Shown: one piece after another, positions 1 through 64,000 of the stretch
Layout: each line of letters opens with the position of its first letter
How positions within the stretch are numbered: the first letter of the stretch is position 1
Origin: a virus
Direction: 5' to 3' (one strand)
Length of the DNA: 64,000 nucleotides
Virus record (IMG/VR): IMGVR_UViG_3300032331_001791
Span: 1 to 64,000 of that record
Notes under the pieces: generated by a model
The model's input: only the letters and a program-made list of their open reading frames with translations
Told to the model about the DNA's origin: nothing
Database searches by the model: none
Translations under genes and position numbers: made by a program

Positions 1-1
1 C

Positions 2-136
2 CAAGGGGCACAAGGGGCACAAGGTGCTCAAGGAATAGGACCCCAAGGTGCTCAAGGTTTACAAGGTGAACGAGGAGCACAAGGTGCTCAAGGAATTGGA
101 ACTCAAGGGGCACAGGGAGCACAAGGATCAAATGCG
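2..136 (+). repeat. Collagen-like GAQ repeat tract
   Basis: Short imperfect DNA repeats (variants of caaggtgct and caaggggca) encode consecutive Gly-Ala-Gln triplets with a few GIG, GLQ and GER variants. The tract starts before the window, so its full length is unknown. Such arrays change length easily by slippage. Confidence 0.9.
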
Positions 137-2749
137 AATGTTACTTGGGCAACAGTAAGAGATGCTCTTGCTGCTGCTCAGGGAGTAGTAGATTTTAATG
201 ATCAAACCTTAACTGGAATAAATAATATTTATATTCTAGGGAAACTTGATGTTGGTGGGATTGATATCAGCCCTCAAGGAATAACAGTTGCTCAAGGAAA
301 CTATAGAATATCCCTCCCTCAAGGAAGTTTAAGTATAGAAAGTCCAGAAGCAAACTTTAATTCAAATCTAACTATAGGTGGAGATTTAAATTTAAGTTCT
401 TATTCTACAGCAACAAGTAGATATCTTGCAGTATCTTCTGGTGGAAAAGTTGTAACAAAACGCCTGATATCAGGTGTTACTAGAAATTCATCAATTGATA
501 TAGCCCCAACTTCAGGATGTTTATTAAGATACAATGGCATAGACCAAGAAATGGAATATGCTCCTAATGTTGCAATTCTACCAACTTATGATGGTGGATT
601 AAGTCTAACTAATGGAGTAGGAATAAGCATTGCTGGAGGCGGTTCTTTAGCAATAGGATCTGGTGGAAGTCTTGCAGTTACAGGCCCAGTTAGTGTTAGT
701 TCACTATCTGTTACAGGTAATGCAACAGTTAGTGGTTGTGTTTCTGCGGCTTGTTATTTAAATCTTCCTTCAGGAAGTATTGAGTGGTCAAGTGCAAACT
801 CTGCTCAAAGAATTTTGAAATATGTAAAGAATGGAACGGCTGCTTCAATGCCAAAAGGAACTCCAGTTACTGTAACTGGAACTACAGGTGATGTTGCAAA
901 TGTCGCTATTCTTTCTTCAGTTAATACCCATGTTCCCGAAGCAATGGGTTTTTCAAACCATGTCTTTGGTTTAACTGATACAACTATAGCAGCAGGAGCA
1001 TTTGGTTATATTGTAACAGAAGGGTCAGTTAATGGAACTGGAGCAGATCCATTAAATACTAGTTTATTCTCAGGTGGAGATATACTGTATGTATCAAGCA
1101 ATGGTCAATTAAACAATGTCAGACCCCCTGCTCCATACGAAGCTCACCCTGTTGGCTATGTTGTTCGTAGTCAGGCAAATAATGGAATCATTTATGTAAA
1201 AATAGAAACAGTTCCTGAGATTAATGATATAGTAGGAATGAACTTAGCCTCAAGTCTGGTGAGCGGAGACTTGATTAGTTATGATTTAGCTACTAGTACA
1301 TTCAAGAATGTTCAGTCTATAGATATTTCAGGAACTATAAAAGGTGGAATAGTTTCCGCAACTAGTTATGCTAATCTTCCATATACTTCTGCAATTTGGT
1401 ATGCAGGAAATATGTTTAGTAAGAATTTAGAGTCGGCTGCTCCTGCAAGTAATGGAGATTTGATTCTATTTGATGAAAATAATGACTACTGGGCAATCTA
1501 TCCTTCTAGTATAATAGCAGGAGCAGGAGGAGCACCAACAAATGCTCAATATTTAACTCTAGCCGCAGATGCTACTTTAACTAATGAAAGAGTTTTAGTT
1601 GCTAATGGAGGGTTAAGTTCTAATGATGGAGGTGCTGGTGGTAATTTTACAGTATCTGCTAACTATGCTTCTGCAATTTGGAATGCTAATAAAATTCAAA
1701 GCACCACTGTAAATTCCACTGCTCCATCAAAAAGCCATAACTTAAAATATGTTTCTACTGGAGAATGGAAACCAAATTGGAATGAAGTTTCTACTATTAC
1801 TGCAACTTCAGTAACGCTAACAACTGATATTGATCATTGGTTTGCAAGTGCAGTTAATGGACCTATGAATCTTACTTTACCAGCAGCAACTACTTGCCAA
1901 GGTAAGCAGATGAGTATAATAAAAGTAGATACAAGTGGTCAAGTAGTTACAGTTTCTGGAGGATCAATAACTACTATTTTAAATAGGGTAAAAATGAGAA
2001 TGCCCAGAGAACAAGTAGAACTTCTTTCTACAGGAAGTGAATGGGTAGTATTATCTCACGATAGAGACTATGGTGGAGATACTATGGATTCTGATACTAA
2101 TGCAGTATTTGATGATTTCATTCAGGGATCCACTGAAACAGGAGAGGCTGGATATGCAGGATGGTCATTTACAAACGGATCTATAACTGCATTAGCTGCC
2201 ACTACTTTCTCTGGTTCAATGGGAGCTTTCAGAAGAGCTTCAGGAACTACAGCCAACCAAGTAGCATCTTTCTATCCTCTTAATGCAGGAACCAACACTA
2301 CAGTATTAACAGAACATTGTGTTGAATTTAAACTTAGAGGAAGAGCTTCAACTACAGGTACTGATCATACCGTACAACTTGGCTTAACTTCAGACTTGAC
2401 TACAATAACACCAGCAAATGGATTCTATTTTGAAAGAGCAGCAGCAAGCGGAACCTGGGATGCCGTAACTAGAAGAGCCTCTGCTGAAAGAAGAATAAAC
2501 ACTGGAATTACTTATCAAAATACTGCTGATCCTGATACTTTTAGAATTTTTATAAAAGATTTAAACAATGTCCAATTCTATATAAATGATGTGTTAGTTG
2601 CTAATGAAACCAATGTTTCAAATACAATACCACTAGCTGGAATAGCTGTGCTTCCAGGATTCAATGTAACTCCGACAACTACAACAGCCAGGAACTTTGA
2701 TGTAGATTATATCGCATACACCTTCGATGCAATTCAAGAGAGATATTAA
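2..2749 (+). CDS. Tail fibre / virion protein with collagen-like repeats (5' end outside window)
   Basis: The frame is open from base 2 and continuous with the rest of the gene, so the real start lies upstream; 915 codons are visible. The first 45 or so residues are collagen-like Gly-x-y repeats (mostly GAQ), followed by Ser/Thr/Gly-rich beta-type sequence of the kind found in trimeric phage fibres. The last 220 residues, after about base 2090, look like a lectin-type jelly-roll (motifs such as VEFKLRGRAS and FRIFIKDLNNVQFYINDV), so this end may bind host glycans. Collagen repeats in phage fibres usually form rigid trimeric shafts. The family is clear; which fibre it is (long, short or whisker) is not, and the tip role is inferred. 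Confidence 0.8.
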   Translation, partial: QGAQGAQGAQGIGPQGAQGLQGERGAQGAQGIGTQGAQGAQGSNANVTWATVRDALAAAQGVVDFNDQTLTGINNIYILGKLDVGGIDISPQGITVAQGNYRISLPQGSLSIESPEANFNSNLTIGGDLNLSSYSTATSRYLAVSSGGKVVTKRLISGVTRNSSIDIAPTSGCLLRYNGIDQEMEYAPNVAILPTYDGGLSLTNGVGISIAGGGSLAIGSGGSLAVTGPVSVSSLSVTGNATVSGCVSAACYLNLPSGSIEWSSANSAQRILKYVKNGTAASMPKGTPVTVTGTTGDVANVAILSSVNTHVPEAMGFSNHVFGLTDTTIAAGAFGYIVTEGSVNGTGADPLNTSLFSGGDILYVSSNGQLNNVRPPAPYEAHPVGYVVRSQANNGIIYVKIETVPEINDIVGMNLASSLVSGDLISYDLATSTFKNVQSIDISGTIKGGIVSATSYANLPYTSAIWYAGNMFSKNLESAAPASNGDLILFDENNDYWAIYPSSIIAGAGGAPTNAQYLTLAADATLTNERVLVANGGLSSNDGGAGGNFTVSANYASAIWNANKIQSTTVNSTAPSKSHNLKYVSTGEWKPNWNEVSTITATSVTLTTDIDHWFASAVNGPMNLTLPAATTCQGKQMSIIKVDTSGQVVTVSGGSITTILNRVKMRMPREQVELLSTGSEWVVLSHDRDYGGDTMDSDTNAVFDDFIQGSTETGEAGYAGWSFTNGSITALAATTFSGSMGAFRRASGTTANQVASFYPLNAGTNTTVLTEHCVEFKLRGRASTTGTDHTVQLGLTSDLTTITPANGFYFERAAASGTWDAVTRRASAERRINTGITYQNTADPDTFRIFIKDLNNVQFYINDVLVANETNVSNTIPLAGIAVLPGFNVTPTTTTARNFDVDYIAYTFDAIQERY

Positions 2750-2750
2750 T

Positions 2751-3098
2751 ATGCCAATAAATTCAGTAACTCAAGATATGGTCAAAATGACTTTGGTGGT
2801 GATAGCTTGCGTGGGATCTGTTGCTGGGTATATTGAATATCGTGCAACTGATCACTGTGATTCAGCAAAAATAGAAGTAGAACAAAAACTTATATCTCTT
2901 AAAAATGAAATAAATGCTGATTTAAGAGGAAAGTATGATGCTCAAGCCGGAATTAAAATGGAGCAAATACTTGAGAACCAAAAAGAGTTATTAAAGGTTG
3001 CATTAGAGAATCAAAAAGAACTTCAAGAAACTACACGGGAAGTTCTTAAGATTTCTCAAAGACTTGAGATGGAAATAGATAAAATAAAATCTAAGTAA
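2751..3098 (+). CDS. Small protein with one N-terminal membrane helix and a coiled-coil tail
   Basis: 115 residues from the ATG at 2751, chosen because AAGAGAG lies just upstream; an ATG eight codons earlier is inside the fibre gene and has no ribosome site. A hydrophobic segment (MTLVVIACVGSVAGYIEY, about residues 13-30) is followed by about 80 charged heptad-like residues rich in E, K, L and Q, with the repeated phrase ENQKELL/ENQKELQ. This is the layout of an inner-membrane protein with a periplasmic coiled coil. An i-spanin or a T4-type holin is possible from layout and position after a fibre gene, but there is no sequence motif to prove a lysis role. Confidence 0.6.
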   Translation: MPINSVTQDMVKMTLVVIACVGSVAGYIEYRATDHCDSAKIEVEQKLISLKNEINADLRGKYDAQAGIKMEQILENQKELLKVALENQKELQETTREVLKISQRLEMEIDKIKSK

Positions 3099-3102
3099 TC
3101 AA

Positions 3103-3330
3103 TCAATCAATCATATGATTTTGCTTGGCCGCTCTAAGCAATCTCCAAAAATAAGATTCTTTGAGTCCATTCAATTGAGTGATTACATTTGTTAGTCTAT
3201 GAACGACATCCTCTGATAGCTGATTGCTAGATAATATTGATTCTAACTCTTTTTCTGCAAACTTAAATGTTTGTTTTTCAGCATCGGTAAAAGAAGTTAA
3301 TTGTTTCTTGATATCTCCATCGGTAATCAT
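3103..3330 (-). CDS. Small protein downstream of UvsW (UvsW.1 position)
   Basis: 75 residues, mostly helical and charged, no recognised domain. Its start overlaps the end of the helicase gene by 4 bp (ATGA), so the two are translationally coupled. In T4 a protein of nearly the same size, UvsW.1, lies directly behind uvsW. Position and length agree, but I see no convincing sequence match, so the equivalence is positional only. It converges with the membrane-protein gene to its left with a 4 bp gap. Confidence 0.65.
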   Translation of the reverse strand: MITDGDIKKQLTSFTDAEKQTFKFAEKELESILSSNQLSEDVVHRLTNVITQLNGLKESYFWRLLRAAKQNHMID

Positions 3331-4691
3331 ATTACTGTAACCTCATGCCCTTCGTCTTCGTAGTATTTTTTGCGTTTCTTGGAATGCTTTACTAAATATT
3401 TTTCTTTGTCCATGAAATCATAAATAAAAACTTTTTCTTTGGACTCATGCTTTCTTAAAGCACGACCTAAAGCTTGCAAGGTAGCAATTTCACTCATAAG
3501 ACCTCTAGCATTAATAAAGTGAGTGATCTCTTTAATATTTACTCCCGTTTGTAGAATATTTGTTCCAATAAGAACTGAAACTTTACTGGCTTTCCTAAAT
3601 TTGTTTATAGTTTTGTATCGGGTAGCAATATCATCAGCACCTTCAAGGAACTGTGAGTTGGGAATCTTTCTTTCCAAAAGTCTACCATGTTCCAGAGACT
3701 TGGTTAGTATTAATATTTTAGCTTTTGGATGAGAAGTATGAATCGTATTTACGATGTTTACGATTATCTCATTTCGCCCATCGTTGTTTACGATATATGC
3801 ATCGTAAACTTCTCTATAGGTCATTTGATCGTCTAATCCGTTAGCATCATACTTTCTATTTATTAGTTGGATAATTGGCTTGGTTAGGTGTCCTTCTTCT
3901 ACCAAAGTATTGGTGTCCACAACCTCTAGGATTGGCCCTAAAGCCCCTTCTAAGGAGTATAGGCGCATATCATCACTAGGTGGGGTTGCGGTAAGGCCAA
4001 AACGGTAGGAAGCCTTGGGGAACGATTCTATTGCGGCTAGAGCCATCTTACCTTTGGAGAATTCATGGCACTCATCAACAAAGACAACCTCTGCTTCTAA
4101 AAGGTGTGTATCTATGATTCTCTCTATGCTTTGAACCGTGCAAAGCATTATTTTCCCTTCAATATATCCCTCACCAAAACAAAGACCAACATCAGAGAAT
4201 CCGATCTCCTTCTTTAGGAAATCGTATGTCTGGGTTAGAAGTTGTTTAGAGTTGAATAGGATTACCATGCGTCTGGGTGCTAACGCTTGAATCAACCCAG
4301 CTAGAATTAAAGTTTTTCCTGAACCAGTAGGAGATTTTATGACACCACGCTTGGCTTGCAGAGCTTTCTTGATTAAATCTTCCTGATAGTCATAAAATTT
4401 ATAATTTGGAACGATGTAATCACTAACTTTTTTTTGATCGTTCTCTAGATAGACTACTTCAGGGGTACATTCAATCTTTTTCAGGTCGGATAACAATCTT
4501 TGAAGTAGTCCACTGTGAAAGCTCCCATTTTTAGTTATGAAGTGTTTATTTCCATCCCAGTGGTGTGAGCGATAAGCTGTTGAATACTCGGCTCCTGGGA
4601 TTTTAAATGTATATAGTTTATAAAGAGCTTCTAGTAACTGCGGGTTATCAGTTTCTATTTTTGAAGTTGTATTTTTAACTATTATTTTCAT
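3327..4691 (-). CDS. uvsW: UvsW-like superfamily 2 DNA/RNA helicase
   Basis: 454 residues, close to the T4 protein in size. In T4, UvsW unwinds branched DNA and R-loops, supports recombination-dependent replication and ends origin-type initiation. Visible motifs: a small N-terminal domain (1-95), Q-motif region FYDYQEDLI (99-107), Walker A SPTGSGKT (120-127), DEAD-type box DECH (206-209), motif III GLTATPP (232-238), and C-terminal helicase motifs including GTNILQTGVNI and QALGRALRKH. It is transcribed opposite to gp26, whose start is 37 bp away. The shared intergenic space holds a near-palindromic TATAAT-like element that could fire in both directions. Confidence 0.93.
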   Translation of the reverse strand: MKIIVKNTTSKIETDNPQLLEALYKLYTFKIPGAEYSTAYRSHHWDGNKHFITKNGSFHSGLLQRLLSDLKKIECTPEVVYLENDQKKVSDYIVPNYKFYDYQEDLIKKALQAKRGVIKSPTGSGKTLILAGLIQALAPRRMVILFNSKQLLTQTYDFLKKEIGFSDVGLCFGEGYIEGKIMLCTVQSIERIIDTHLLEAEVVFVDECHEFSKGKMALAAIESFPKASYRFGLTATPPSDDMRLYSLEGALGPILEVVDTNTLVEEGHLTKPIIQLINRKYDANGLDDQMTYREVYDAYIVNNDGRNEIIVNIVNTIHTSHPKAKILILTKSLEHGRLLERKIPNSQFLEGADDIATRYKTINKFRKASKVSVLIGTNILQTGVNIKEITHFINARGLMSEIATLQALGRALRKHESKEKVFIYDFMDKEKYLVKHSKKRKKYYEDEGHEVTVI

Positions 4692-4696
4692 CTATA

Positions 4697-4704
4697 CTAT
4701 AATA
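4697..4704 (+). promoter_or_regulatory. CTATAATA element, candidate late promoter for gp26
   Basis: CTATAATA sits 24 bp before the gp26 start and is embedded in ATACTAT-A-ATAGTAT, an inverted repeat with a single central base. A TATAAT-like box can therefore be drawn on either strand of this divergent gap. The same octamer occurs before other block-leading genes. gp26 itself has a good AAGGAG ribosome site at about 4718-4723. Confidence 0.5.
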
Positions 4705-4728
4705 GTATATCTGTCAATAAGGAGACAT

Positions 4729-5466
4729 ATGATTCCTCAAAACCAAGAAAAGAAACAAGAAATTATAGATAAGTTATTGGAGAACCTTCCAATCTCCACT
4801 GAAATTCCAATTGAATTACCATCAAAGAATAAATTGGACTATGTTAGAGATTCTTCAAAACCAATTGCAATACGAGCAATTACTTTTGAAGATGAGAAAG
4901 CCTTAGCATCAGTAAAGGGAAGAGGAGATATTCTGTCAATTTTGCTATCAAGATGTGTTTCTAATATAAATCTAGCGGAAATACTACCTTCAGATAGATT
5001 ATACTTATTATTAAAATTAAGAGAAATATCCTACAGTGATGATTATAATTTTGAAGTTAATTGCCAATATTGTTCTTCAGAAAATAAAGGATCTGTAAAA
5101 TTATCAGAACTGTCTGTAAAATACGCACCTGATGATTTCTCAGAAGTGACAGAAGTGTTTTTAAGTGGATTAAAGAAAAAAGTTAAAGTTAAAATCTTAA
5201 AAGTAAAAGATGAGGCTTACTGCAAAGATTCCTTAGACATAATAAGTAATCTTTGGAGATTTGTTGAGGAAATAGACAATATTACTGATAAGAGTGTTAT
5301 ATCAGAAGTTATTCAGAAACTTCCATCTAAGGATATTAAGAAGATAGTATCTTGCCTAAATCCCGCCATTGGTGTAGATACAACAATCGGATTTGAGTGT
5401 GCATCCTGTAAGAAATTAAATACTATTAGCCTCCCAATAACATCCGATTTTTTTTCCGAGAGTTAG
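4729..5466 (+). CDS. 26: gp26-like baseplate hub / tail assembly protein
   Basis: 245 residues. Resembles the T4 gp26 family: an N-terminal region with PIAIRAITFEDEKAL, the stretch LPSDRLYLLLKLREISYSD (about 87-105) typical of this family, then a zinc-type CxxC (CQYC) and a second CxxC near the C-terminus (CASC). In T4, gp26 is needed for baseplate hub assembly and is followed by gene 51. The last codons contain a run of eight T (5448-5455) before the TAG stop. The -1 frame continues open for 64 codons, so a minor elongated product is likely (see the next entries). Ribosome site AAGGAG, well spaced. Confidence 0.8.
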   Translation: MIPQNQEKKQEIIDKLLENLPISTEIPIELPSKNKLDYVRDSSKPIAIRAITFEDEKALASVKGRGDILSILLSRCVSNINLAEILPSDRLYLLLKLREISYSDDYNFEVNCQYCSSENKGSVKLSELSVKYAPDDFSEVTEVFLSGLKKKVKVKILKVKDEAYCKDSLDIISNLWRFVEEIDNITDKSVISEVIQKLPSKDIKKIVSCLNPAIGVDTTIGFECASCKKLNTISLPITSDFFSES

Positions 5467-5493
5467 AGACAGGGATAAATTTAGATTCCCTGT
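5448..5493 (+). promoter_or_regulatory. Candidate programmed -1 ribosomal frameshift signal
   Basis: Bases 5448-5454 read T TTT TTT in the gp26 frame, a perfect X XXY YYZ slippery heptamer. The zero-frame stop follows at 5464-5466. A hairpin with a perfect 7 bp stem (ACAGGGA 5469-5475 with TCCCTGT 5487-5493, 11-nt loop) begins 14 nt downstream of the heptamer, a somewhat long but usable spacer. After slipping, reading continues in the -1 frame to the stop at 5646-5648. All parts are seen directly; that they act as a frameshift signal is inference. Confidence 0.7.
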
Positions 5494-5648
5494 ACTTAGA
5501 AGCCTATATACTTGTACATGAGGCTGGATTCACCTATTTAGATGTTAAGTCTATGCCTAGGTTTGAGCGTATAGTATTCTTAAATTTATTAAAAGAACAA
5601 TCGGAAAGAGAAAAAGATGCAATTGAACGGAGTAAATCTCGTAGATAG
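5454..5648 (+). CDS. -1 frame extension of gp26 (tail assembly chaperone-type fusion; T4 gene 51 position)
   Basis: 64 codons open in the -1 frame, with no ATG before about 5553 and no ribosome site, so the segment is best read as the C-terminal extension of a gp26 fusion of about 306 residues. The peptide (phrases LYLEAYILVHEAGF, SMPRFERIVFLNLL, then a charged KEQSEREKDAIERSK tail) resembles the extension domains of tail assembly chaperones, which in lambda and many other phages (G/GT) are made by -1 frameshifting. In T4 the next gene is 51. Its end overlaps the following gene by 32 bp. Function is inferred from architecture. Confidence 0.65.
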   Translation, partial: FRELETGINLDSLYLEAYILVHEAGFTYLDVKSMPRFERIVFLNLLKEQSEREKDAIERSKSRR

Positions 5649-6576
5649 AAACAATAGACCTGGAGTTCTCCAGAAGGTCGCACTTAAAGTATTCTTTGTT
5701 AATAATGGAGAATACTATGATCCTTACGATATCAGTGGTGTTACTATCTTTAATAGATTGTCAAATACCTCTCCAAGCTCTGTTCTTGATACAAGCACAG
5801 GTTTGATAAAGACTGGGGAAGCCGGATTAGCATCAAGCCTTATCCTAATGAACTTTGGAGCTTCTGCAAACGATTCAGGAGCGGCACTAAACGCAAGTTC
5901 TTATAATCCAGCAGTCGCAGCTTCAACAAGTGGTATATATAGAATCTCAAAAGGAGAGTATGTTTGTGTTTTGGATGGAACACAAGACATCTCTGGAGTT
6001 TACAATCTCAATGGAAGCTCTCTTCTAATTCCAAATAAGGCTTCTGCCACAGGGGATTATATTGATGTCTGGACTGTTAAATTTGTTCAAAGTTCAGATT
6101 ATCAGTCCTTAGTAAACTATTTCAGTTTATATAGAGATACTTTCTTTACTGTAACTGAACCACTATTACTCACTACACAAAATCGACTTGTTCAAAAGCA
6201 TCTGAAATTAGATTCTATTGTAAATCTACAGGTAACAACTGAAGTAAACATTGGTAATAGAGCTATAAGTGAATCTACTAGAAATGTATTTAAAGATTCT
6301 TCTGTTGTCTCTGCAATGTTTAAGATTGAGAAAATAAATGAGGACACTCAAACACTTCCATCCCGAGTTGAAGTTTCTGGTTTCTCAACAACATCTTCTC
6401 TTGTTAGTGTAACTGATGGGAATACGATGACACTACTATTTGATACAACAAAATTAGCAACACATCCTAGCGTTGCTAATTTTGGTGGATTAACTGGAAC
6501 TTACTGTTTGACCTGTAAGTATAATCTACTTAACGAAACAGTAGTTACTCAACCCATGTATTTCATCATATCCTGA
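5617..6576 (+). CDS. Probable virion structural protein, unknown
   Basis: 319 residues rich in S, T, N, V and L with beta-strand character and few charged runs, like other virion proteins here; no recognised domain. It begins inside the gp26 extension and ends converging with the primase gene, overlapping it by 28 bp. It sits among baseplate hub genes, so a hub, baseplate or tail role is likely but unproven. There is a recurring phrase order of strand plus polar loop (for example STTSSLVSVTDGNTMTLLF) that would fit immunoglobulin-like folds. Confidence 0.65.
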   Translation: MQLNGVNLVDRNNRPGVLQKVALKVFFVNNGEYYDPYDISGVTIFNRLSNTSPSSVLDTSTGLIKTGEAGLASSLILMNFGASANDSGAALNASSYNPAVAASTSGIYRISKGEYVCVLDGTQDISGVYNLNGSSLLIPNKASATGDYIDVWTVKFVQSSDYQSLVNYFSLYRDTFFTVTEPLLLTTQNRLVQKHLKLDSIVNLQVTTEVNIGNRAISESTRNVFKDSSVVSAMFKIEKINEDTQTLPSRVEVSGFSTTSSLVSVTDGNTMTLLFDTTKLATHPSVANFGGLTGTYCLTCKYNLLNETVVTQPMYFIIS

Positions 6577-7532
6577 ATATGGAAAAAATCATCCATTGGT
6601 TTAGCATTTGATCTTATCCATTGGTCTAGATTTATAAACTTAGTGTGCGCTGAATTCCAATCTTTATGACCTTTTGGAGCGGGACAATACCAAAGTGTAG
6701 GCATCATTAGACTCTTTCTAAGTCTATCGAATGCTTCCCTCCCGCCCTGTCCTGCGTCATCATTGTCAAATCCCACAATGATCTTGCCTTTAAAACCTTT
6801 GAGTGCTTCTACTTGGTTTCGGCTAACATGACAGCCCTGAGTCGATGTAGCGTTAACTCCTTGAATTTGGAGTGAGATAGCATCAATAGGTCCTTCGCAA
6901 ACAACAAGGTATTCAGCATCCTCATCAAAAGGATACAATACATCAGAAACCCTAAGATTATTGTAGTAGGTAGGGTTTAGATACTTAGGCTTCTGATCGG
7001 TTAGGGTCCGCGCCTGGAAGTAGTACATAAACCCATCCTTCTCAAATGGGATTATAACTCTACCAGAAAATCGTGGATTACTAGAAATAAAGTATTTTTT
7101 AGAACCTTCTAAATCAAAGAGACAACGGCTGTTTATATATGTCCAAGCTCTAAGTTCTTGGTCATTAGAGAAAGACATATCAGCCGAGATCTCAATTATA
7201 GAATCCAAGCTCTCATTTTTTATATCTTTCGTTGAACTTAAGTTAAGAGTATCTTCGAACTTTATTGAATCAAAGTTCTTAATTAATAGTCTTACTTGAG
7301 CTTGTTGGTATGTCATATTCTCTACATAAGCATAGAGGGATATGAAATTACCTTTCTCACCAGACTTAAAATCCTGCCAAAGACCCGTGTCTAGATTTAT
7401 GCTCATATGGCGTTTCCAGTCGTTCTCTAGGAAGACGGATTCCATAATAAACTCTCTTCCGCTAGAAGAAATTTTTCCACTATCAGAGAATTTAGACACT
7501 ATGTAGTCTTTAATGAATTCAGGAGTAATCAT
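6549..7532 (-). CDS. 61: DnaG-type DNA primase (T4 gp61 role) without zinc cysteines
   Basis: About 327 residues from the ATG at 7532; a longer frame upstream would run deep into the divergent nuclease gene and starts poorly. The TOPRIM core is clear: VCEGPIDAIS (Glu near 213) and VGFDNDDAGQGGR (DxD near 256-258), which bind the metals for primer synthesis. The N-terminal part has the shape of a zinc-ribbon domain (INLDTGLWQDFKSGEKGNF) but where CxxC would stand it has FKSGEKG, so no zinc site is possible. It lies opposite to the structural genes and its start codon shares the palindrome CATG with the start codon of the next gene. Confidence 0.85.
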   Translation of the reverse strand: MITPEFIKDYIVSKFSDSGKISSSGREFIMESVFLENDWKRHMSINLDTGLWQDFKSGEKGNFISLYAYVENMTYQQAQVRLLIKNFDSIKFEDTLNLSSTKDIKNESLDSIIEISADMSFSNDQELRAWTYINSRCLFDLEGSKKYFISSNPRFSGRVIIPFEKDGFMYYFQARTLTDQKPKYLNPTYYNNLRVSDVLYPFDEDAEYLVVCEGPIDAISLQIQGVNATSTQGCHVSRNQVEALKGFKGKIIVGFDNDDAGQGGREAFDRLRKSLMMPTLWYCPAPKGHKDWNSAHTKFINLDQWIRSNAKPMDDFFHIQDMMKYMG

Positions 7533-8313
7533 GCACATAGACAAAATATCAGAGTCTAAGTATAAGACTTTTAAGCAATGTAAGTTGAAATATAAGTACA
7601 AGTATGTTGACTATCTTCCAGAACCAGAGGAAGCAAACACAGACGCGCTGCACTTTGGGTCTTACATCCATAAAATTTTTGAAGATGGATATAAACTTTC
7701 ATCTGAGGAAGAGTTGGTCAAACTTTCTGAAAGTATTAGAGGCGAATATAAAGTTTCTTCTGACTACGATGGAAAAGATTTAATTTGCATTAAAAACTTT
7801 ATAAAATTTAATAATAAGCTAGGAGAAACTGTAGCCACAGAACTTCCTTTTGAGATCGACATTGATAAAGATATTAAACTTAATGGAATTATCGACCGAG
7901 TAATAAAAGGAAAGAATAACACTTATCTGGTCTTGGATTATAAGACCTCCAAGAAAGAAAAAACTAAAATTGAACTGTTTCAAGATACTCAATTAAAAGG
8001 GTACACTTTAGCCATTCATAAAATGTATAAAGTACCAATTAAGAGTATAACTGTGGCTCACTACTACCCTCTAACTGGAAATATCGTTAGTATTAACTAT
8101 ACTAACAATCAAATATCCTCCTACACGCGCACGATCATTGACGAGGTTTGGAAAATCAGAAAATCAAAAAAAACAGATCTAACCGCCACAAGAAATGAAT
8201 TTTGTAACTGGTGTCCTTACAAAGGACTTTGCCCTGAATTTAATGAGCCAATGGTTATAGAGGAGAACCTGAAGAAGCTAAAGAAACCCGCTTCGTCCGT
8301 AGATTCCCAGTAA
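7531..8313 (+). CDS. PD-(D/E)XK nuclease with Cas4/AddB-type Fe-S cysteines
   Basis: 260 residues from the ATG at 7531, chosen for the AGGAG at 7521-7525; an earlier in-frame ATG at 7513 has no such site. RecB-family nuclease motifs: early YKTFKQCKLKYKYKY with one Cys (residue 17), GSYIHKIFE, GIIDRV (Asp), LDYKTSK (the DxK pair). A C-terminal CNWCPYKGLCPE supplies three cysteines. One early plus three late cysteines is the [4Fe-4S] pattern of Cas4, AddB and Dna2-like exonucleases. A role in end processing or recombination is likely, next to primase and UvsW. The end converges with, and overlaps by 59 bp, the following minus-strand gene. Confidence 0.85.
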   Translation: MHIDKISESKYKTFKQCKLKYKYKYVDYLPEPEEANTDALHFGSYIHKIFEDGYKLSSEEELVKLSESIRGEYKVSSDYDGKDLICIKNFIKFNNKLGETVATELPFEIDIDKDIKLNGIIDRVIKGKNNTYLVLDYKTSKKEKTKIELFQDTQLKGYTLAIHKMYKVPIKSITVAHYYPLTGNIVSINYTNNQISSYTRTIIDEVWKIRKSKKTDLTATRNEFCNWCPYKGLCPEFNEPMVIEENLKKLKKPASSVDSQ

Positions 8314-8584
8314 TAAAGGGTCTATAGAGGTCTATATCTACAGAATCAAAGAAATTTAGTACTTGATCTGGCGAATACTTACACTTCTTGGTTAAGTAAG
8401 TATATAATATAGTTATCTTTAAAGGTTTCTGCTTGTTAAGAGAATCTAATATTTTTAACTGAAAATGCTTTATAAACTTCTCAGAATACTTATGTCTCCA
8501 ACGCTCAACAAACTCAGAACTTAATGTATCATTTATTAAATCTATAAAATCTACTATATCTATATTTATATTTTCTTTTGACAT
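8255..8584 (-). CDS. Unknown small protein
   Basis: 109 residues, mainly alpha-helical and charged; no recognised domain. It stands alone on the minus strand with its own upstream CTATAATATAAATA element (8607-8620, minus strand) and ends inside the nuclease gene. Size and the phrase DLYRPFI near the C-terminus vaguely recall T4 gp33, the late-transcription co-activator, but the hydrophobic clamp-binding end of gp33 is absent, so I do not make that assignment. Confidence 0.6.
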   Translation of the reverse strand: MSKENINIDIVDFIDLINDTLSSEFVERWRHKYSEKFIKHFQLKILDSLNKQKPLKITILYTYLTKKCKYSPDQVLNFFDSVDIDLYRPFITGNLRTKRVSLASSGSPL

Positions 8585-8606
8585 TCATAAACCTTTATAT
8601 ATAATA

Positions 8607-8620
8607 TATTTATATTATAG
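8607..8620 (-). promoter_or_regulatory. CTATAATATAAATA, candidate late promoter on the minus strand
   Basis: Reading the minus strand from 8620 to 8607 gives CTATAATATAAATA. It contains both the octamer seen before other genes here and TATAAATA, the T4 late-promoter core. It ends 22 bp before the start of the 109-residue minus-strand gene. The surrounding DNA is extremely AT-rich, so chance matches are possible. Confidence 0.4.
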
Positions 8621-8625
8621 CAACC

Positions 8626-9003
8626 ATGCCCAGATTTTCTAAATCAATTATTGAAAAAATTAGAAATACATCATCAAAAAATAAGGTGTATATCTCTCCA
8701 ATTGCAAAGAGTTCATCCTCTATTCAAGTTGGGGATGTTTTAATTTTTAAATATAAATATGAAGGAAAAATACAAGAGAAGGTGGTAGTAACTGTTAAAC
8801 CTGTAGAGAAAGATGCTAAAACTGGTAATAGTTTATTAACTTGTGTAAAGATAACTTTAGCTAACGAACTAACTCCACAATATATTAAAAGTATATATAA
8901 TCTTAGATCTTCCTTTGGGGAGGATCAGTATAGAACTTATATTATGACCAAGATTATTGGAAATATTTATAAGTTTTCTTCTTTTGACCTTATAGAGGAT
9001 TAA
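8626..9003 (+). CDS. Unknown protein before the tape measure
   Basis: 125 residues. A basic N-terminus (MPRFSKSIIEKIRN) is followed by a compact beta-rich region (VGDVLIFKYKYEGKIQEKVV) that could be an SH3-like barrel, then a polar helical end. No family recognised. There is no Shine-Dalgarno before the ATG, and a TATAAT box lies only 20 bp upstream (8600-8605), so the message may have a very short leader. It is 9 bp upstream of the tape measure gene and presumably expressed with it. Confidence 0.6.
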   Translation: MPRFSKSIIEKIRNTSSKNKVYISPIAKSSSSIQVGDVLIFKYKYEGKIQEKVVVTVKPVEKDAKTGNSLLTCVKITLANELTPQYIKSIYNLRSSFGEDQYRTYIMTKIIGNIYKFSSFDLIED

Positions 9004-9012
9004 AATTAAAAA

Positions 9013-10755
9013 ATGGCAGATTCCAATATTTTATTACAAACTTTAGATGCTAGTCTCAAAGCAACTGGGGCTGTATTTGATATTGGAACAAAAACACTAG
9101 GACTTGCGATTGACCAATTAAAAGATCAATTAAAAGAATTTGATGCTTTACAAGAACAATCTTTAGGTATAGGATTAACTTATACAGAAGCTTTAAATAA
9201 AAATAATTTAGCAATAGGTAAATTTGGAGCAACCCTAGACACAGCTTTTAATATAAATCTAAGTTTAGTAAAAAATAGATTAGAAACCAATACAGAAGGT
9301 TTAGTAAAACTTGCAGCCATTCAAGAAGCTCTAGGAATTTCTAGCAAAGAAACAATTTCAACATTTAAACAAGTAGGGATCATAGGAGGGCTGACAAATG
9401 ATCAACTTGGCAATCTAGCTAGAATTACAGCAGATTCAGCACTCATGTACAACACATCTACTGAGGTTCTAGTCAAGGCGTTAGACGCTTTAAAACCAGC
9501 AGTAGAAGGAGCAATGCTTGCAAATGGGGATGTTGCTGGATTAGCAGAAGCTTCTATGATGGCAGTTGCTGCCGCAGGGGAAGCTAATGCTGATAGAATG
9601 ATAGAAGTTATAAACTTCTTAGCTGACCCAAGTATTGAGGCTAGAGCAAAGAAAGCTCAGTTAGGTATTTTAGATAGCACTAATGGATTGCTTTTTGAGA
9701 GTTTAAGTGCAGAGCAAAAAGCTAAATTAGTATTTGATAATATTAATAAAGCTGCGGATACTCTAACTAAGAATTTTGGAAACAACATTAATACAAAAGA
9801 TATTTTAAAATCTTTAGGATTAGAGCAATTAGGAATTTCATTTATTGCTCTTTCTGAGAATGTTGGAGCTTTGAATGTATCAATAGATGAAACCCTTGCG
9901 TCTCAAAGAGCAAATGCTGCATTAAATAATGTTTTTGAAGGTATAGAATCAGCATTTAATAATCTAAAAAGATCTGTTGGTGAAAGAATTGAACCAATAA
10001 CACAAACAATAATAGATGTTGCTAATGCTATAGCTATAGGAATTGGAACTGCTCTTGATCCTATTTTTAAATATTTTGATGAACTTACTCAAAAGCTTAA
10101 AGGAGAAAATAGAGAAAAAATTCTCCAAGAAATTTCAAATACGGTAACACAAGTTACCGCATCATTTTTATCTTTTTTAATAGAATTTGGACAATTTGCT
10201 GTCACTGCTGGAAAGATATTAATTGATTCATTACCTTCTTTAATGGCTATAGCAATGAAACTTCCAGAGGCGATTAATTCAGCTATTAGTTTATATAATG
10301 CAGCCGTTCCAGGGGGAATGGAACTTCCAGAACTCAAAACTCTTAATGATGAAGAAAAAGCAAAACTACAAGAATCTATGAAAGGTCTTACTGATTTAAA
10401 AACTTCATTAGGAAATACTAGTGATAATTTAACTAAAATAAGAGAGTATATGGATAGAACAGCTTCAGCAACAGAACAAACAGCAGAGAATACTGTAAAA
10501 GAACCAGAGAGAAAAAATATATTACAAGATACTAATGATCTGATAAATTCCACATTTAGAGAATTTTTTAGAATTCAAAATGAAATATCTCAAGGAAAAA
10601 CTCTATCTCAAATAGAATCCCATTTAGCTTACGCTGGTATTCAACAAGAAAGAGTATTAGATGCAGCAAGAGAAAATAATAATTTAATGGGAATACAAAC
10701 TAATGCGATTCAAAATCAAGAAATTCCAGCAGTAGCCCCTGCTCCAGGAGATTGA
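9013..10755 (+). CDS. 29: Tail tape measure protein (T4 gp29 role)
   Basis: 580 residues, the same size class as T4 gp29 (590). Almost entirely helical and Ala/Leu-rich with the two hydrophobic stretches usual in tape measures: about 333-356 (DVANAIAIGIGTALDPIFKY) and about 383-420 (ASFLSFLIEFGQFAV onward). Tape measures set tail length and sit in the tube lumen, bound by tail chaperones before assembly, which fits the gp26 frameshift pair upstream. It is followed at once by the tube-cap/baseplate genes, as gene 29 is followed by 48 and 54 in T4. No good ribosome site is visible (aaaattaaaaaATG). Confidence 0.85.
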   Translation: MADSNILLQTLDASLKATGAVFDIGTKTLGLAIDQLKDQLKEFDALQEQSLGIGLTYTEALNKNNLAIGKFGATLDTAFNINLSLVKNRLETNTEGLVKLAAIQEALGISSKETISTFKQVGIIGGLTNDQLGNLARITADSALMYNTSTEVLVKALDALKPAVEGAMLANGDVAGLAEASMMAVAAAGEANADRMIEVINFLADPSIEARAKKAQLGILDSTNGLLFESLSAEQKAKLVFDNINKAADTLTKNFGNNINTKDILKSLGLEQLGISFIALSENVGALNVSIDETLASQRANAALNNVFEGIESAFNNLKRSVGERIEPITQTIIDVANAIAIGIGTALDPIFKYFDELTQKLKGENREKILQEISNTVTQVTASFLSFLIEFGQFAVTAGKILIDSLPSLMAIAMKLPEAINSAISLYNAAVPGGMELPELKTLNDEEKAKLQESMKGLTDLKTSLGNTSDNLTKIREYMDRTASATEQTAENTVKEPERKNILQDTNDLINSTFREFFRIQNEISQGKTLSQIESHLAYAGIQQERVLDAARENNNLMGIQTNAIQNQEIPAVAPAPGD

Positions 10756-10761
10756 TAATCC

Positions 10762-11670
10762 ATGACAAATAAGTATGTATATAATCGTGAACTACCATCA
10801 AGATCAAATCTTGTATTCATATTTCCAAATTCAAATGGAGGAACTCCCACTAGAGTAGTGTTACCTTTTTTAGAAAATATTACATTACAAGAAACAAAAG
10901 CTGCTAGATATCAAGATTTTAAATTATTTGGAAGATCTAGTGATCTATACGGATATATGGGAGCAGACTCAAGAAAGTTTAGTTTAGAGTTTTCTCTAAC
11001 ATTCCCACACATTCAGTATGAACATCCAGAATACAATGTTGATAATATAATAAAAGAAAAACAACCTAAAACCACAGAAGTTCCGACTAAGGAAACTATA
11101 CAACAAACACAAGCTGGAACTGCTACTAAAAAGTATCTTGAAAAAAGATCCCAACAATATAATTCTTTATTTACAGAACACATTGCAGATAAATTACCTC
11201 CAGTTCAAGTCTTAGGAGCACCTACTGATGTATCTATTCCTACAATTCAAATTCCAAATATAATAGGAAGTAAATCAGAAATAGATTACTTTCCAAAAAA
11301 TAAAGTAAGAACATCAGAATTAATGTTATATTGGACAAACATAGTAAGAGCTTCTGTAGTTAATGATTCTAAATCCCCTGTTCTAGGTCCACCAATAATT
11401 AGATTGACTCATGGAATTCTATATCAAGATATTCCATGTATTTGTAAAAATTATTCTTTTTCAATAGAAAAAGAATCAACATATGATCTATTTACTTTAA
11501 TGCCTCAAGTAATTAATTTTAGTATGGAATTAGAAGAACTGAGAACTGGGGATTATGGTGAATATGAAAAATCTAAAGTTGTAGTTAGAGACAACTTAGT
11601 TGGATATGAAGCATTATTTGAAAAAGATCGCAGTATGGATCCTGGATCTTTGGAGACACCAATAATATGA
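10762..11670 (+). CDS. Baseplate tube initiator / cap protein, gp48/gp54-like
   Basis: 302 residues. The N-terminal half has RSSDLYGYMGADSRKFSLEFSLTFP (about 53-77), and the C-terminal half has a tube-type fold pattern: IIRLTHGILYQDIPCICKN, then YDLFTLMPQVINFSMELEELR. Both patterns are common in the tube-like baseplate proteins of contractile tails (T4 gp48 and gp54, which start the tube on the baseplate). Position directly after the tape measure supports this. Which of the two T4 proteins it replaces cannot be decided, and only one such gene is present here. It overlaps gp53 by 4 bp. Confidence 0.7.
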   Translation: MTNKYVYNRELPSRSNLVFIFPNSNGGTPTRVVLPFLENITLQETKAARYQDFKLFGRSSDLYGYMGADSRKFSLEFSLTFPHIQYEHPEYNVDNIIKEKQPKTTEVPTKETIQQTQAGTATKKYLEKRSQQYNSLFTEHIADKLPPVQVLGAPTDVSIPTIQIPNIIGSKSEIDYFPKNKVRTSELMLYWTNIVRASVVNDSKSPVLGPPIIRLTHGILYQDIPCICKNYSFSIEKESTYDLFTLMPQVINFSMELEELRTGDYGEYEKSKVVVRDNLVGYEALFEKDRSMDPGSLETPII

Positions 11671-11975
11671 TTAATAACAAAAAACTTGAAGGACCTTACT
11701 CAATAGATAAAGTTTTTTATAACCACAAAGGTAAAAAAACTACCAGTATTCTAAACTCTTCAAGATATGAATCTATAATTAAAGACATAAACATTATTTA
11801 TAAATATGATGTAGCTAGTGTTCCAGCTTCAATGAAAAATAGACCTGATTTATTAGCTAATTATTACTACGGTGATCCAAGTAATTGGTGGTTAATTATG
11901 TTTATAAATAATATCAATGACCCATTTGAATCTTTAAATCCAAATCAAAAAATAGCATTTCCTAAAATAAAATGA
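11667..11975 (+). CDS. 53: Baseplate wedge protein gp53
   Basis: 102 residues. The C-terminal part carries the gp53 signature LANYYYGDPSNWWLIMFINN, then INDPFESLNPNQKIAFPKI; this LysM-like domain in T4 gp53 clamps neighbouring wedges together. T4 gp53 is longer (196), so this is a short version. ATGA overlaps at both ends couple it to the gp48/54-like protein before and the hub protein after. Confidence 0.85.
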   Translation: MINNKKLEGPYSIDKVFYNHKGKKTTSILNSSRYESIIKDINIIYKYDVASVPASMKNRPDLLANYYYGDPSNWWLIMFINNINDPFESLNPNQKIAFPKIK

Positions 11976-14494
11976 CCACTACTTCGTTTGTTCCAACTCC
12001 TTATGTTTTCGTAGCTTTTAAAAAAGAAGCTGTGAATGAATTTAGAGATTTAGTTAGAGCAGGAACAGACGAAGGTTTAATAAAAAAATTTATTGGAAAA
12101 GAAGATTCTGTATTATTTACTAATTACGCGAATCCTAATTTTATTTCTTTTTCTCATGGAATAGCGGCAGGAGATGAATTGGTATGGACCATGAAATTAG
12201 AACTCATAGATCCAACAGAACAATTAGAAAATAGAATTACTAAAGCTTGCTTGTTTCCTAGTATAGTTCAAACTGATTTAAATAATAATCTACAAAAAGA
12301 TCAAAAAGAACTTAGAGCAAATCAAACAACTAATAGTCCAGAAGATTATAAAAACTTAGCTGATGCATTTGCAAAAAAAGTTGAAGATTATGCAAAAAAA
12401 GTAGATGTTAGAAAATATTACATAACTTATGGAATGGGTGCAAATATTGATACTTGGGCGGGAGTTTTTGAGGCTGTTTTGACGGGAGCGGAAATACAAT
12501 ATTCAGAATTTAAAAAGGTAGTGTTAACTCTTACTCCAACAGTACCTGCCTCAAATTCTATGAAAACAAATTCCAAAGCAACAGTAGAACAATACTCTAC
12601 ACCACAAACAGATTTAAGAGTTAGTATTACTGCTGAGTCTAAAGTAATACAGATAAATAAACTTTTAGATCCACAGAATAATTTTTTTAGTATTTATGAT
12701 TATGATGAAACAAGTAAATTTGATTTTGAAAAACCTTTAGTTACAGAAAAATATATGAACCCATTGTTTGATTTTCATTCAATGGTACGAGATCTAATAA
12801 AAAATTCTATATCATCAATTACAAAAAATAATAATGTTTTAGTATTACTTCCAGATTTAAATTATTTATTTTCCTTAACTGAAAAAGAAATATATACTGT
12901 AACTAAAAAAATAAAAGAAAGTAAAAATCAATCGTTATCTAAATCAAGGGAAATACTTAATCCAGAGATTGTTTTACTTGCTGATTCAATTTCTGAATGT
13001 TCAAAAATAGAAAGAATATTGAATATTTTTGCAAATAAAACTTCATTAAATCTATCTAAAATTGATACTACAAGATCTGAAGACATTACTCAAACTCAAA
13101 CTCCTTCAAATAGTACTACAACTCCGCATGAGACTGAATGGGATAGTTTAAAAGGGCCTTATACAGCTAGAAAAAGATACTATGAACAAAATGAATTTAA
13201 ATTATCTAAATCTTCATTAACAGAATACGATGATGGAAAGCCAGACTTTTTTAAATTAATAAAACAAACAGTAAGTGATATATATTATTTTTTACCTCAA
13301 AGAAAACCAAGAGTTAGATTGGTTCACGAATCTAATTTAGATATTTTAAAAGTATGGGAGAATAATTACAAAGATGATCCCATGTTTAAAGATTTAGATT
13401 TAAAAAATCCAGTTTTAATTTTTGGTGATGTTGTGATGATACAAAAATTATATGGATCAAAAAAAGCTAAATTAGAATCTTCCTCCGGGTATCCAAATCC
13501 TAATTCACATTATAATATTTTACATCCAAAAGATAAACTTTTGAATGATTCAAGTTTTCTTGCTAGGATGACCGGGGTAACAAAAAATAAATTTTCATCT
13601 GTAGCTGCTTATTCAAATTTAACAACAGTTCCTGATACTTTTGCGTATGCTCTGGAGAAAACTGGAATAACTAATAAAGATCTAATGGATCTCCCTGTAT
13701 TTAGATATAATTTAAAAAATCCAAATATATTAAAAATAAAAGCTTTTGCTAATACAATTTATTTTAGTGAACTTGCAGAGGGATTCCAAAAAGAAGTTAC
13801 TAGAAAAATTTCTAGACACTTAGCTGGTCCATACAACGAAGAAACAAAATTAAATCCATTCTTAAATGAGACTGCTGTTTTAGCATATATTCAAGATAGA
13901 CTAAGTAGAGAAGGATCATCACAAGCTACCATTGAAAAAATTTCCTCTGATTTAAAAGATAATTATACCGTAAATAAAGGACTCCCTGGAGTTCCAGCAA
14001 TAATTCCAGGAACTCCTGCAACTTTAGAATCAGGAGAAACTTTTTTTACTGAACCAGAAATTTTATCTTATTATATTACTGATTTAATACGACAAGTTCA
14101 AGAAACTAATGGATTTTTATCTAAAACTTATATTACTGATTATGATTTCCATGATCCATCTCTTTACCCACAAATAAATAGACAATTTGATATACTTAAT
14201 AGATTTTTTAGTATTCAGATAGAAACTCTTCCAATGTTTGCTTTATCAGATGTTTCTTTAATAAATTCTCCTTGTTTTATATTTGCAAAGTCCCCACAAG
14301 TAGTTAATTCTGATTTAGAAAATTCAACAAAGCAAAAATTAAAAAATAATTATTTAGATTTTGTCTCTAATAGTTATATCTTTATGGGATTTAAACATAC
14401 AATAAAGACAGGAAAGCTATCTTCAGAGTTTATGTTAACTAGAGATTTAGGAAAAACAGGGATTATCCAAAAAGATCAAGAGGATATAGAATGA
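11972..14494 (+). CDS. Probable baseplate hub protein (gp27 position)
   Basis: 840 residues; no motif I can name. It directly precedes, with a 4 bp overlap, the gp5-like spike gene. In T4-type and P2-type tails the trimeric hub (gp27) is encoded next to the spike (gp5), so this is the best hub candidate. It is about twice the T4 gp27 length (391). Ser/Thr/Pro-rich low-complexity sequence around residues 365-395 may mark a linker between two halves. The assignment rests on position. Confidence 0.6.
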   Translation: MTTTSFVPTPYVFVAFKKEAVNEFRDLVRAGTDEGLIKKFIGKEDSVLFTNYANPNFISFSHGIAAGDELVWTMKLELIDPTEQLENRITKACLFPSIVQTDLNNNLQKDQKELRANQTTNSPEDYKNLADAFAKKVEDYAKKVDVRKYYITYGMGANIDTWAGVFEAVLTGAEIQYSEFKKVVLTLTPTVPASNSMKTNSKATVEQYSTPQTDLRVSITAESKVIQINKLLDPQNNFFSIYDYDETSKFDFEKPLVTEKYMNPLFDFHSMVRDLIKNSISSITKNNNVLVLLPDLNYLFSLTEKEIYTVTKKIKESKNQSLSKSREILNPEIVLLADSISECSKIERILNIFANKTSLNLSKIDTTRSEDITQTQTPSNSTTTPHETEWDSLKGPYTARKRYYEQNEFKLSKSSLTEYDDGKPDFFKLIKQTVSDIYYFLPQRKPRVRLVHESNLDILKVWENNYKDDPMFKDLDLKNPVLIFGDVVMIQKLYGSKKAKLESSSGYPNPNSHYNILHPKDKLLNDSSFLARMTGVTKNKFSSVAAYSNLTTVPDTFAYALEKTGITNKDLMDLPVFRYNLKNPNILKIKAFANTIYFSELAEGFQKEVTRKISRHLAGPYNEETKLNPFLNETAVLAYIQDRLSREGSSQATIEKISSDLKDNYTVNKGLPGVPAIIPGTPATLESGETFFTEPEILSYYITDLIRQVQETNGFLSKTYITDYDFHDPSLYPQINRQFDILNRFFSIQIETLPMFALSDVSLINSPCFIFAKSPQVVNSDLENSTKQKLKNNYLDFVSNSYIFMGFKHTIKTGKLSSEFMLTRDLGKTGIIQKDQEDIE

Positions 14495-15588
14495 GAATAT
14501 CTTTAGCAGAAGTTACGGATGTAACAAATATTTCAACTTCATTTAAATTTAAAGCTAGAATTTCTTGTTTAGGAAATGTAGAATTAGATGTTTGGTATAC
14601 TTCCCCTTACTTTGGAAATAAGGGTGCTGGATTTGTTTTTATTCCTTCAGAAGGTCAGAGTATCTTAGTTTTACAACCAGAGGGAGAAGAGGAATTTTAT
14701 TATATTGGTACTGTCTTGGAGGAATCTGCTGCTGAATTAGTAGATGATCCCATTATACCTGTAGAAGAAAACATTCCTCCAAATGAGAGGGTGGATAGCC
14801 ATATGTATTCTGCTAGGGGTAAACCACAAAGACTTCTATTTAAAGACCCCTTTGGAAATAAACTATTACTTTCTCAAGAATATAATGATAGTTATTTTAA
14901 CTTAAAAAATGAATTAAAATCATCTGTAGGAAAGCAAGTTAGTTTAGTCGATACCCCTGGCATAGACTCTTTAATAATAAAGAATCAACATGGGGATGGA
15001 TTTGTAATCACCTCATCTCCAACCTCACAAGATCCCTCTAGAAGCATTAGAAGCTATGCCCACATCAGCCAGGAGCATAGAACAGCCTTAGGAAGGTATC
15101 TTGTTCATCTTGGGGATGGCAGGGATATTACCATAGTAAATACCTCAACTGGGCAATATAAAGAAGCTGGGGATGAGGATGATTTACGCTATGGTAATAT
15201 AAATCTAGAATCAAGAAATAAAGATATTAATATCTATTCCAGAGCTTCTAAAAATTTAGGTAAAATTCATATTGAGTGTACAGATCCAAACTCTTCTCAA
15301 ATAATACAAGTTAGGACTCGATCTGGAGATTCCACAATTCGGGTTGATTCAAACAACAAAATTGAGATAAGAAGTGCAAATGACCTACATATAGAAGTAG
15401 GAGGAAACTTAAATTTAAGAGTTGGAGGAAAACTTAGTATTGAAGCTGGAGGAAGAATAGATATGAAAACAAGCGGTCAATTTAATTTAGATGGGGCCAC
15501 CATAGATCTAAATTCCCAGCAAGCTGATCCAGATACACCAACAATGAACCCTGTAGAGAGTTCTTACCCAAATAGAGTTCAATCCTAA
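14491..15588 (+). CDS. 5: Baseplate central spike, gp5-like without lysozyme domain
   Basis: 365 residues. An OB-fold-type N-terminal domain (about 1-85; WYTSPYFGNKGAGFVFIPSEGQSILV is the usual gp5/VgrG-like start) is followed by a middle region and a C-terminal triple-stranded beta-helix pattern of repeated 8-residue strands (GGNLNLRVGGKLSIEAGG, about 303-320). T4 gp5 has a lysozyme domain between these parts; here nothing with the lysozyme catalytic residues is seen and the length leaves no room. The spike punctures the outer membrane, and its tip would be closed by the PAAR protein encoded at 36.2 kb. Good site AGAGGA before the ATG. Confidence 0.82.
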   Translation: MRISLAEVTDVTNISTSFKFKARISCLGNVELDVWYTSPYFGNKGAGFVFIPSEGQSILVLQPEGEEEFYYIGTVLEESAAELVDDPIIPVEENIPPNERVDSHMYSARGKPQRLLFKDPFGNKLLLSQEYNDSYFNLKNELKSSVGKQVSLVDTPGIDSLIIKNQHGDGFVITSSPTSQDPSRSIRSYAHISQEHRTALGRYLVHLGDGRDITIVNTSTGQYKEAGDEDDLRYGNINLESRNKDINIYSRASKNLGKIHIECTDPNSSQIIQVRTRSGDSTIRVDSNNKIEIRSANDLHIEVGGNLNLRVGGKLSIEAGGRIDMKTSGQFNLDGATIDLNSQQADPDTPTMNPVESSYPNRVQS

Positions 15589-18326
15589 TGGCTATTTTTG
15601 ATTTAGATACATTTTCAAAAGTTACAGGGCAGACTGGAAACCCTTTCCAAGCTGTCGGATCCGCATTTGGAGTTCCCGACTGTTTGTTAGATTTAACAAA
15701 GGATGCTTTATCTTTAATTCCAGGGGACCTACTAGCTAATTTAGCTGGAGAAGTTGAGCAAGGTCAAGAACTAGCTGATACAATAATTAAAGAAGCGATA
15801 AACTATGCTTGTTTTAAAACAGGAATTATTGAGTTTGATACTGAATCTGGAACTCTAAAATTTGTTTCTAGTGCATCAAAAAATAAACTTGATAATAAAA
15901 CTTTACAAGGATTAAAAAATCTTCAAGGATTCTTAGGGGCTGCATCTAAATATCTTGCTACAGGGGCACAGTTATACTCTAATGTTCAAGGCGTAGTATC
16001 TCAAATTCAAGCTATCGGAGATTGCTTTGATACTTTTAATAGCTTTTTGAAATTTCAAAGTGGACCCTCTGTAATCTCAGCTAGTGTTCTAAGTCAAGCT
16101 GATTTAGATGAGTTAAATGATGCAGAGTTTGGATTATTATTACAAAGAATAGAACAGGCTAAAAAGTTCTCCGATAAATGTGATAATACATTACAAATTA
16201 TTGGTGAGATTTTATTAGAGAGAGCAAAAGATCCTAATAAAGAGCCAAGATTCACAGACTCCTCCGAATTTGATGATGTCTTGAGCGGAACTAACTATCC
16301 AAGATTTTCAGTTGATGATACTCCAGATGTACCAGACACTGAGGTTTCTGGAGAAGGAGTATTGAGATTAACCTATGGTCCTCCAATAAGCACAAGAGGT
16401 TATTTCTTACTCACAAAAGATGGATTGTATTACGACTCTCAATCTGGAGGATTAAACCCAATCTTCGTCGAGATAAATTCAAAAGTAATTCCTGACGGAG
16501 AAAAATGGAAATACGAACATGATCCAAGTTTAGGTGGAAAAGGTCAGAATGTATCTTTAGATAGATTTAAGGAATATAAAGATACTTTATTTGATCCAAA
16601 TATTATTGATGATAGTTCTTTTTTACAAGAACATTATTTAGCAGACCATTTCCTACAAAATATAACGGAACAAAGAGATAAACACCTTTGGGATTTATCA
16701 GCAGTTCTTGTAACTGAATTGGCTAACAGTTCTAATGTAGAAAATTCAATAACAAAAAACTTGAGATTAGGGATAGCATCAGAATTAGCCAATCATAATT
16801 CAAAAATAAAGAGAAGAAAAAAACAAATTGAAATTGCTATAAAAGCTCCTGGAACTTTTGATCCTATTAGAGGAACTCCAGAGAGATTCAAAAAAGGAGA
16901 AGTTCCTATAAATGATTTTTCCTATTTGAATGATTATAACTTTGGTGTTGAGATTGAGAAGCAAAGAGATTTGTTTTTCAAACAAGGAGAACTAGATGGA
17001 ATAATTCTTCCAATAGAAACTAAATATGCTTCTCCACCAGCAAGATCAACAGATGCTTTAACAATTAATGAATTGATAGTTCCAGAAATTGGTATTGGAG
17101 ATATAATTTACTCCCAAACTTCTAGTACTTCTACTATTCTTTCTTTAACTGATACTGTAGTTACAGATAAATTGTTTGGTATTTATAACCTACTCCAACC
17201 ATATGTTGTTCCTCCATCTTCTACAACATTTAGAATTACAAACACAATAACTAATGATCAATATAATAATATTCAATTAGTTGCTAACAATGCTAGTTCT
17301 GTGTTTGTTTCTGGTCTTTCCATCCCATATTTAGAAGGAATTGTAAAAAACAAATCTTCAAACACAGCATTAGCTTCTGCTCTTGGATCTTATCTAAGAT
17401 TACCTGATTCTAAAGAATTCAGAGAATTTTTGTATGATCCAAGAGGATTTACTTTTGAATGTTGGGTTCATGCTCCAAACCTAACAAATGCTACTACAGG
17501 ATGGTTGAGCACTACAACATCATCACTAACTAGAGCTATACTAGCAAATGAAAATACTGGATTAAAAGTAAATACCGCTGCAAGAACAACTGCTGGTAGT
17601 CTAGTAGATTTAGATTTCCTGCCATATGATACAGGTGATGCAACTGTTAGAGGAGTTATAGCAGGATTTACAAGAGATAGAAGAATAACTCAAGAACTCA
17701 CTGGATACAGTAATAACAATTCTGATAATAATCCAGCCTCATCATTAAGTTTCTTCATAGCTCCAACACAATCAAGAGATGCTAGTTCTTGCTCTTGGGT
17801 AAATAAAGCTAATTGTAATAATACTGAAAGTTTCTATAAGATGAAGGTTGATTGTTCAACCAGAGTTAATGGAAAGAGTTTTGGGGATGCATCAGGTCAA
17901 TTTATATTAGTAGATATCGTAGGAAGTCCAAGTTCCAATGAAATAAAATTCTACTGTGATGGACAATTGATGGCAACATCTTCAATAAGTGAAGTATTTG
18001 GAGTACCAATAAATGGAACAATTGATATTCCAAGTTTTAAGAAAGCAAATAGTTTTGAATATTCAAGTAGTTCTGTTGATGGTCCAAGAAGCCTCAAAAA
18101 CGGACCTAAACTAAATACATATTATACACCTTGGATAGTTGGAGGGGGATACACTGATGGAATGTATCAGTATGGTAACTTCATGGGAGGTGATCGAGGT
18201 GGTATCATTAGCGGATTAAGAGGATTTGTTGGAAGTTTAAAATTCTATAGTAAACCATTAACTTCCGAAGAAGTCTTAACAAATTATAAGGCTCAACAGA
18301 TTTACTTCAAGAATATTTTAACATAA
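15588..18326 (+). CDS. Large baseplate protein with C-terminal LamG/lectin-like domain
   Basis: 912 residues. The N-terminal 200 residues are helical and Ala/Gly/Leu-rich. After a middle region of mixed character, the part from about 619 (RGFTFECWVHAPN) to the end has the laminin-G/concanavalin-like jelly-roll pattern, including a late GLRGFVGSLKFYSKPLTSEEV, a classic closing strand of LamG domains. Such domains usually bind sugars or proteins. It lies between the spike and gp25, so it is probably a baseplate component. No T4 equivalent is recognised. Its start codon overlaps the stop of gp5 by one base. Confidence 0.7.
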   Translation: MAIFDLDTFSKVTGQTGNPFQAVGSAFGVPDCLLDLTKDALSLIPGDLLANLAGEVEQGQELADTIIKEAINYACFKTGIIEFDTESGTLKFVSSASKNKLDNKTLQGLKNLQGFLGAASKYLATGAQLYSNVQGVVSQIQAIGDCFDTFNSFLKFQSGPSVISASVLSQADLDELNDAEFGLLLQRIEQAKKFSDKCDNTLQIIGEILLERAKDPNKEPRFTDSSEFDDVLSGTNYPRFSVDDTPDVPDTEVSGEGVLRLTYGPPISTRGYFLLTKDGLYYDSQSGGLNPIFVEINSKVIPDGEKWKYEHDPSLGGKGQNVSLDRFKEYKDTLFDPNIIDDSSFLQEHYLADHFLQNITEQRDKHLWDLSAVLVTELANSSNVENSITKNLRLGIASELANHNSKIKRRKKQIEIAIKAPGTFDPIRGTPERFKKGEVPINDFSYLNDYNFGVEIEKQRDLFFKQGELDGIILPIETKYASPPARSTDALTINELIVPEIGIGDIIYSQTSSTSTILSLTDTVVTDKLFGIYNLLQPYVVPPSSTTFRITNTITNDQYNNIQLVANNASSVFVSGLSIPYLEGIVKNKSSNTALASALGSYLRLPDSKEFREFLYDPRGFTFECWVHAPNLTNATTGWLSTTTSSLTRAILANENTGLKVNTAARTTAGSLVDLDFLPYDTGDATVRGVIAGFTRDRRITQELTGYSNNNSDNNPASSLSFFIAPTQSRDASSCSWVNKANCNNTESFYKMKVDCSTRVNGKSFGDASGQFILVDIVGSPSSNEIKFYCDGQLMATSSISEVFGVPINGTIDIPSFKKANSFEYSSSSVDGPRSLKNGPKLNTYYTPWIVGGGYTDGMYQYGNFMGGDRGGIISGLRGFVGSLKFYSKPLTSEEVLTNYKAQQIYFKNILT

Positions 18327-18327
18327 T

Positions 18328-18792
18328 ATGGCATATAATCAAACAGTAAATGTGTATGGACCAGTAACACAAACTAAACTGGTTAATATAACCAAATCTA
18401 AACCTAAATTTTTTGGATTGAATTTTCCTGTTGGAAAATTTGCTAACTCTGGTGGATTCTTTAAATCAACAACTGGGGTAGAAACTATTCGTAGTGGAGT
18501 TCAACAATTATTACTTACAGAAAGAGGGGAGCGTGTTATGCTTCCTTTATTTGGTTGTAATCTTAGAAAATTTTTATTTCAGCAGTTGGATGATGTAACC
18601 TTTACTGAGATAAAAGAAGAGATTGCAACTTCTATAAGAAACTATACTTTGGATGTTGAATTAGTAAAATTAAATGTTTTTAGTTTAGATAATATTACTG
18701 AGACAGGTGGGCAAGCATTAAAAGTAATTGTATTACTTAGATTAACAGATGAAACTAGAACCCAGTTCGAAGTTGAGGTTATACTAGCATGA
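18328..18792 (+). CDS. 25: Baseplate wedge protein gp25
   Basis: 154 residues. Shows the conserved gp25/GPW features: GGFFKSTTGVETIRSGVQQLLLTERGERVMLPLFGCNLRKFLF (split here across about 42-85) with the ERGER core, followed by a beta strand end. gp25 is the most conserved sheath-nucleating wedge piece of contractile machines and binds gp6. T4 gp25 is 132 residues, so this one has a short extra N-terminus. A 4 bp overlap leads to gp6. Confidence 0.92.
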   Translation: MAYNQTVNVYGPVTQTKLVNITKSKPKFFGLNFPVGKFANSGGFFKSTTGVETIRSGVQQLLLTERGERVMLPLFGCNLRKFLFQQLDDVTFTEIKEEIATSIRNYTLDVELVKLNVFSLDNITETGGQALKVIVLLRLTDETRTQFEVEVILA

Positions 18793-20363
18793 GCTTTACA
18801 AATACAGCACAATCTGATTTTATGAAACTCGTTGCAATAAAAGACGAGAACAAAATAGATTTAATTAACTATGCAGCGACAGATTTTTTAAGTCTAAGAG
18901 ATTCACTGATTGAATATATTAAAGCTGTCTATCCATTAGAATATGATTATTTTGTGGAATCTGATTTAGGAATGATGCTAATAGAAGTTGTTGCTTACAT
19001 GGGAGCCGTAATGTCTTTAAAGGCTGATATGTTAGCAAACGAAAACTTTTTATTGACTGCTAGAAATAGAAACTCAGTTAAAAAACTTCTAGAGCTAATA
19101 GGAGTAAGAATGAAGGGGCCTTTGTCTGCTGCTGCACAAGCTTCTCTAACTATTGCTGATTACACAACTGGTGCAGTAGAAATCCCAATAGCAAATAGAA
19201 CTATAACTGTCACTTCGCCTGAAGACGGTAATCAAGTTGCTTACACTATTTACAAAGTAAATAATGGAGTAGTTGATACAGGAAATTCAACTGGAAGCAT
19301 TTACTTAGATTCACAGCCTGGGGTAACTCAGTTCACAAATTTAGTTTTACAAGAAGGGGCTTTAGTATCCGATGAGGGGTCATTTGCTGCAACAGAGTCT
19401 ATTAAATCAATTCCTTTAACACAATCCCCAGTTATTGAAGGTTCTGTTCAAGTATTTATAAATGACACAGATATAGGAAGTTCTGGAGTTTACAACGAAG
19501 TTCAAAATATATTCTATGCATCATCAACTGATCAAAGGGTATTCCAAATAGTTTATGATGAGGATTATAAAGCAACAGTTTTATTTGGTAATGGTATTGC
19601 TGGCGTAAGTCCACCAGACTCTGCTTCATATCTTGTAACCTACCGAGTTGGTGGTGGAAGTAGAGGAAATATAAACTCAAACTATATAAATTCTAATGTT
19701 CAAGTTACAAATGCTTCTGTTAGTAGAACTGGAGTTATAACGAATACAACTAAAGCAACTGGGGGTGCTGATGCAGAGACAGTAGAACACGCTAAAAAAT
19801 ACGCTCCACTAACTTTCTCAAGACAAGATAGAGTTGTTACTCTTGAAGACTACACTAATTTTGCTAATACATTCATAAGTGATTATGGAAGTGTAGGTAA
19901 AGCTACTGCTGCTACTAGAAAAGCATATTGTTCTGGAAATATAATTGATATTTATGTGGTAGAAAAAGCTTCTAATCTTCAAGTTCAGAAAGCAACTCCT
20001 ACATTTAAACAACAACTTATTTCTGCATTACAACCTAAAAAGATGGTGACTGACGAGATAGTTGTTGTAGATGGATTAGTTAGAACATTAGATTTAAATG
20101 TTACACTTCAAGTTGATAAACAATTTAAAACAAAAGAGCAACAGATCAAGGCGAAAGTTAGAAACGCTATATTAGATTTTATGTCTGTGGATAAAAGAGA
20201 GTTTGGAGAGACTTTAGTTTTGGCAGATTTAAATAGAGTTATTTTTGAAATAGATGAAGTTAGAATTTCTTCCATAGATAATTTAACTCAAAATGTTCAA
20301 GTTGATTTTAATGAGCTTATTCAATTAAATAATATTTCTATTTCAGTTCAATACTTAGACTAA
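18789..20363 (+). CDS. 6: Baseplate wedge protein gp6 (baseplate J family)
   Basis: 524 residues. The N-terminal helical part (DYFVESDLGMMLIEVVAYMGAV at about 54-75, then DMLANENFLLTARNRNSVKKLLELIG) is the hallmark of gp6/J-type wedge proteins. A middle repeat-like beta region and a C-terminal VVDGLVRTLDLNVTLQ segment also fit. gp6 dimers form the inner ring of the baseplate and contact gp25 and gp7. Gene order 25-6 followed by a large third wedge protein matches the conserved wedge core of contractile phages. Confidence 0.88.
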   Translation: MSFTNTAQSDFMKLVAIKDENKIDLINYAATDFLSLRDSLIEYIKAVYPLEYDYFVESDLGMMLIEVVAYMGAVMSLKADMLANENFLLTARNRNSVKKLLELIGVRMKGPLSAAAQASLTIADYTTGAVEIPIANRTITVTSPEDGNQVAYTIYKVNNGVVDTGNSTGSIYLDSQPGVTQFTNLVLQEGALVSDEGSFAATESIKSIPLTQSPVIEGSVQVFINDTDIGSSGVYNEVQNIFYASSTDQRVFQIVYDEDYKATVLFGNGIAGVSPPDSASYLVTYRVGGGSRGNINSNYINSNVQVTNASVSRTGVITNTTKATGGADAETVEHAKKYAPLTFSRQDRVVTLEDYTNFANTFISDYGSVGKATAATRKAYCSGNIIDIYVVEKASNLQVQKATPTFKQQLISALQPKKMVTDEIVVVDGLVRTLDLNVTLQVDKQFKTKEQQIKAKVRNAILDFMSVDKREFGETLVLADLNRVIFEIDEVRISSIDNLTQNVQVDFNELIQLNNISISVQYLD

Positions 20364-23300
20364 TGAATACATTCAATCCTACTCCTAATCAATATAATAA
20401 AAGAAACTTCTATGAAGTTTTGAAGATCATTACTCCTCTGATTTATGAACAGAAGGATATTGAAACTAGTGGAGTTGCGATTGATGAAGCCGACAATATC
20501 ATAAATTCACATATCTTAGCAGCAAACAAAATGAGTAGTATTTTGTTTGTTTCTGGATATAGTAATATATCTTCAATATCCCAGTACTTTATAAAACAAA
20601 ACGAACTTACTAAAATTACTTCTCAAACATTTAATGATAAAATATTAAAGCCTTTAGGAAGTGCAATTGATGATTTTGAAACCAATGAAGATTTTAGAGA
20701 TTGTATCTCATCTGTAATTTTACCAAAAATAAGAACTAACTCTAATACTTTATATTCAGATACTACTGGGGTATATGCAAATACAAATTCAGGAACTCAC
20801 TATTATCTAGCTGATAATTTAGGGTGGTTCTATTTCTTAAATCAATCTGGTTTAGGATCTTTAGTATATGAGCCATCTTCATATGTTCTAAGTCAGCTAT
20901 CAACTTTATACTTAGATAATAAATTAGAAACCTTAGAGGGTATAATAGGACTAACAAAATATCTATGGTATAACTATGGAACTAAGGCAATTATATCTTC
21001 TAATGGTTTAATTCCACAGAACTATGTTTCTGGGACCTCAACTTACACTAGTGGAACTCAACAATTAGATAAACTAGAAACTATGATTGAAGTTTTGTAT
21101 TCTAAGGCATATGCTGATAGGCAAGACTTTAGAATAAAAAATTCTTTTGATGATTATATAAATGGATTGGGATTAATTAATGATCTAGAATCTAAGGGGC
21201 CTTTTCATAAATTTTATAAAGCCATTGGATACTCAATGGCTGATATAAATAATCAAATTGAACAACTTCAATCTTTGTATGATATTGATTCTTGCCCAGA
21301 TGAATTCTTACCATACATAGCACAATTAATAGATTGGCAACTTTTAGGTCCAGACCCAGTTAAGTGGAGACACCAATTAAGAACTGCGGTAGATATTTAT
21401 AAAAAGAAAGGAACCACACAAAGCATTCAATATGCAATGAATGCTTTAATAAAAGGTATAAGTTTAGATGTTTCATCAAATGTTGAAGAACTTTGGGAAT
21501 CTTATTTACCATTCCTCCTTTGGTATTCCTTAGCTACAGAATCAATCCACTTTAAAAATTTAGAAACTTGGACTAGGCAAAAAGCTCAAGACGCTGGAAT
21601 ATACAATTATGATCAGGCAAGTTTAGAGAATAATATAAAAATAGCTGTTGATCATATTTTACTAGAAGCCTATAAGAGATTCCCTAGTAATTTTACTTAT
21701 CAAGGAAAAGAGTTCCCAGTATATCGCATGGTAACTCTAGACAATCAGACCGCAGAGCCAGGAGATATTTATGTCCTTCCTTTTGAGAAGTATACTCCAA
21801 TAGATTATCAACAACCAATCTTCCTTAAGAGTTGGTATTTCGATACTGATTATAGATATAATTATAATATGATGGAAGTTGGAAGATATGGGGAAACCAA
21901 TGCTTTCAATGCATCTTTCCATGAAGGACCTTCTGGACTAGGTATCTATTTAGGAAAGGTTGTTTCAGGAACAAATAACTCGCTAGAAAGACCAATTTAT
22001 CTTTCTTCTACTGGAGAATCATCATTCGTATTTAATTTTAGAAACTATACAAATTTCCCAATTCCACCTTTTGAAGAAATTAAATACTACAAATACTGTG
22101 ACATTACAAAAGAACTTTTAGATTTCCTTGTTGAAAAACTTAAGTGCTTAGGTGTGAATGATTCTTTTGCAAATTATTTTTCAAATTATGTAACTGATTC
22201 TGCTATAAATTCTAATCAAAATATAGCTGCAAAAAATAGTTTCTTAATGTTCTTCTCTGGAATGCAAATTCCTACAAATTACTTCCAAGTTTTAAATAAC
22301 AGAGATAGCATAGACAATGGAATATTTAGTTTATGGAATGGTAAATCGTCTCATGTTTCCGTTGGATTTTATGCCTCAAGTTTCGATTTTGTAAGTGAAG
22401 ATTATGAAGGGGACGGTAGGTATGCTCTTCAATCTACAAAAACTGTCTTAGACAAATTCCTCCCTGCTCACGCTATACCTAATATTAATTTAGAAGTATC
22501 TTCTTATGCTGATAATTTTACTGCTTCAAATACTGAGTTTGATTCAGTTAATTTTGGTAAGAGAGATACAATGTATTCTCTATCGGCTGGTATTTTTGCG
22601 GGAACAGAAGTTTCTGGATTATCAATGGGAGCTATTTCCCCAGGGACAGACTCAGGTAGAGGTGGACTAAATACTTTCTTAAGAACTGATGTTAATACAG
22701 TCGATGATCCTTTGTTTAGTGGAACAACTTATATACAGGTTCCTAGAAAAGCATTAAGACGAAGAAATTATAAATTTGTTCTTCCTCACGAACAATATTA
22801 CGACAGAACAGGATTTAATCAGCCTATAACTTTTGATCTTTCGGTTCTAGAGCGAAGCACAACAAACTCTAGTGGAATTCTACCTTTAGGATACATACCG
22901 TCATCAAATAGTTACTATCCAGTATATGATTTTAGAAACCCTTCTTCTGTTTGGGCATTTTGTGAAAATTTAGATTCAGATAATCAATATTTTGGAGTTT
23001 CTGTAAGCAATACTTTCCCAGCTAGAGGATTAAAAGTTTTAGGGTCTGATCTAAAAAATTATCCTACAAGTACTTCTTCTCACGATAAGTATGTTGATAG
23101 ATGTCAGGTTCATCCTTTATTTATAGTAATGCAAAATATAAAGGAGAAGGAAGCAATTTCTAAAGCTGAAATTGAGGTATCTGCTAATTACCAAAATTAC
23201 TACGGAACTATTTATAAAGAGGATCATGTTAGATCTTTAGCTAATGGATATTTAAATAGTGGAACTGTTGGGATAAATTCTTATAGGGATTATGAAGATT

Positions 23301-24721
23301 TCCAATTCGGTAGAGGAATACATTTACTATTTAAAGATTATAAAAAATACTTTAATCATTCCTTAGGGGCTTCAAGTCTAGAAAATACTGGAGCCAACAT
23401 ATTCTCTCATACCTTCGGACCTACCCTATACAACGCAGACTTCTCTATACAGGGCTCTGCTGTAACAACACAGGAAGGTACTTACATAGCATCATCTCTT
23501 GACAGAATCGTTCCTATTGCGTATTCAAACGGCTCAGGAGTTTTCTCTGTATGTGCCGTGCAGAATGGAGCGGCTTCAGGAACTTATGTTGCTTCTACAA
23601 TAGCTTCTATGGTTGTTCCTTTCAATGGTGTGTTTAGTGCAGGATCTAGATGTGTTGAATTAAGAAATCCATATATTCTTAGTGGAATTGAATTTGTACA
23701 AACATCTGGTGCTTCCACTAAAAATAAATTTGAGATTTTACAATTACAAGGATCTGGAGATTTTTATTTAAAAGATAGACCTGTAATTAAATGTTTTACT
23801 TATAACGGATTACCCAGATTAAGATTTGATTTATCCTCATACGGAACTAGAGCTAATACTTTAATTCCAGAACATAAATTTAGATTTACTTTCAAAGGCC
23901 AGGTAACTGATAGTAATTTAAATGAGATAGGAGGAGGAAAAATAGGAGTTTGGGTTCATACAGGTCTTATAACTGGAAATGATGGTAATTCCTATTTCTG
24001 GTCTTGGACCAATAGAAACAGATGGGAGTTGGTAAAATATAATTCTCTTACTATGCAAATAGTAAAAGAAGAACTCTCAATTCCTTATAATTTTAGTGCG
24101 AGGAGACCTGTAGACTCTACAATTAATATTAGAGAAGATATTAAGTGCTTAGGAAACAGAGTATATGATACGATTACTGAATCCTTTACAGAAAGAACAG
24201 TCGATAGTTTCTTAGATTTTAAAGAAGAATACTTAGATACTTTTGAATTTGATTTTGATACTAGAAATTATACAAACTATAATAACTTTGAATACTTAGA
24301 AATAATTCCAGTTCCTGACATCTATCACCAAATAAGAAAAAATGTTCACGGGTCTGACATAAATTATTTTGTAGAAGTGTTCTCGTATCCATTGAGCGAA
24401 GATAATAAGTTTGTTTTAATTGATACGATCTCTATTCAAGATTTAACTTTAAAACAAAATTCTGGATTACGAACAGGTTATGGAGTTCAAACAAGCTCAA
24501 TTCCCCTAGTTCCTTTTGTAGAAGAATATCAATACTATACAGATAAAGAAGAACTTAGAGTGATACTTAAGTTTTTTAACGGACTAACAACTAACTCTTA
24601 CACTAGTAGAAATGCATCAGATTCTTCTGGAATTCTAAATACTAGCGGTGGAGGAAGATTAAATTATAGATTACACCCAGGAACAACAGTTCCCTTAACA
24701 GGTGTGGATGTAAGAAACTAA
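20363..24721 (+). CDS. Very large wedge protein with tail-protein-I-like domain (gp7 role)
   Basis: 1452 residues. Residues about 276-366 match the P2 tail protein I pattern: DIDSCPDEFLPYIAQLIDWQ, then RHQLRTAVDIYKKKGTTQSIQYAMNAL. In P2, gpI, and in T4, gp7, occupy the same wedge position with gp6, so this is the likely gp7 equivalent (T4 gp7 is 1032 residues). The rest is beta-rich and may hold peripheral or fibre-binding domains. A G+C-rich patch lies at about 23.40-23.58 kb. The start overlaps the gp6 stop by one base (taATG). Confidence 0.78.
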   Translation: MNTFNPTPNQYNKRNFYEVLKIITPLIYEQKDIETSGVAIDEADNIINSHILAANKMSSILFVSGYSNISSISQYFIKQNELTKITSQTFNDKILKPLGSAIDDFETNEDFRDCISSVILPKIRTNSNTLYSDTTGVYANTNSGTHYYLADNLGWFYFLNQSGLGSLVYEPSSYVLSQLSTLYLDNKLETLEGIIGLTKYLWYNYGTKAIISSNGLIPQNYVSGTSTYTSGTQQLDKLETMIEVLYSKAYADRQDFRIKNSFDDYINGLGLINDLESKGPFHKFYKAIGYSMADINNQIEQLQSLYDIDSCPDEFLPYIAQLIDWQLLGPDPVKWRHQLRTAVDIYKKKGTTQSIQYAMNALIKGISLDVSSNVEELWESYLPFLLWYSLATESIHFKNLETWTRQKAQDAGIYNYDQASLENNIKIAVDHILLEAYKRFPSNFTYQGKEFPVYRMVTLDNQTAEPGDIYVLPFEKYTPIDYQQPIFLKSWYFDTDYRYNYNMMEVGRYGETNAFNASFHEGPSGLGIYLGKVVSGTNNSLERPIYLSSTGESSFVFNFRNYTNFPIPPFEEIKYYKYCDITKELLDFLVEKLKCLGVNDSFANYFSNYVTDSAINSNQNIAAKNSFLMFFSGMQIPTNYFQVLNNRDSIDNGIFSLWNGKSSHVSVGFYASSFDFVSEDYEGDGRYALQSTKTVLDKFLPAHAIPNINLEVSSYADNFTASNTEFDSVNFGKRDTMYSLSAGIFAGTEVSGLSMGAISPGTDSGRGGLNTFLRTDVNTVDDPLFSGTTYIQVPRKALRRRNYKFVLPHEQYYDRTGFNQPITFDLSVLERSTTNSSGILPLGYIPSSNSYYPVYDFRNPSSVWAFCENLDSDNQYFGVSVSNTFPARGLKVLGSDLKNYPTSTSSHDKYVDRCQVHPLFIVMQNIKEKEAISKAEIEVSANYQNYYGTIYKEDHVRSLANGYLNSGTVGINSYRDYEDFQFGRGIHLLFKDYKKYFNHSLGASSLENTGANIFSHTFGPTLYNADFSIQGSAVTTQEGTYIASSLDRIVPIAYSNGSGVFSVCAVQNGAASGTYVASTIASMVVPFNGVFSAGSRCVELRNPYILSGIEFVQTSGASTKNKFEILQLQGSGDFYLKDRPVIKCFTYNGLPRLRFDLSSYGTRANTLIPEHKFRFTFKGQVTDSNLNEIGGGKIGVWVHTGLITGNDGNSYFWSWTNRNRWELVKYNSLTMQIVKEELSIPYNFSARRPVDSTINIREDIKCLGNRVYDTITESFTERTVDSFLDFKEEYLDTFEFDFDTRNYTNYNNFEYLEIIPVPDIYHQIRKNVHGSDINYFVEVFSYPLSEDNKFVLIDTISIQDLTLKQNSGLRTGYGVQTSSIPLVPFVEEYQYYTDKEELRVILKFFNGLTTNSYTSRNASDSSGILNTSGGGRLNYRLHPGTTVPLTGVDVRN

Positions 24722-25794
24722 TGAAAGGTTCAGTAGAAATTTATAGATGTGAGGGGGATAAAAAAACCTTAATACTTAAGGAAGATAACCTCATTGTTGA
24801 TGGAGCAGGAAAGACTATAGTTGATGCTTTAACTGTTTCCCCATCTCTAGCTTCAATTCCATCTGCATCAAGTATTTTAGATGCATCTAATTATACTATT
24901 AAAGCTATAACTTTCGGAGCAGCCTCTGGATCTTATACTAGAGATTTACATTCAACTCAATATTCACAAGTAGTTAGTGCATTAAGTAATACAACCTTTG
25001 TAGTTTTACAAACCAGTACAGTTCCTGGATATTATCCAAAAACGGATGTTCTTCCTAAAGCACCTAGTCCAATTGATGATAAGCTAGAACCAACTTGTAG
25101 TCCATCTGGGTCTTGGGGGCCTGTGACTTCAATATCACTACCTTATACTACAAGTGGTGGATATTTAATTGAAGATTTTGGACATCATTTAAATGTAGTT
25201 GGAACTTCAGCTATTTATAATGATTTTGGAGTTTCAGCCCCAATAGCAGTAGTTATTGGATCTTATTGTCCTAAAAAAAGGACAACAGACCTATCAGCTT
25301 ATGTAATAAGTTCTATCTCTCAAATAAGTCCAACTTCACAAGTATCCGCATCAGTAACTTCTTTGGTAGTAACTTCTACTACAAATACTTATAATGGAAA
25401 TGATAAAATAGATAGACATGGTTTTATACCATTAACTAATCAAGTATATACAACTACTCCAACTTTTTCTCCAGCTAATGGATTAGTTTTAAGTGCAATT
25501 TTAAATCCTGGGGTTTATTATAATGGAGAAATAGCTTATGGAACTAAAATAGGTTCTGTAGATGCTCAATTTTTAAATTTATATGGAGGAGTTTTTCACA
25601 TGGGTCTTTGGACATTAGACTTAAATAGGACTCTTTCAGCAGGAAATAATCCTCCTTATTCATTTAATAACCTAAATAATCCTATGAAGTATAGATTATT
25701 TTGTAAAAAATCATTTACTTCGAATCTAGTTGCCAGAACCGATTTATCAACTAGTCAGGATTTAGAAATTATTTGGAGAATTAAATTCTTATGA
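24721..25794 (+). CDS. Baseplate/fibre-network protein, paralogue of the next gene
   Basis: 357 residues. The N-terminal phrase is MKGSVEIYRCEGDKKTLILKEDNLIVDGAGKTIVDAL and the C-terminal strand is DLEIIWRIKFL. The following gene has the same plan (NGHLQIAKK...HNIIVSGMGLVLSLL at the start, FSLIFRWTLNF at the end), so the two look like a diverged tandem duplication. The family is seen in several phage tails just before large fibre-type proteins, but I cannot name a function. Gene starts are joined by a TAATG and an ATGA overlap. Confidence 0.65.
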   Translation: MKGSVEIYRCEGDKKTLILKEDNLIVDGAGKTIVDALTVSPSLASIPSASSILDASNYTIKAITFGAASGSYTRDLHSTQYSQVVSALSNTTFVVLQTSTVPGYYPKTDVLPKAPSPIDDKLEPTCSPSGSWGPVTSISLPYTTSGGYLIEDFGHHLNVVGTSAIYNDFGVSAPIAVVIGSYCPKKRTTDLSAYVISSISQISPTSQVSASVTSLVVTSTTNTYNGNDKIDRHGFIPLTNQVYTTTPTFSPANGLVLSAILNPGVYYNGEIAYGTKIGSVDAQFLNLYGGVFHMGLWTLDLNRTLSAGNNPPYSFNNLNNPMKYRLFCKKSFTSNLVARTDLSTSQDLEIIWRIKFL

Positions 25795-26363
25795 ATTTTA
25801 TTGAAGACTTAGGAATAAATGGTCATCTACAAATTGCCAAAAAAGATAAATTTGGTAACGAAGAGATTATCTTTGATGACCACAATATAATTGTTTCTGG
25901 TATGGGTCTAGTATTATCTTTATTATATGCTGTAGCTGGAAGTACTAAAATAACTGATTATCAAATTGATAGATGCCAAGTTGGAACAGGGGGGTCAGCA
26001 GGATTTGAAGTCACTGGGACTAATAAGGTTCAAACACCATTACCAAGTTATGGAACTGATACAGATATATTAACAGTTACTGGAAGCATAACAACAGTTG
26101 TAGGTACTAACATTCTTACTCAAACATTCTTAAAAATACCTCATAGTAAAATTACTAGAATAGGTGACAACTCAGTAAGATATACAATTGTATTAGATGA
26201 GGAAGCAGGAAATGGTAATACATTAAATGAAGTAGGATTATATTCAGCAAATCCATTTAATGTATCTCCAAGTAGATCTATTTTAGTAGCCTATAGATAT
26301 TTCAGTAGTATAGCAAAGACTAATGATTTCAGTCTTATTTTCCGTTGGACATTAAACTTCTAA
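25791..26363 (+). CDS. Short paralogue of the preceding tail protein
   Basis: 190 residues, about half the length of its neighbour, with matching ends (see that entry). Near the C-terminus it has NEVGLYSANPF followed by a hydrophobic strand pair, a pattern common in tail proteins of many phages. It begins inside the stop of the preceding gene (ATGA) and ends 1 bp before the next gene. Likely structural; exact place in the tail unknown. Confidence 0.65.
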   Translation: MNFIEDLGINGHLQIAKKDKFGNEEIIFDDHNIIVSGMGLVLSLLYAVAGSTKITDYQIDRCQVGTGGSAGFEVTGTNKVQTPLPSYGTDTDILTVTGSITTVVGTNILTQTFLKIPHSKITRIGDNSVRYTIVLDEEAGNGNTLNEVGLYSANPFNVSPSRSILVAYRYFSSIAKTNDFSLIFRWTLNF

Positions 26364-26364
26364 T

Positions 26365-29300
26365 ATGGCATTCAATATAAACGATATTTATACTTCTAGC
26401 GGCAGCGCAAAACTTTATAATTCTTGGACTCCTACAGTAGCCAAGTTTGATACTAGTTCTTTCTATAACTGGGAACAGGACAATCTTCCAGTATATGATC
26501 TTGAGGAAAGAACATATGAGCTTTGGGAATACAATGGATTTACAACCTCTTCAGTTCCAGGAATTGCATTAACTGTGAGCGCAGATGCTCCTGCTGCATC
26601 TTTGTTAGCAAACAGAAATATCTTTACAACTGTTAGCGCAGCTATTGCAGCATTACCAAGAGTAATTCGTTGTCCAATACTAATTGAAGTTTGTAATTAT
26701 GGAGACATGGGTAAGTTAGAATTACATGATTTCCAAATTATGGAAAGAGGTTCTTTAGAAATCATAAATAGAACTTATTCTACAGTTTATGATGATAATA
26801 TTTCAACATCTGTGTCTGCAACAGCACAGCTAGTAACTTCTCCCATTGCTGGGCACACTCTCATAAGAAGAATAACAAGTTCTGATTTAAGTTCTACTTT
26901 AATTTCTACTTCAGCAGTAAACCTCGGTGTCCCAGTGTTTAGTTCTACAGCAGGAACAAGATTTTCTTCTGTTAATTCATTTTTATACCAATCAGTTCCA
27001 TTAAAAAAGGGGTGTTTATCTGTAGGAATAAAAAATAGTTCAACTTTAACAACAACTGCTAATACATTTATATTTGTACCTTATGAAACTGCTTATGCAG
27101 CAGCAGATTCTGTTACATCATTAGACTTTTCATCAATAGATGAATTTAATGGAGTTTCCATGGCAAGAGATGCTGCTGTAACTGGATCTCCTGTGTTAGG
27201 AGCAGTATATGGAAATAATTTTAAACAAATAAGCGTAAAAAATTGTTCTGGTAAAATATACATCAGAAATTTCTGTGTAATTGGGGATACTAGAAGTTAT
27301 GCTGGATTAGATAATGGAATAGAAGTTGTTAATGCTGATGTAGTTTTAGAAAATTGTGCAGCAGTAAACGCACTAGTTAATGGATTTTATTTTTCAAATT
27401 CTAAAGTAATATTATCTAGAATGGCATTTGCCTATAGAAATTATTATCTTACTGCTGCGTCAACTAGATCATCTAATCAATCTTGTGGATTTAGAGCAGT
27501 TAATAGTGAAGTAACACTGAGTTCCCTGCCAGGAGGATCTTCAACTACAGCTAGAGATTACCAAACCTCAGGATCAAATGCTTTCTTCTGTGCTTCTAGA
27601 AATAAAATTGGATTCTTACTTGAAAATTCAGTTTTAAATGGTGGACTTTCTAGAGTTGTAGCTGCTGAAAAAAATAAAAGTTCTTTAGCATTAGAAATAA
27701 ATGAGGAGTATGGTTTAAGAGCTATTAATTCTCAAATTAATATTAGAGGACTGCTAGATGTTTATGAGAATAAAGTAGGAATTGATCTTTTAAATTCTGT
27801 TTTATTAGCTGAAGAACTTACTTGTGAATTCAACCAAAAAGAAGGTTTAAGAGCTAAAAATTCTACAATAATAAGTAATGAATATTTAAAAACATTAGTA
27901 GCAACTATTGATAATGATTCTAGAGCACAAGTTCAATTTTATTTCAATGGTCAACATTTAAATTTAGATAATTCCACTTTTAACTTTAAGAAGACAACTA
28001 ATAATCCAACAGTTCATGGAGGAATGACATTTAAATATAATGTTGGATTAAGTTATACTGGGGATAGTGGGAATAAATTCCCTGTTCCTGGAATTAGATT
28101 AGTTAATAATTCAAAAGCAGAATTAATACATTCACAACATCTAGCCCCACAAGCCTATTGTGGTACAAATGTTTATTCTTATGGTAGATTAATTTCTGCT
28201 GATTCAAATTCTACTGTTTCTTTGTATGGAACAGGTGCTCACTGTACAGTTGTTAGAGGTCCTGAAGATTTTTTAAGACAAAAATATATGGCAGCAATTA
28301 GTGGGAAAAATGGGTCTGTTGTAAATTTATTTGGTCCAACAGTCATATCCCAAGCTGGTGTAGATGTTTTAGTAGAAGATAATTCAACTTTAAATATTTC
28401 TCCTCCTGTAGATTCAAATACTGGATTGTATGATGTTAGTGGATTTAATTTATCTACACAAGGAAATCAAACTGCAGTTGAACTTCACTCAACTAGAGCT
28501 TGTTTGGTTGCTAATAATAATTCAGTAATTAACATGGAAAATATTGGGGCTAATAATGTTAACTGGAGTAGGGGACCCCTTGGGCAGATTGCCAACAACA
28601 ACGCTCAAACAGACCTATCTGACTTAACTGGAGAACTTAGTAACTATATTGTTTATGGAAAAGTTCACTTCTATCCAAATCCATATGATGCTGGAGCAGT
28701 TGCTACTGGTGGCTTTGATGGAATGGCAGATCCAGGAACAAGTCCTCAATTTGCTTTAGATAGTGGAACTCAAACTCTATCATATATAAGCACTTCACCC
28801 ACAAGAGGAGGAGTTTGTGTAAGAGCACTAGGAAATAGTACTGTTAATGCTCATAATGTTAATTTCGGTCCAGGACCAAATACAGGACCTCTCGATGGTC
28901 TTTATTATGATGCTAGTGGTTCAACTTGTAATCAATTAATGATTTGGAATATTGCGGATGATTCTAAATTAAGAGCATCTTTACTTTCTGTGAGTAGTGT
29001 ATACGGAGCAGATTCCCCTTACTATGGACCTCCATCAGTATATGTTTCTAGTAATACTTATGGACAAAATGCTACTGGAACAAATGTAACTTATGGGGCT
29101 CCCATAGGAACTCCAGATACAGGTTCACTTAGTGTTTTAGACTCTTTTGGTGCAGGTGGATCTTCTGTTGCCACAGCATGGAAGCCTTTATCTGGAACTA
29201 CAATAAATAGTCCATTTGATTATTTCTTCCCGATAAAACTTTTACAGGCTTCCTCACTTTCAGCACTAGATTCTACATTAAATAAATCTGTATTAGCATC

Positions 29301-29913
29301 ATCTTTAACAAATAATGCTGGAATTGCAATCTCTGGAATAACCGTTACAGGAATTCAATATGGAACAAGTTCTACAACACATTATAAAAATAATGGAATG
29401 TTTAGAATTTACTTCTCACCAAATCCTGCTTGTAAGTATTTACAACATGATATAAGTGGTTATGCTTATGGCCCTAAGTACTGGAACTTGAGTGGATCTC
29501 CAACTAATTCCTTCTCAGGAACAGGCATCATCTATCAAATCTTTGCTCAGGGATATAATTTATCAGCACCAGTATCAGCAATAAATACTTATGGTGATGT
29601 AAGTGCTTATTATCCGCAACTACTAAAATTGAGCAGAGATGCGGATGGTGATGGAATTCCAGATACTATGCACCCATCAGGGTTCTATTATTGTACAGAA
29701 TTCTTACCTGATAATCCAACTCAAGTTATTCTAGATGAATCGGCGGCATATGTATTTGCAAATGCTAGAAATGCTTCGCTAGGATCTTCTGGAAGACCTA
29801 GAAGAGTTTCAATTTATACCGCTGGCTCTACTCCAGCTACTGGAGAGAGTAATGACGGGGATGTAGTAGGATTTATATCTACTAATGTATTTGATTTAAA
29901 GAGAAATAACTAA
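26365..29913 (+). CDS. Large peripheral baseplate/fibre protein with beta-helix and Ca-binding loop
   Basis: 1182 residues. The N-terminus has FYNWEQDNLPVYDLEERTYELWE (about 33-55), a motif repeated in the next gene product. The middle (about 95-560) has the look of a right-handed beta-helix: many short strands in a ladder of N, S and V-rich turns, as in pectate-lyase-type fibre proteins. Close to the end DADGDGIPDTM is a thrombospondin-type-3/dockerin-like calcium-binding loop. Probably a fibre or an outer baseplate piece. A short G+C-rich patch lies near 28.56-28.62 kb. Confidence 0.7.
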   Translation: MAFNINDIYTSSGSAKLYNSWTPTVAKFDTSSFYNWEQDNLPVYDLEERTYELWEYNGFTTSSVPGIALTVSADAPAASLLANRNIFTTVSAAIAALPRVIRCPILIEVCNYGDMGKLELHDFQIMERGSLEIINRTYSTVYDDNISTSVSATAQLVTSPIAGHTLIRRITSSDLSSTLISTSAVNLGVPVFSSTAGTRFSSVNSFLYQSVPLKKGCLSVGIKNSSTLTTTANTFIFVPYETAYAAADSVTSLDFSSIDEFNGVSMARDAAVTGSPVLGAVYGNNFKQISVKNCSGKIYIRNFCVIGDTRSYAGLDNGIEVVNADVVLENCAAVNALVNGFYFSNSKVILSRMAFAYRNYYLTAASTRSSNQSCGFRAVNSEVTLSSLPGGSSTTARDYQTSGSNAFFCASRNKIGFLLENSVLNGGLSRVVAAEKNKSSLALEINEEYGLRAINSQINIRGLLDVYENKVGIDLLNSVLLAEELTCEFNQKEGLRAKNSTIISNEYLKTLVATIDNDSRAQVQFYFNGQHLNLDNSTFNFKKTTNNPTVHGGMTFKYNVGLSYTGDSGNKFPVPGIRLVNNSKAELIHSQHLAPQAYCGTNVYSYGRLISADSNSTVSLYGTGAHCTVVRGPEDFLRQKYMAAISGKNGSVVNLFGPTVISQAGVDVLVEDNSTLNISPPVDSNTGLYDVSGFNLSTQGNQTAVELHSTRACLVANNNSVINMENIGANNVNWSRGPLGQIANNNAQTDLSDLTGELSNYIVYGKVHFYPNPYDAGAVATGGFDGMADPGTSPQFALDSGTQTLSYISTSPTRGGVCVRALGNSTVNAHNVNFGPGPNTGPLDGLYYDASGSTCNQLMIWNIADDSKLRASLLSVSSVYGADSPYYGPPSVYVSSNTYGQNATGTNVTYGAPIGTPDTGSLSVLDSFGAGGSSVATAWKPLSGTTINSPFDYFFPIKLLQASSLSALDSTLNKSVLASSLTNNAGIAISGITVTGIQYGTSSTTHYKNNGMFRIYFSPNPACKYLQHDISGYAYGPKYWNLSGSPTNSFSGTGIIYQIFAQGYNLSAPVSAINTYGDVSAYYPQLLKLSRDADGDGIPDTMHPSGFYYCTEFLPDNPTQVILDESAAYVFANARNASLGSSGRPRRVSIYTAGSTPATGESNDGDVVGFISTNVFDLKRNN

Positions 29914-29915
29914 TT

Positions 29916-32399
29916 ATGGCTAATTATACTTTTGCAGATAGTTCCTATAGATTTATAAATCCAATCAGATATTATAAGGCTAATGATCCTTACTATTTTG
30001 AAGTGGATAATATTCCAATCAAACAATTGGAAGAAAATTGCTTGTGGTTAAGAGATCAATTAACTAAAGCTTTAGGGGATAGAGCAAGCGGAGAATCATT
30101 AGGAATTAAAAGAAAAGATTTAGATGAGTTAAGACCATATGCAACTGGTAGTGATAGAACTATCAGAGTTAAACCAGGGAGATTTACAGCTAGAATAAAT
30201 GATATTGGAAAAAGTCCTTTAGCTTTATATGAAAAACTTGCTGGGGATAATCTACAAGATACTGAATTATACAAACTTTTTGGAGCTAATGATTCTGCTG
30301 ATTCTAGAAATGATGCAGTTTTAGCAGCACTAACAAAACTAAAATCTAGCACTTCTACAAATGCTCTTTCAATGAATGGTTTAACAGAAAGAGCATTTAC
30401 TTGGGCAGTTAAAGATACAAGTAAACCATCTGATTTTGCTGGTCTAACTTCAGATCTTTTAGAATATACTGGACTAAATGCAAATTCAAATATAGGTCCT
30501 TTCATATATGCTCAAGTAATATTACCTTGGGCAATGTCAATAGGAACAGGATCAAGTTACTATGGTGTTGCTGCAACTTATGATGAGACAAGTCCTCAAG
30601 TTGGCTTTAGTAGACTCCCATTATTGGAAAGTGAATTTATAAAGAGATGGAGAGGAGTTGCTAGAACAGCTATTGTGGATGTTCCTGAAGAGTTAACTGT
30701 TGATGTTCCAGAGTTTAGTGCAGATGATTTTTATTACATAGATGAGAACGGAACTAGAGTAACTTTATCAGCACAAAGTAGAATAGATTTAGTATTTATT
30801 TATTCAAAATCAGTTGATACTTCAGCTACTACTGTTTATAAAAATGGAGCAGTTACACAGATAACGGCCCCAGCACTTGGAATTGTTCGTGGAGCAGGAA
30901 TAGGACCTAAGTTTCAACAAACTTCTTCTAGAGCAAACCAAACAGGATTAGACGGAAATGGTAATCCAATGATAATGGCTAGTGTTGGGGATTCCCAAAT
31001 GGCTAACAGTGGGTTTACACAATCATTAACAGGAACAGAGCAGACAGAAACTATGAAGGGATCATTCCCTTCTCCAGATGATTTACTGAACTTATCCCCT
31101 TTATTATGTAATGAATTAGAAGAAAACGCTGTTGAGTTAGTAGGGCAGTCTATTCTTCCTGTGGCTTATGTTTTTGTGAGATCAGTTCCTACAACAATAG
31201 CAGGAACAGAGGTTATAGATTCTGATGATGTTATTGATATTAGACCATTCTTTAGAACTGCTGAATTAAGTTATAATGAAAGAGCAGGAATTGCTGCTGC
31301 TGTTCCTCAACTATCTTTAGCAAATCCTGCTGTTGGAAGAGCAGAACTTGACAAAGAACTCTGGAGAGTGACTGGCTATGTTGATACAAGAGTAAATGAA
31401 CTTTTAAATCAAAATAATAGTAATGGGGCAGTTAGTTTTCTAAATAGCCCTAGAGTTGCAGCAACTGGATATGTTTTTGGTGGATATAATTATGGTCCTG
31501 AAGCTGTTCTATTAAAATTCTATAAAGATAAGTTCGCCTCAAATACGGATACAAGAGATGATTCAATATCTTATATTAAGAATTTTATTATATCAAAGTA
31601 TGGATACGGAAATGCATCTTTAACACCGATAGCAATTCCAAATTATCCAGACTGGGATATTGCTGAATGGTGTAAAATAAATACAACTATGGGATCAAAA
31701 GGTCTTTATCCAAATGACAGAATAACTCCAGTAGTATCCCATGAAACTGGTTCTGTAGATGAATTTATTAAAGCTGGCTCTTCTAAAGTTGTAAGCCTTC
31801 CTGGAGTTGTAGAGTCTTATTCATGGTTATCAAGTGATTCTCAGAAAAGATTTACAAATACAGAAGTTACTAATAGTGGAGAGCACGGGCAACATAAAGT
31901 ATCGTTCTACTATGTTTCAAAGAAAATAAAATTTACTCGTCCAGCATGGATGCTTGATTATCATGTCGATATAGAACTAGTAAATTCTATGTATTTGACA
32001 GATAGAGGAGCAAGTTTAGATAATGGGGCTGGTAATAATTCTGCTGCATATACTGGAATGTGGGTTGAAAAAGGTGCGTCTGAATTTACAGTATATGTAG
32101 CTTTCTCTGCTAGAGATTATAAAAATTCAACAGGAGCGCAAGCTTCTTTGCTTCCTGTAAATAATAGAGAAAGCGAAAACTTTGCAAGTTTCTTAGTTTT
32201 AGTAAGGGACATATTAACCTCTGAAACAGCAGCAGAAACTGAATGTGGTGCTGGATTCTTAGGTAATGTTAGAGTTGGAAAATGTACTTATCCAACAATA
32301 AAGTGGAAATTAACTGCAATACCTAGAGATGGGGCTGGAGATTTCCATTATACAAATTTAAATTCAGAAAATCCAACGATTACTTTACAAGGAGGCTAA
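29916..32399 (+). CDS. Large peripheral baseplate protein sharing the DN-I/L-P docking motif
   Basis: 827 residues. It begins with a beta region and YYFEVDNIPIKQLEENCLWLRDQL (about 27-50), which parallels WEQDNLPVYDLEERTYELWE in the previous gene product. The motif probably attaches both proteins to the same baseplate site. The C-terminal third (for example RPAWMLDYHVDIELVNSMYL) is beta-rich. No enzymatic motif is seen. It might fill the place of T4 gp8 or gp10, which are also wedge-bound, but there is no sequence match that I can defend. Confidence 0.65.
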   Translation: MANYTFADSSYRFINPIRYYKANDPYYFEVDNIPIKQLEENCLWLRDQLTKALGDRASGESLGIKRKDLDELRPYATGSDRTIRVKPGRFTARINDIGKSPLALYEKLAGDNLQDTELYKLFGANDSADSRNDAVLAALTKLKSSTSTNALSMNGLTERAFTWAVKDTSKPSDFAGLTSDLLEYTGLNANSNIGPFIYAQVILPWAMSIGTGSSYYGVAATYDETSPQVGFSRLPLLESEFIKRWRGVARTAIVDVPEELTVDVPEFSADDFYYIDENGTRVTLSAQSRIDLVFIYSKSVDTSATTVYKNGAVTQITAPALGIVRGAGIGPKFQQTSSRANQTGLDGNGNPMIMASVGDSQMANSGFTQSLTGTEQTETMKGSFPSPDDLLNLSPLLCNELEENAVELVGQSILPVAYVFVRSVPTTIAGTEVIDSDDVIDIRPFFRTAELSYNERAGIAAAVPQLSLANPAVGRAELDKELWRVTGYVDTRVNELLNQNNSNGAVSFLNSPRVAATGYVFGGYNYGPEAVLLKFYKDKFASNTDTRDDSISYIKNFIISKYGYGNASLTPIAIPNYPDWDIAEWCKINTTMGSKGLYPNDRITPVVSHETGSVDEFIKAGSSKVVSLPGVVESYSWLSSDSQKRFTNTEVTNSGEHGQHKVSFYYVSKKIKFTRPAWMLDYHVDIELVNSMYLTDRGASLDNGAGNNSAAYTGMWVEKGASEFTVYVAFSARDYKNSTGAQASLLPVNNRESENFASFLVLVRDILTSETAAETECGAGFLGNVRVGKCTYPTIKWKLTAIPRDGAGDFHYTNLNSENPTITLQGG

Positions 32400-32405
32400 T
32401 AGCCT

Positions 32406-35400
32406 TTGGCAATTAATCCATCGTTTAACTGTGGCTACTTTGCTCCAGGTGATGGGCAAAGAATAGATCCACCTCCACCTGGAGGAGGGAGAAGACAGCC
32501 CCATGTAAGCCATAGGGAAAGAACGGACCCAAGAAGAACTCCAGGGGGTCCTATAATGCCCAGACCACCTGATGATGATAAGGGTGGAGGTAATCCAGAA
32601 AAGTTGTGCGTATATCCTAGTTGGACTTGTAATAGAAGACCTATCACTCAACCTTGGGATGATTCTTTTAATTGTACTGTAACTGGTATTAATGGGTTTG
32701 TTAGATTATGTAAATGTGCTTATACAGAAAAAACTTGGTGTAGTTACAAAGCAATAGAGGGACCATGTGATAATCCCCCTACTCTCGTCCCACCAGTTTA
32801 TGATGATTTATCAAAGTGTTTCCAGAATTGTAAACCTAATAAAATTTTTGACTGTGATAGAAATCCAAGAACTTTAGAACCTAATCCAGGCAATCCTACT
32901 ACTCCAAGTCCTGGTGGACCTTCTACTGGACCAAGCACATTTATTTTAATTCATGTGTGCAAGAAAAATCCAGGAACTGGTTATATAAATGCAGACTGCC
33001 CTCCCCCAGATCCTGGACAAATAGATTTATGTATTCGTTGTAGAAGACGAATAATAACTGTAGCTCGTTGTACAACTGAAGCTAGAACTGTAGATTTTGG
33101 GGAACAATATCAGTTTGGTCCTGGGGAATATGAATATGATTGGCAATGTACTGCTCAATGCAGACCAGAATTCGGACCATTAGAGTGTGAGTGGAGAAGT
33201 GTCACTGTTGATCCTAATAATCCAGCAGGTCCTTTTACACCAACTCCTGGAGGTGGAGGAGGTGGAATAACTCCAACCAATCCAAGTAACCCAGCAGGAC
33301 CCTTTACACCAACTCCAGGGGGAAGTGGTGGGAGTACAACCCCTACTAATCCAAGTAATCCAGCGGGAGGCTTGACTGGAACTGGTCCTCAAAGTGGAAG
33401 TCCAAGCAGAAGTAGAGAATGTACTATTGATATATGGACTTGTTTAAGAACTCCAATAGTTCCACCAAAAAGAATTTTTACTGGATGTCCAAGTTATTGT
33501 GTATGTACTATTTCAGAAAATACACAATGTGTTCAAAATTATCCTACAGGTAGACCAAAAAAATTAACTTGTCTACCTAATGAAACCTGTGATCAATGTA
33601 GAAATAGATACACTTTTGCATTAGGAGAATATAAAAGTCCAAGTCAATGTCAATCTAATTGTACTACTAGAGTTGAGACTGATTGCGGAAGTGTAATTCC
33701 AGATGTAAATGAACCAGGAGGAGGAGCTACTGGAACAGGAGAAGGAAATGGTAATGGTGGAGGGGGAATAATTATTCCAGGAGGAGCAGATACTCCAGGA
33801 GGTCTTACTTCAAGGCCCCCAAATTCTAATGGAGGAGGAATAATTTCAGGTAGAGTTATTACTGGACAAAGCAATAATTTCCCAGGGTTTTCTCCAGCTA
33901 ACCAAAATTCTAATAGAACTAGAGTACCTAATAGAAACACTTATTCAGGTGGACTATCTGATTTAGAGCCACCATCAGAACCTCAAGTTAGAGTTTATTT
34001 TAAATGTGTAAAAACTCCTCCTACTTCACCACAGACAGTACCTTGTGTAAATCCAAGAACAAAACAAAGAACTTGTCAATGCCCAATACTTTCTAAGGCT
34101 TCATGTACCCAAGAAGTAGTCATACAAAATTTAGATGGTACTTTCCCCCCTCCAACATTACCCTATGATTCTTTCTCAACAGACAGTGACTCTGTTTGTA
34201 ATGGGTGTGTGGATATAATTGGTGATTGCCCACTTGGGGCTATAACAGGCCCAACACAATTTGAAGAGCCTAATCAACCTAATAATGGAGGATCAACAGG
34301 GGGAACAGTCACACTTCCTGGAGGAACTGCTACTGGAACTGGGACATCTTTAGATCCTTTTGGTGAACTAATCATATCAGAAGAGCTAACACAAAACGAA
34401 ACTTTAGCCATAAACCAAGACTTTGATACTTCAATTTTATTTATGGATGCTGCTCCTTTTGATGGAAATATAGTAGCTAATGATAAATATTATTTAGATA
34501 TTTTTGGGCCTTATGTTCACAGAAGCATTCTTTATATTTTTGAGAAAGTTACTTCAAATGAGAATTGGGATTCCTTACCTTTATCTGATTTAACTTATGA
34601 TAACATAGAAAAAAGTTTAAACACAGAATTTTTAGATGCTATAAAAAATATTAAAGACTTAGATAATAAAAAAATACCTCATTATTATTTCCTAGATGTA
34701 ATAAAATCAAAATTAGTAAATGGTGAATTAGATTCTATTGATGCTGCTCACTTAAAAACATTAGCTAGTCAAGAGCTTTTAGATCTAAGAATTCCAACAA
34801 AAACTAATAATGATCAATTAAACATTTTAAAAGCTTTTGCATATTTAGAACAAAGATTAATTCCATTAGATCCTACTGTTGCTGCTGGGAGAACTAGAAA
34901 CTCTTCAATAGTTCCTTTATTTAAAACTTTTGCCACTGATTTAGAAAAAGCTATACCTGTTCGTATAGACGGAATAGATTATAAAGTTTATATTGATGAT
35001 AATGATACAGTTATTGGAAGAGCAGGATATAAGATAACTGATGGTGATTATGTAACCATAGGAACAGGTGCAGTCAGAAAAAGATTATATCTCTCAACAG
35101 AAAAAGATCATGCGTATGTCATAACTCCTTTTGATAAATTAGTTGCTTTAAATTTATTAGGAGGAGACCCAACAACTACACTATCAACTTCTAGTAATTA
35201 TTCTGGATTAGTAGAATTTACTTATGACCTAAGTACTCCCAGAGAAGACTTTTATTTCTTAAAGTTAGTAACTGATACTGTTTCTACTGCAAAGAAAACT
35301 CCATATATAGATACCACTATGGCTAGATATGATCTGCAAAAAGCAAGTACAGATGCAGATTTTTCAGCTATAAACGAGTATATAAAATTTAAATCTAATC

Positions 35401-36236
35401 ACGAAATTTATCATATTGCATATGATGATGTATTCTTAGATCATATGCTTAATAGTAGTAGTGTTTATCTTATGCAAGATGATGTTCGTTTTGATGGAAA
35501 TGCTAGAAAAACAAATAAGTCGGTTCCATTACTTGTTCGTCAAATGCCTTGGTATATAATATTATTTCCAACAGATAGACAAGATATGAATACTTTCTTA
35601 GGTAAATCTAAGATAACTACATTTAGGACTGGAAATAGTGGTATAGTAGAAAGAAGTTTAGTTTTCTCTTATCCTCTGAATAGAGACTTCTTTAATCCAA
35701 GTTTAGATTTACCACAATTTGTAAGTTATAAATTAAGTTTCCCAAATGAAAATGTGTATGGTGGATTAGATATACAAAGTAGAGAAATGTTTTTAGATAA
35801 GAATAATCCTATATTTAAAACTGGATATAAGGGTGATCAACCAATTCCAAGAAAGAAATCTGGATTAAGAATTGCTTACGATATAATACAAGAATTAACA
35901 AACAATTATATCGTTGATCGAGGAGTAACAACCTTTGATGTTTTCTCAAGAATGAACTTTGCTCAATTTAATAGTTTTAGTACAAATTTAAGTGAGGGGG
36001 TATTTGAACAAATTAAATCTGGAGCATTTGGATCTAGAATGTATAGCGTAACTAAATATTCAGGTGACCCATTCTTATTTAAAACTGCTTTAGTTCGTAG
36101 AAGAGCAAGCGGGGCTGCTACAGATAATTTTAGACAAATTAAATCTACAAATACAGGTTATTATGTAGATCCCCCAACACTTACTGAAAAATCAAAATTA
36201 ATTATATCTAGAAATTCTAGACCGTTGAGGACCTAA
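32406..36236 (+). CDS. Cysteine-rich modular virion protein with Pro/Gly linkers
   Basis: 1276 residues from a TTG start at 32406, with GGAGG 11 bp upstream. The first half contains four cysteine modules (around 32.60-32.87, 32.95-33.20, 33.42-33.69 and 34.00-34.25 kb) that share the spacing C-x12-14-C-x3-11-C-x1-2-C-x7-9-C ... C-x2-3-C-x6-8-C. They are separated by Pro/Gly/Asn/Thr-rich linkers. After about residue 650 the protein changes to an ordinary globular or filamentous region without cysteine clusters. The modules could be disulfide knots, formed outside the cell after lysis, or zinc sites. Position between large baseplate proteins and the PAAR tip makes a virion role nearly certain; a host-surface role is inference. 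Confidence 0.75.
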   Translation: MAINPSFNCGYFAPGDGQRIDPPPPGGGRRQPHVSHRERTDPRRTPGGPIMPRPPDDDKGGGNPEKLCVYPSWTCNRRPITQPWDDSFNCTVTGINGFVRLCKCAYTEKTWCSYKAIEGPCDNPPTLVPPVYDDLSKCFQNCKPNKIFDCDRNPRTLEPNPGNPTTPSPGGPSTGPSTFILIHVCKKNPGTGYINADCPPPDPGQIDLCIRCRRRIITVARCTTEARTVDFGEQYQFGPGEYEYDWQCTAQCRPEFGPLECEWRSVTVDPNNPAGPFTPTPGGGGGGITPTNPSNPAGPFTPTPGGSGGSTTPTNPSNPAGGLTGTGPQSGSPSRSRECTIDIWTCLRTPIVPPKRIFTGCPSYCVCTISENTQCVQNYPTGRPKKLTCLPNETCDQCRNRYTFALGEYKSPSQCQSNCTTRVETDCGSVIPDVNEPGGGATGTGEGNGNGGGGIIIPGGADTPGGLTSRPPNSNGGGIISGRVITGQSNNFPGFSPANQNSNRTRVPNRNTYSGGLSDLEPPSEPQVRVYFKCVKTPPTSPQTVPCVNPRTKQRTCQCPILSKASCTQEVVIQNLDGTFPPPTLPYDSFSTDSDSVCNGCVDIIGDCPLGAITGPTQFEEPNQPNNGGSTGGTVTLPGGTATGTGTSLDPFGELIISEELTQNETLAINQDFDTSILFMDAAPFDGNIVANDKYYLDIFGPYVHRSILYIFEKVTSNENWDSLPLSDLTYDNIEKSLNTEFLDAIKNIKDLDNKKIPHYYFLDVIKSKLVNGELDSIDAAHLKTLASQELLDLRIPTKTNNDQLNILKAFAYLEQRLIPLDPTVAAGRTRNSSIVPLFKTFATDLEKAIPVRIDGIDYKVYIDDNDTVIGRAGYKITDGDYVTIGTGAVRKRLYLSTEKDHAYVITPFDKLVALNLLGGDPTTTLSTSSNYSGLVEFTYDLSTPREDFYFLKLVTDTVSTAKKTPYIDTTMARYDLQKASTDADFSAINEYIKFKSNHEIYHIAYDDVFLDHMLNSSSVYLMQDDVRFDGNARKTNKSVPLLVRQMPWYIILFPTDRQDMNTFLGKSKITTFRTGNSGIVERSLVFSYPLNRDFFNPSLDLPQFVSYKLSFPNENVYGGLDIQSREMFLDKNNPIFKTGYKGDQPIPRKKSGLRIAYDIIQELTNNYIVDRGVTTFDVFSRMNFAQFNSFSTNLSEGVFEQIKSGAFGSRMYSVTKYSGDPFLFKTALVRRRASGAATDNFRQIKSTNTGYYVDPPTLTEKSKLIISRNSRPLRT
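33218..33370 (+). repeat. Tandem Pro/Gly linker repeat
   Basis: Two and a half copies of a unit of about 23 codons, NPAGPFTPTPGG plus a Gly/Ser run plus TPTNPS, lie between cysteine modules 2 and 3. DNA copies differ mainly at third positions, so this is an older, diverged duplication rather than a fresh slippage product. Confidence 0.75.
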
Positions 36237-36238
36237 TT

Positions 36239-36808
36239 ATGCCAGGAGCAATGAGAATAAATGACAGTTCTGTTGGTATTGTTGAAGCTTTTTATCCTAG
36301 CCCAGCTACTGGAGGTAGTCCTAATGTCAAAATAAATACAAGGTTTGCTATGAGAGTAAATGACTCATATGAAGACCATATTCATTTACCACCATTAGGA
36401 ACTGTGCATACGGGTAGAGTTGCAGAAACAGGAAGTAGCACAGTTAGAATCAATGGATCCCCTGCCCATAGAGAGTTAGACCTAATAGGAGGAGGAAGAA
36501 GTTATACTGTCATACGAGAAGATGTACAAGAATTATGTGGTCAACAAAGACCTGGGTTTATAAGTTGGACTGCGCTTCCAGGTGGACCTTGTTATGTAAT
36601 TCAAAATGGAACAACAATTATTGATGATGATTGTTGTGCAACCCAAATAAATACTTATCAAGATCTTTATTTTGAACCTTGTAATGATATAGCTTTACAA
36701 GGTTCAAATAATGTTTTTATTGGGGGAAGTCCCACATCTCCAGGACAAAGCACTGGATCTGAGTTAATCTCTTCCACTTTATTAAGTACTCAAATAGTAG
36801 GAAGTTAA
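36239..36808 (+). CDS. PAAR-domain spike tip protein
   Basis: 189 residues. PAAR features: short, Gly-rich strands with repeats such as GSSTVRINGSPAHRELDLIGGG (about 66-87) and a second copy-like GSNNVFIGGSP (about 154-164), with several histidines (EDHIHLPP, TVHTG, PAHRE) able to bind the metal at the cone tip. PAAR proteins sharpen the spike of contractile tails and type VI secretion systems; T4 gp5.4 is the counterpart. It caps the gp5-like spike encoded 21 kb upstream. An odd Cys pair, DDDCC, interrupts the domain. Last gene of the tail block before a 93 bp gap. Confidence 0.82.
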   Translation: MPGAMRINDSSVGIVEAFYPSPATGGSPNVKINTRFAMRVNDSYEDHIHLPPLGTVHTGRVAETGSSTVRINGSPAHRELDLIGGGRSYTVIREDVQELCGQQRPGFISWTALPGGPCYVIQNGTTIIDDDCCATQINTYQDLYFEPCNDIALQGSNNVFIGGSPTSPGQSTGSELISSTLLSTQIVGS

Positions 36809-36901
36809 TTTTAATTGAACAAAAAAATAAAAAAAATCAATATTTTTAATTGATCACCTACATATTTTTAGAGTTTAAAAAACTTTATTTGGAGAAAATT
36901 T
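36809..36901. other. Intergenic gap between tail and head blocks
   Basis: 93 bp, about 80 percent A+T. It holds two copies of TTTTAATTGA (about 36809-36818 and 36846-36853 region) and a weak hairpin (ATCAAT 36836-36841 with ATTGAT 36849-36854). There is no clear terminator, and no CTATAATA element. GGAGA at about 36891-36895 serves the next gene. It is the best place for a head-operon promoter, but none can be assigned with confidence. Confidence 0.4.
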
Positions 36902-37423
36902 ATGAACCATATTAAACTTAATGACGATTATCGTCGTATGTTGTTAGAATCAGCCTCATGGGGTAAGGTTGGTGTTGATGTTGTACCCCAAGAACAAGAG
37001 CAAGATCAAGTTGAAGAAGAAGGTGAAGAGCAGGAGATTTCTGAAGAGGCTGATGTTCATGTTTGCCCTCTTTGTGTTTCTCCTCTAGAAGAAGAGCTTG
37101 ATCGTGATAGAATCCTAGAGCACCTAGAAATAGTTGCTAATATTCTAGACCGTCTTGAACAAATCAATGAAAGCGAAGAGGCTGATTTAGAAGAAATCAT
37201 TTCTCAAGCTGTTGATGAAGTTCTACTTGAAAATGAAGTAGAAGAAGAAGGCGAAGAGGAATATATCGCTGAAGAAGAAACCGAAGAAGAAGAAACCGAA
37301 GAAGAAGAGGTTGTCGAAGAGGCTTACGGCAAAAAAGGAAAAATGCCTAAAGGACTAATGCCTAAGGGTAAGATGCCAAAAGGTAAGATGCCAAAAGGTA
37401 AGATGCCAAAAGGATCTTGCTGA
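36902..37423 (+). CDS. Acidic prohead core protein (gp67-like) with KGKMPKG tail
   Basis: 173 residues. A short basic/hydrophobic start with MLLES (a gp21-type LLE-S site at residue 16) leads into a very acidic Glu-rich body, interrupted by a lone CPLC. The protein ends in an abruptly basic tail of repeated K-G-K-M-P units. T4 gp67 is a small acidic core protein at the same place, ahead of gp21. The acid/base split would let it interact both with the core and with DNA or the shell. It uses CGT arginine codons, like gp23 and unlike the tail genes, suggesting high expression. Confidence 0.65.
   Translation: MNHIKLNDDYRRMLLESASWGKVGVDVVPQEQEQDQVEEEGEEQEISEEADVHVCPLCVSPLEEELDRDRILEHLEIVANILDRLEQINESEEADLEEIISQAVDEVLLENEVEEEGEEEYIAEEETEEEETEEEEVVEEAYGKKGKMPKGLMPKGKMPKGKMPKGKMPKGSC
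37337..37416 (+). repeat. Repeat encoding the KMPKG tail
   Basis: Three perfect tandem copies of the 15-mer ggtaagatgccaaaa (37367-37411), preceded by two degenerate copies. In frame it gives G-K-M-P-K repeats. Identical copies suggest recent expansion and possible length variation between related phages. Confidence 0.9.
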
Positions 37424-37434
37424 TTTAAAAATTT

Positions 37435-37869
37435 ATGAACTCCCTTCGTGATATGGGACTCACCATGGGTGAGTATGCTGAAAAGCTTATAAATGAAGGG
37501 CTGGTGGCTCCGTCTAAAACTACGGCTGCACCAGCCCCAAAAGCCGAAGAGCCTAATTACAAGCAGTTAGATATTTCTAAAACTAAAGTTCCTGATTCAT
37601 TTATGAAACAGTTGCTTGGTGAAAGTTATGTATCTAAACAGCCAAATAAAGTTCATAAGAAGATTGTTAAGGAAGAGACTAAACCCCAACAACATTTTAT
37701 AAATGAAGAAAAAGTTGATGAGTTAATATCTCTATTAAGAGATGTTAAAAGTTTATTAATGGAAATGACAACTGTTGGTAATATAGGCACTAACTTAGCT
37801 GGCCCTGTTCAAAAACCTAAAACTAAAAAAGATGCTTTTAAAACAGCTCTTAGAAAAATTAGAAAATGA
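37435..37869 (+). CDS. Probable prohead core / internal head protein
   Basis: 144 residues, basic and helical. It contains several gp21-type sites: INE-G (after residue 21), LGE-S (after 63) and INE-E (after 91). It lies between the acidic core gene and a very basic protein gene in the gp67-68-21 region, so a core or internal-protein role like T4 gp68 or the IP proteins is likely. No family is recognised from sequence. It overlaps the next gene by 4 bp. Confidence 0.6.
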   Translation: MNSLRDMGLTMGEYAEKLINEGLVAPSKTTAAPAPKAEEPNYKQLDISKTKVPDSFMKQLLGESYVSKQPNKVHKKIVKEETKPQQHFINEEKVDELISLLRDVKSLLMEMTTVGNIGTNLAGPVQKPKTKKDAFKTALRKIRK

Positions 37870-38267
37870 ATTTAGTCAACATACTTGATCTATTAATTGA
37901 AAAAAAGCAAAGAAAAGAAAAGGAATTTGGAAAGGGAAAGAATGTTTCTAACCCTATCAAAAGCAGAGCTAAAACATATCCTTCAATTTCTAAAGCTTTA
38001 GGAGTTGCAAATTATGGGGACATATTTACTACTACCGCTGCAAATAGATTGTATGTTGTAACTAAAGGAAAATGGGGAGCAAAGAGTGGAAAGGGGAAGG
38101 TAGCTAAAGGATTTACTCCTGGAAGCTCCACCCCTTCCGCTGATTTCCCTTCTATAAAAAAACACGCAGTTAGAACACGACTCAGATATAATCCATCTAA
38201 CGCATCAAAAACATTGGCTAAAAAATATGGTAGCCGAAATCTCAAGAAAAAGTTTGGAGTAAAGTAA
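37866..38267 (+). CDS. Very basic small head protein
   Basis: 133 residues, strongly Lys/Arg-rich (net charge strongly positive), with a possible gp21 site LIE-K at residue 12 after a short hydrophobic leader MNLVNILDLLIE. The body has YGDIFTTTAANRLYVVTKGKWG and ends KYGSRNLKKKFGVK. Its basic character fits a DNA-binding or packaged internal protein. It is 1 bp upstream of the protease gene. I do not recognise a named family. Confidence 0.6.
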   Translation: MNLVNILDLLIEKKQRKEKEFGKGKNVSNPIKSRAKTYPSISKALGVANYGDIFTTTAANRLYVVTKGKWGAKSGKGKVAKGFTPGSSTPSADFPSIKKHAVRTRLRYNPSNASKTLAKKYGSRNLKKKFGVK

Positions 38268-38268
38268 A

Positions 38269-39021
38269 ATGTTATTAACAGATGTATTCATAATTGAAAG
38301 ATTAGAAGTTCTACAAGAAGGAACTGGGAATAAGACCATGAAAGTTCGTGGAGTTTTCCAGAGAGCCGAAGAATCAAATAACAATGGAAGAATATACCCT
38401 ACTGGAATTCTTTCAAAACAAGTTGGTAAACTTCAATCAATGATTACTGAGAGAAGACTTTGTGGTGAGTTAGATCACCCACAAAATGATTCTGTCAAAT
38501 TATCAAACGCATCTCATCTTATTACCAAACTAGAGATGAAAGGTAATGAAGTTATTGGTGAAGCAGAAATTTTAAATACTCCTGCTGGTTTAACAGCCAA
38601 AGCTTTAATTAATGGAGGAGTGAAGATTGGAATTTCTTCAAGAGGAATGGGTACTCTATCAGAGGATTCTAAGGGTCAAAAGATTGTCAATGAAGATTTC
38701 AATCTAATAACATTTGATCTTGTTGCAGACCCTTCAACAAGAGGAGCACATCCAATGGTTTCTGAATCAAAAACACTTTCTTTTGTAAATGAATCTACAA
38801 CAAAACTAAAGAAAGAAGAAGTATTCCTCACTCTACTAAAGAATAAATTTAGCCAAGCATATGATAATTTTATAGATGAGGTTCATGGGGGAACTCATTT
38901 AATAGGAAACCAAGCAAAACTTGATGTAAATAAAAGTGGATCTTTAGATGCAGAAGATTTTAAAATGTTACGAAAAGGAAAGAAGGCTAAAAAAATATTA
39001 AGAGGCATGAGAAAGAAATGA
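38269..39021 (+). CDS. 21: Prohead core protease gp21 with C-terminal EF-hand-like loop
   Basis: 250 residues. Serine protease of the phage prohead type: GRIYP (40-44), GELDHPQND with catalytic His 70, and ISSRGMG with catalytic Ser at 123/124. It cleaves core and shell proteins at (I/L)-x-E during maturation. The protein carries a possible self-processing site LQE-G at 17. After the protease domain there is a tail with DVNKSGSLDAED (219-230), a complete EF-hand-type calcium loop (D1, N3, S5, G6, L8, D12), and then a Lys-rich end. T4 gp21 is 212 residues and has no such loop. Confidence 0.9.
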   Translation: MLLTDVFIIERLEVLQEGTGNKTMKVRGVFQRAEESNNNGRIYPTGILSKQVGKLQSMITERRLCGELDHPQNDSVKLSNASHLITKLEMKGNEVIGEAEILNTPAGLTAKALINGGVKIGISSRGMGTLSEDSKGQKIVNEDFNLITFDLVADPSTRGAHPMVSESKTLSFVNESTTKLKKEEVFLTLLKNKFSQAYDNFIDEVHGGTHLIGNQAKLDVNKSGSLDAEDFKMLRKGKKAKKILRGMRKK

Positions 39022-39737
39022 GCTATTTAAATAAATTAAAATTAATTTCAGAAGCTCAACCTGCCATGCAACCTAATAAAAAAAAGGTTCCTGGATCAAC
39101 TAAATCCTCATCTAAAAAAGAGAAAGATTCTGAAAAAGATAAAGAAGATAAACCTAATTTAGTAAATACATTTAGCTCAAGCGCAAAAACCGCCTTTACC
39201 TCACCAGAAGAAATAGGAAGCAAACTTGGAGGGGGTGCTCTTGGACATACTCTTGGAACGGCAAGAACTTTAGCTGGAGCAGCGGCAGGGGTTGCAAAAC
39301 CTCTTGTAAGTGCTGGATTGAAAACTGCTGGTAAATATATTACAAAGGGATATAAGAGTTTATTTTCTAAGACTAAAGGAAAACCAGCCCCCACACCTAC
39401 CGAAAAGCCAAAAAAATTAAGTCCAGAAGAAATTAATAAACTTAAAAATACTCAACAAGCTCAAGAAAAAAGAAAACTTAGAACTCAAAGAGATCTTAGT
39501 TTAGGTTCTGATTTATCTACTATTGGAAAACAAGCTGGTGGAGTTAAAGCAATTCGTAAAACACAAAGTGATGATGAAGCACAAAATAGAATGCGGAAGA
39601 ATAAAGAAATATTAGCAAAAAGAAGATATGCAACTGCTTATGCTAATAAAGTTCCTGGGCTAGATAATTTTTCTGAAGGTTCAGAGATTAATAAAGCAAA
39701 ACTCGCTTATCTTTCTTTATTAAAATATATAAACTAA
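39018..39737 (+). CDS. Basic Lys/Ser/Ala-rich internal head protein
   Basis: 239 residues, rich in K, S, A and T with long stretches of low complexity. N-terminal MSYLNKLKLISEAQP has a gp21-type ISE-A site at residue 12 that would remove a short leader. A middle region (GGGALGHTLGTARTLAGAAAGVAKPLVSAGLK) is helical and small-residue-rich and could insert in membranes or pack tightly. It may be packaged with DNA. Placed between protease and scaffold. Confidence 0.55.
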   Translation: MSYLNKLKLISEAQPAMQPNKKKVPGSTKSSSKKEKDSEKDKEDKPNLVNTFSSSAKTAFTSPEEIGSKLGGGALGHTLGTARTLAGAAAGVAKPLVSAGLKTAGKYITKGYKSLFSKTKGKPAPTPTEKPKKLSPEEINKLKNTQQAQEKRKLRTQRDLSLGSDLSTIGKQAGGVKAIRKTQSDDEAQNRMRKNKEILAKRRYATAYANKVPGLDNFSEGSEINKAKLAYLSLLKYIN

Positions 39738-39764
39738 TACATTTTTTAAAAAAAAATAAAAATC

Positions 39765-39785
39765 GTAGATATAGTTAGTATCTAC
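39765..39785 (+). other. Hairpin upstream of the scaffold gene
   Basis: GTAGATA (39765-39771) and TATCTAC (39779-39785) form a perfect 7 bp stem with a 7-nt loop, 20 bp upstream of the gp22 start. Preceded by A-rich DNA and not followed by a T-run, it is not a standard terminator. It may be an mRNA-stabilising or processing structure, which would help high-level gp22/gp23 synthesis. Confidence 0.5.
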
Positions 39786-39804
39786 TTAAAGGATCAGGAC
39801 TTAT

Positions 39805-40452
39805 ATGCAAAAAAAAATAAATAATATTGTTAGCCTTCTTCCTGAAGGTCTAGATGAGTCTACAGTAGAAAAAATCTTTCAGTTGGTTGATTCTACAATT
39901 ACAGAACAAGTAGAGAATAAAATAGGATTGCTCGAAGCAAAAGTTAATGCATTTTTAAGAACTAAAATAGATTCTTTAAAAGAACAAGCATTAAATGAGC
40001 TTTCAGAAGAAAATGAAATTTATAGAAATGCTAAACTATTTGAGTCAGTAAAAACTTTAATGACTCTAGAAATTAGCTCAAAGGATGAGAATAACTTAGT
40101 TCAAGAAATGAACACTCACCAAAAAGAACTTGATGAAGAGAATGGTGTTTTAACTTCACAGTTAAATAAACTAATAGAAGAAAATGAAAAGCTTCAAAAT
40201 ACCATCAAGGCTTTAAACAATAAAGTAAACCTTTCCGAGTCAAAAATAAAGAAACTTGAGAAAGGAAACACACTCTTAGTAGAAGAAATCGAAAATTTAC
40301 AGGCTGTCATTGATGAGCCTTTCGCTTCATCAGAGAAGGCTGTAATGATTTCTGAAGCTAATCGTGAGGTTAAACAAAAGAATGATTTTAACAATGCATT
40401 CTTATCAGAGGCAGTGATGAACTTAATGCCTTTCAGTAAAGCAAAAAATTAA
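39805..40452 (+). CDS. 22: Prohead scaffolding core protein gp22
   Basis: 215 residues, nearly all coiled coil (heptads through about 50-165) and acidic/lysine-rich, as in T4 gp22 (269). Several (I/L)xE sites (LPE-G 14, LLE-A 44, ISE-A and LSE-A near the end) agree with gp21 degrading the core during maturation. It lies directly before gp23, only 7 bp away, exactly as in T4. An AAGGA is present about 10 bp before the ATG. Confidence 0.85.
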   Translation: MQKKINNIVSLLPEGLDESTVEKIFQLVDSTITEQVENKIGLLEAKVNAFLRTKIDSLKEQALNELSEENEIYRNAKLFESVKTLMTLEISSKDENNLVQEMNTHQKELDEENGVLTSQLNKLIEENEKLQNTIKALNNKVNLSESKIKKLEKGNTLLVEEIENLQAVIDEPFASSEKAVMISEANREVKQKNDFNNAFLSEAVMNLMPFSKAKN

Positions 40453-40459
40453 GGAATAA

Positions 40460-42094
40460 ATGCTTATGGATTCAATGTATGTACATGATGAACAATTAGT
40501 ACAAAAGTGGGAGCCAGTTCTTGACGGCATTAAGACTGACTATGCCAAAAGAGTTACTGCTCAACTTTTAGAAAACCAAGCCAAAGCGATTGTCGAACAA
40601 AAGATGATCAATGAGGCTGATGCTCCAACTTCAGTTGGTAACCTTGGCACTTTTGCCAAGTTCGCATTCCCACTTATTCGTAGAGTCTATCCCGATCTGA
40701 TAGCTTCTAACTTCGTTGGCGTACAGCCAATGCAAGGCCCTGTAAGCCAAGTTTTCTATCTTGGTCACTCACGCCACCATGGAGCAGGTGGTAGAAGCGA
40801 AACTATTTATAGTAAGTTTAACATGACCCCCCTAGGCATGGCTGCTTCTGCAATTGGTTCAGCTTCTGGAAACGGATTTCCAATAAACACCTTTACTGGT
40901 ACAACAGGGGGTCTTGATGGAGATATAGCAGCATCAGGTGGATTTGATGTATCTAATGTGCTTGCATATGGAGTGGCTAATGGTTTTGCTAGTGGATATG
41001 GATGGCCTAGCTCAACAATGGGTGGCCGTTTAGCTGCATTCCCAAATGCCAATTCAACCATGGGATGGATTGTAAGTGCTGGTGAAAGACTTTCAGGAGA
41101 TCAAATTCCTGAACTCAGCATTCACATTGAACAGGAAGCTGTAATTTCAAGAACTCGTAAGATGCGTGCTCTCTGGACTCTTGAAGCTTCACAAGATCTC
41201 AAGGCTTATCACAATCTTGATCTAGAGCGTGAACTCACTGATCTTCTCTCAAAAGAACTTCAGCTTGAAATAGACCGTGAACTAATCGAAGATCTCCGTA
41301 TGATTGCATATGGATTTAATAGAAACAATTCTATAAATCAGATGGGTGGAGCTTCTCTAAAGAACATGGATAGCGATTACATTTCTTTAGGTTCCTTTGA
41401 AGGTCTTGCAACTGCTTCAACTGCTGCCACTGGTACATTCAGCCCTGGTCAGTTTAACTATTCTCAAACTGATGGAGTTGTAAGCTATAACATTCCAACT
41501 TCAGATGGTAAGAGATCAAATGTCTTTATTTGCGATTTAACAAACGCAGGAATTACATTTAATCCTCGCCATGTTGGTGAAGCTTATGCTAACCTCTTAG
41601 CAGTGATTAACCTTGCTTCACAGGATATCTATAAGACAACTCTAAGAGGTCCTGGTAGCTGGCTACTCACTTCACCACTAGTTGCTTCACTCCTAGAGAG
41701 TGCTGCCAAGCTCGAAGGTGGAGTTGCAAGAGAAGATGGCCCAACAAACATGGGCAATGCTGGAATCAGCTTCAAGGGTAAGTTCATGGGACGCTATGAC
41801 CTTTATGTTGACCCAATGTATCCCGATGATGAGATCATGGTTGGCTATAAGGGAGCTAATGCTATGGATGCTGGATTTATCTACGCTCCATACATCCCAC
41901 TACAGCAACTCCCAACAGTTGTTGATCCTGCTACCTTCCAACCCAGAAAGGGAATCTTAACAAGATACGGTAAGGTCCAGGTTGAACCTGCCTCAAGATT
42001 CTATAGAATCATCAGATTGGTTGGAGCTACTTCTCAGTATCTCTTCGTCAATGGTTCTCGTAATACTAGGGTCGCAAATACTCCTGTTATCTGA
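40460..42094 (+). CDS. 23: Major capsid protein gp23
   Basis: 544 residues (T4 gp23 is 521). HK97-fold shell protein of the T4 type: VGNLGTFAKFAFPLIRRVYPDLIASNFVGVQPMQGP (split over about 59-94) is highly conserved, as is SQDIYKTTLRGPGSW near 390. Sequence INE-A (cleavage after Glu 52) matches the gp21 site that removes the propeptide in T4 (after residue 65). It uses host-like CGT and CTC codons in contrast to the tail genes, so it is adapted for high expression. The gene ends in front of a strong terminator. Confidence 0.95.
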   Translation: MLMDSMYVHDEQLVQKWEPVLDGIKTDYAKRVTAQLLENQAKAIVEQKMINEADAPTSVGNLGTFAKFAFPLIRRVYPDLIASNFVGVQPMQGPVSQVFYLGHSRHHGAGGRSETIYSKFNMTPLGMAASAIGSASGNGFPINTFTGTTGGLDGDIAASGGFDVSNVLAYGVANGFASGYGWPSSTMGGRLAAFPNANSTMGWIVSAGERLSGDQIPELSIHIEQEAVISRTRKMRALWTLEASQDLKAYHNLDLERELTDLLSKELQLEIDRELIEDLRMIAYGFNRNNSINQMGGASLKNMDSDYISLGSFEGLATASTAATGTFSPGQFNYSQTDGVVSYNIPTSDGKRSNVFICDLTNAGITFNPRHVGEAYANLLAVINLASQDIYKTTLRGPGSWLLTSPLVASLLESAAKLEGGVAREDGPTNMGNAGISFKGKFMGRYDLYVDPMYPDDEIMVGYKGANAMDAGFIYAPYIPLQQLPTVVDPATFQPRKGILTRYGKVQVEPASRFYRIIRLVGATSQYLFVNGSRNTRVANTPVI

Positions 42095-42118
42095 TAACTA
42101 GTTAAACTTTAGTAAATG

Positions 42119-42156
42119 GGGGCTAGAGAATAAAAGTTCTCTAGCCCCTCTTTGTT
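42119..42156 (+). terminator. Rho-independent terminator after gp23
   Basis: Perfect 12 bp stem (GGGGCTAGAGAA 42119-42130 with TTCTCTAGCCCC 42137-42148), 6-nt loop, followed by TCTTTGTT. The strongest terminator-like structure in the window; it ends the head block and protects the capsid message. Confidence 0.92.
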
Positions 42157-42161
42157 ACCTA

Positions 42162-42167
42162 TATAAT
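42162..42167 (+). promoter_or_regulatory. TATAAT element after the gp23 terminator
   Basis: The sequence ttacctaTATAATttag starts 6 bp after the terminator and 13 bp before the next start codon. Its context, ACCTAT-ATAAT, resembles ACCTATAATA before the 851-residue protein gene. No good -35 box is seen, as expected for a T4-type late promoter. Candidate start of the neck-tail transcript. Confidence 0.45.
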
Positions 42168-42179
42168 TTAGAGAACTTC

Positions 42180-42389
42180 ATGCTTAAATATAGATCTAAA
42201 TGTAAATGGAACTTACTTTTATACATAAATGATAAAGTTGTAGAAGTAAGACCAAATGAAGAATTTGTTTCATCCCATGAAGTAATTTCTAAATATCTTG
42301 AACTTATAATTGAAGAATCAGATATTCAATCCATAAAGAAAAAAAGTAAAGAAAAAGTAAATGAGCCTATCAATAATAGCGAAGCCTAA
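42180..42389 (+). CDS. Small protein before the neck gene
   Basis: 69 residues. Hydrophobic strand WNLLLYIND, then VRPNEEFVSSHEVISKYLELI. The plan (strand, Pro-Gly/Asn-Glu turn, helix) is similar to the 58-residue product at 46.0 kb, so the two may be distant paralogues. Its 3' end overlaps the gp13 start by 29 bp. No function known; size and position suggest a head decoration or head-completion piece. Confidence 0.55.
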   Translation: MLKYRSKCKWNLLLYINDKVVEVRPNEEFVSSHEVISKYLELIIEESDIQSIKKKSKEKVNEPINNSEA

Positions 42390-43236
42390 TATTCTTCTTT
42401 ATGGAGATACCTTTGGAAAGTATGGTGGTCAATTATTAACTGATACCATACCTTCAGGTGATTTAGATGTTAATGATTTAAATAAATCTACAGTTCTAGA
42501 TGGGGTAGAATTTAATAGATTTGAACTAGCTGTTAAAGATTATATTTTAGCTAGACTAGGGCATCCTGTAGTTAGAGTAGAGTTAACTTCATTCCAATTA
42601 AAAATTTGTATAGAAGAAGCTATAAATAAATTTGCATACCATGCCCCTTTTTGGAATAGACAATTTGCAGCATTTGATGCTTCTGCTGGAATTAATCAAT
42701 ATGAACTTCCCGCGCATATAGCACACAATTTAAGTTATGTTAACTATAGAAAAACTTTATTGACAATAAATGCTGCTGCTGGATCTTTAGAGTTTGATTT
42801 CTTCTTAAAATACTTCCAAGATAATTTTGTTTTAGGTGATTTTAGACTCGGAGATTATTATCTATTACAAAGCTATATGGAGACTGCTAGAAAAGTATTA
42901 GGACAAGAGGGATCTTTTGATTTAGTTAATGGAAAAGTATTACAACTGTATCCCGCTCCAGCGATTGATGGTGAACGAGTAATATTAGAATATAGAGCAG
43001 TTGATTCAAATACTATTCATCCTGCATATAGAAATTGGATTCAAAAGTATTCTTTAGCGATTGCAAAAGGGGTACTTGGAGAAATTAGAGGAAAGTATAG
43101 ATCTCTTCCTTCACCTGGTGGTGGTGCTATTTTAAATGGAGATGCTTTATCTCAAGCTAGTGTTAGAGAAAAAGAAGCTTTAGAAAAAGAATTAATGTCA
43201 GAAATAGAAGAGCCGCCAGTATTTACAATGTATTAA
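42361..43236 (+). CDS. 13: Neck protein gp13
   Basis: 291 residues (T4 gp13 309). Features of the T4-type neck family: [29 protein letters not shown] (about 68-97) and the C-terminal [21 protein letters not shown]. gp13 closes the portal after packaging and receives the tail, together with gp14. The gene order 13, then 14, then 15, 18, 19 is kept, apart from two inserted basic-protein genes. Confidence 0.78.
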
Positions 43237-43237
43237 T

Positions 43238-44002
43238 ATGGCAGTAAAACAAGATAAACCTAAAATTTCAGCTAGTAGAAAACTAAAACAAACATTTTTA
43301 TCTCCTTTTGGATATGAAGATCCAGAGGCTATAGCTGCTGCCCCAAAAACTGTAGGCGATTCTGGGGCTTTAGGATTAGTTGCAGGTCCTATGGCTGTGG
43401 GGCAACTTGCTCCAGCAGCCACACAAATAGGAAAACAATTATTATCTAAAGGATCAAAATTAGGAAAAGCTTCAGATGCTTTAGATACAGCACAAGATGC
43501 TGCAAGCACTGCTATAAGTGTTGGAGGAAAAACTAGAGAATTAATGGGAAAAATAGGTTCTGGATTTTTAGATCTTTTTTCTAAAATATCAAATAGGGAG
43601 CCTAAGAAAAAAAAGAAATCATTTATGCGAGCCTCTTCTTTTAGGACTGAAAATCCAGAAGAGAAAGATAGTGGAGAAGTTTCAGAAGGAAAAAAATATA
43701 TGCCATTAAAATCAGGATCAAGTCAAAAAACTGTAAGTTCAAACATCAAAGAACTGATGCACGCTTATAAGAAAAAAGGAAAGATTGGAACTAGCATTCC
43801 TAAAGGAAGTAAAGCTGCTCAAAAACAAGCAGTTGCCATCGCTTTATCCAAAGCAGGAAAATCAATCAAAGAAGGTAAACTTTGTGCAAAAGGAAAATCT
43901 GCTGCAAAAAGAAAGTTCGATGTTTACCCATCCGCTTATGCCAATATGTACGCCTCTGCTGTCTGTTCAGGCAAAGTTAAGCCAGGAGGAAAGAAGAAGT
44001 GA
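43238..44002 (+). CDS. Basic multi-module protein, possible gp21-processed polyprotein
   Basis: 254 residues, Lys-rich. After an Ala/Gly-rich first half there are two compact modules of types found singly in other aquatic phages: [37 protein letters not shown] (split 171-207; like the DUF6496 family) and [36 protein letters not shown] (split 213-248; [12 protein letters not shown] type, two conserved Cys). Each module is directly preceded by a gp21-type site, IKE after 172 and IKE after 212, and VSE-G at 150 is a weaker third. Packaged DNA-binding peptides are one possibility. Placed between gp13 and gp14, where T4 has no such gene. Confidence 0.65.
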
Positions 44003-44652
44003 TCATAAACGAAGATCTTAGAAAGTGGGTTGCTGAAAAATGGGTTGATATAGGAGCACCTAAAAAAGGTGGAGGATTCAAACCATGTGGAAGACAAAAA
44101 GGTGAGAAGCGCAAAGGATATCCTAAATGTGTTCCTCTTGCTAAAGCTAATTCTATGTCAACATCCCAAAGAAGATCTGCGGTAAAAAGAAAAAGAGCAG
44201 CAGGAAATACTGGCCCAAAACCAACCAATGTTGCTACATTCAAAAAGAAAAATATTCAAGAAGCTTGTTGGAAAGGATATAAGACAAAAGGTATGAAAAA
44301 GAAAAACGGAAGAATGGTTCCTAATTGCGTTCCTATGACAGAATCATATATTAATACTTTTCTACTTATTATGGAAGCAACGCCAGCTTGGCAAAGAAGT
44401 GAGGGTAAAGATCCTAAAGGTGGATTGAATAGAAAAGGTATAGCTTCTTATAGAGCAGCTAATCCAGGTTCAAAGCTTTCTATGGCTGTTACTACTAAGC
44501 CTTCTAAACTTAAGAAGGGCTCTAAGGCAGCTAATAGACGCAAGTCATTCTGTGCCAGAATGGGCGGTATGAAGAAGAGATTAACTTCAGCTAAGACTGC
44601 TAATGATCCTAATAGCAGAATAAACAAAGCACTTAGAAAGTGGAATTGTTGA
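43999..44652 (+). CDS. Second basic multi-module protein with protease-type sites
   Basis: 217 residues, GTG start with AGGAGG 9 bp upstream. Three different small Lys/Cys modules follow each other: [19 protein letters not shown]...YPKCVP (5-46; DUF5872-like), [24 protein letters not shown] (89-112), and [21 protein letters not shown]...KSFCARM...LRKWNC (127-217; DUF6321-like). A gp21-type Ile-x-Glu stands right before each: INE-D (5), IQE-A (88), IME-A (126). Such modules occur separately in many marine phages. A polyprotein cut inside the prohead is my inference. Overlaps the previous gene by 4 bp. Confidence 0.65.
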
Positions 44653-44654
44653 TA

Positions 44655-45227
44655 ATGTCTGATCAAAATAAAAATTATAAAGTAACTACAAAGTTACCAG
44701 AGCTTCCAGATATAGATACTGGAGACTCTGAACTTAATTTATTTGATCAAAATAACCCAGACATAAATTTATTTAATTTAGTAGATGACGAAATAATTAG
44801 ATTATCAGGAAGTAAGATATATTTTTATAAATATAACCAGTCTGAAGATTATGATGAAGTATATTTAGAATCTAGAAACAAACCAATTTCTAAAATACCA
44901 ATCTTAGTTCATGGTCACTATGAGCCTGATGCTATTGCTGAAAACTTAACAAATTTTGGAATAGAATTAGTTAGTGATCAATTATTTACATTTAATAAAT
45001 CATATATTGAAAGAAAACTTGGTAGGCCAGTTATTCCTGGAGATGTTGTAAAACCAGTATTTCAAAATCAAAAATATGAAATCTATCAAGTAGTTGAAGA
45101 TTCATTTGAGGCATATGGTATTTATCACTTAGTCTGTAATGCCAAACTCTTAAGAGATAATCCGACTAATCAAGATGCTAGGCTCACTGATACATCAGAT
45201 CCATTGGGAGGATATGATAACAGATGA
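44655..45227 (+). CDS. 14: Neck protein gp14
   Basis: 190 residues from the ATG at 44655; an earlier ATG at 44640 would overlap the preceding gene and cannot be excluded. The C-terminal half (FTFNKSYIERKLGRPVIPGDVV, then QKYEIYQVVEDSFEAYGIYHLVCNAKLLRD) is the typical gp14 beta core. gp14 sits between gp13 and the tail terminator gp15, which is the next gene (4 bp overlap). Slightly shorter than T4 gp14 (256). Confidence 0.75.
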   Translation: MSDQNKNYKVTTKLPELPDIDTGDSELNLFDQNNPDINLFNLVDDEIIRLSGSKIYFYKYNQSEDYDEVYLESRNKPISKIPILVHGHYEPDAIAENLTNFGIELVSDQLFTFNKSYIERKLGRPVIPGDVVKPVFQNQKYEIYQVVEDSFEAYGIYHLVCNAKLLRDNPTNQDARLTDTSDPLGGYDNR

Positions 45228-45973
45228 CATCTGGAATTTTACCTGTGTACATTGCTTCTGAAGTTTTAGATACATCTATTGATCTAAGAACAGTTAGTAG
45301 TCTTAATGATACTTACAAAACAAGAGAAGCGCATATTAGAGCAGAGATTCAAAAATTAACACAACAAGAATCGAATGTGATAGGGGTCTATAAACAAATT
45401 TTAAGATCCATGATTCATTATTTTTCTAATATGGTTTGTATAGATTCAGAAGGGAAGATCTCTGAGGTAAAATGTATTTATGCAAATCCAGAAAGAATGA
45501 TTGCAAAAATAAAACAAGAAACAAATATAATACTTCCAATTATATCTATTGCACAAAATACATCTACAACTGATTTAAAAAGATCAAGATATAAATCTAT
45601 GCTAGTCCATGAGGTTGCGTATGATCGAGAAACTAACCGTGCAACTAGAATATTAAGTATCGCTCCAGTCCCAGTTGTAATTACTTATAATATTAATGTT
45701 TGGTGTAAGTACAAGGAAGATTTAGACCAACTTGTTGAGCAGATTAGATTAAAATTTAATCCAGATGCTGATCTAAGTATTGATGGACATGATTTAATTA
45801 AAGCTTATTTACAAGAGGGTGAGAGTTTAGAGGGGGGTAATTTTGAAGCTGGAAACCAAGAGGATAGGACTTTAAAGAAAATTTTTACTGTAAATGTAGA
45901 AACTTATATTAATAATCCTAAGTTTTTAATTACTTCTACTGGAGCTATTGAAAGAATAATGTTGGAATTTTAA
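45224..45973 (+). CDS. 15: Tail terminator / sheath stabiliser gp15
   Basis: 249 residues (T4 gp15 272). Contains the family core VVITYNINVWCKYKEDLDQLVEQIRLKFNP (split about 159-188), ending in a beta region with NNPKFLITSTGAIERI. It caps the tail tube and holds the top ring of the sheath. Position between gp14 and the sheath gene agrees. Confidence 0.78.
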   Translation: MTSGILPVYIASEVLDTSIDLRTVSSLNDTYKTREAHIRAEIQKLTQQESNVIGVYKQILRSMIHYFSNMVCIDSEGKISEVKCIYANPERMIAKIKQETNIILPIISIAQNTSTTDLKRSRYKSMLVHEVAYDRETNRATRILSIAPVPVVITYNINVWCKYKEDLDQLVEQIRLKFNPDADLSIDGHDLIKAYLQEGESLEGGNFEAGNQEDRTLKKIFTVNVETYINNPKFLITSTGAIERIMLEF

Positions 45974-46025
45974 AAAAATATTTCTAAAAAACATTAAATA
46001 TCTTATACATACAATAGGAGTTTAT

Positions 46026-46202
46026 ATGAAATTAATTAAAAATACAAGTCTACAATCTTTTACTATTTTTTTAAATGGTGATAAGGGATGTGTAGAGAAA
46101 TGGATTCAACCAGGGGAGGGCATTGTAGTTCCCGATTCTTGGGTTTCTGAGCAAGTAACTACAATGGCAAAGAAAAGAATACTAGTTGTCAGCAACGCTT
46201 AA
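46026..46202 (+). CDS. Small protein directly before the tail sheath
   Basis: 58 residues, ATG at 46026 with AGGAG spaced 6 bp upstream. Strand LQSFTIFLNGD, then WIQPGEGIVVPDSWVSEQVTTMAKKRILVV. Its neighbour-like at 42.2 kb has a comparable plan. A similar-sized gene just before the sheath is frequent in large myoviruses, but function is unknown. The strong ribosome site argues that it is really expressed, and the preceding 52 bp gap has no terminator. Confidence 0.7.
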   Translation: MKLIKNTSLQSFTIFLNGDKGCVEKWIQPGEGIVVPDSWVSEQVTTMAKKRILVVSNA

Positions 46203-46215
46203 TAGGAGATAAAAT

Positions 46216-48357
46216 ATGCCAAATTTCGTTAGCCCAGGTGTATATGTAATTGAGAAAGATATATCAGAGTACACGCCATCACTCAATAGCTCTATAGTAG
46301 GTATTGTTGGCTTTGCTTCAAAAGGTCCTACTAATAAAGCTACTTTGATAACTGATCAAGCCTCATTAGTCAGAATTTTCGGAGAGCCAAGTGAAGATAT
46401 TTATGGTCAAGGCTTAGAGGGGGCTTTAGAAATATTAGAAACTACAAATGCTCTTTATTTTGTTAGAGCAGCAAGCACAGACGCTGCTGATGCATCATCA
46501 ACTATTCGATTTGGTGCTTGCCCAGCAGTTATAGTTTCTGGTCCAACAACTGGTATTACAGGTTCTTTTGGAATAACAAGTTCTTTATATTTAACGATAG
46601 ATATTTATAATAATAATGGTGTTGCAGAATATGCATCACCAAAAAGATTTGCAATTCCTGCTTCAACCATAACTTCTACAGAGTCTGGAGCTTGTCAGGC
46701 CAGAGCATTAAAAAAAGTAATTGGGGGTGATTTAGATGCCGATGCTGTTGGAGTTTTTGATAATAATGAAACTACAACGGGCTTAGGATTATCAGGAGCT
46801 ATAGTTTCAAAATATGCAGGATCTGGAGCATACATGACTGTCAATGCGTATGCTAATTCTACTTATACTACAGGATTAGCTGCCTTAGTTGGGGTTGTTC
46901 ATGCTAGTGGTGGAAATGGCTACTTTGGAGCCTCAGGAGCGGTTGCATCTTCAGTTACTGTTTATGGAGCAAGTTTCACAACTGGTACTCTAAGCTATTT
47001 AGTAGAATCATTATATCCAGGTGCTGGGTATAATGCAGGAACAACTACTGCTGGAGATACTAGTGGAAATTCTATAACTATTAGAAATATCGGTGCTGGT
47101 GGATTCTTTGTAGATGTAAACCAAGATGGTGCTGTTGTTGAAAATTTCAAAGCGCAGCTTTTTGCTAGTGGAGCATTCTTAGAGGATGTTATTAACACTG
47201 GAGAAACTGATACTACTTCAGAATATATAAAAGGTAATTTACTAGCTACAGGTTCGGACATTGCTACAGTTACAAAACTTAATAACTTTGCAAGTGTTGC
47301 AAGTGCATTAGGAGCCGCTGCTATAACAGGAACTCAAGGTGGGGGCATTACTTTTACAAATCATAGTCCAGCAAGATTTGTTAAACCTTTAGCAGCAACA
47401 TATAATCTTGGTAATGGTAATAATGGAGTTCCCTCCACCGAAGCATTAAGAGCAACTGCTCTCATAGGAGATGCAGCTACAGAACCAAAAACAGGAATGC
47501 AAGCTCTTGATGATGATTTACTAAATATAGGAATTGCTTTAGTTCCAGGAGTTTATACTCAAAGTGTTCAAAATGCACTAATAACTCTTGCTGAAAATAC
47601 TCAAAACTTTATAGCCTTAGTATCCCCCCCTTATGGAATAGGAACTGTACAAGATGCTATAGATTGGACAAATGGTAAATCTTCAAGTACAGCAGGATCA
47701 AGAACGGCTGCTATCAATAGTTCTTACGCTGCTGTATACTTCCCCCATATTAAAGTATTTAGCACATTTGATGCTAAAGATCGTTGGTATGACCCAACTA
47801 TCTTTGCTGCAAGACAAATGGCATACACTGATTCAGTATCTGAAACTTGGTTTGCCCCTGCTGGCTATGTCAGAGGTAGATTAACTAAGCCAACTGATGT
47901 TGAAGTTAAACTAAATCAAGGGGATAGAGATGTGATGTACAGTGGTGGAAATGTCATTAACCCAATTGTTAACTTTGCACAACAAGGTATAACAATATTC
48001 GGACAAAGAACCACTCAAAGAGCATCCACAGCGTTAGATAGAATTAATGTTAGAAGACTAATGATTTATGTAAGAAAGATCATTCTAGCTTCAACAAGAA
48101 CTTTAGTTTTCGAGCCTAATGATGAATTCACTTGGGCCAAAGTTGAAGGTCTACTAAATCCATTCTTTGACGATATCAAACAGAGAAGAGGTATTACTGA
48201 GTTCAGAGTGATTTGTGATGCCACTACAAATACTCCAGTAAGAATTGATCGTAACGAAATGTGGTGTAGAGTTCTAATCAAACCTACTAAGACTGCTGAG
48301 ATTATAGTATTCGAACTTAACCTCACTAATCAATCAGCCCAATTAGGTTCACTCTAA
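46216..48357 (+). CDS. 18: Tail sheath protein gp18
   Basis: 713 residues (T4 gp18 659). N-terminal NFVSPGVYVIEKDISEYTPSLNSSIVGIVGFASKGPTNKATLI (split 3-45) and C-terminal INVRRLMIYVRKIILASTRTLVFEPND, then WCRVLIKPTKTAEIIVFELNL, are the sheath domains that form the donated-strand mesh. Contracts to drive the tube through the envelope. The middle part (about 140-330) is a variable surface domain rich in G, A and T. Preceded by TAATAGGAGATAA. Confidence 0.95.
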   Translation: MPNFVSPGVYVIEKDISEYTPSLNSSIVGIVGFASKGPTNKATLITDQASLVRIFGEPSEDIYGQGLEGALEILETTNALYFVRAASTDAADASSTIRFGACPAVIVSGPTTGITGSFGITSSLYLTIDIYNNNGVAEYASPKRFAIPASTITSTESGACQARALKKVIGGDLDADAVGVFDNNETTTGLGLSGAIVSKYAGSGAYMTVNAYANSTYTTGLAALVGVVHASGGNGYFGASGAVASSVTVYGASFTTGTLSYLVESLYPGAGYNAGTTTAGDTSGNSITIRNIGAGGFFVDVNQDGAVVENFKAQLFASGAFLEDVINTGETDTTSEYIKGNLLATGSDIATVTKLNNFASVASALGAAAITGTQGGGITFTNHSPARFVKPLAATYNLGNGNNGVPSTEALRATALIGDAATEPKTGMQALDDDLLNIGIALVPGVYTQSVQNALITLAENTQNFIALVSPPYGIGTVQDAIDWTNGKSSSTAGSRTAAINSSYAAVYFPHIKVFSTFDAKDRWYDPTIFAARQMAYTDSVSETWFAPAGYVRGRLTKPTDVEVKLNQGDRDVMYSGGNVINPIVNFAQQGITIFGQRTTQRASTALDRINVRRLMIYVRKIILASTRTLVFEPNDEFTWAKVEGLLNPFFDDIKQRRGITEFRVICDATTNTPVRIDRNEMWCRVLIKPTKTAEIIVFELNLTNQSAQLGSL

Positions 48358-48369
48358 TAGGAGATAACT

Positions 48370-48948
48370 ATGCCTCAAAATTATAAAAAGATAAGAGTTC
48401 AACAGCCAGTAACAGATAAAACAATACCTGTTATCTCTACTGGATTAGATTCCGTCAAGAACTATCAGTTTGAAGTTTATATGAACATTCCATCTCTTAA
48501 CAATGCTGATGGGACAAAGCCAGAACAAATAGTTTTGGCTGCACACAGAGTTCAAGCTCAAGGTATGGAGATGGATGTTATCGAGGTAAATAGAGTAAAT
48601 GATAAACTCTACTATCCTGGAAAGGCTAAGATGGATACTCTTCAAATTGATTTTGATAATCAATATTTGCAGAAAAATGCTGCTGGTCTTTGGAAATACA
48701 TGACTAAAATGTATGATCCAATTACTGGTGTACAGAACTCTGAAGTTTCACCAGGAGGATCATTTAAGATTACTAGTATGAAAATCATTCAATTAAAGAA
48801 TGATATGACCCCTTACAGTGAAACTACTCTGTATGGAGTATTCCCAGTATCTTGGAAGTCATCTGAATTAAACTATAATGGAACCTCTGCTTTCCATACA
48901 ATTACGATGACCTTCAGATATGATTTTATGAATCACGCTCTAGTTTGA
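48370..48948 (+). CDS. 19: Tail tube protein gp19
   Basis: 192 residues (T4 gp19 163). Tube fold phrases: KNYQFEVYMNIPSL, VLAAHRVQAQGMEMDVIEV, SFKITSMKIIQLKND, and the C-terminal TMTFRYDFMNH. Preceded by TAATAGGAGATAA, almost identical to the gp18 leader, so the two genes are translated strongly and in parallel. A terminator follows. Confidence 0.92.
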   Translation: MPQNYKKIRVQQPVTDKTIPVISTGLDSVKNYQFEVYMNIPSLNNADGTKPEQIVLAAHRVQAQGMEMDVIEVNRVNDKLYYPGKAKMDTLQIDFDNQYLQKNAAGLWKYMTKMYDPITGVQNSEVSPGGSFKITSMKIIQLKNDMTPYSETTLYGVFPVSWKSSELNYNGTSAFHTITMTFRYDFMNHALV

Positions 48949-48968
48949 TTATTATGATATAATTTAAT

Positions 48969-49004
48969 AACCCAACTTATCTTTGTTGGTAAGTTGGGTT
49001 TTTT
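48969..49004 (+). terminator. Rho-independent terminator after gp19
   Basis: Perfect 11 bp stem (AACCCAACTTA 48969-48979 with TAAGTTGGGTT 48990-49000) and a 10-nt loop, followed by TTTT. It ends the neck-tail transcript. Confidence 0.9.
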
Positions 49005-49010
49005 CCTTAC

Positions 49011-49018
49011 CTATAATA
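49011..49018 (+). promoter_or_regulatory. CTATAATA element directly before a start codon
   Basis: TTACCTATAATAAGAT runs right up to the ATG at 49023, with only 4 bp between the element and the codon. If TATAAT is a -10 box the transcript would begin at or next to the ATG, a leaderless message. No Shine-Dalgarno is present. It lies just behind a terminator, where a new promoter is expected. Confidence 0.5.
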
Positions 49019-49022
49019 AGAT

Positions 49023-51578
49023 ATGAATTATTTCCAAGAACTGCTTGAGAGTTATGATAGGTTAAAGAAGAGAACCTTTAAATTAGTTTATATCAATGAA
49101 CAAGTTCCGCAAACTGGTAATTCAGCATTTGAAACTTTACTAAGTGCTTGGAATGGTGCTGGAAAAAAAGCATCTGAGGCTATTGATTTGGGAATTAATA
49201 ATCAATATGCGGCTTATGGATTTAAAACTGTAAAAGGGCAATCTACTCCTGTTCAAGCAAGAATGATTAGAAAAAAAGATGGGGGAATAATTCCAGGTTA
49301 TAACTCTCCTTACTTAGACTTAGATTCTAGTATATCTCCAGAACAAAAAGAAAAAATAGCAAATGCAATAATTGGTGGACAACAACCCTCACAACCTTCT
49401 CCTGAACAACAAGCTCAAAGGACTCCTGAACAGCCTCAAACGCCAGAGGAGTTAGCATATCAACAGGCTATAACTAAAGGATCACCAGAGTATTTACAGC
49501 AACTACAAAAACCACTAGAACCAGAGTTGCAAAGAGAACTTTTCTTTAGATCATATGAACTAAAGAAATTATGTAAGCCAGTTGAAAAAGGGGGCCCAGT
49601 TCCAGATTTTTGTGTTGAATTAGGCTTAGGTGGAGAATCCAGAGCAGGAACTTTAGGAATTGGATCTAGCCAAAAATCATTTGAAAAAAAGGTAGCTGAA
49701 GGTGCTGCCTTTGCTCGTAATGCAGAGACAAGATTGATAGAAAAAACTGAATCTCTTTCTTTAGAACAAAGAACCCAAGCTGTAGAGGGATGGAAAGATT
49801 TAACCCAAGTTTTAATTGATCCTAATTTAGTTGATTGTAATAAAATATTCAATAATATTAGAATAAATGTTCCAAGTGAAAAAGGGGGTAGATCTACCAA
49901 AATAATTTTTGGTCCTATTAATGAAGGATTAGAAAAATCTGTAGTAACCTCTGCTGGATCTTTAGAAAAAGAATCCATAAAAAGAATAAAGAAGCATTGT
50001 AAAAAAGATTTTAATTCAGCAAAACTTACAGTAGCAGCAGGAAATAAGTATTCAATCAGAGGAACTTTTTTTGAAAAATGTACAAATTTTGCTTTTAGAA
50101 TAAAATCTCTTCAAAGACTTCAACAAAATTGTGTTAGTGGAGATAAGAAATCTTGCAGTAATGCAGATGCTCGTAGAAAAGAATTAGCTTCTGATATAGT
50201 ATCACATATAGAAACTGTAAGAGCAAATGCTATAACAACTCAACTATCAGAGGATATTGTATCAACTACTGAATATACCGCAGTAATGGATATTCTTAAA
50301 GAACATCAAGAATTTGATACTCCTGCTGTATTACAATTCTTAGCTAGAGAAAATGCTTACGCTTCACAATTAGTTAATTCTTATTTTCCTAATGCTGTTG
50401 GTGTAATAGATTCTTCTTTAAATCCAAAAACAGGTAACAGAGCAGATAGAAAAGTTTTATATCTAGATCAGAAGTCAGCAGTTTCTGATATGTCTAAATT
50501 GGGTGGATCAGTAACTTCTGTTAAAATATCTGATTATATTTCAAAATGTTCTACTGATACTACTAATCCTGTGTGCTCTGAGCTAAAAGATCTTATGGAA
50601 GATTATAAACTAAATGAAAATTCAATAATACATTTAGGAGATTTAGGATTAAAGAGAGTTACAGATTTAGAAAGTGGAGTTACCGCTGGTTCTTTTAGTG
50701 GTGCTAGACGATTATATGATTTATTTAAGAGAACTCCCTTAGCAAAAATACAAAATGGAGATAGAATTGAAGAAGGATACATATCTAAAATAGATGAACT
50801 TCAAGAAGTTGTACCTAATAGTCCTAGAGATAAAAAAATGCAAGAAGTAGAAGATAATGTTGACAATATTTTATCTTCATTTTATTCTCATATATCTGGT
50901 AATGTAATAAATATTCCTAGTGGAAAACAAAAAGCCCTTGTTGATTTAAATAAACCAACTCAAGTTGTTGAATTACTAAAGAAAACTTTGAGGGAAAGAG
51001 TTAGTAATGATATTTTACAAAATAGTTCTTTAGGAAAACTACTTAAACCAAATAATTTTAAAGGGCAAGAGTCTAGAGAAGAGTCTGCTGGTTTACTGAT
51101 GAGATATGTTCGTCATCATATGTATAGAAAACAACTCAAAGAAAATCCAGAAGCAACAACAGATGCTCTACTTAGAAAATTATATATATGTGGAGCTAAT
51201 AAAACAGAGTTAGTTCAAAGTATAGTAGATGATACTGGTCAAAATTTAAGCTTTAATCATAATCAAGTTTTTAGAAATTTAGAACAAGCAAAGAAAGAAA
51301 ATAGAATTAGATTAGAAGTAAAAGATTCATCTGTAAAATATTTTGTAACTGAACCTTCTGGTCAAGAAGTTTTATATGCAGAACTAGGAGAAGATGTAAA
51401 AATTATAGGTACAGGGCAATCTACTCACAAGTTTGCAGCAGAATTTAGTACAGGGGCAGCTAGATCTGCTATAGTTCTGAATGAAGGAAAAGAAGCATCT
51501 TCTATAGATAAAGAAAAACTTATAGAAGAGTTTATTAAAATACAACAAAAACTATTAGAATGTTTTAGTTCAAAGTAA
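49023..51578 (+). CDS. Large protein with prohead-type leader, candidate injected internal protein
   Basis: 851 residues, no recognised domain or enzymatic motif. The N-terminus MNYFQELLESYDRLKKRTFKLVYINEQVPQ (split at 26) has an INE-Q site after residue 26, as in the core proteins and gp23, so a gp21-cleaved leader is plausible. A Pro/Gln-rich linker (about 122-143) precedes a large helical, Lys/Ser-rich body with scattered cysteines. T4 packages large internal proteins such as Alt in this way, but there is no ADP-ribosyltransferase motif. Ends convergent with the next gene, overlapping 14 bp. Confidence 0.6.
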   Translation: MNYFQELLESYDRLKKRTFKLVYINEQVPQTGNSAFETLLSAWNGAGKKASEAIDLGINNQYAAYGFKTVKGQSTPVQARMIRKKDGGIIPGYNSPYLDLDSSISPEQKEKIANAIIGGQQPSQPSPEQQAQRTPEQPQTPEELAYQQAITKGSPEYLQQLQKPLEPELQRELFFRSYELKKLCKPVEKGGPVPDFCVELGLGGESRAGTLGIGSSQKSFEKKVAEGAAFARNAETRLIEKTESLSLEQRTQAVEGWKDLTQVLIDPNLVDCNKIFNNIRINVPSEKGGRSTKIIFGPINEGLEKSVVTSAGSLEKESIKRIKKHCKKDFNSAKLTVAAGNKYSIRGTFFEKCTNFAFRIKSLQRLQQNCVSGDKKSCSNADARRKELASDIVSHIETVRANAITTQLSEDIVSTTEYTAVMDILKEHQEFDTPAVLQFLARENAYASQLVNSYFPNAVGVIDSSLNPKTGNRADRKVLYLDQKSAVSDMSKLGGSVTSVKISDYISKCSTDTTNPVCSELKDLMEDYKLNENSIIHLGDLGLKRVTDLESGVTAGSFSGARRLYDLFKRTPLAKIQNGDRIEEGYISKIDELQEVVPNSPRDKKMQEVEDNVDNILSSFYSHISGNVINIPSGKQKALVDLNKPTQVVELLKKTLRERVSNDILQNSSLGKLLKPNNFKGQESREESAGLLMRYVRHHMYRKQLKENPEATTDALLRKLYICGANKTELVQSIVDDTGQNLSFNHNQVFRNLEQAKKENRIRLEVKDSSVKYFVTEPSGQEVLYAELGEDVKIIGTGQSTHKFAAEFSTGAARSAIVLNEGKEASSIDKEKLIEEFIKIQQKLLECFSSK

Positions 51579-52083
51579 AAAAGTAATCATCAGATAAGCT
51601 TAGTATTTTTTCTAGTAAGTTAATCTCATACTGGTCAAAGGTTATAGTATCCGAGAACCTAGAAAATAACCCGATTCTTGAAATTATTAAAGCTGGTTGT
51701 CTATCTTGTTGATAAACTATAACTGAAGTTTTTCCAGATACTTGTGAATCTCTTTCAGATTGTTTGATAAATTCCCAAAGCTCTGAACTATTATTAAATA
51801 TACTATTTATATTTACTTTATTATAACCTTTTTTACACTCAATAATATGTTTAAAGTTCTTTGGTGTGATAAGATCTCCATAAACTTTAAGGTAATCTGG
51901 CAGACTGTGCGTAGTGGCAAACGCACCAGAACCGGGGCTTCTGCAAAATTCTGTTGTATTGAACCTATCATTGAGTAGGGCACAGATCTTTCTTTCAAAG
52001 ATATTGCCCTTGGAGCGGCTGTTAACTCTTTTTTTCTTAGATAATTTTTCTTTTAACAATTTTGAATCGTAAGAATCTTTCAT
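51565..52083 (-). CDS. PD-(D/E)XK nuclease, Holliday-junction-resolvase-like
   Basis: 172 residues. Motifs: KGNIFERKICALLND (Glu), RSPGSGAFATTHS, GDL (Asp) and IIECKKGYN (ExK), in the order and spacing of archaeal Hjc-type and related phage resolvases. It may resolve branched DNA before packaging, the job of endonuclease VII (gp49) in T4, to which it is unrelated. A GAGGA ribosome site precedes the ATG on the minus strand. It is a single-gene island on the minus strand. Confidence 0.72.
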   Translation of the reverse strand: MKDSYDSKLLKEKLSKKKRVNSRSKGNIFERKICALLNDRFNTTEFCRSPGSGAFATTHSLPDYLKVYGDLITPKNFKHIIECKKGYNKVNINSIFNNSSELWEFIKQSERDSQVSGKTSVIVYQQDRQPALIISRIGLFSRFSDTITFDQYEINLLEKILSLSDDYFFTLN

Positions 52084-52087
52084 AAAT

Positions 52088-52456
52088 ATGAATCCTCAAG
52101 ACTATAATAGTTCGGAAGTGGATAAACCTACTTCTATTAAAATCAATATAAAAAATTGGAAAATCCGTAACCACATTCGTAAAGGTGATAAAGTGAGACT
52201 TACTGTAAATTTAGACAAAGATCAATCGGTAGCATGGAAAAACTTCAAGCAGTTCTGTCAACCAAAAGATTTATCTGATGATGAATTCTTGAAGGTTGTA
52301 TTTCTAACTGGAGTTGAAGCAATGAATAATGAACTCATCAGACTTATTAAAGAGTATAAGAAAGAAAATTCAGATGAGCTTGCAGCTTCAGGGATAACCA
52401 TTGTTGAAGAAGAAGATGGCAATATTACAATTTCCGAAACCGACGATAAAGAATGA
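52088..52456 (+). CDS. Unknown small acidic-ended protein
   Basis: 122 residues. Basic beta-type N-terminus (KINIKNWKIRNHIRKGDKVRLTVNL), a helical middle (WKNFKQFCQPKDLSDDEFLKVVFLTGVEAMNNE, split) and an acidic end (VEEEDGNITISETDDKE). No family recognised. It diverges from the nuclease gene (4 bp gap) and a chance CTATAATA occurs inside its first codons. Proximity to gp55 might hint at a transcription role; nothing in the sequence shows it. Confidence 0.55.
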   Translation: MNPQDYNSSEVDKPTSIKINIKNWKIRNHIRKGDKVRLTVNLDKDQSVAWKNFKQFCQPKDLSDDEFLKVVFLTGVEAMNNELIRLIKEYKKENSDELAASGITIVEEEDGNITISETDDKE

Positions 52457-52460
52457 TACA

Positions 52461-52787
52461 ATGTTTAATTTAATTTTCTTATCAAAAGAAAATGATCTCA
52501 ACAAGATTCTAAGAAATCAAAAAAGAAATAAGGATACAATTAATATTTTATTTATATCCTTATGGGATGATTATTGCAATGAACTTGTAGATAAGATTAA
52601 AGAAAAATACAGCGCAGTATCGGACGCTAAAGAAGACTTATATATTGTAGATAGTTTCAATATGCCGCATAGTTTTGTAATATATGAAGTTACAAAAACT
52701 CCAGAGTTAGTAATCTTAAGAAAAGATAAGCCAGCGTTTATTGAATCCTATTTGCCGAAGATATATGATTATTTGAATATCAAGTAA
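52461..52787 (+). CDS. Thioredoxin-fold-like protein without the CxxC
   Basis: 108 residues from the ATG at 52461, just after the previous stop; a longer frame starting at 52401 would lie inside the upstream gene. Pattern INILFISLWDDYCNELVDKI followed by a NMPHSFVIYEVTKTPELVIL segment looks like a thioredoxin fold with the cis-Pro region (KTPELV). Where CxxC should be only DDYC stands, so redox activity is doubtful. Possibly a structural or processivity-type use of the fold. It converges with gp55 (8 bp overlap). Confidence 0.5.
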   Translation: MFNLIFLSKENDLNKILRNQKRNKDTINILFISLWDDYCNELVDKIKEKYSAVSDAKEDLYIVDSFNMPHSFVIYEVTKTPELVILRKDKPAFIESYLPKIYDYLNIK

Positions 52788-53124
52788 TATTATCTTTATT
52801 TTTATCAATGTATCCTTGAATTTTTATATTATATCTCTTATTTTTAGAGTATAATAATTTTAGATTATTAAGGATAATTGTTGTAAAGTATGTAAAGGCT
52901 GTTCCTTTTTTTGCTTTAAAATTTTTCAGAGTTTTTAGTATTAAAAAGAAACAGTCTTGCTTTGCATCTTCTTTTTCTAATTTAAAATTAAATCCCTCTA
53001 TTATATTCTCAATTAAAAGGTCGAACATCTTCATAAGTTCGTCCTCATGTTTTTCGGGGTTCTTCTTATACTTGCGTATAAGAGCTTCAAATTCTTTATT
53101 ATTTATGTAATTTTTTTTTGCCAT
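52780..53124 (-). CDS. 55: Late-transcription sigma factor gp55, short form
   Basis: 114 residues against 185 in T4. Sigma-70 region 2-like helices: EDELMKMFDLLIENIIEGFNFKLEKEDAKQDCFFLILKTLKNF (split about 27-69), then KGTAFTYFTTIILNNLKLLYSKNKRY, the part that recognises the -10 element of late promoters. The C-terminus (YIDKNKDNIT) lacks a hydrophobic clamp-binding end. Expressed opposite to the structural genes and, through the same 16 bp gap, opposite to the polymerase genes. Confidence 0.8.
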   Translation of the reverse strand: MAKKNYINNKEFEALIRKYKKNPEKHEDELMKMFDLLIENIIEGFNFKLEKEDAKQDCFFLILKTLKNFKAKKGTAFTYFTTIILNNLKLLYSKNKRYNIKIQGYIDKNKDNIT

Positions 53125-53127
53125 ACC

Positions 53128-53135
53128 CTATAATA
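53128..53135 (+). promoter_or_regulatory. CTATAATA element before the polymerase gene cluster
   Basis: ATACCCTATAATAGTACA ends at the ATG (53141), 5 bp after the octamer. No ribosome site fits between, so a near-leaderless transcript is suggested, as at 49.0 kb. It lies in the 16 bp gap between divergent gp55 and the polymerase gene. Confidence 0.5.
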
Positions 53136-53140
53136 GTACA

Positions 53141-54157
53141 ATGGATTTAGAGAAGCTTTATAAAGGTGTTGATGTTGCTCCTGATAACCCTTTGTGTTCT
53201 GGCTGTAACATCTTAACTAAAACTAAACCTTTTTATTGTGGTCTGGATTATCTTAATCTGGAACAGAGTGATGTTTTATTTTTATCGGATTCTCTAAAGT
53301 ATAAGTTTGGGAAGTCTTACGCTTTTACAGACATTGAGGAAGAGTTAATTAAATCTGTCTTTCCTCACCAATATGCTACTGCTGCTGCGGTAAAATGTCC
53401 TTCTGTTAAAGAGGCCGATATTACTCCAGCCAGCATGAACATTTGTAGAGCGCATCTTATTCCTACGATTGACAAGGTTAAGCCTAAGCTGGTTTACGCC
53501 TGTGGAAATCTAGCTATGAAGATGCTTATCAAGAAGAGTGGGATTACGGATAAGCGGGGAAACTCGTATGATTACGAGACTCCTAATGGGCACAAGTGCG
53601 TTGTTGTTCCTATCTTCCATCCCTATGCAATCATAAATGAGCCTAGGCATAAGCCTACTTTTGAGTCTGATATTCTTAATGGATATGATAAACATATCCG
53701 TGGAAATACTAAGCAGACCAAAATGGATTATACTTTGGTAAGGGATTTAAAGACTCTTCAAGAACTCGCTGTCAGAATAAAGAATCATACAGGGCCAATA
53801 GCTGTTGATATTGAAACTACGGGTCTTAATTTCCTACAGGATAAGATTATGACTGTAGGTATTGCGACAGATGATATATCTATTGTAGTTCCTGTCGAGC
53901 ACAAAGAATTTAATTGGAACGACACTGGCTCGTCTGTTGTCAAGGTATGCGAATTAATTCAAGAAGCTTTGAGCGGTAACTCAATCAAGGTTCTTCATAA
54001 TGCCAAGTTTGATCTTAAGTTCCTGCATCGTTACGGTGTCAGCATCACTAATATTGCAGATACAAAGATCATGTCGCATATGATCAATGAAGAAGGTAAG
54101 AATAGTCTTAAGGATCTTGTCAAGCAATTTTTCCCTGAGTATTTGGAGAAACTCTAA
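53141..54157 (+). CDS. UDG-like Fe-S domain fused to family A polymerase exonuclease domain (part 1 of split polymerase)
   Basis: 338 residues. Residues 1-185 follow the family 4 uracil-DNA glycosylase plan: Cys19, Cys22, Cys86 and Cys102 can hold the [4Fe-4S] cluster, with VKCPSVKEADITPAS, VKPKLVYACGNLAMKMLI and the FHP motif at 159-161. The catalytic GEAPG motif is replaced by LSDSLKYKFG, so glycosylase activity is unlikely. Residues 215-338 begin a DnaQ-like 3'-5' exonuclease: Exo I DIETTG (223-228, Asp223/Glu225) and Exo II HNAKFD (286-291). Exo III is on the next gene. It ends TAATG, coupling to that gene. Confidence 0.82.
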   Translation: MDLEKLYKGVDVAPDNPLCSGCNILTKTKPFYCGLDYLNLEQSDVLFLSDSLKYKFGKSYAFTDIEEELIKSVFPHQYATAAAVKCPSVKEADITPASMNICRAHLIPTIDKVKPKLVYACGNLAMKMLIKKSGITDKRGNSYDYETPNGHKCVVVPIFHPYAIINEPRHKPTFESDILNGYDKHIRGNTKQTKMDYTLVRDLKTLQELAVRIKNHTGPIAVDIETTGLNFLQDKIMTVGIATDDISIVVPVEHKEFNWNDTGSSVVKVCELIQEALSGNSIKVLHNAKFDLKFLHRYGVSITNIADTKIMSHMINEEGKNSLKDLVKQFFPEYLEKL

Positions 54158-54651
54158 TGTTAGGTATTACTGATCCGGGTAAGTTTGATTGGGAAAACAT
54201 TTCTCTTTCAGCGTGTGCTAATGGAAACTACATGGACGCACACTTCACTCTTCAACTCTTTTACATCTTCCAAAAGAAGATGGAAGAGAAGAAGATGGAT
54301 AAAGTGTTCTTTAAGGTTATATGCCCAGCCCTGAATGAGTTTGCATTAATTGAATATAATGGTATTAATGTATCTACTGAAAAGCTAGACGAGGTTGGAA
54401 AGCAACTTCGTAATAAGAATATTGATCAGGAAGATCTTCTCTACGATTGTAAGGGAATTACCAAGGAAGACAACCTATCATCAAACAACGACTTGATCGA
54501 CATTCTGTATACCAGAGAGGGTGGTCTTGAACTTTATCCTCCTGATAAAACAGCTAAAGGATCTCCATCTGTTTCAGCACCAACACTAGAACTTCTTTTG
54601 GACTTTATTAATCAGGAGCTTGCATCCCGTGTCAAAGTGGAAAAATCGTGA
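54157..54651 (+). CDS. Split DNA polymerase, part 2 (end of exonuclease and start of thumb)
   Basis: 164 residues in the -1 frame relative to part 1, start ATG overlapping the TAA. It opens with the missing Exo III region (SACANGNYMDAHFTLQLFY, with D-A-x-x-T) and continues with a polymerase-type connector (FALIEYNGINVSTEKLDEVGKQLRN) and a thumb-like end (SAPTLELLLDFINQEL). Without parts 1 and 3 it has no independent function I can imagine, so the pieces must come together. A sequencing indel is a possible alternative explanation for the split. Confidence 0.75.
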   Translation: MLGITDPGKFDWENISLSACANGNYMDAHFTLQLFYIFQKKMEEKKMDKVFFKVICPALNEFALIEYNGINVSTEKLDEVGKQLRNKNIDQEDLLYDCKGITKEDNLSSNNDLIDILYTREGGLELYPPDKTAKGSPSVSAPTLELLLDFINQELASRVKVEKS

Positions 54652-55747
54652 AGAGAATAAGGACATTGCTAAGTCTGTTATTTCTAGCAAGTCCACAGAG
54701 GATCTTCGTGAGTCTAAGAAATTTATTGAGGGGTTGCTCAACCTCCGTAAGTCTGAGAAGCTAGAGAAGACCTACATTCAAGGAACTAAGTCCGCTATTG
54801 AATATAATGGTCTAGATAAAGTTTATGTTGATTTTCGCTTTGATGGAACAGCTACAGGGCGTTTATCTTGTGCTGCCTATTCAGCTAAGGAAGATATGGG
54901 TGTTTCTTTCCATACTCTGCCCCGTGAAACAGAGAACAACATCCGCTCGATCTTTGTAGCTCCAAAGGACCAAGCCTTCATCACTGTAGACTACGCAGCG
55001 ATGGAACTGCGTGTCCTTGCCCACATTGCCAAAGAGAAGGTCATGCAGAAGGCGTTCATTGATGGAGCAGACCTGCATACTTATACAGCCGAGCTTCTGT
55101 TTAATAAGAAGAAGATCTCGAAGGATGAGCGTCAGATTGCTAAGACAGTATCCTTCTTGATTGTTTACGGTGGTGGAGCGTACAATCTTTCAGAGACTAT
55201 GAACATTCCTCTTAAGCGTGCCGAGAAGATTATCCAGAACTACCAAAGAGTTTATCCTGGAATCTTTTCATACATGGAGTTTGTTAATCAGTTTATTCTG
55301 CAAAACCAGTATGCATATACCATCTTTGGTAGACGCAGGAATCTGGTGGATGTTACTTCTAAAGAGCAGTCAGTAGTTAATCGAGCACTGCGACAAGGAC
55401 TTAACTTCACTATTCAAAGCACTGCCTCCGATATTCTTCTTTGTGGAATGCTTGGGTGTTGCAACGAGTTTCGTAAGAATTTATTGAAGGCAAGACCTGT
55501 AGCAACCGTTCACGATAGTTTGGAAGTAGTCTGCCCTTATGATGAAGTAGAGAAAACTTTAGAGATTATCTACGATCAAATGGTGAATGTTCCTATAATA
55601 AAGGATACATTTAATATTAACTTCTCTGTTCCATTTAAGATCGACGCAGAGGTAGGACACTCTTTTGGTGATGGTAAAGAAGTTAACTTTGAGAATGGCA
55701 AACCCACAAATATGACAGAAATTTTAGGATATTTAAATGAAGGTTGA
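54629..55747 (+). CDS. Family A DNA polymerase catalytic part (part 3 of split polymerase)
   Basis: 372 residues from the GTG at 54629, which has AGGAG 10 bp upstream; a TTG at 54620 is too close to it. Pol I motifs: GTATGRLSC, motif A DYAAMELRVLAHI, motif B RQIAKTVSFLIVYGGG, QSTASDILL, and motif C VHDSLEV. The family A palm is complete. Family A is unusual for a phage with T4-type structural genes, where a family B polymerase (gp43) is standard. A G+C-rich patch spans motif A (about 54.92-55.08 kb). Overlaps ThyX by 11 bp. Confidence 0.9.
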   Translation: MSKWKNREENKDIAKSVISSKSTEDLRESKKFIEGLLNLRKSEKLEKTYIQGTKSAIEYNGLDKVYVDFRFDGTATGRLSCAAYSAKEDMGVSFHTLPRETENNIRSIFVAPKDQAFITVDYAAMELRVLAHIAKEKVMQKAFIDGADLHTYTAELLFNKKKISKDERQIAKTVSFLIVYGGGAYNLSETMNIPLKRAEKIIQNYQRVYPGIFSYMEFVNQFILQNQYAYTIFGRRRNLVDVTSKEQSVVNRALRQGLNFTIQSTASDILLCGMLGCCNEFRKNLLKARPVATVHDSLEVVCPYDEVEKTLEIIYDQMVNVPIIKDTFNINFSVPFKIDAEVGHSFGDGKEVNFENGKPTNMTEILGYLNEG

Positions 55748-56417
55748 ATGCCTAGATAAAGGGTATGTAGAATTAATTACATATACTCCAGGGGGAGATT
55801 TACTTGTAGTTAATGCAGCTAGATGTTCTTTTGATAAGGAGCATAAAATATTTAATGAAGACAAAGATTCTAAACTTATCTCTTACCTTGCACGGCATGG
55901 GCATTTATTGCCATTTAGACACCCTCACGCTACCTTTCGTATACATTGCCCCATCTTTGTATTACGCCAGCTAGGGAAGCATCAGGTTGGTTTTAGTTGG
56001 AGCGAAGTTTCTAGACGCTATATAACTTCGGAGCCTGAGTTTTACACTCCAAAGGATTGGAGAGAGAAGGCTCCTAATGTAAAGCAAGGAAGTCTTCAAC
56101 AGGTTTCTGAATACAGCACTTTTGCTACTAGTGACCATAGTGATCTAATTAAAATGTCGTTAGGAATGTATAACGATTTATTAAATCAAGGGATCTGTGC
56201 CGAGCAAGCCCGTATGATTCTTCCTCAATCCATGTATACGACCACTGTAACAACTGGGTCATTGCTAGGCTGGCATCATCTTTGGGAGCAGAGAACGGAT
56301 TCTCATGCCCAGCTAGAGACTCAGGAGTACGCACAGGCAATTGGTCATATGATGAGTAAGCTTTATCATTATAGTTGGAAAGCACTTTGTGATGAGAAAA
56401 ACGCAGATAATCGGTGA
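55737..56417 (+). CDS. thyX: Flavin-dependent thymidylate synthase ThyX
   Basis: 226 residues. It makes dTMP from dUMP with FAD and methylene-tetrahydrofolate. Signature LRQLGKHQVGFSWSEVSRRY (76-95) is the ThyX motif in the phage-type variant where RHR reads KHQ. Also RHGHLLPFRHPHATFRI (53-69) and QARMILPQSMYTTT. It overlaps the polymerase gene upstream and gp47 downstream, so it belongs to the same transcript. T4 instead has a classical ThyA-type enzyme. Confidence 0.92.
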   Translation: MKVECLDKGYVELITYTPGGDLLVVNAARCSFDKEHKIFNEDKDSKLISYLARHGHLLPFRHPHATFRIHCPIFVLRQLGKHQVGFSWSEVSRRYITSEPEFYTPKDWREKAPNVKQGSLQQVSEYSTFATSDHSDLIKMSLGMYNDLLNQGICAEQARMILPQSMYTTTVTTGSLLGWHHLWEQRTDSHAQLETQEYAQAIGHMMSKLYHYSWKALCDEKNADNR

Positions 56418-57387
56418 TATACATCTTGATGATCGGTATTTAGGTTATCTTGATTTCCAAATTCAAACTATTAAAAAATTAATTGATTCCGAAAACTGCG
56501 AAGATATAATATTCTTAGGTGATTTATTTGAGAAGCGGTCACCTAGCCCAAAAGTTCTTCTTGCTCTCCAGGAAATATTAGATTATGTTCCTAGAGACAA
56601 GAAGATTTATTTATTAAGAGGTAATCACTGCTCTCAAACCAAGGCTGATGATGGTCTAACAGCCTTATCATTATTTGAATACAAAAGAAATGTAACCGTA
56701 ATTAAACATACTAGATCAGTTAACGGATACACTTTTATTCCGCATTATGAGAATGAACGAACAATTATTGACGATCTCTGCCGTGTGCCTGACACTGATG
56801 TTTTGTTTGGGCATTTTGGCTATAATGGTTGTCTTAATCCCGCTGGCGATCCTGATTTTAGCATTTCACCTGATATGTTTACCAGTAGATCTTTTCTTGG
56901 ACACATACACCATTATAAAGAAAAAGATAACATAACGATTGTTGGAACTCCTTACACTACTTCTTTTCAAGAAGCAAACAAAGATAGTTATTACGCAGTT
57001 CTAGATTCAAAAGGTAATTATAAAATGAAGCCAATTAATTTTGGCATTCGTCATTTAATAATGAATCTAGAAGATCTGCCTAATCAAAAAGAGTTTATTG
57101 AGGATCCTAAGTATTTTACTTTATTGAGAGTAATGGTGGACACATTGGATAAGAACCAAGATAATATTAGAGAGATTATTGATCATGTCAAGCCCCAGTA
57201 TTTAGATATTAAATATAAGCCAGTGGTAGACGAGAAGAAACCACAGAGCACCTTTAATACAACTGAGGTTATTACAAAGATTGATGAGAGTTTAATTTTA
57301 GATTATATTAATAATACAAATACAACTCTTGGTAAGCAGGAATTGCTAGACGGTCTGAGATTAATAAATGAAAATCAATCGAATTGA
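56389..57387 (+). CDS. 47: gp47-like recombination nuclease subunit (SbcD/Mre11)
   Basis: 332 residues (start ATG at 56389, or three bases later). Calcineurin-type metallophosphatase motifs: GDIHLDD, GDLFEKR, GNHC, and LGHIHHYK. With gp46 it forms the nuclease that resects DNA ends for recombination-dependent replication and host DNA breakdown. Overlaps ThyX by 29 bp and gp46 by 20 bp. Confidence 0.92.
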   Translation: MMRKTQIIGDIHLDDRYLGYLDFQIQTIKKLIDSENCEDIIFLGDLFEKRSPSPKVLLALQEILDYVPRDKKIYLLRGNHCSQTKADDGLTALSLFEYKRNVTVIKHTRSVNGYTFIPHYENERTIIDDLCRVPDTDVLFGHFGYNGCLNPAGDPDFSISPDMFTSRSFLGHIHHYKEKDNITIVGTPYTTSFQEANKDSYYAVLDSKGNYKMKPINFGIRHLIMNLEDLPNQKEFIEDPKYFTLLRVMVDTLDKNQDNIREIIDHVKPQYLDIKYKPVVDEKKPQSTFNTTEVITKIDESLILDYINNTNTTLGKQELLDGLRLINENQSN

Positions 57388-58987
57388 AATTAAAAACTTT
57401 TATTCTATCAGAGAGATTAAGATTAATTTTGATACCCATAGTGGTATCGTCCTGATAGAGGGCAAGAACAAGGATATAGGGGGCTCCAATGGCTCAGGAA
57501 AGAGTTCGATCCTTGAGGCTGTGGTTTGGGGCATCTTTGGTCGAACCATCCGTAAATCGACGGAGGAAGCTCTTATAAATGTCTACGATAATAAAGACTG
57601 CCATGTTATTATTAACTTAAATAATAACATGAAAATAGTTCGTAGTAAGAGACCTAACTTCCTTAAGTTTTATGTTGGTGATGAAGATAAAACACAAGAG
57701 AGCAGCACCAAGACTCAGGAACTAATAGAGCAAACTCTTAATACAAACTACAAGACATTCCTAGCGTCAACTATCTTTGGGCAGCATAACTCTGTAGATT
57801 TTATTGATGCTACTCCAGAGGATAAGAGATTAATAATTAAAAACTTCCTTAATCTAGATGATATCTTTTCAAAGAGAGATACCGTCAAGGATCTTAAGTC
57901 TAAATACAATAATGAATTAAAGACATTAGAAGCTCTAGTTTCTGATACTAATGGAAGCTTAAATAAACTTTCTTCTAAACTTGTAGAGATAGATGAAGGG
58001 GAGAAGAAGTTCTTACAGGAAAATGATTTACTACAAGAGGATTTAGTAAATTATGATCTTGATAAAGTCTTATCCTTAGAATCTAAAAAGGATAAACTTA
58101 AATCATTAATCAAAGAACTAGAAACATCTATTAAACAATATAATAAGTTTAAAGATGAGTCTGAAAAAGAAATAGGAATAATAGAAAAGAAAAAGGTTTC
58201 TAGTTGTCCTACCTGTGGAAATGAAATAAAAGATCTTCCACAGAAAAGAATAAAGGAAATAAAAAATAAACTTAATGAAGAGACTATTAAGTTTGAAAAC
58301 AATAAAAGTAAATTAGAAGATTCTCAAAAAGAATATGAATTAATAGTAATACCTTTTCCTTCGTCTAAATATAAATTAATTAACGAATGGAAAGAACTTA
58401 AATCTAAGAAGGATTACCTCCTAGAATCTAAACGAGAATTAGAATTAAAACTGGATGATCTTGCAAAAGAGAAAGCTAGTATACTGAGAAGTATAGAGAT
58501 TATGAAGTTCTGGGAGAAGGCTTTCTCTGAGTCTGGTTTAATAAAATATATCATTAGAAATATCCTAAATTTCCTGAATGGAAAGATCAACTATTACCTA
58601 TCATATCTGTCCAACGGGAAGTTCGTTATTCGGTTTGATGAAGAATTAAATGAAAAAATTTACACAAACGGAAAGCAACTTTCCTTCGTTTCTTTATCAG
58701 GTGGAGAAAAGCGTAAGATTAGTCTGGCAACCATGTTAGGTTTACAGAGTTTGCTCTCTAGCTCCAAGCGTGAGCAGACCAACATAATGTTTTTCGATGA
58801 AGTAGGAGAAAATCTAGATCAAGATGGTTTAGATGGTCTCTATATATTACTATCTGAATTAAAGAAAGAGAAGACTTTATTCATAATAACACATAATAAT
58901 TATCTTAAAACTTTGATTGATAATTGTAAGGTGTTAACAGTAACCAAGCATCACGGTGTATCTTATTTGTCGAGACGAAATCAATGA
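57368..58987 (+). CDS. 46: gp46-like recombination ATPase (SbcC/Rad50)
   Basis: 539 residues. Walker A GSNGSGKS (39-46), coiled-coil arms (about 170-275 and 285-385) joined by the zinc hook CPTC (280-283), ABC signature LSGGEKRK and Walker B IMFFDEVGE near the end. Partner of gp47. Arms are short, as in T4 gp46 (560). A local G+C-rich stretch covers the Walker A coding region (57.45-57.57 kb). Confidence 0.94.
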   Translation: MKINRIEIKNFYSIREIKINFDTHSGIVLIEGKNKDIGGSNGSGKSSILEAVVWGIFGRTIRKSTEEALINVYDNKDCHVIINLNNNMKIVRSKRPNFLKFYVGDEDKTQESSTKTQELIEQTLNTNYKTFLASTIFGQHNSVDFIDATPEDKRLIIKNFLNLDDIFSKRDTVKDLKSKYNNELKTLEALVSDTNGSLNKLSSKLVEIDEGEKKFLQENDLLQEDLVNYDLDKVLSLESKKDKLKSLIKELETSIKQYNKFKDESEKEIGIIEKKKVSSCPTCGNEIKDLPQKRIKEIKNKLNEETIKFENNKSKLEDSQKEYELIVIPFPSSKYKLINEWKELKSKKDYLLESKRELELKLDDLAKEKASILRSIEIMKFWEKAFSESGLIKYIIRNILNFLNGKINYYLSYLSNGKFVIRFDEELNEKIYTNGKQLSFVSLSGGEKRKISLATMLGLQSLLSSSKREQTNIMFFDEVGENLDQDGLDGLYILLSELKKEKTLFIITHNNYLKTLIDNCKVLTVTKHHGVSYLSRRNQ

Positions 58988-60894
58988 TTACTCAATTAAA
59001 TAAAATCGGTCAGGAAATTTTTGAAACCCGCTACGCCTATCCCGGCGAAACTCGTTGGTCGGAAAGATCAAAGGCAATCGCAAAGGTTGTTGCATCTGCT
59101 GAAAAAGATGAAGATAAAGAACGAACTGAAAAAACTTTCTATGAGGCTATCTCTTCAGGAGATTTTATTCCTGGGGGTCGTATCATTTATGGTGCTGGTC
59201 GTAATCAAGGCCGTCAGAATTTACTGAACTGCTTTGTTATTATTCCAGAGGATAATGTTGATTCCATCGGCAAGACCGTTATGGATATGTACAAGATTTC
59301 TTGTGCAGGAGGTGGAGTAGGATTTAATGTTAGCAAGATTCGTCCCAAGGGTGATGATATTGGTAATGTTCTTAACTCTGCTCCAGGTGCTGTTTCTGTT
59401 TTGCAGATGATTAACGAAGTGGGAAACCATGTTCGTTCAGGCAAGAATCGTAGAACAGCTTTGATGGGTATTCTTAATGTAACTCACCCAGACATTTTGG
59501 AATTCCTCCATGTCAAGCTAGATCAAAAGCAGCTTACTAACTTCAATATTTCTGTTGCTATTACGAATAGATTCCTTGAGGCTGTTGAAAATGATCAGCC
59601 CTGGCATTTCACATTTAATAACAAAGAATACTATTGCTTCAATGTTCGTAGAATTAATTCAGAACAAAATCGAGATGAAGTTGTAACAATAGTTGGACTA
59701 CATGAACAAGATGTTCTAAACAGAGCTTCAAACTTCCATAAGGTTCATTGGATGGATCAGTTTGAAGTTATTGGTAGAAAAGATTTTAAGGCTAGAGATC
59801 TTTGGAATAAGATCTGGATAAACGCTGTTGAGAGTGGAGATCCAGGAGTTTATAATATTGATCTTGCAAACTCTTACACTAATGTTTCCTACTTCGAGCG
59901 TCTTGATTCAACCAATCCCTGTGGAGAAATTAGTCTTCCTAGTTATGGTAACTGCTGCTTAGGAAACATTAATCTCAATAACATGGTTCTAGAAGATAAC
60001 TCCGATGTAGATTGGAAGCGTCTTGCTCGAACTGTGCGTGCTGGTGTACGCTTCCTTGATAATGTTTTGACGGTCAACTCATTTCCAACGGAAGAGTGCC
60101 GTCAGGTTGGAGAGCGTTCCCGCCGGATTGGACTAGGCGTTACAGGGCTGCACTATATGCTCATCAAGCTGGGCATCCGCTACGGCTCTGACAAGTGCCT
60201 AGAGTTCCTAGAGCGGCTGTTTGCGACGATTAGGGACGAGGCATATCTTCAGTCTGTCTATCTCGCAAGAGACAAGTCCCCATTCCCAGCGTTTAATTCT
60301 AGCCTTTATCTAAAGGAAGAATTTGCTAAGACTCTTCCTGCTAGAATTAGAATGCTTATTAAGGAGCACGGTATTCGTAATGCGGTCATGTTAACCATTC
60401 CACCTTGCGGAACTATCTCCATGTTGCATGGAGTTTCAAGTGGCATTGAACCAATCTTTGCTGCGATGTACAATCGTCGTTGGAGACACGCTAATGTTTG
60501 GAAGGAGAGTGTTGTAATTGATCCCCTCTTCCAAGAGTATTATGATAAGGGTAAGAAGCTTGATGTATTCGTTGGAGCTTATGATGTAACTCCTGAGGAG
60601 CATATTAAGGTTCAAGCCACAATCCAAAAGTATATTGATTCATGCATTAGCAAAACGATTAACTTGCCAGGAAATGCTAAGGCTGAATCTTTCAAGGACA
60701 CAGCACTTCAATATGCAGGATACATGAAGGGATTCACAATTTATCGTGCTGGATCTAAGGGTATGGAACCTCTAGCTGCTATTCCACTAACACAAGAAAA
60801 TATTGAAAAGTATATGAAGAAACAAGAACTACTCGAAGTAGGAGTTGCTGACGGCCAAGCCTGTTCAATGGCTGATGGAAGCTGTGGTGGTTGA
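58984..60894 (+). CDS. nrdJ: Class II (adenosylcobalamin-dependent) ribonucleotide reductase NrdJ
   Basis: 636 residues. Radical-site regions: LLNCFVI, SCAGGGVGFNVSKI, NPCGEISLPSYGNCCLGNINL (split), and TIPPCGTISMLHGVSSGIEPIF, plus the redox tail ACSMADGSCGG. The length, and the absence of a NrdB gene next door, fit the B12-dependent monomeric class. It provides dNTPs without needing oxygen. The stretch at 60.00-60.24 kb is G+C-rich (about 54 percent). The stop overlaps the next start (TGATG). Confidence 0.9.
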   Translation: MITQLNKIGQEIFETRYAYPGETRWSERSKAIAKVVASAEKDEDKERTEKTFYEAISSGDFIPGGRIIYGAGRNQGRQNLLNCFVIIPEDNVDSIGKTVMDMYKISCAGGGVGFNVSKIRPKGDDIGNVLNSAPGAVSVLQMINEVGNHVRSGKNRRTALMGILNVTHPDILEFLHVKLDQKQLTNFNISVAITNRFLEAVENDQPWHFTFNNKEYYCFNVRRINSEQNRDEVVTIVGLHEQDVLNRASNFHKVHWMDQFEVIGRKDFKARDLWNKIWINAVESGDPGVYNIDLANSYTNVSYFERLDSTNPCGEISLPSYGNCCLGNINLNNMVLEDNSDVDWKRLARTVRAGVRFLDNVLTVNSFPTEECRQVGERSRRIGLGVTGLHYMLIKLGIRYGSDKCLEFLERLFATIRDEAYLQSVYLARDKSPFPAFNSSLYLKEEFAKTLPARIRMLIKEHGIRNAVMLTIPPCGTISMLHGVSSGIEPIFAAMYNRRWRHANVWKESVVIDPLFQEYYDKGKKLDVFVGAYDVTPEEHIKVQATIQKYIDSCISKTINLPGNAKAESFKDTALQYAGYMKGFTIYRAGSKGMEPLAAIPLTQENIEKYMKKQELLEVGVADGQACSMADGSCGG

Positions 60895-61370
60895 TGCCTA
60901 CTTACGAATATCTTTGTGAAAAATGTGAAATAGTTTGGGAGAAGGATGCTGATATAGGTAAAGCTCCTAAAACTATTAAGTGTAAAGAGTGTGAAAAAAG
61001 AGTAGGAAGATATTTGTCTGAAATTACATTCTCTTTCAAAGATGATGGTATGGGATGTTCTACTAACCCAGGAGCTAGAGATTTCTATACAATAAAATCA
61101 AGATATAAAAAGTTTAATGAAAAGGGGTATGATAAAACTGCTGCCCATACTTTTTATCGAAGATCTATTCGAGAAACAAAGGGAAGAATTACAGATGAAA
61201 GTGCTAGATATAAATCTGTAAATATAGATTACCAAAAAATGGGACAAGACGGAGTATTGAAAAGTGTAGGAGAGAAAAAAGCCAGAGAAAGACAAGAAGG
61301 TGCTCGAAGATTCTCTGAAGCAGCCTATAAAAGAGCAGGACTAGATTACACCAAAAAGCCTAAACAATAA
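60894..61370 (+). CDS. FmdB-type zinc-ribbon protein
   Basis: 159 residues from the ATG that overlaps the NrdJ stop. The N-terminus MPTYEYLCEKCEIVWEKD with CEKC (8-11), then CKEC, is the FmdB zinc-ribbon; after it the pattern PTYEY-C-x2-C...C-x2-C is complete. The rest is basic and helical (KARERQEGARRFSEAAYKRAG). Its role is unknown; small zinc-ribbons of this type occur in many phages next to replication genes. Confidence 0.78.
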   Translation: MPTYEYLCEKCEIVWEKDADIGKAPKTIKCKECEKRVGRYLSEITFSFKDDGMGCSTNPGARDFYTIKSRYKKFNEKGYDKTAAHTFYRRSIRETKGRITDESARYKSVNIDYQKMGQDGVLKSVGEKKARERQEGARRFSEAAYKRAGLDYTKKPKQ

Positions 61371-61373
61371 ACT

Positions 61374-62684
61374 ATGACATATCAGTTTAACGAGAACATT
61401 CAAAGAGCAATTATTTATTTTATGAAGTCTGATAAAGACTTCTATTTACAGATTGTAAATCTGGTTAAGCCAGAGTACTTTGAGTTTCCTAGCCATACTA
61501 AGATTTTCAATACAGTTGTATCTTATTATGATAAATACCATGAGCTTCCTTCTGATCTTTTTATTCTTGAAGATCTAAAGAAAACTATAAACGCTAGAGA
61601 AAACATTTCTGATTACCAAGATGAGCTTGATTATGTTAATAATCTAGATACATCATGCATCAGTAATCCAGACTATGTTGTAGATTTGATTGAGTCTTTT
61701 GCTAAAAAAGAGGCTATGAAATCTGCAATTGCAGAAAGTATTACCTTAATAAAAGAAGATAAGGTTGAAGAAGTAGAATCTATAGTTCGTAAAGCTTTGA
61801 TGGTTGCACGAACAGTGGATACTGGTCAAAATTATTTTGACGATTTCTCTGATCGTTGGACAAGAACTCTTTCAAAAGATAAAGACACAAAGAAGTTTAG
61901 AACAGTATTTCCTTCCATAGATAAGTCTTTGGACGGTGGTCTTGGATCAAAGGAGTTGGCTATGGTTGTTGCTCCTCCTGGTGTTGGTAAATCTTTGTAT
62001 CTAGTTAATCAAGGTGTTCAATCTTTGATTGATGGAAATAATGTTCTTTATATCTCGCTTGAGATGAGTGAAGATAAAATCGCTCAGAGATTCGATTCTA
62101 TCATGTCGCTTGTTCCTCAACAGAAGTTGAAGGATCCTAAGCATCAACTTACTGTAAAAGAAAGACTTAATATTTTCCAAAGTACATTTAAAGGACGCTT
62201 GATCATCAAGGAATATCCTACTTTGATGGCATCCGTTAATAATATTAGAAGTCTTTTAGTGCAACTTAAAAGCTATCAAGAGTTTGTTCCGCAGGTCATC
62301 ATTATTGATTATCTTGAACTCCTACGATCAACTAGAGAGATTCAACATGAGTATCAAGCTCAACAGCGCATTGCTGAAGAACTTCGTGGACTTTCAATGG
62401 AACAAAATGTTCTAGTTTGGACGGCTACACAAACTAATCGTCAAGGTAGAACTAAAGCTATTATCACAGATGTTGAACTCGGAGACTCCTATGGTAAGAT
62501 TCGTCCCTGTGATTTCTCTATGTCTCTAAATCAAACAGAAGAAGAGTTTGATAATGGTATTATGCGAGTATATATTATGAAGTCTAGAAATGGAGTTCCT
62601 CGCTTTCAAGTTCCAGCAAAAGTGGATTACTCTGTTCTTCGTATGACTGAATCTACAGATAGATTAGAGGCTAGTAATGATTGA
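61374..62684 (+). CDS. 41: Replicative DNA helicase gp41 (DnaB family)
   Basis: 436 residues (T4 gp41 475). N-terminal helical domain (about 1-150), then RecA-type core: Walker A APPGVGKS (200-207), DnaB motif EMSEDKIAQR, Walker B PQVIIIDYLELL, and QTNRQG arginine-finger region. Unwinds the fork 5'-3' and works with the primase encoded at 6.5-7.5 kb and gp32. Overlaps the next gene by 8 bp. Confidence 0.94.
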   Translation: MTYQFNENIQRAIIYFMKSDKDFYLQIVNLVKPEYFEFPSHTKIFNTVVSYYDKYHELPSDLFILEDLKKTINARENISDYQDELDYVNNLDTSCISNPDYVVDLIESFAKKEAMKSAIAESITLIKEDKVEEVESIVRKALMVARTVDTGQNYFDDFSDRWTRTLSKDKDTKKFRTVFPSIDKSLDGGLGSKELAMVVAPPGVGKSLYLVNQGVQSLIDGNNVLYISLEMSEDKIAQRFDSIMSLVPQQKLKDPKHQLTVKERLNIFQSTFKGRLIIKEYPTLMASVNNIRSLLVQLKSYQEFVPQVIIIDYLELLRSTREIQHEYQAQQRIAEELRGLSMEQNVLVWTATQTNRQGRTKAIITDVELGDSYGKIRPCDFSMSLNQTEEEFDNGIMRVYIMKSRNGVPRFQVPAKVDYSVLRMTESTDRLEASND

Positions 62685-63000
62685 TATAGATGCAGAAATA
62701 AATCCATATAATGTTTTCTTAAGAGGGACTACCTTTTATAATAAATTTAGTACAAGGATAGGGGATGTTTGGGGATTTGATGATCCTAGAAATTATAAAT
62801 TTATTATAGAAAAAGAAGGCGTAAACTATTATAAGATATCTGTCCCCTTTGGATTAGTAGAATCAAAACAATCTAACCCTAGTAAGTACTCTTATTTAGG
62901 AGAGCCCGGGGATGTTGTTGCAATAGATAGAAACTTTACCTTTGTATACATAAGTAAAGATAAGTTTAATTCTTATTTCCCTGGTATATTAAATCTATGA
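62677..63000 (+). CDS. Unknown small protein between gp41 and gp32
   Basis: 107 residues of mixed beta character (NVFLRGTTFYNKFSTRIGDVWGFDD, GEPGDVVAIDRNFTFVYISKDKF). No family recognised. ATGA-type overlaps connect it to its neighbours (8 bp before, 4 bp after), so it is co-expressed with the replication genes. Confidence 0.6.
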   Translation: MIDIDAEINPYNVFLRGTTFYNKFSTRIGDVWGFDDPRNYKFIIEKEGVNYYKISVPFGLVESKQSNPSKYSYLGEPGDVVAIDRNFTFVYISKDKFNSYFPGILNL

Positions 63001-63428
63001 AGAGTCTACAAGAATCTCTTAAACATTTTAACTGGGAAACTTATCATATTATTAGTGATGAGTTACTTAAATTTGACGATCATAGCATAGATTCCGAGCT
63101 TTCTAGACAAGCATCGGTATACTCGTACTATCATGCTCTTATGGCCTTTGCCAAGAAAGAGCTATCAGACGCTGAAAACAAGCACACTCAACTGATGTCT
63201 CAACTTCGTAAGGAGAAGCGTATTGAGGGAGGCGGTAAGCTTACTGCCAAGGATCTTGATGATGCTGTACTTTGCGATGAACAACTAAAAGAACACCAAG
63301 ATCTAGTCAATGACCTTGAATTTCGTTATGAGTTATTGAAGGGCTTGGTTAGGGCACTAGAGCAGAAGAAAGATATGCTGCAACAAGTGTCCGCTAACAA
63401 ACGAGAAGAAACTAAACTTTACAAGTAA
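62997..63428 (+). CDS. Coiled-coil protein, possible UvsY-type recombination mediator
   Basis: 143 residues, helical, charged. Size (T4 UvsY 137) and position next to gp32, with which UvsY interacts, fit. Sequence order: an acidic short N-terminus, a central helix with YYHALMAFAKKELSDAENKHTQLM, then a long helix ending LVRALEQKKDMLQQVSANKREE. Similar terminal phrases (helix, then R-x-x-L...SANKRxE) are frequent in recombination-associated proteins next to phage SSB genes. This is a layout argument, not a motif match. Confidence 0.5.
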   Translation: MKSLQESLKHFNWETYHIISDELLKFDDHSIDSELSRQASVYSYYHALMAFAKKELSDAENKHTQLMSQLRKEKRIEGGGKLTAKDLDDAVLCDEQLKEHQDLVNDLEFRYELLKGLVRALEQKKDMLQQVSANKREETKLYK

Positions 63429-63440
63429 CAGGAGTTAACT

Positions 63441-64000
63441 ATGGGTAAGATTGATCTCGAAGCACTGCGTAAGAAGCACGAAGAACTGAACAAGAAGAGT
63501 GGTGGTGGAGGAAATAATGACTTCATCAAGAATTTTTATCAGGTGAAGGAAGGTAGTAACAATGTTCGCATCCTTCCTTGGAAGTCTGAAGATAGACAAT
63601 TTTATGCGGAGACCAAGATTCACCGCATTCCTATGGAGAATGGGCAAGTAAAGAATGTACATTGCCGTAAGGTGCATAATGAAAAATGCCCCCTGTGTGA
63701 TCTGTACTATTCTCTTTGGAAGACTGGTAAGAAGGAGGACGAGGCTCTAGCACGCCAAATCAAGCCTCGTTCTCGTTATTATATGAACATCATGGATCGA
63801 GATACCGCTGAAGTTAAGATCCTTTCTATCGGTGAGATCCTCTTCAAGAAGATCGTAGCTGCTATGATTGATCCTGATTTTGGTGATATTACAGATCCTG
63901 ATAAGGGTCACGATTTCAAGATCGTGAAGCAAATGGAAGGGCAGTGGCCTCGCTACGATCAGTCCCAACCTCGCCCTAAATCATCTCCTCTCGGCACTAA
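63441..64000 (+). CDS. 32: Single-stranded DNA-binding protein gp32 (3' end outside window)
   Basis: 186 complete codons are visible, then the window ends. Basic N-terminus (LRKKHEELNKKSGG) for cooperative self-binding, core NVRILPWKS, and the zinc cluster VHCRKVHNEKCPLCDLYYSL (His74/Cys75, His79, Cys83, Cys86), then SRYYMNIMDRDT and GEILFKKIVAAMIDPDFGDI. This is the T4 gp32 core. AGGAG is well placed before the ATG. Coats ssDNA in replication, recombination and repair. Confidence 0.93.
   Translation, partial: MGKIDLEALRKKHEELNKKSGGGGNNDFIKNFYQVKEGSNNVRILPWKSEDRQFYAETKIHRIPMENGQVKNVHCRKVHNEKCPLCDLYYSLWKTGKKEDEALARQIKPRSRYYMNIMDRDTAEVKILSIGEILFKKIVAAMIDPDFGDITDPDKGHDFKIVKQMEGQWPRYDQSQPRPKSSPLGT

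Follow-up and report, generated by a model that had tools for sequence, protein, structure and literature searches.

A conserved slippery heptamer between a T4 gp26-type gene and a gp51-like extension: a probable frameshifted tail assembly chaperone pair in a divergent marine phage lineage

Vladimirov, Gautam and Davidson (Virology 2022) reportedly linked T4 genes 26 and 51 to the tail chaperones and to poly-T -1 sites, and are said to have described frameshifting in several T4-like groups, T4 itself having two separate genes. For T4-like phages, the frameshifted tail chaperone reading of gp26/gp51 is already in print, as cited in PMC10885494 and PMC12846349. Short and long versions of one tail-building helper, the long one arising when some ribosomes slip back a base on a T-run, are familiar from many tailed phages. 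In phage lambda, tail assembly involves a short form, gpG, and a minor -1 frameshifted long form, gpGT; the former covers the tape measure and the latter brings in the tube protein (PMC5009743). T4 gp26 and gp51 have been described as hub assembly chaperones, gp51 being essential for assembly and absent from the virion (PMC3004832). The TAC-N/TAC-NC pairs of T4-like phages combine a PF12322 short form, a poly-T -1 slip site close to the 3' end of its gene and a C-terminal extension. The locus described here has the same three parts; it differs in the position of the stop codon, which lies 9 nt after the slip site in nearly all of its lineage, whereas in the cyanophage-like relatives no gap separates it from the heptamer.

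The window, by which we mean the whole stretch of 64,000 nucleotides analysed, is part of an IMG/VR record of 92,147 bases. It carries structural genes of T4-like kinds (sheath at 46216, wedge genes at 18328 and 18789, major head protein at 40460), and a helicase at 3327 occupies the position of T4 uvsW. A near-identity DNA search of the annotated phage collection with the window gave no match. The features of the locus and of its presumed partners are as follows.

4729-5466, plus strand: gp26-type gene encoding the short form (TAC-N) of 245 aa, which has two CxxC motifs (PF12322, phrog_150)
5448-5454, plus strand: slippery heptamer T TTT TTT in the gp26 phase (X XXY YYZ); an in-phase T TTT TTY is found in 66/66 sequences
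5454-5648, plus strand: -1 extension (TAC-C), 64 aa and stop (phrog_634; helical model)
5463-5499, plus strand: stem-loop, 5469-5475 with 5487-5493 (7 bp), beyond a 2x2 internal loop also 5463-5466 with 5496-5499 as outer pairs
5464-5466, plus strand: 0-frame stop TAG, end of the short form, beginning after a 9-nt gap from the heptamer
5499-5510, plus strand: GAAGCCTATATA, with hardly any synonymous change across the lineage, a candidate promoter or other signal inside the extension
5617-6576, plus strand: next gene, 319 aa, function unassigned, which follows the extension in the lineage's relatives
9013-10755, plus strand: putative tape measure protein, 580 aa, the presumed client, proposed from position and length variability
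48370-48948: tail tube protein, gp19-type, a T4-like structural gene

On sequence evidence, the short form is a member of the T4 gp26 family, with matches to PF12322 (E=3.7e-20, 73 bits at a cut-off of 24.5) and to phrog_150 (E=1.5e-22). Its AlphaFold model is confident (pLDDT 86) and comes closest to the 'baseplate hub subunit' of phage SP-15 (TM 0.78), with further matches to predicted baseplate hub proteins of T4-like phages. A fold search of the PDB found no solved structure resembling the short form, and no solved chain was matched in a PDB sequence search by either the short-form or the extension profile. Identity between the gp26 of the lineage and the cyanophage-like forms is only 16-22%.

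Relatives were gathered in a first round of 14, every one of which has the arrangement, in a later profile search that yielded 80 loci, and with a cyanophage-type query that yielded 12 further loci. After removal of duplicates, 66 distinct junctions were compared, 59 of the window's lineage (the window counted) and 7 from cyanophage-like contigs; the set spans down to about 20% identity. In the window, the gp26 frame ends GAT TTT TTT TCC GAG AGT TAG, with a T8 run at 5448-5455, so that the run and the perfectly phased heptamer claimed in an earlier note on this DNA are confirmed to the base. At every one of the 66 distinct junctions the heptamer reads T TTT TTT or T TTT TTC in phase and leads into a -1 extension, and hence T-run, phase and extension, whose conservation the earlier note had proposed to check, are kept throughout. 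The bodies of the same 66 gp26 genes have an in-phase T TTT TT at none of 15,372 codon positions, and among the plus-strand ORFs of at least 100 aa in the window the gp26 heptamer is the sole such site near a 3' end. In many relatives the -1 frame is closed right up to the heptamer, with the 0-frame stop 0-18 nt beyond it, which confines the shift to a very short stretch. The arrangement is also kept in distantly related, annotated PF12322 phages: C48C1 (Kyanoviridae), ORM_20, RL38J1 and Atu_ph07 combine T TTT TTN with a -1 extension.

Since homopolymers invite sequencing errors and the record is metagenomic, one might suspect such an error, or else the decay of a once-continuous gene. The same frame break, however, recurs in all 66 distinct sequences with differing run lengths, which excludes sequencing error, and purifying constraint is found on both sides of it; none of the 66 has a continuous single frame. 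We give this reading next to no credence. A second explanation is transcriptional slippage, in which RNA polymerase would slip on the T-run and the extension would be read from mRNA of altered length. Eight T, the length found in the window, is in the range where polymerase slippage becomes possible, and six T is too short for efficient slippage. Over the 66 sequences the runs comprise 6 T (44 sequences), 7 T (12) or 8 T (10), and the prevalence of 6 T argues against slippage by the polymerase, as does the invariant phase of the heptamer, which such slippage would not need. We consider this mechanism highly improbable.

After the slip point at 5454, the -1 frame, which is open over 5430-5648, adds 64 codons (FRELETGINLDSLYLEAYILVHEAGFTYLDVKSMPRFERIVFLNLLKEQSEREKDAIERSKSRR), and the predicted fusion product (4729-5454 joined to 5454-5648) has 306 aa. 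The extension matches phrog_634, the 'baseplate hub assembly catalyst' or gp51 family, with E=0.001, and 37 of 47 aligned extensions match it as well. In profile comparisons the extension of the near lineage matches that of the cyanophages with 88% probability, and the latter matches the C-terminus of T4 gp51 (E 5e-5); the direct match of the near extension to T4 gp51 is weak. Judged by these profile matches, the extension is homologous to the C-terminal domain of T4 gp51. The earlier note had put it in the place of T4 gene 51; it corresponds to this domain and not to the whole of gp51. Modelling gives a helical domain for the extension (pLDDT 86), and among named proteins it is best matched by Gp51 of Prochlorococcus phage P-HM1 (E 0.07, probability 0.99); proteins named tail assembly chaperone were reached at E 1-3 only, and the PDB gave no match to a solved structure.

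Could the extension instead be a small gene in its own right, a short gp51 with a start codon of its own, in the way some cyanophages are annotated? C48C1 and RL38J1 are annotated with a 'baseplate hub assembly catalyst' ORF of 34 or 58 codons at this place, and ATG 5553, the first start-type codon of the -1 frame, is conserved in the near lineage. That codon is, however, codon 35 and lies deep within the extension, where residue conservation sets in at the slip site, ahead of every conserved start codon. Possible -1 frame starts are scattered, and an SD-like sequence was found at only one among the first possible starts of the 66 sequences; the earlier note had seen neither a start codon nor a ribosome site for this open frame of 64 codons, and across the relatives no start codon with a ribosome site is conserved. 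A start of its own would also leave the in-phase heptamer unexplained. This alternative appears very improbable to us. In C48C1 the ORF called 'baseplate hub assembly catalyst' (L024:4738-4842; 34 codons and stop) is the tail end of the gp26 -1 extension, so that the gp51 annotation there is probably truncated.

Downstream of the heptamer, the window can form a stem-loop in which ACAGGGA (5469-5475), 14 nt after the heptamer, pairs with TCCCTGT (5487-5493). In many relatives the stem begins about 9 nt after the heptamer and encloses the 0-frame stop, and many share the same register (columns 16-28 with 40-52). In 49 ungapped sequences, 69.7% of the cells are paired in the window's register versus 44-52% in slid controls, and doubly changed cells number 49 versus 25.7 in shuffles; pair 20-48 occurs as 6 pair types. 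Registers slid by -1 or -2 have similar numbers of doubly changed cells, and the best fold of one subgroup is displaced by two positions. RNAalifold found no single consensus structure for the 49 sequences, apparently because the stem changes register between subgroups. Compared with synonymous recoding, the stem region of the window has a z of -1.9 (MFE -13.6); over the sequences the mean z is -0.94, with p<0.05 in 26% of them. Three relatives (L028, L034 and L046) have no hairpin, and L028 is a close one. The perfect 7 bp hairpin from 5469 described in the earlier note is thus real in the window and frequent, with compensatory changes, in the lineage, but it is not strictly conserved. We take the stem-loop for a likely accessory stimulator that does not define the system.

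Constraint on synonymous sites reaches from the slip site to about +70 nt, well beyond the overlap of the frames. Part of this constraint is accounted for by GCCTATATA at 5502-5510, which is synonymously frozen in 56 relatives; the codons of the longer motif are GCC in 54/54, TAT in 56/56 and ATA in 56/56 sequences of the lineage. GCCTATATA or CCTATATA may be a promoter of the window's lineage. CCTATATA is also found after a terminator-like hairpin at 42158 (42158-42165) and precedes genes in three relatives (L086, L094 and L100). The T4 late promoter TATAAATA was considered as an explanation of the frozen GCCTATATA and rejected, since the motifs differ. As a separate observation, the core TATAAATA occurs at 22 sites in the window versus 11.4 expected (0/100 shuffles were as high), many of them inside genes. 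At its 3' end the extension shares 32 nt (5617-5648) with the beginning of the next gene, which is read in another frame; this overlap would explain the raised codon conservation there.

T4 itself carries both forms. Against the N+C profile built from the cyanophage-like relatives, residues 5-243 of T4 gp51 align (E 1e-10), T4 gp26 aligns with the N part only (E 4e-12), and the two are paralogues by a weak match. T4 gp26 is thus homologous to the short form and gp51 to the short form plus extension; the difference is that T4 has no slip site and encodes the two on opposite strands, as separate genes.

A further arrangement is seen in LIS04, GXN1, SP-15, Slickus01 and the uncultured LR756508, where the open frame lies on the +1 (or -2) side. 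The short form of SP-15 is homologous to that of the lineage (profile match, E 8e-28), and in both SP-15 and LIS04 the gp26-type gene sits between the tail tube and tape measure genes. Their extensions are clearly gp51-like by eye; the automatic profile comparison of the extension with the single SP-15 sequence was not significant. SP-15 and LIS04 hence share with the window's lineage a homologous short form and a visibly similar C-terminal extension, and their gp26-type gene lies next to the tape measure gene, but the extension is read after a +1 (or -2) shift and not a -1 shift. SP-15, LIS04 and GXN1 have in common the end EFF..RF and a CC CGA TTY stretch, a possible shift site. Among the viral contigs, a search for further relatives of SP-15 returned only SP-15 itself, and one for ORM_20 returned none.

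The large ORF at 9013-10755 has counterparts at the same place in relatives, which diverge fast and range from 509 to 745 aa. Profile comparison of its protein with the tape measures of T4 (gp29), SP-15 and LIS04 gave no match, and we therefore infer its identity from position and length variability. In the window and its relatives it lies 3.5 kb downstream of the gp26-type gene, with genes on both strands between, whereas the lambda gene adjoins the tape measure gene; the likeness to lambda is one of architecture, not of demonstrated sequence homology.

The description of T4 gp26 and gp51 as hub assembly chaperones, with gp51 absent from the virion, would also fit a frameshifted pair that acts in baseplate hub assembly and not on the tape measure. 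Yet the hub subunits listed for T4 include the tape measure gp29 itself, so that the hub and tape-measure descriptions overlap; the gene of SP-15 and LIS04 has the tail tube gene on one side and the tape measure gene on the other; and a short form paired with a long one is the architecture of tail assembly chaperones. We regard a hub role as unlikely, although it is the strongest of the alternatives.

Taken as a whole, we favour a frameshifted TAC-N/TAC-NC tail assembly chaperone pair of the lambda G/GT type, with a probability of roughly 90%, from sequence conservation and analogy. The earlier note had made the same proposal, and the conserved slip site and extension and the gp26/gp51 homology support it. 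In this explanation, a programmed -1 ribosomal frameshift at 5448-5454 would yield two proteins from one gene. Most ribosomes would stop at 5464 and release the 245-aa short form; a minority would slip back one base and produce the 306-aa long form with its 64-aa helical domain, probably helped in the window's phage by the stem-loop after the slip site. By T4 homology and lambda analogy, many copies of the short form would coat the candidate tape measure protein, and the rare long form would recruit tail tube subunits of the gp19 type and start tube polymerisation. Both forms would leave before the virion is complete.

The -1 and the separate-gene routes to the long chaperone are published; a +1/-2 route was not found in the literature searched. 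With little better than even confidence, we propose a single gp26/gp51-type family that makes its long chaperone in three ways, namely by a -1 slip at T TTT TTN (the window's lineage, cyanophages, Rhizobium and Agrobacterium phages), by shifting +1 or -2 (SP-15, LIS04 and relatives) and from a duplicated, fused gene (T4); in the present lineage the extension would in addition carry a stop-enclosing stem-loop and the frozen, possible promoter GCCTATATA.

The link of T4 genes 26 and 51 to the general tail-chaperone system, which the earlier note had drawn, is supported, but it is not new, having reportedly been published in 2022. The conclusion of Vladimirov et al. 2022, as far as it is conveyed by the papers citing it, is independently reproduced here. 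What the present analysis adds to the case that the gp26/gp51-type 'hub assembly' proteins are frameshifted tail assembly chaperones is a divergent marine lineage of about 60 distinct sequences. T4 is then the exception, with two genes instead of a frameshift, and the extension is missed or truncated in annotations, as in the 34-codon gp51 fragment of C48C1.
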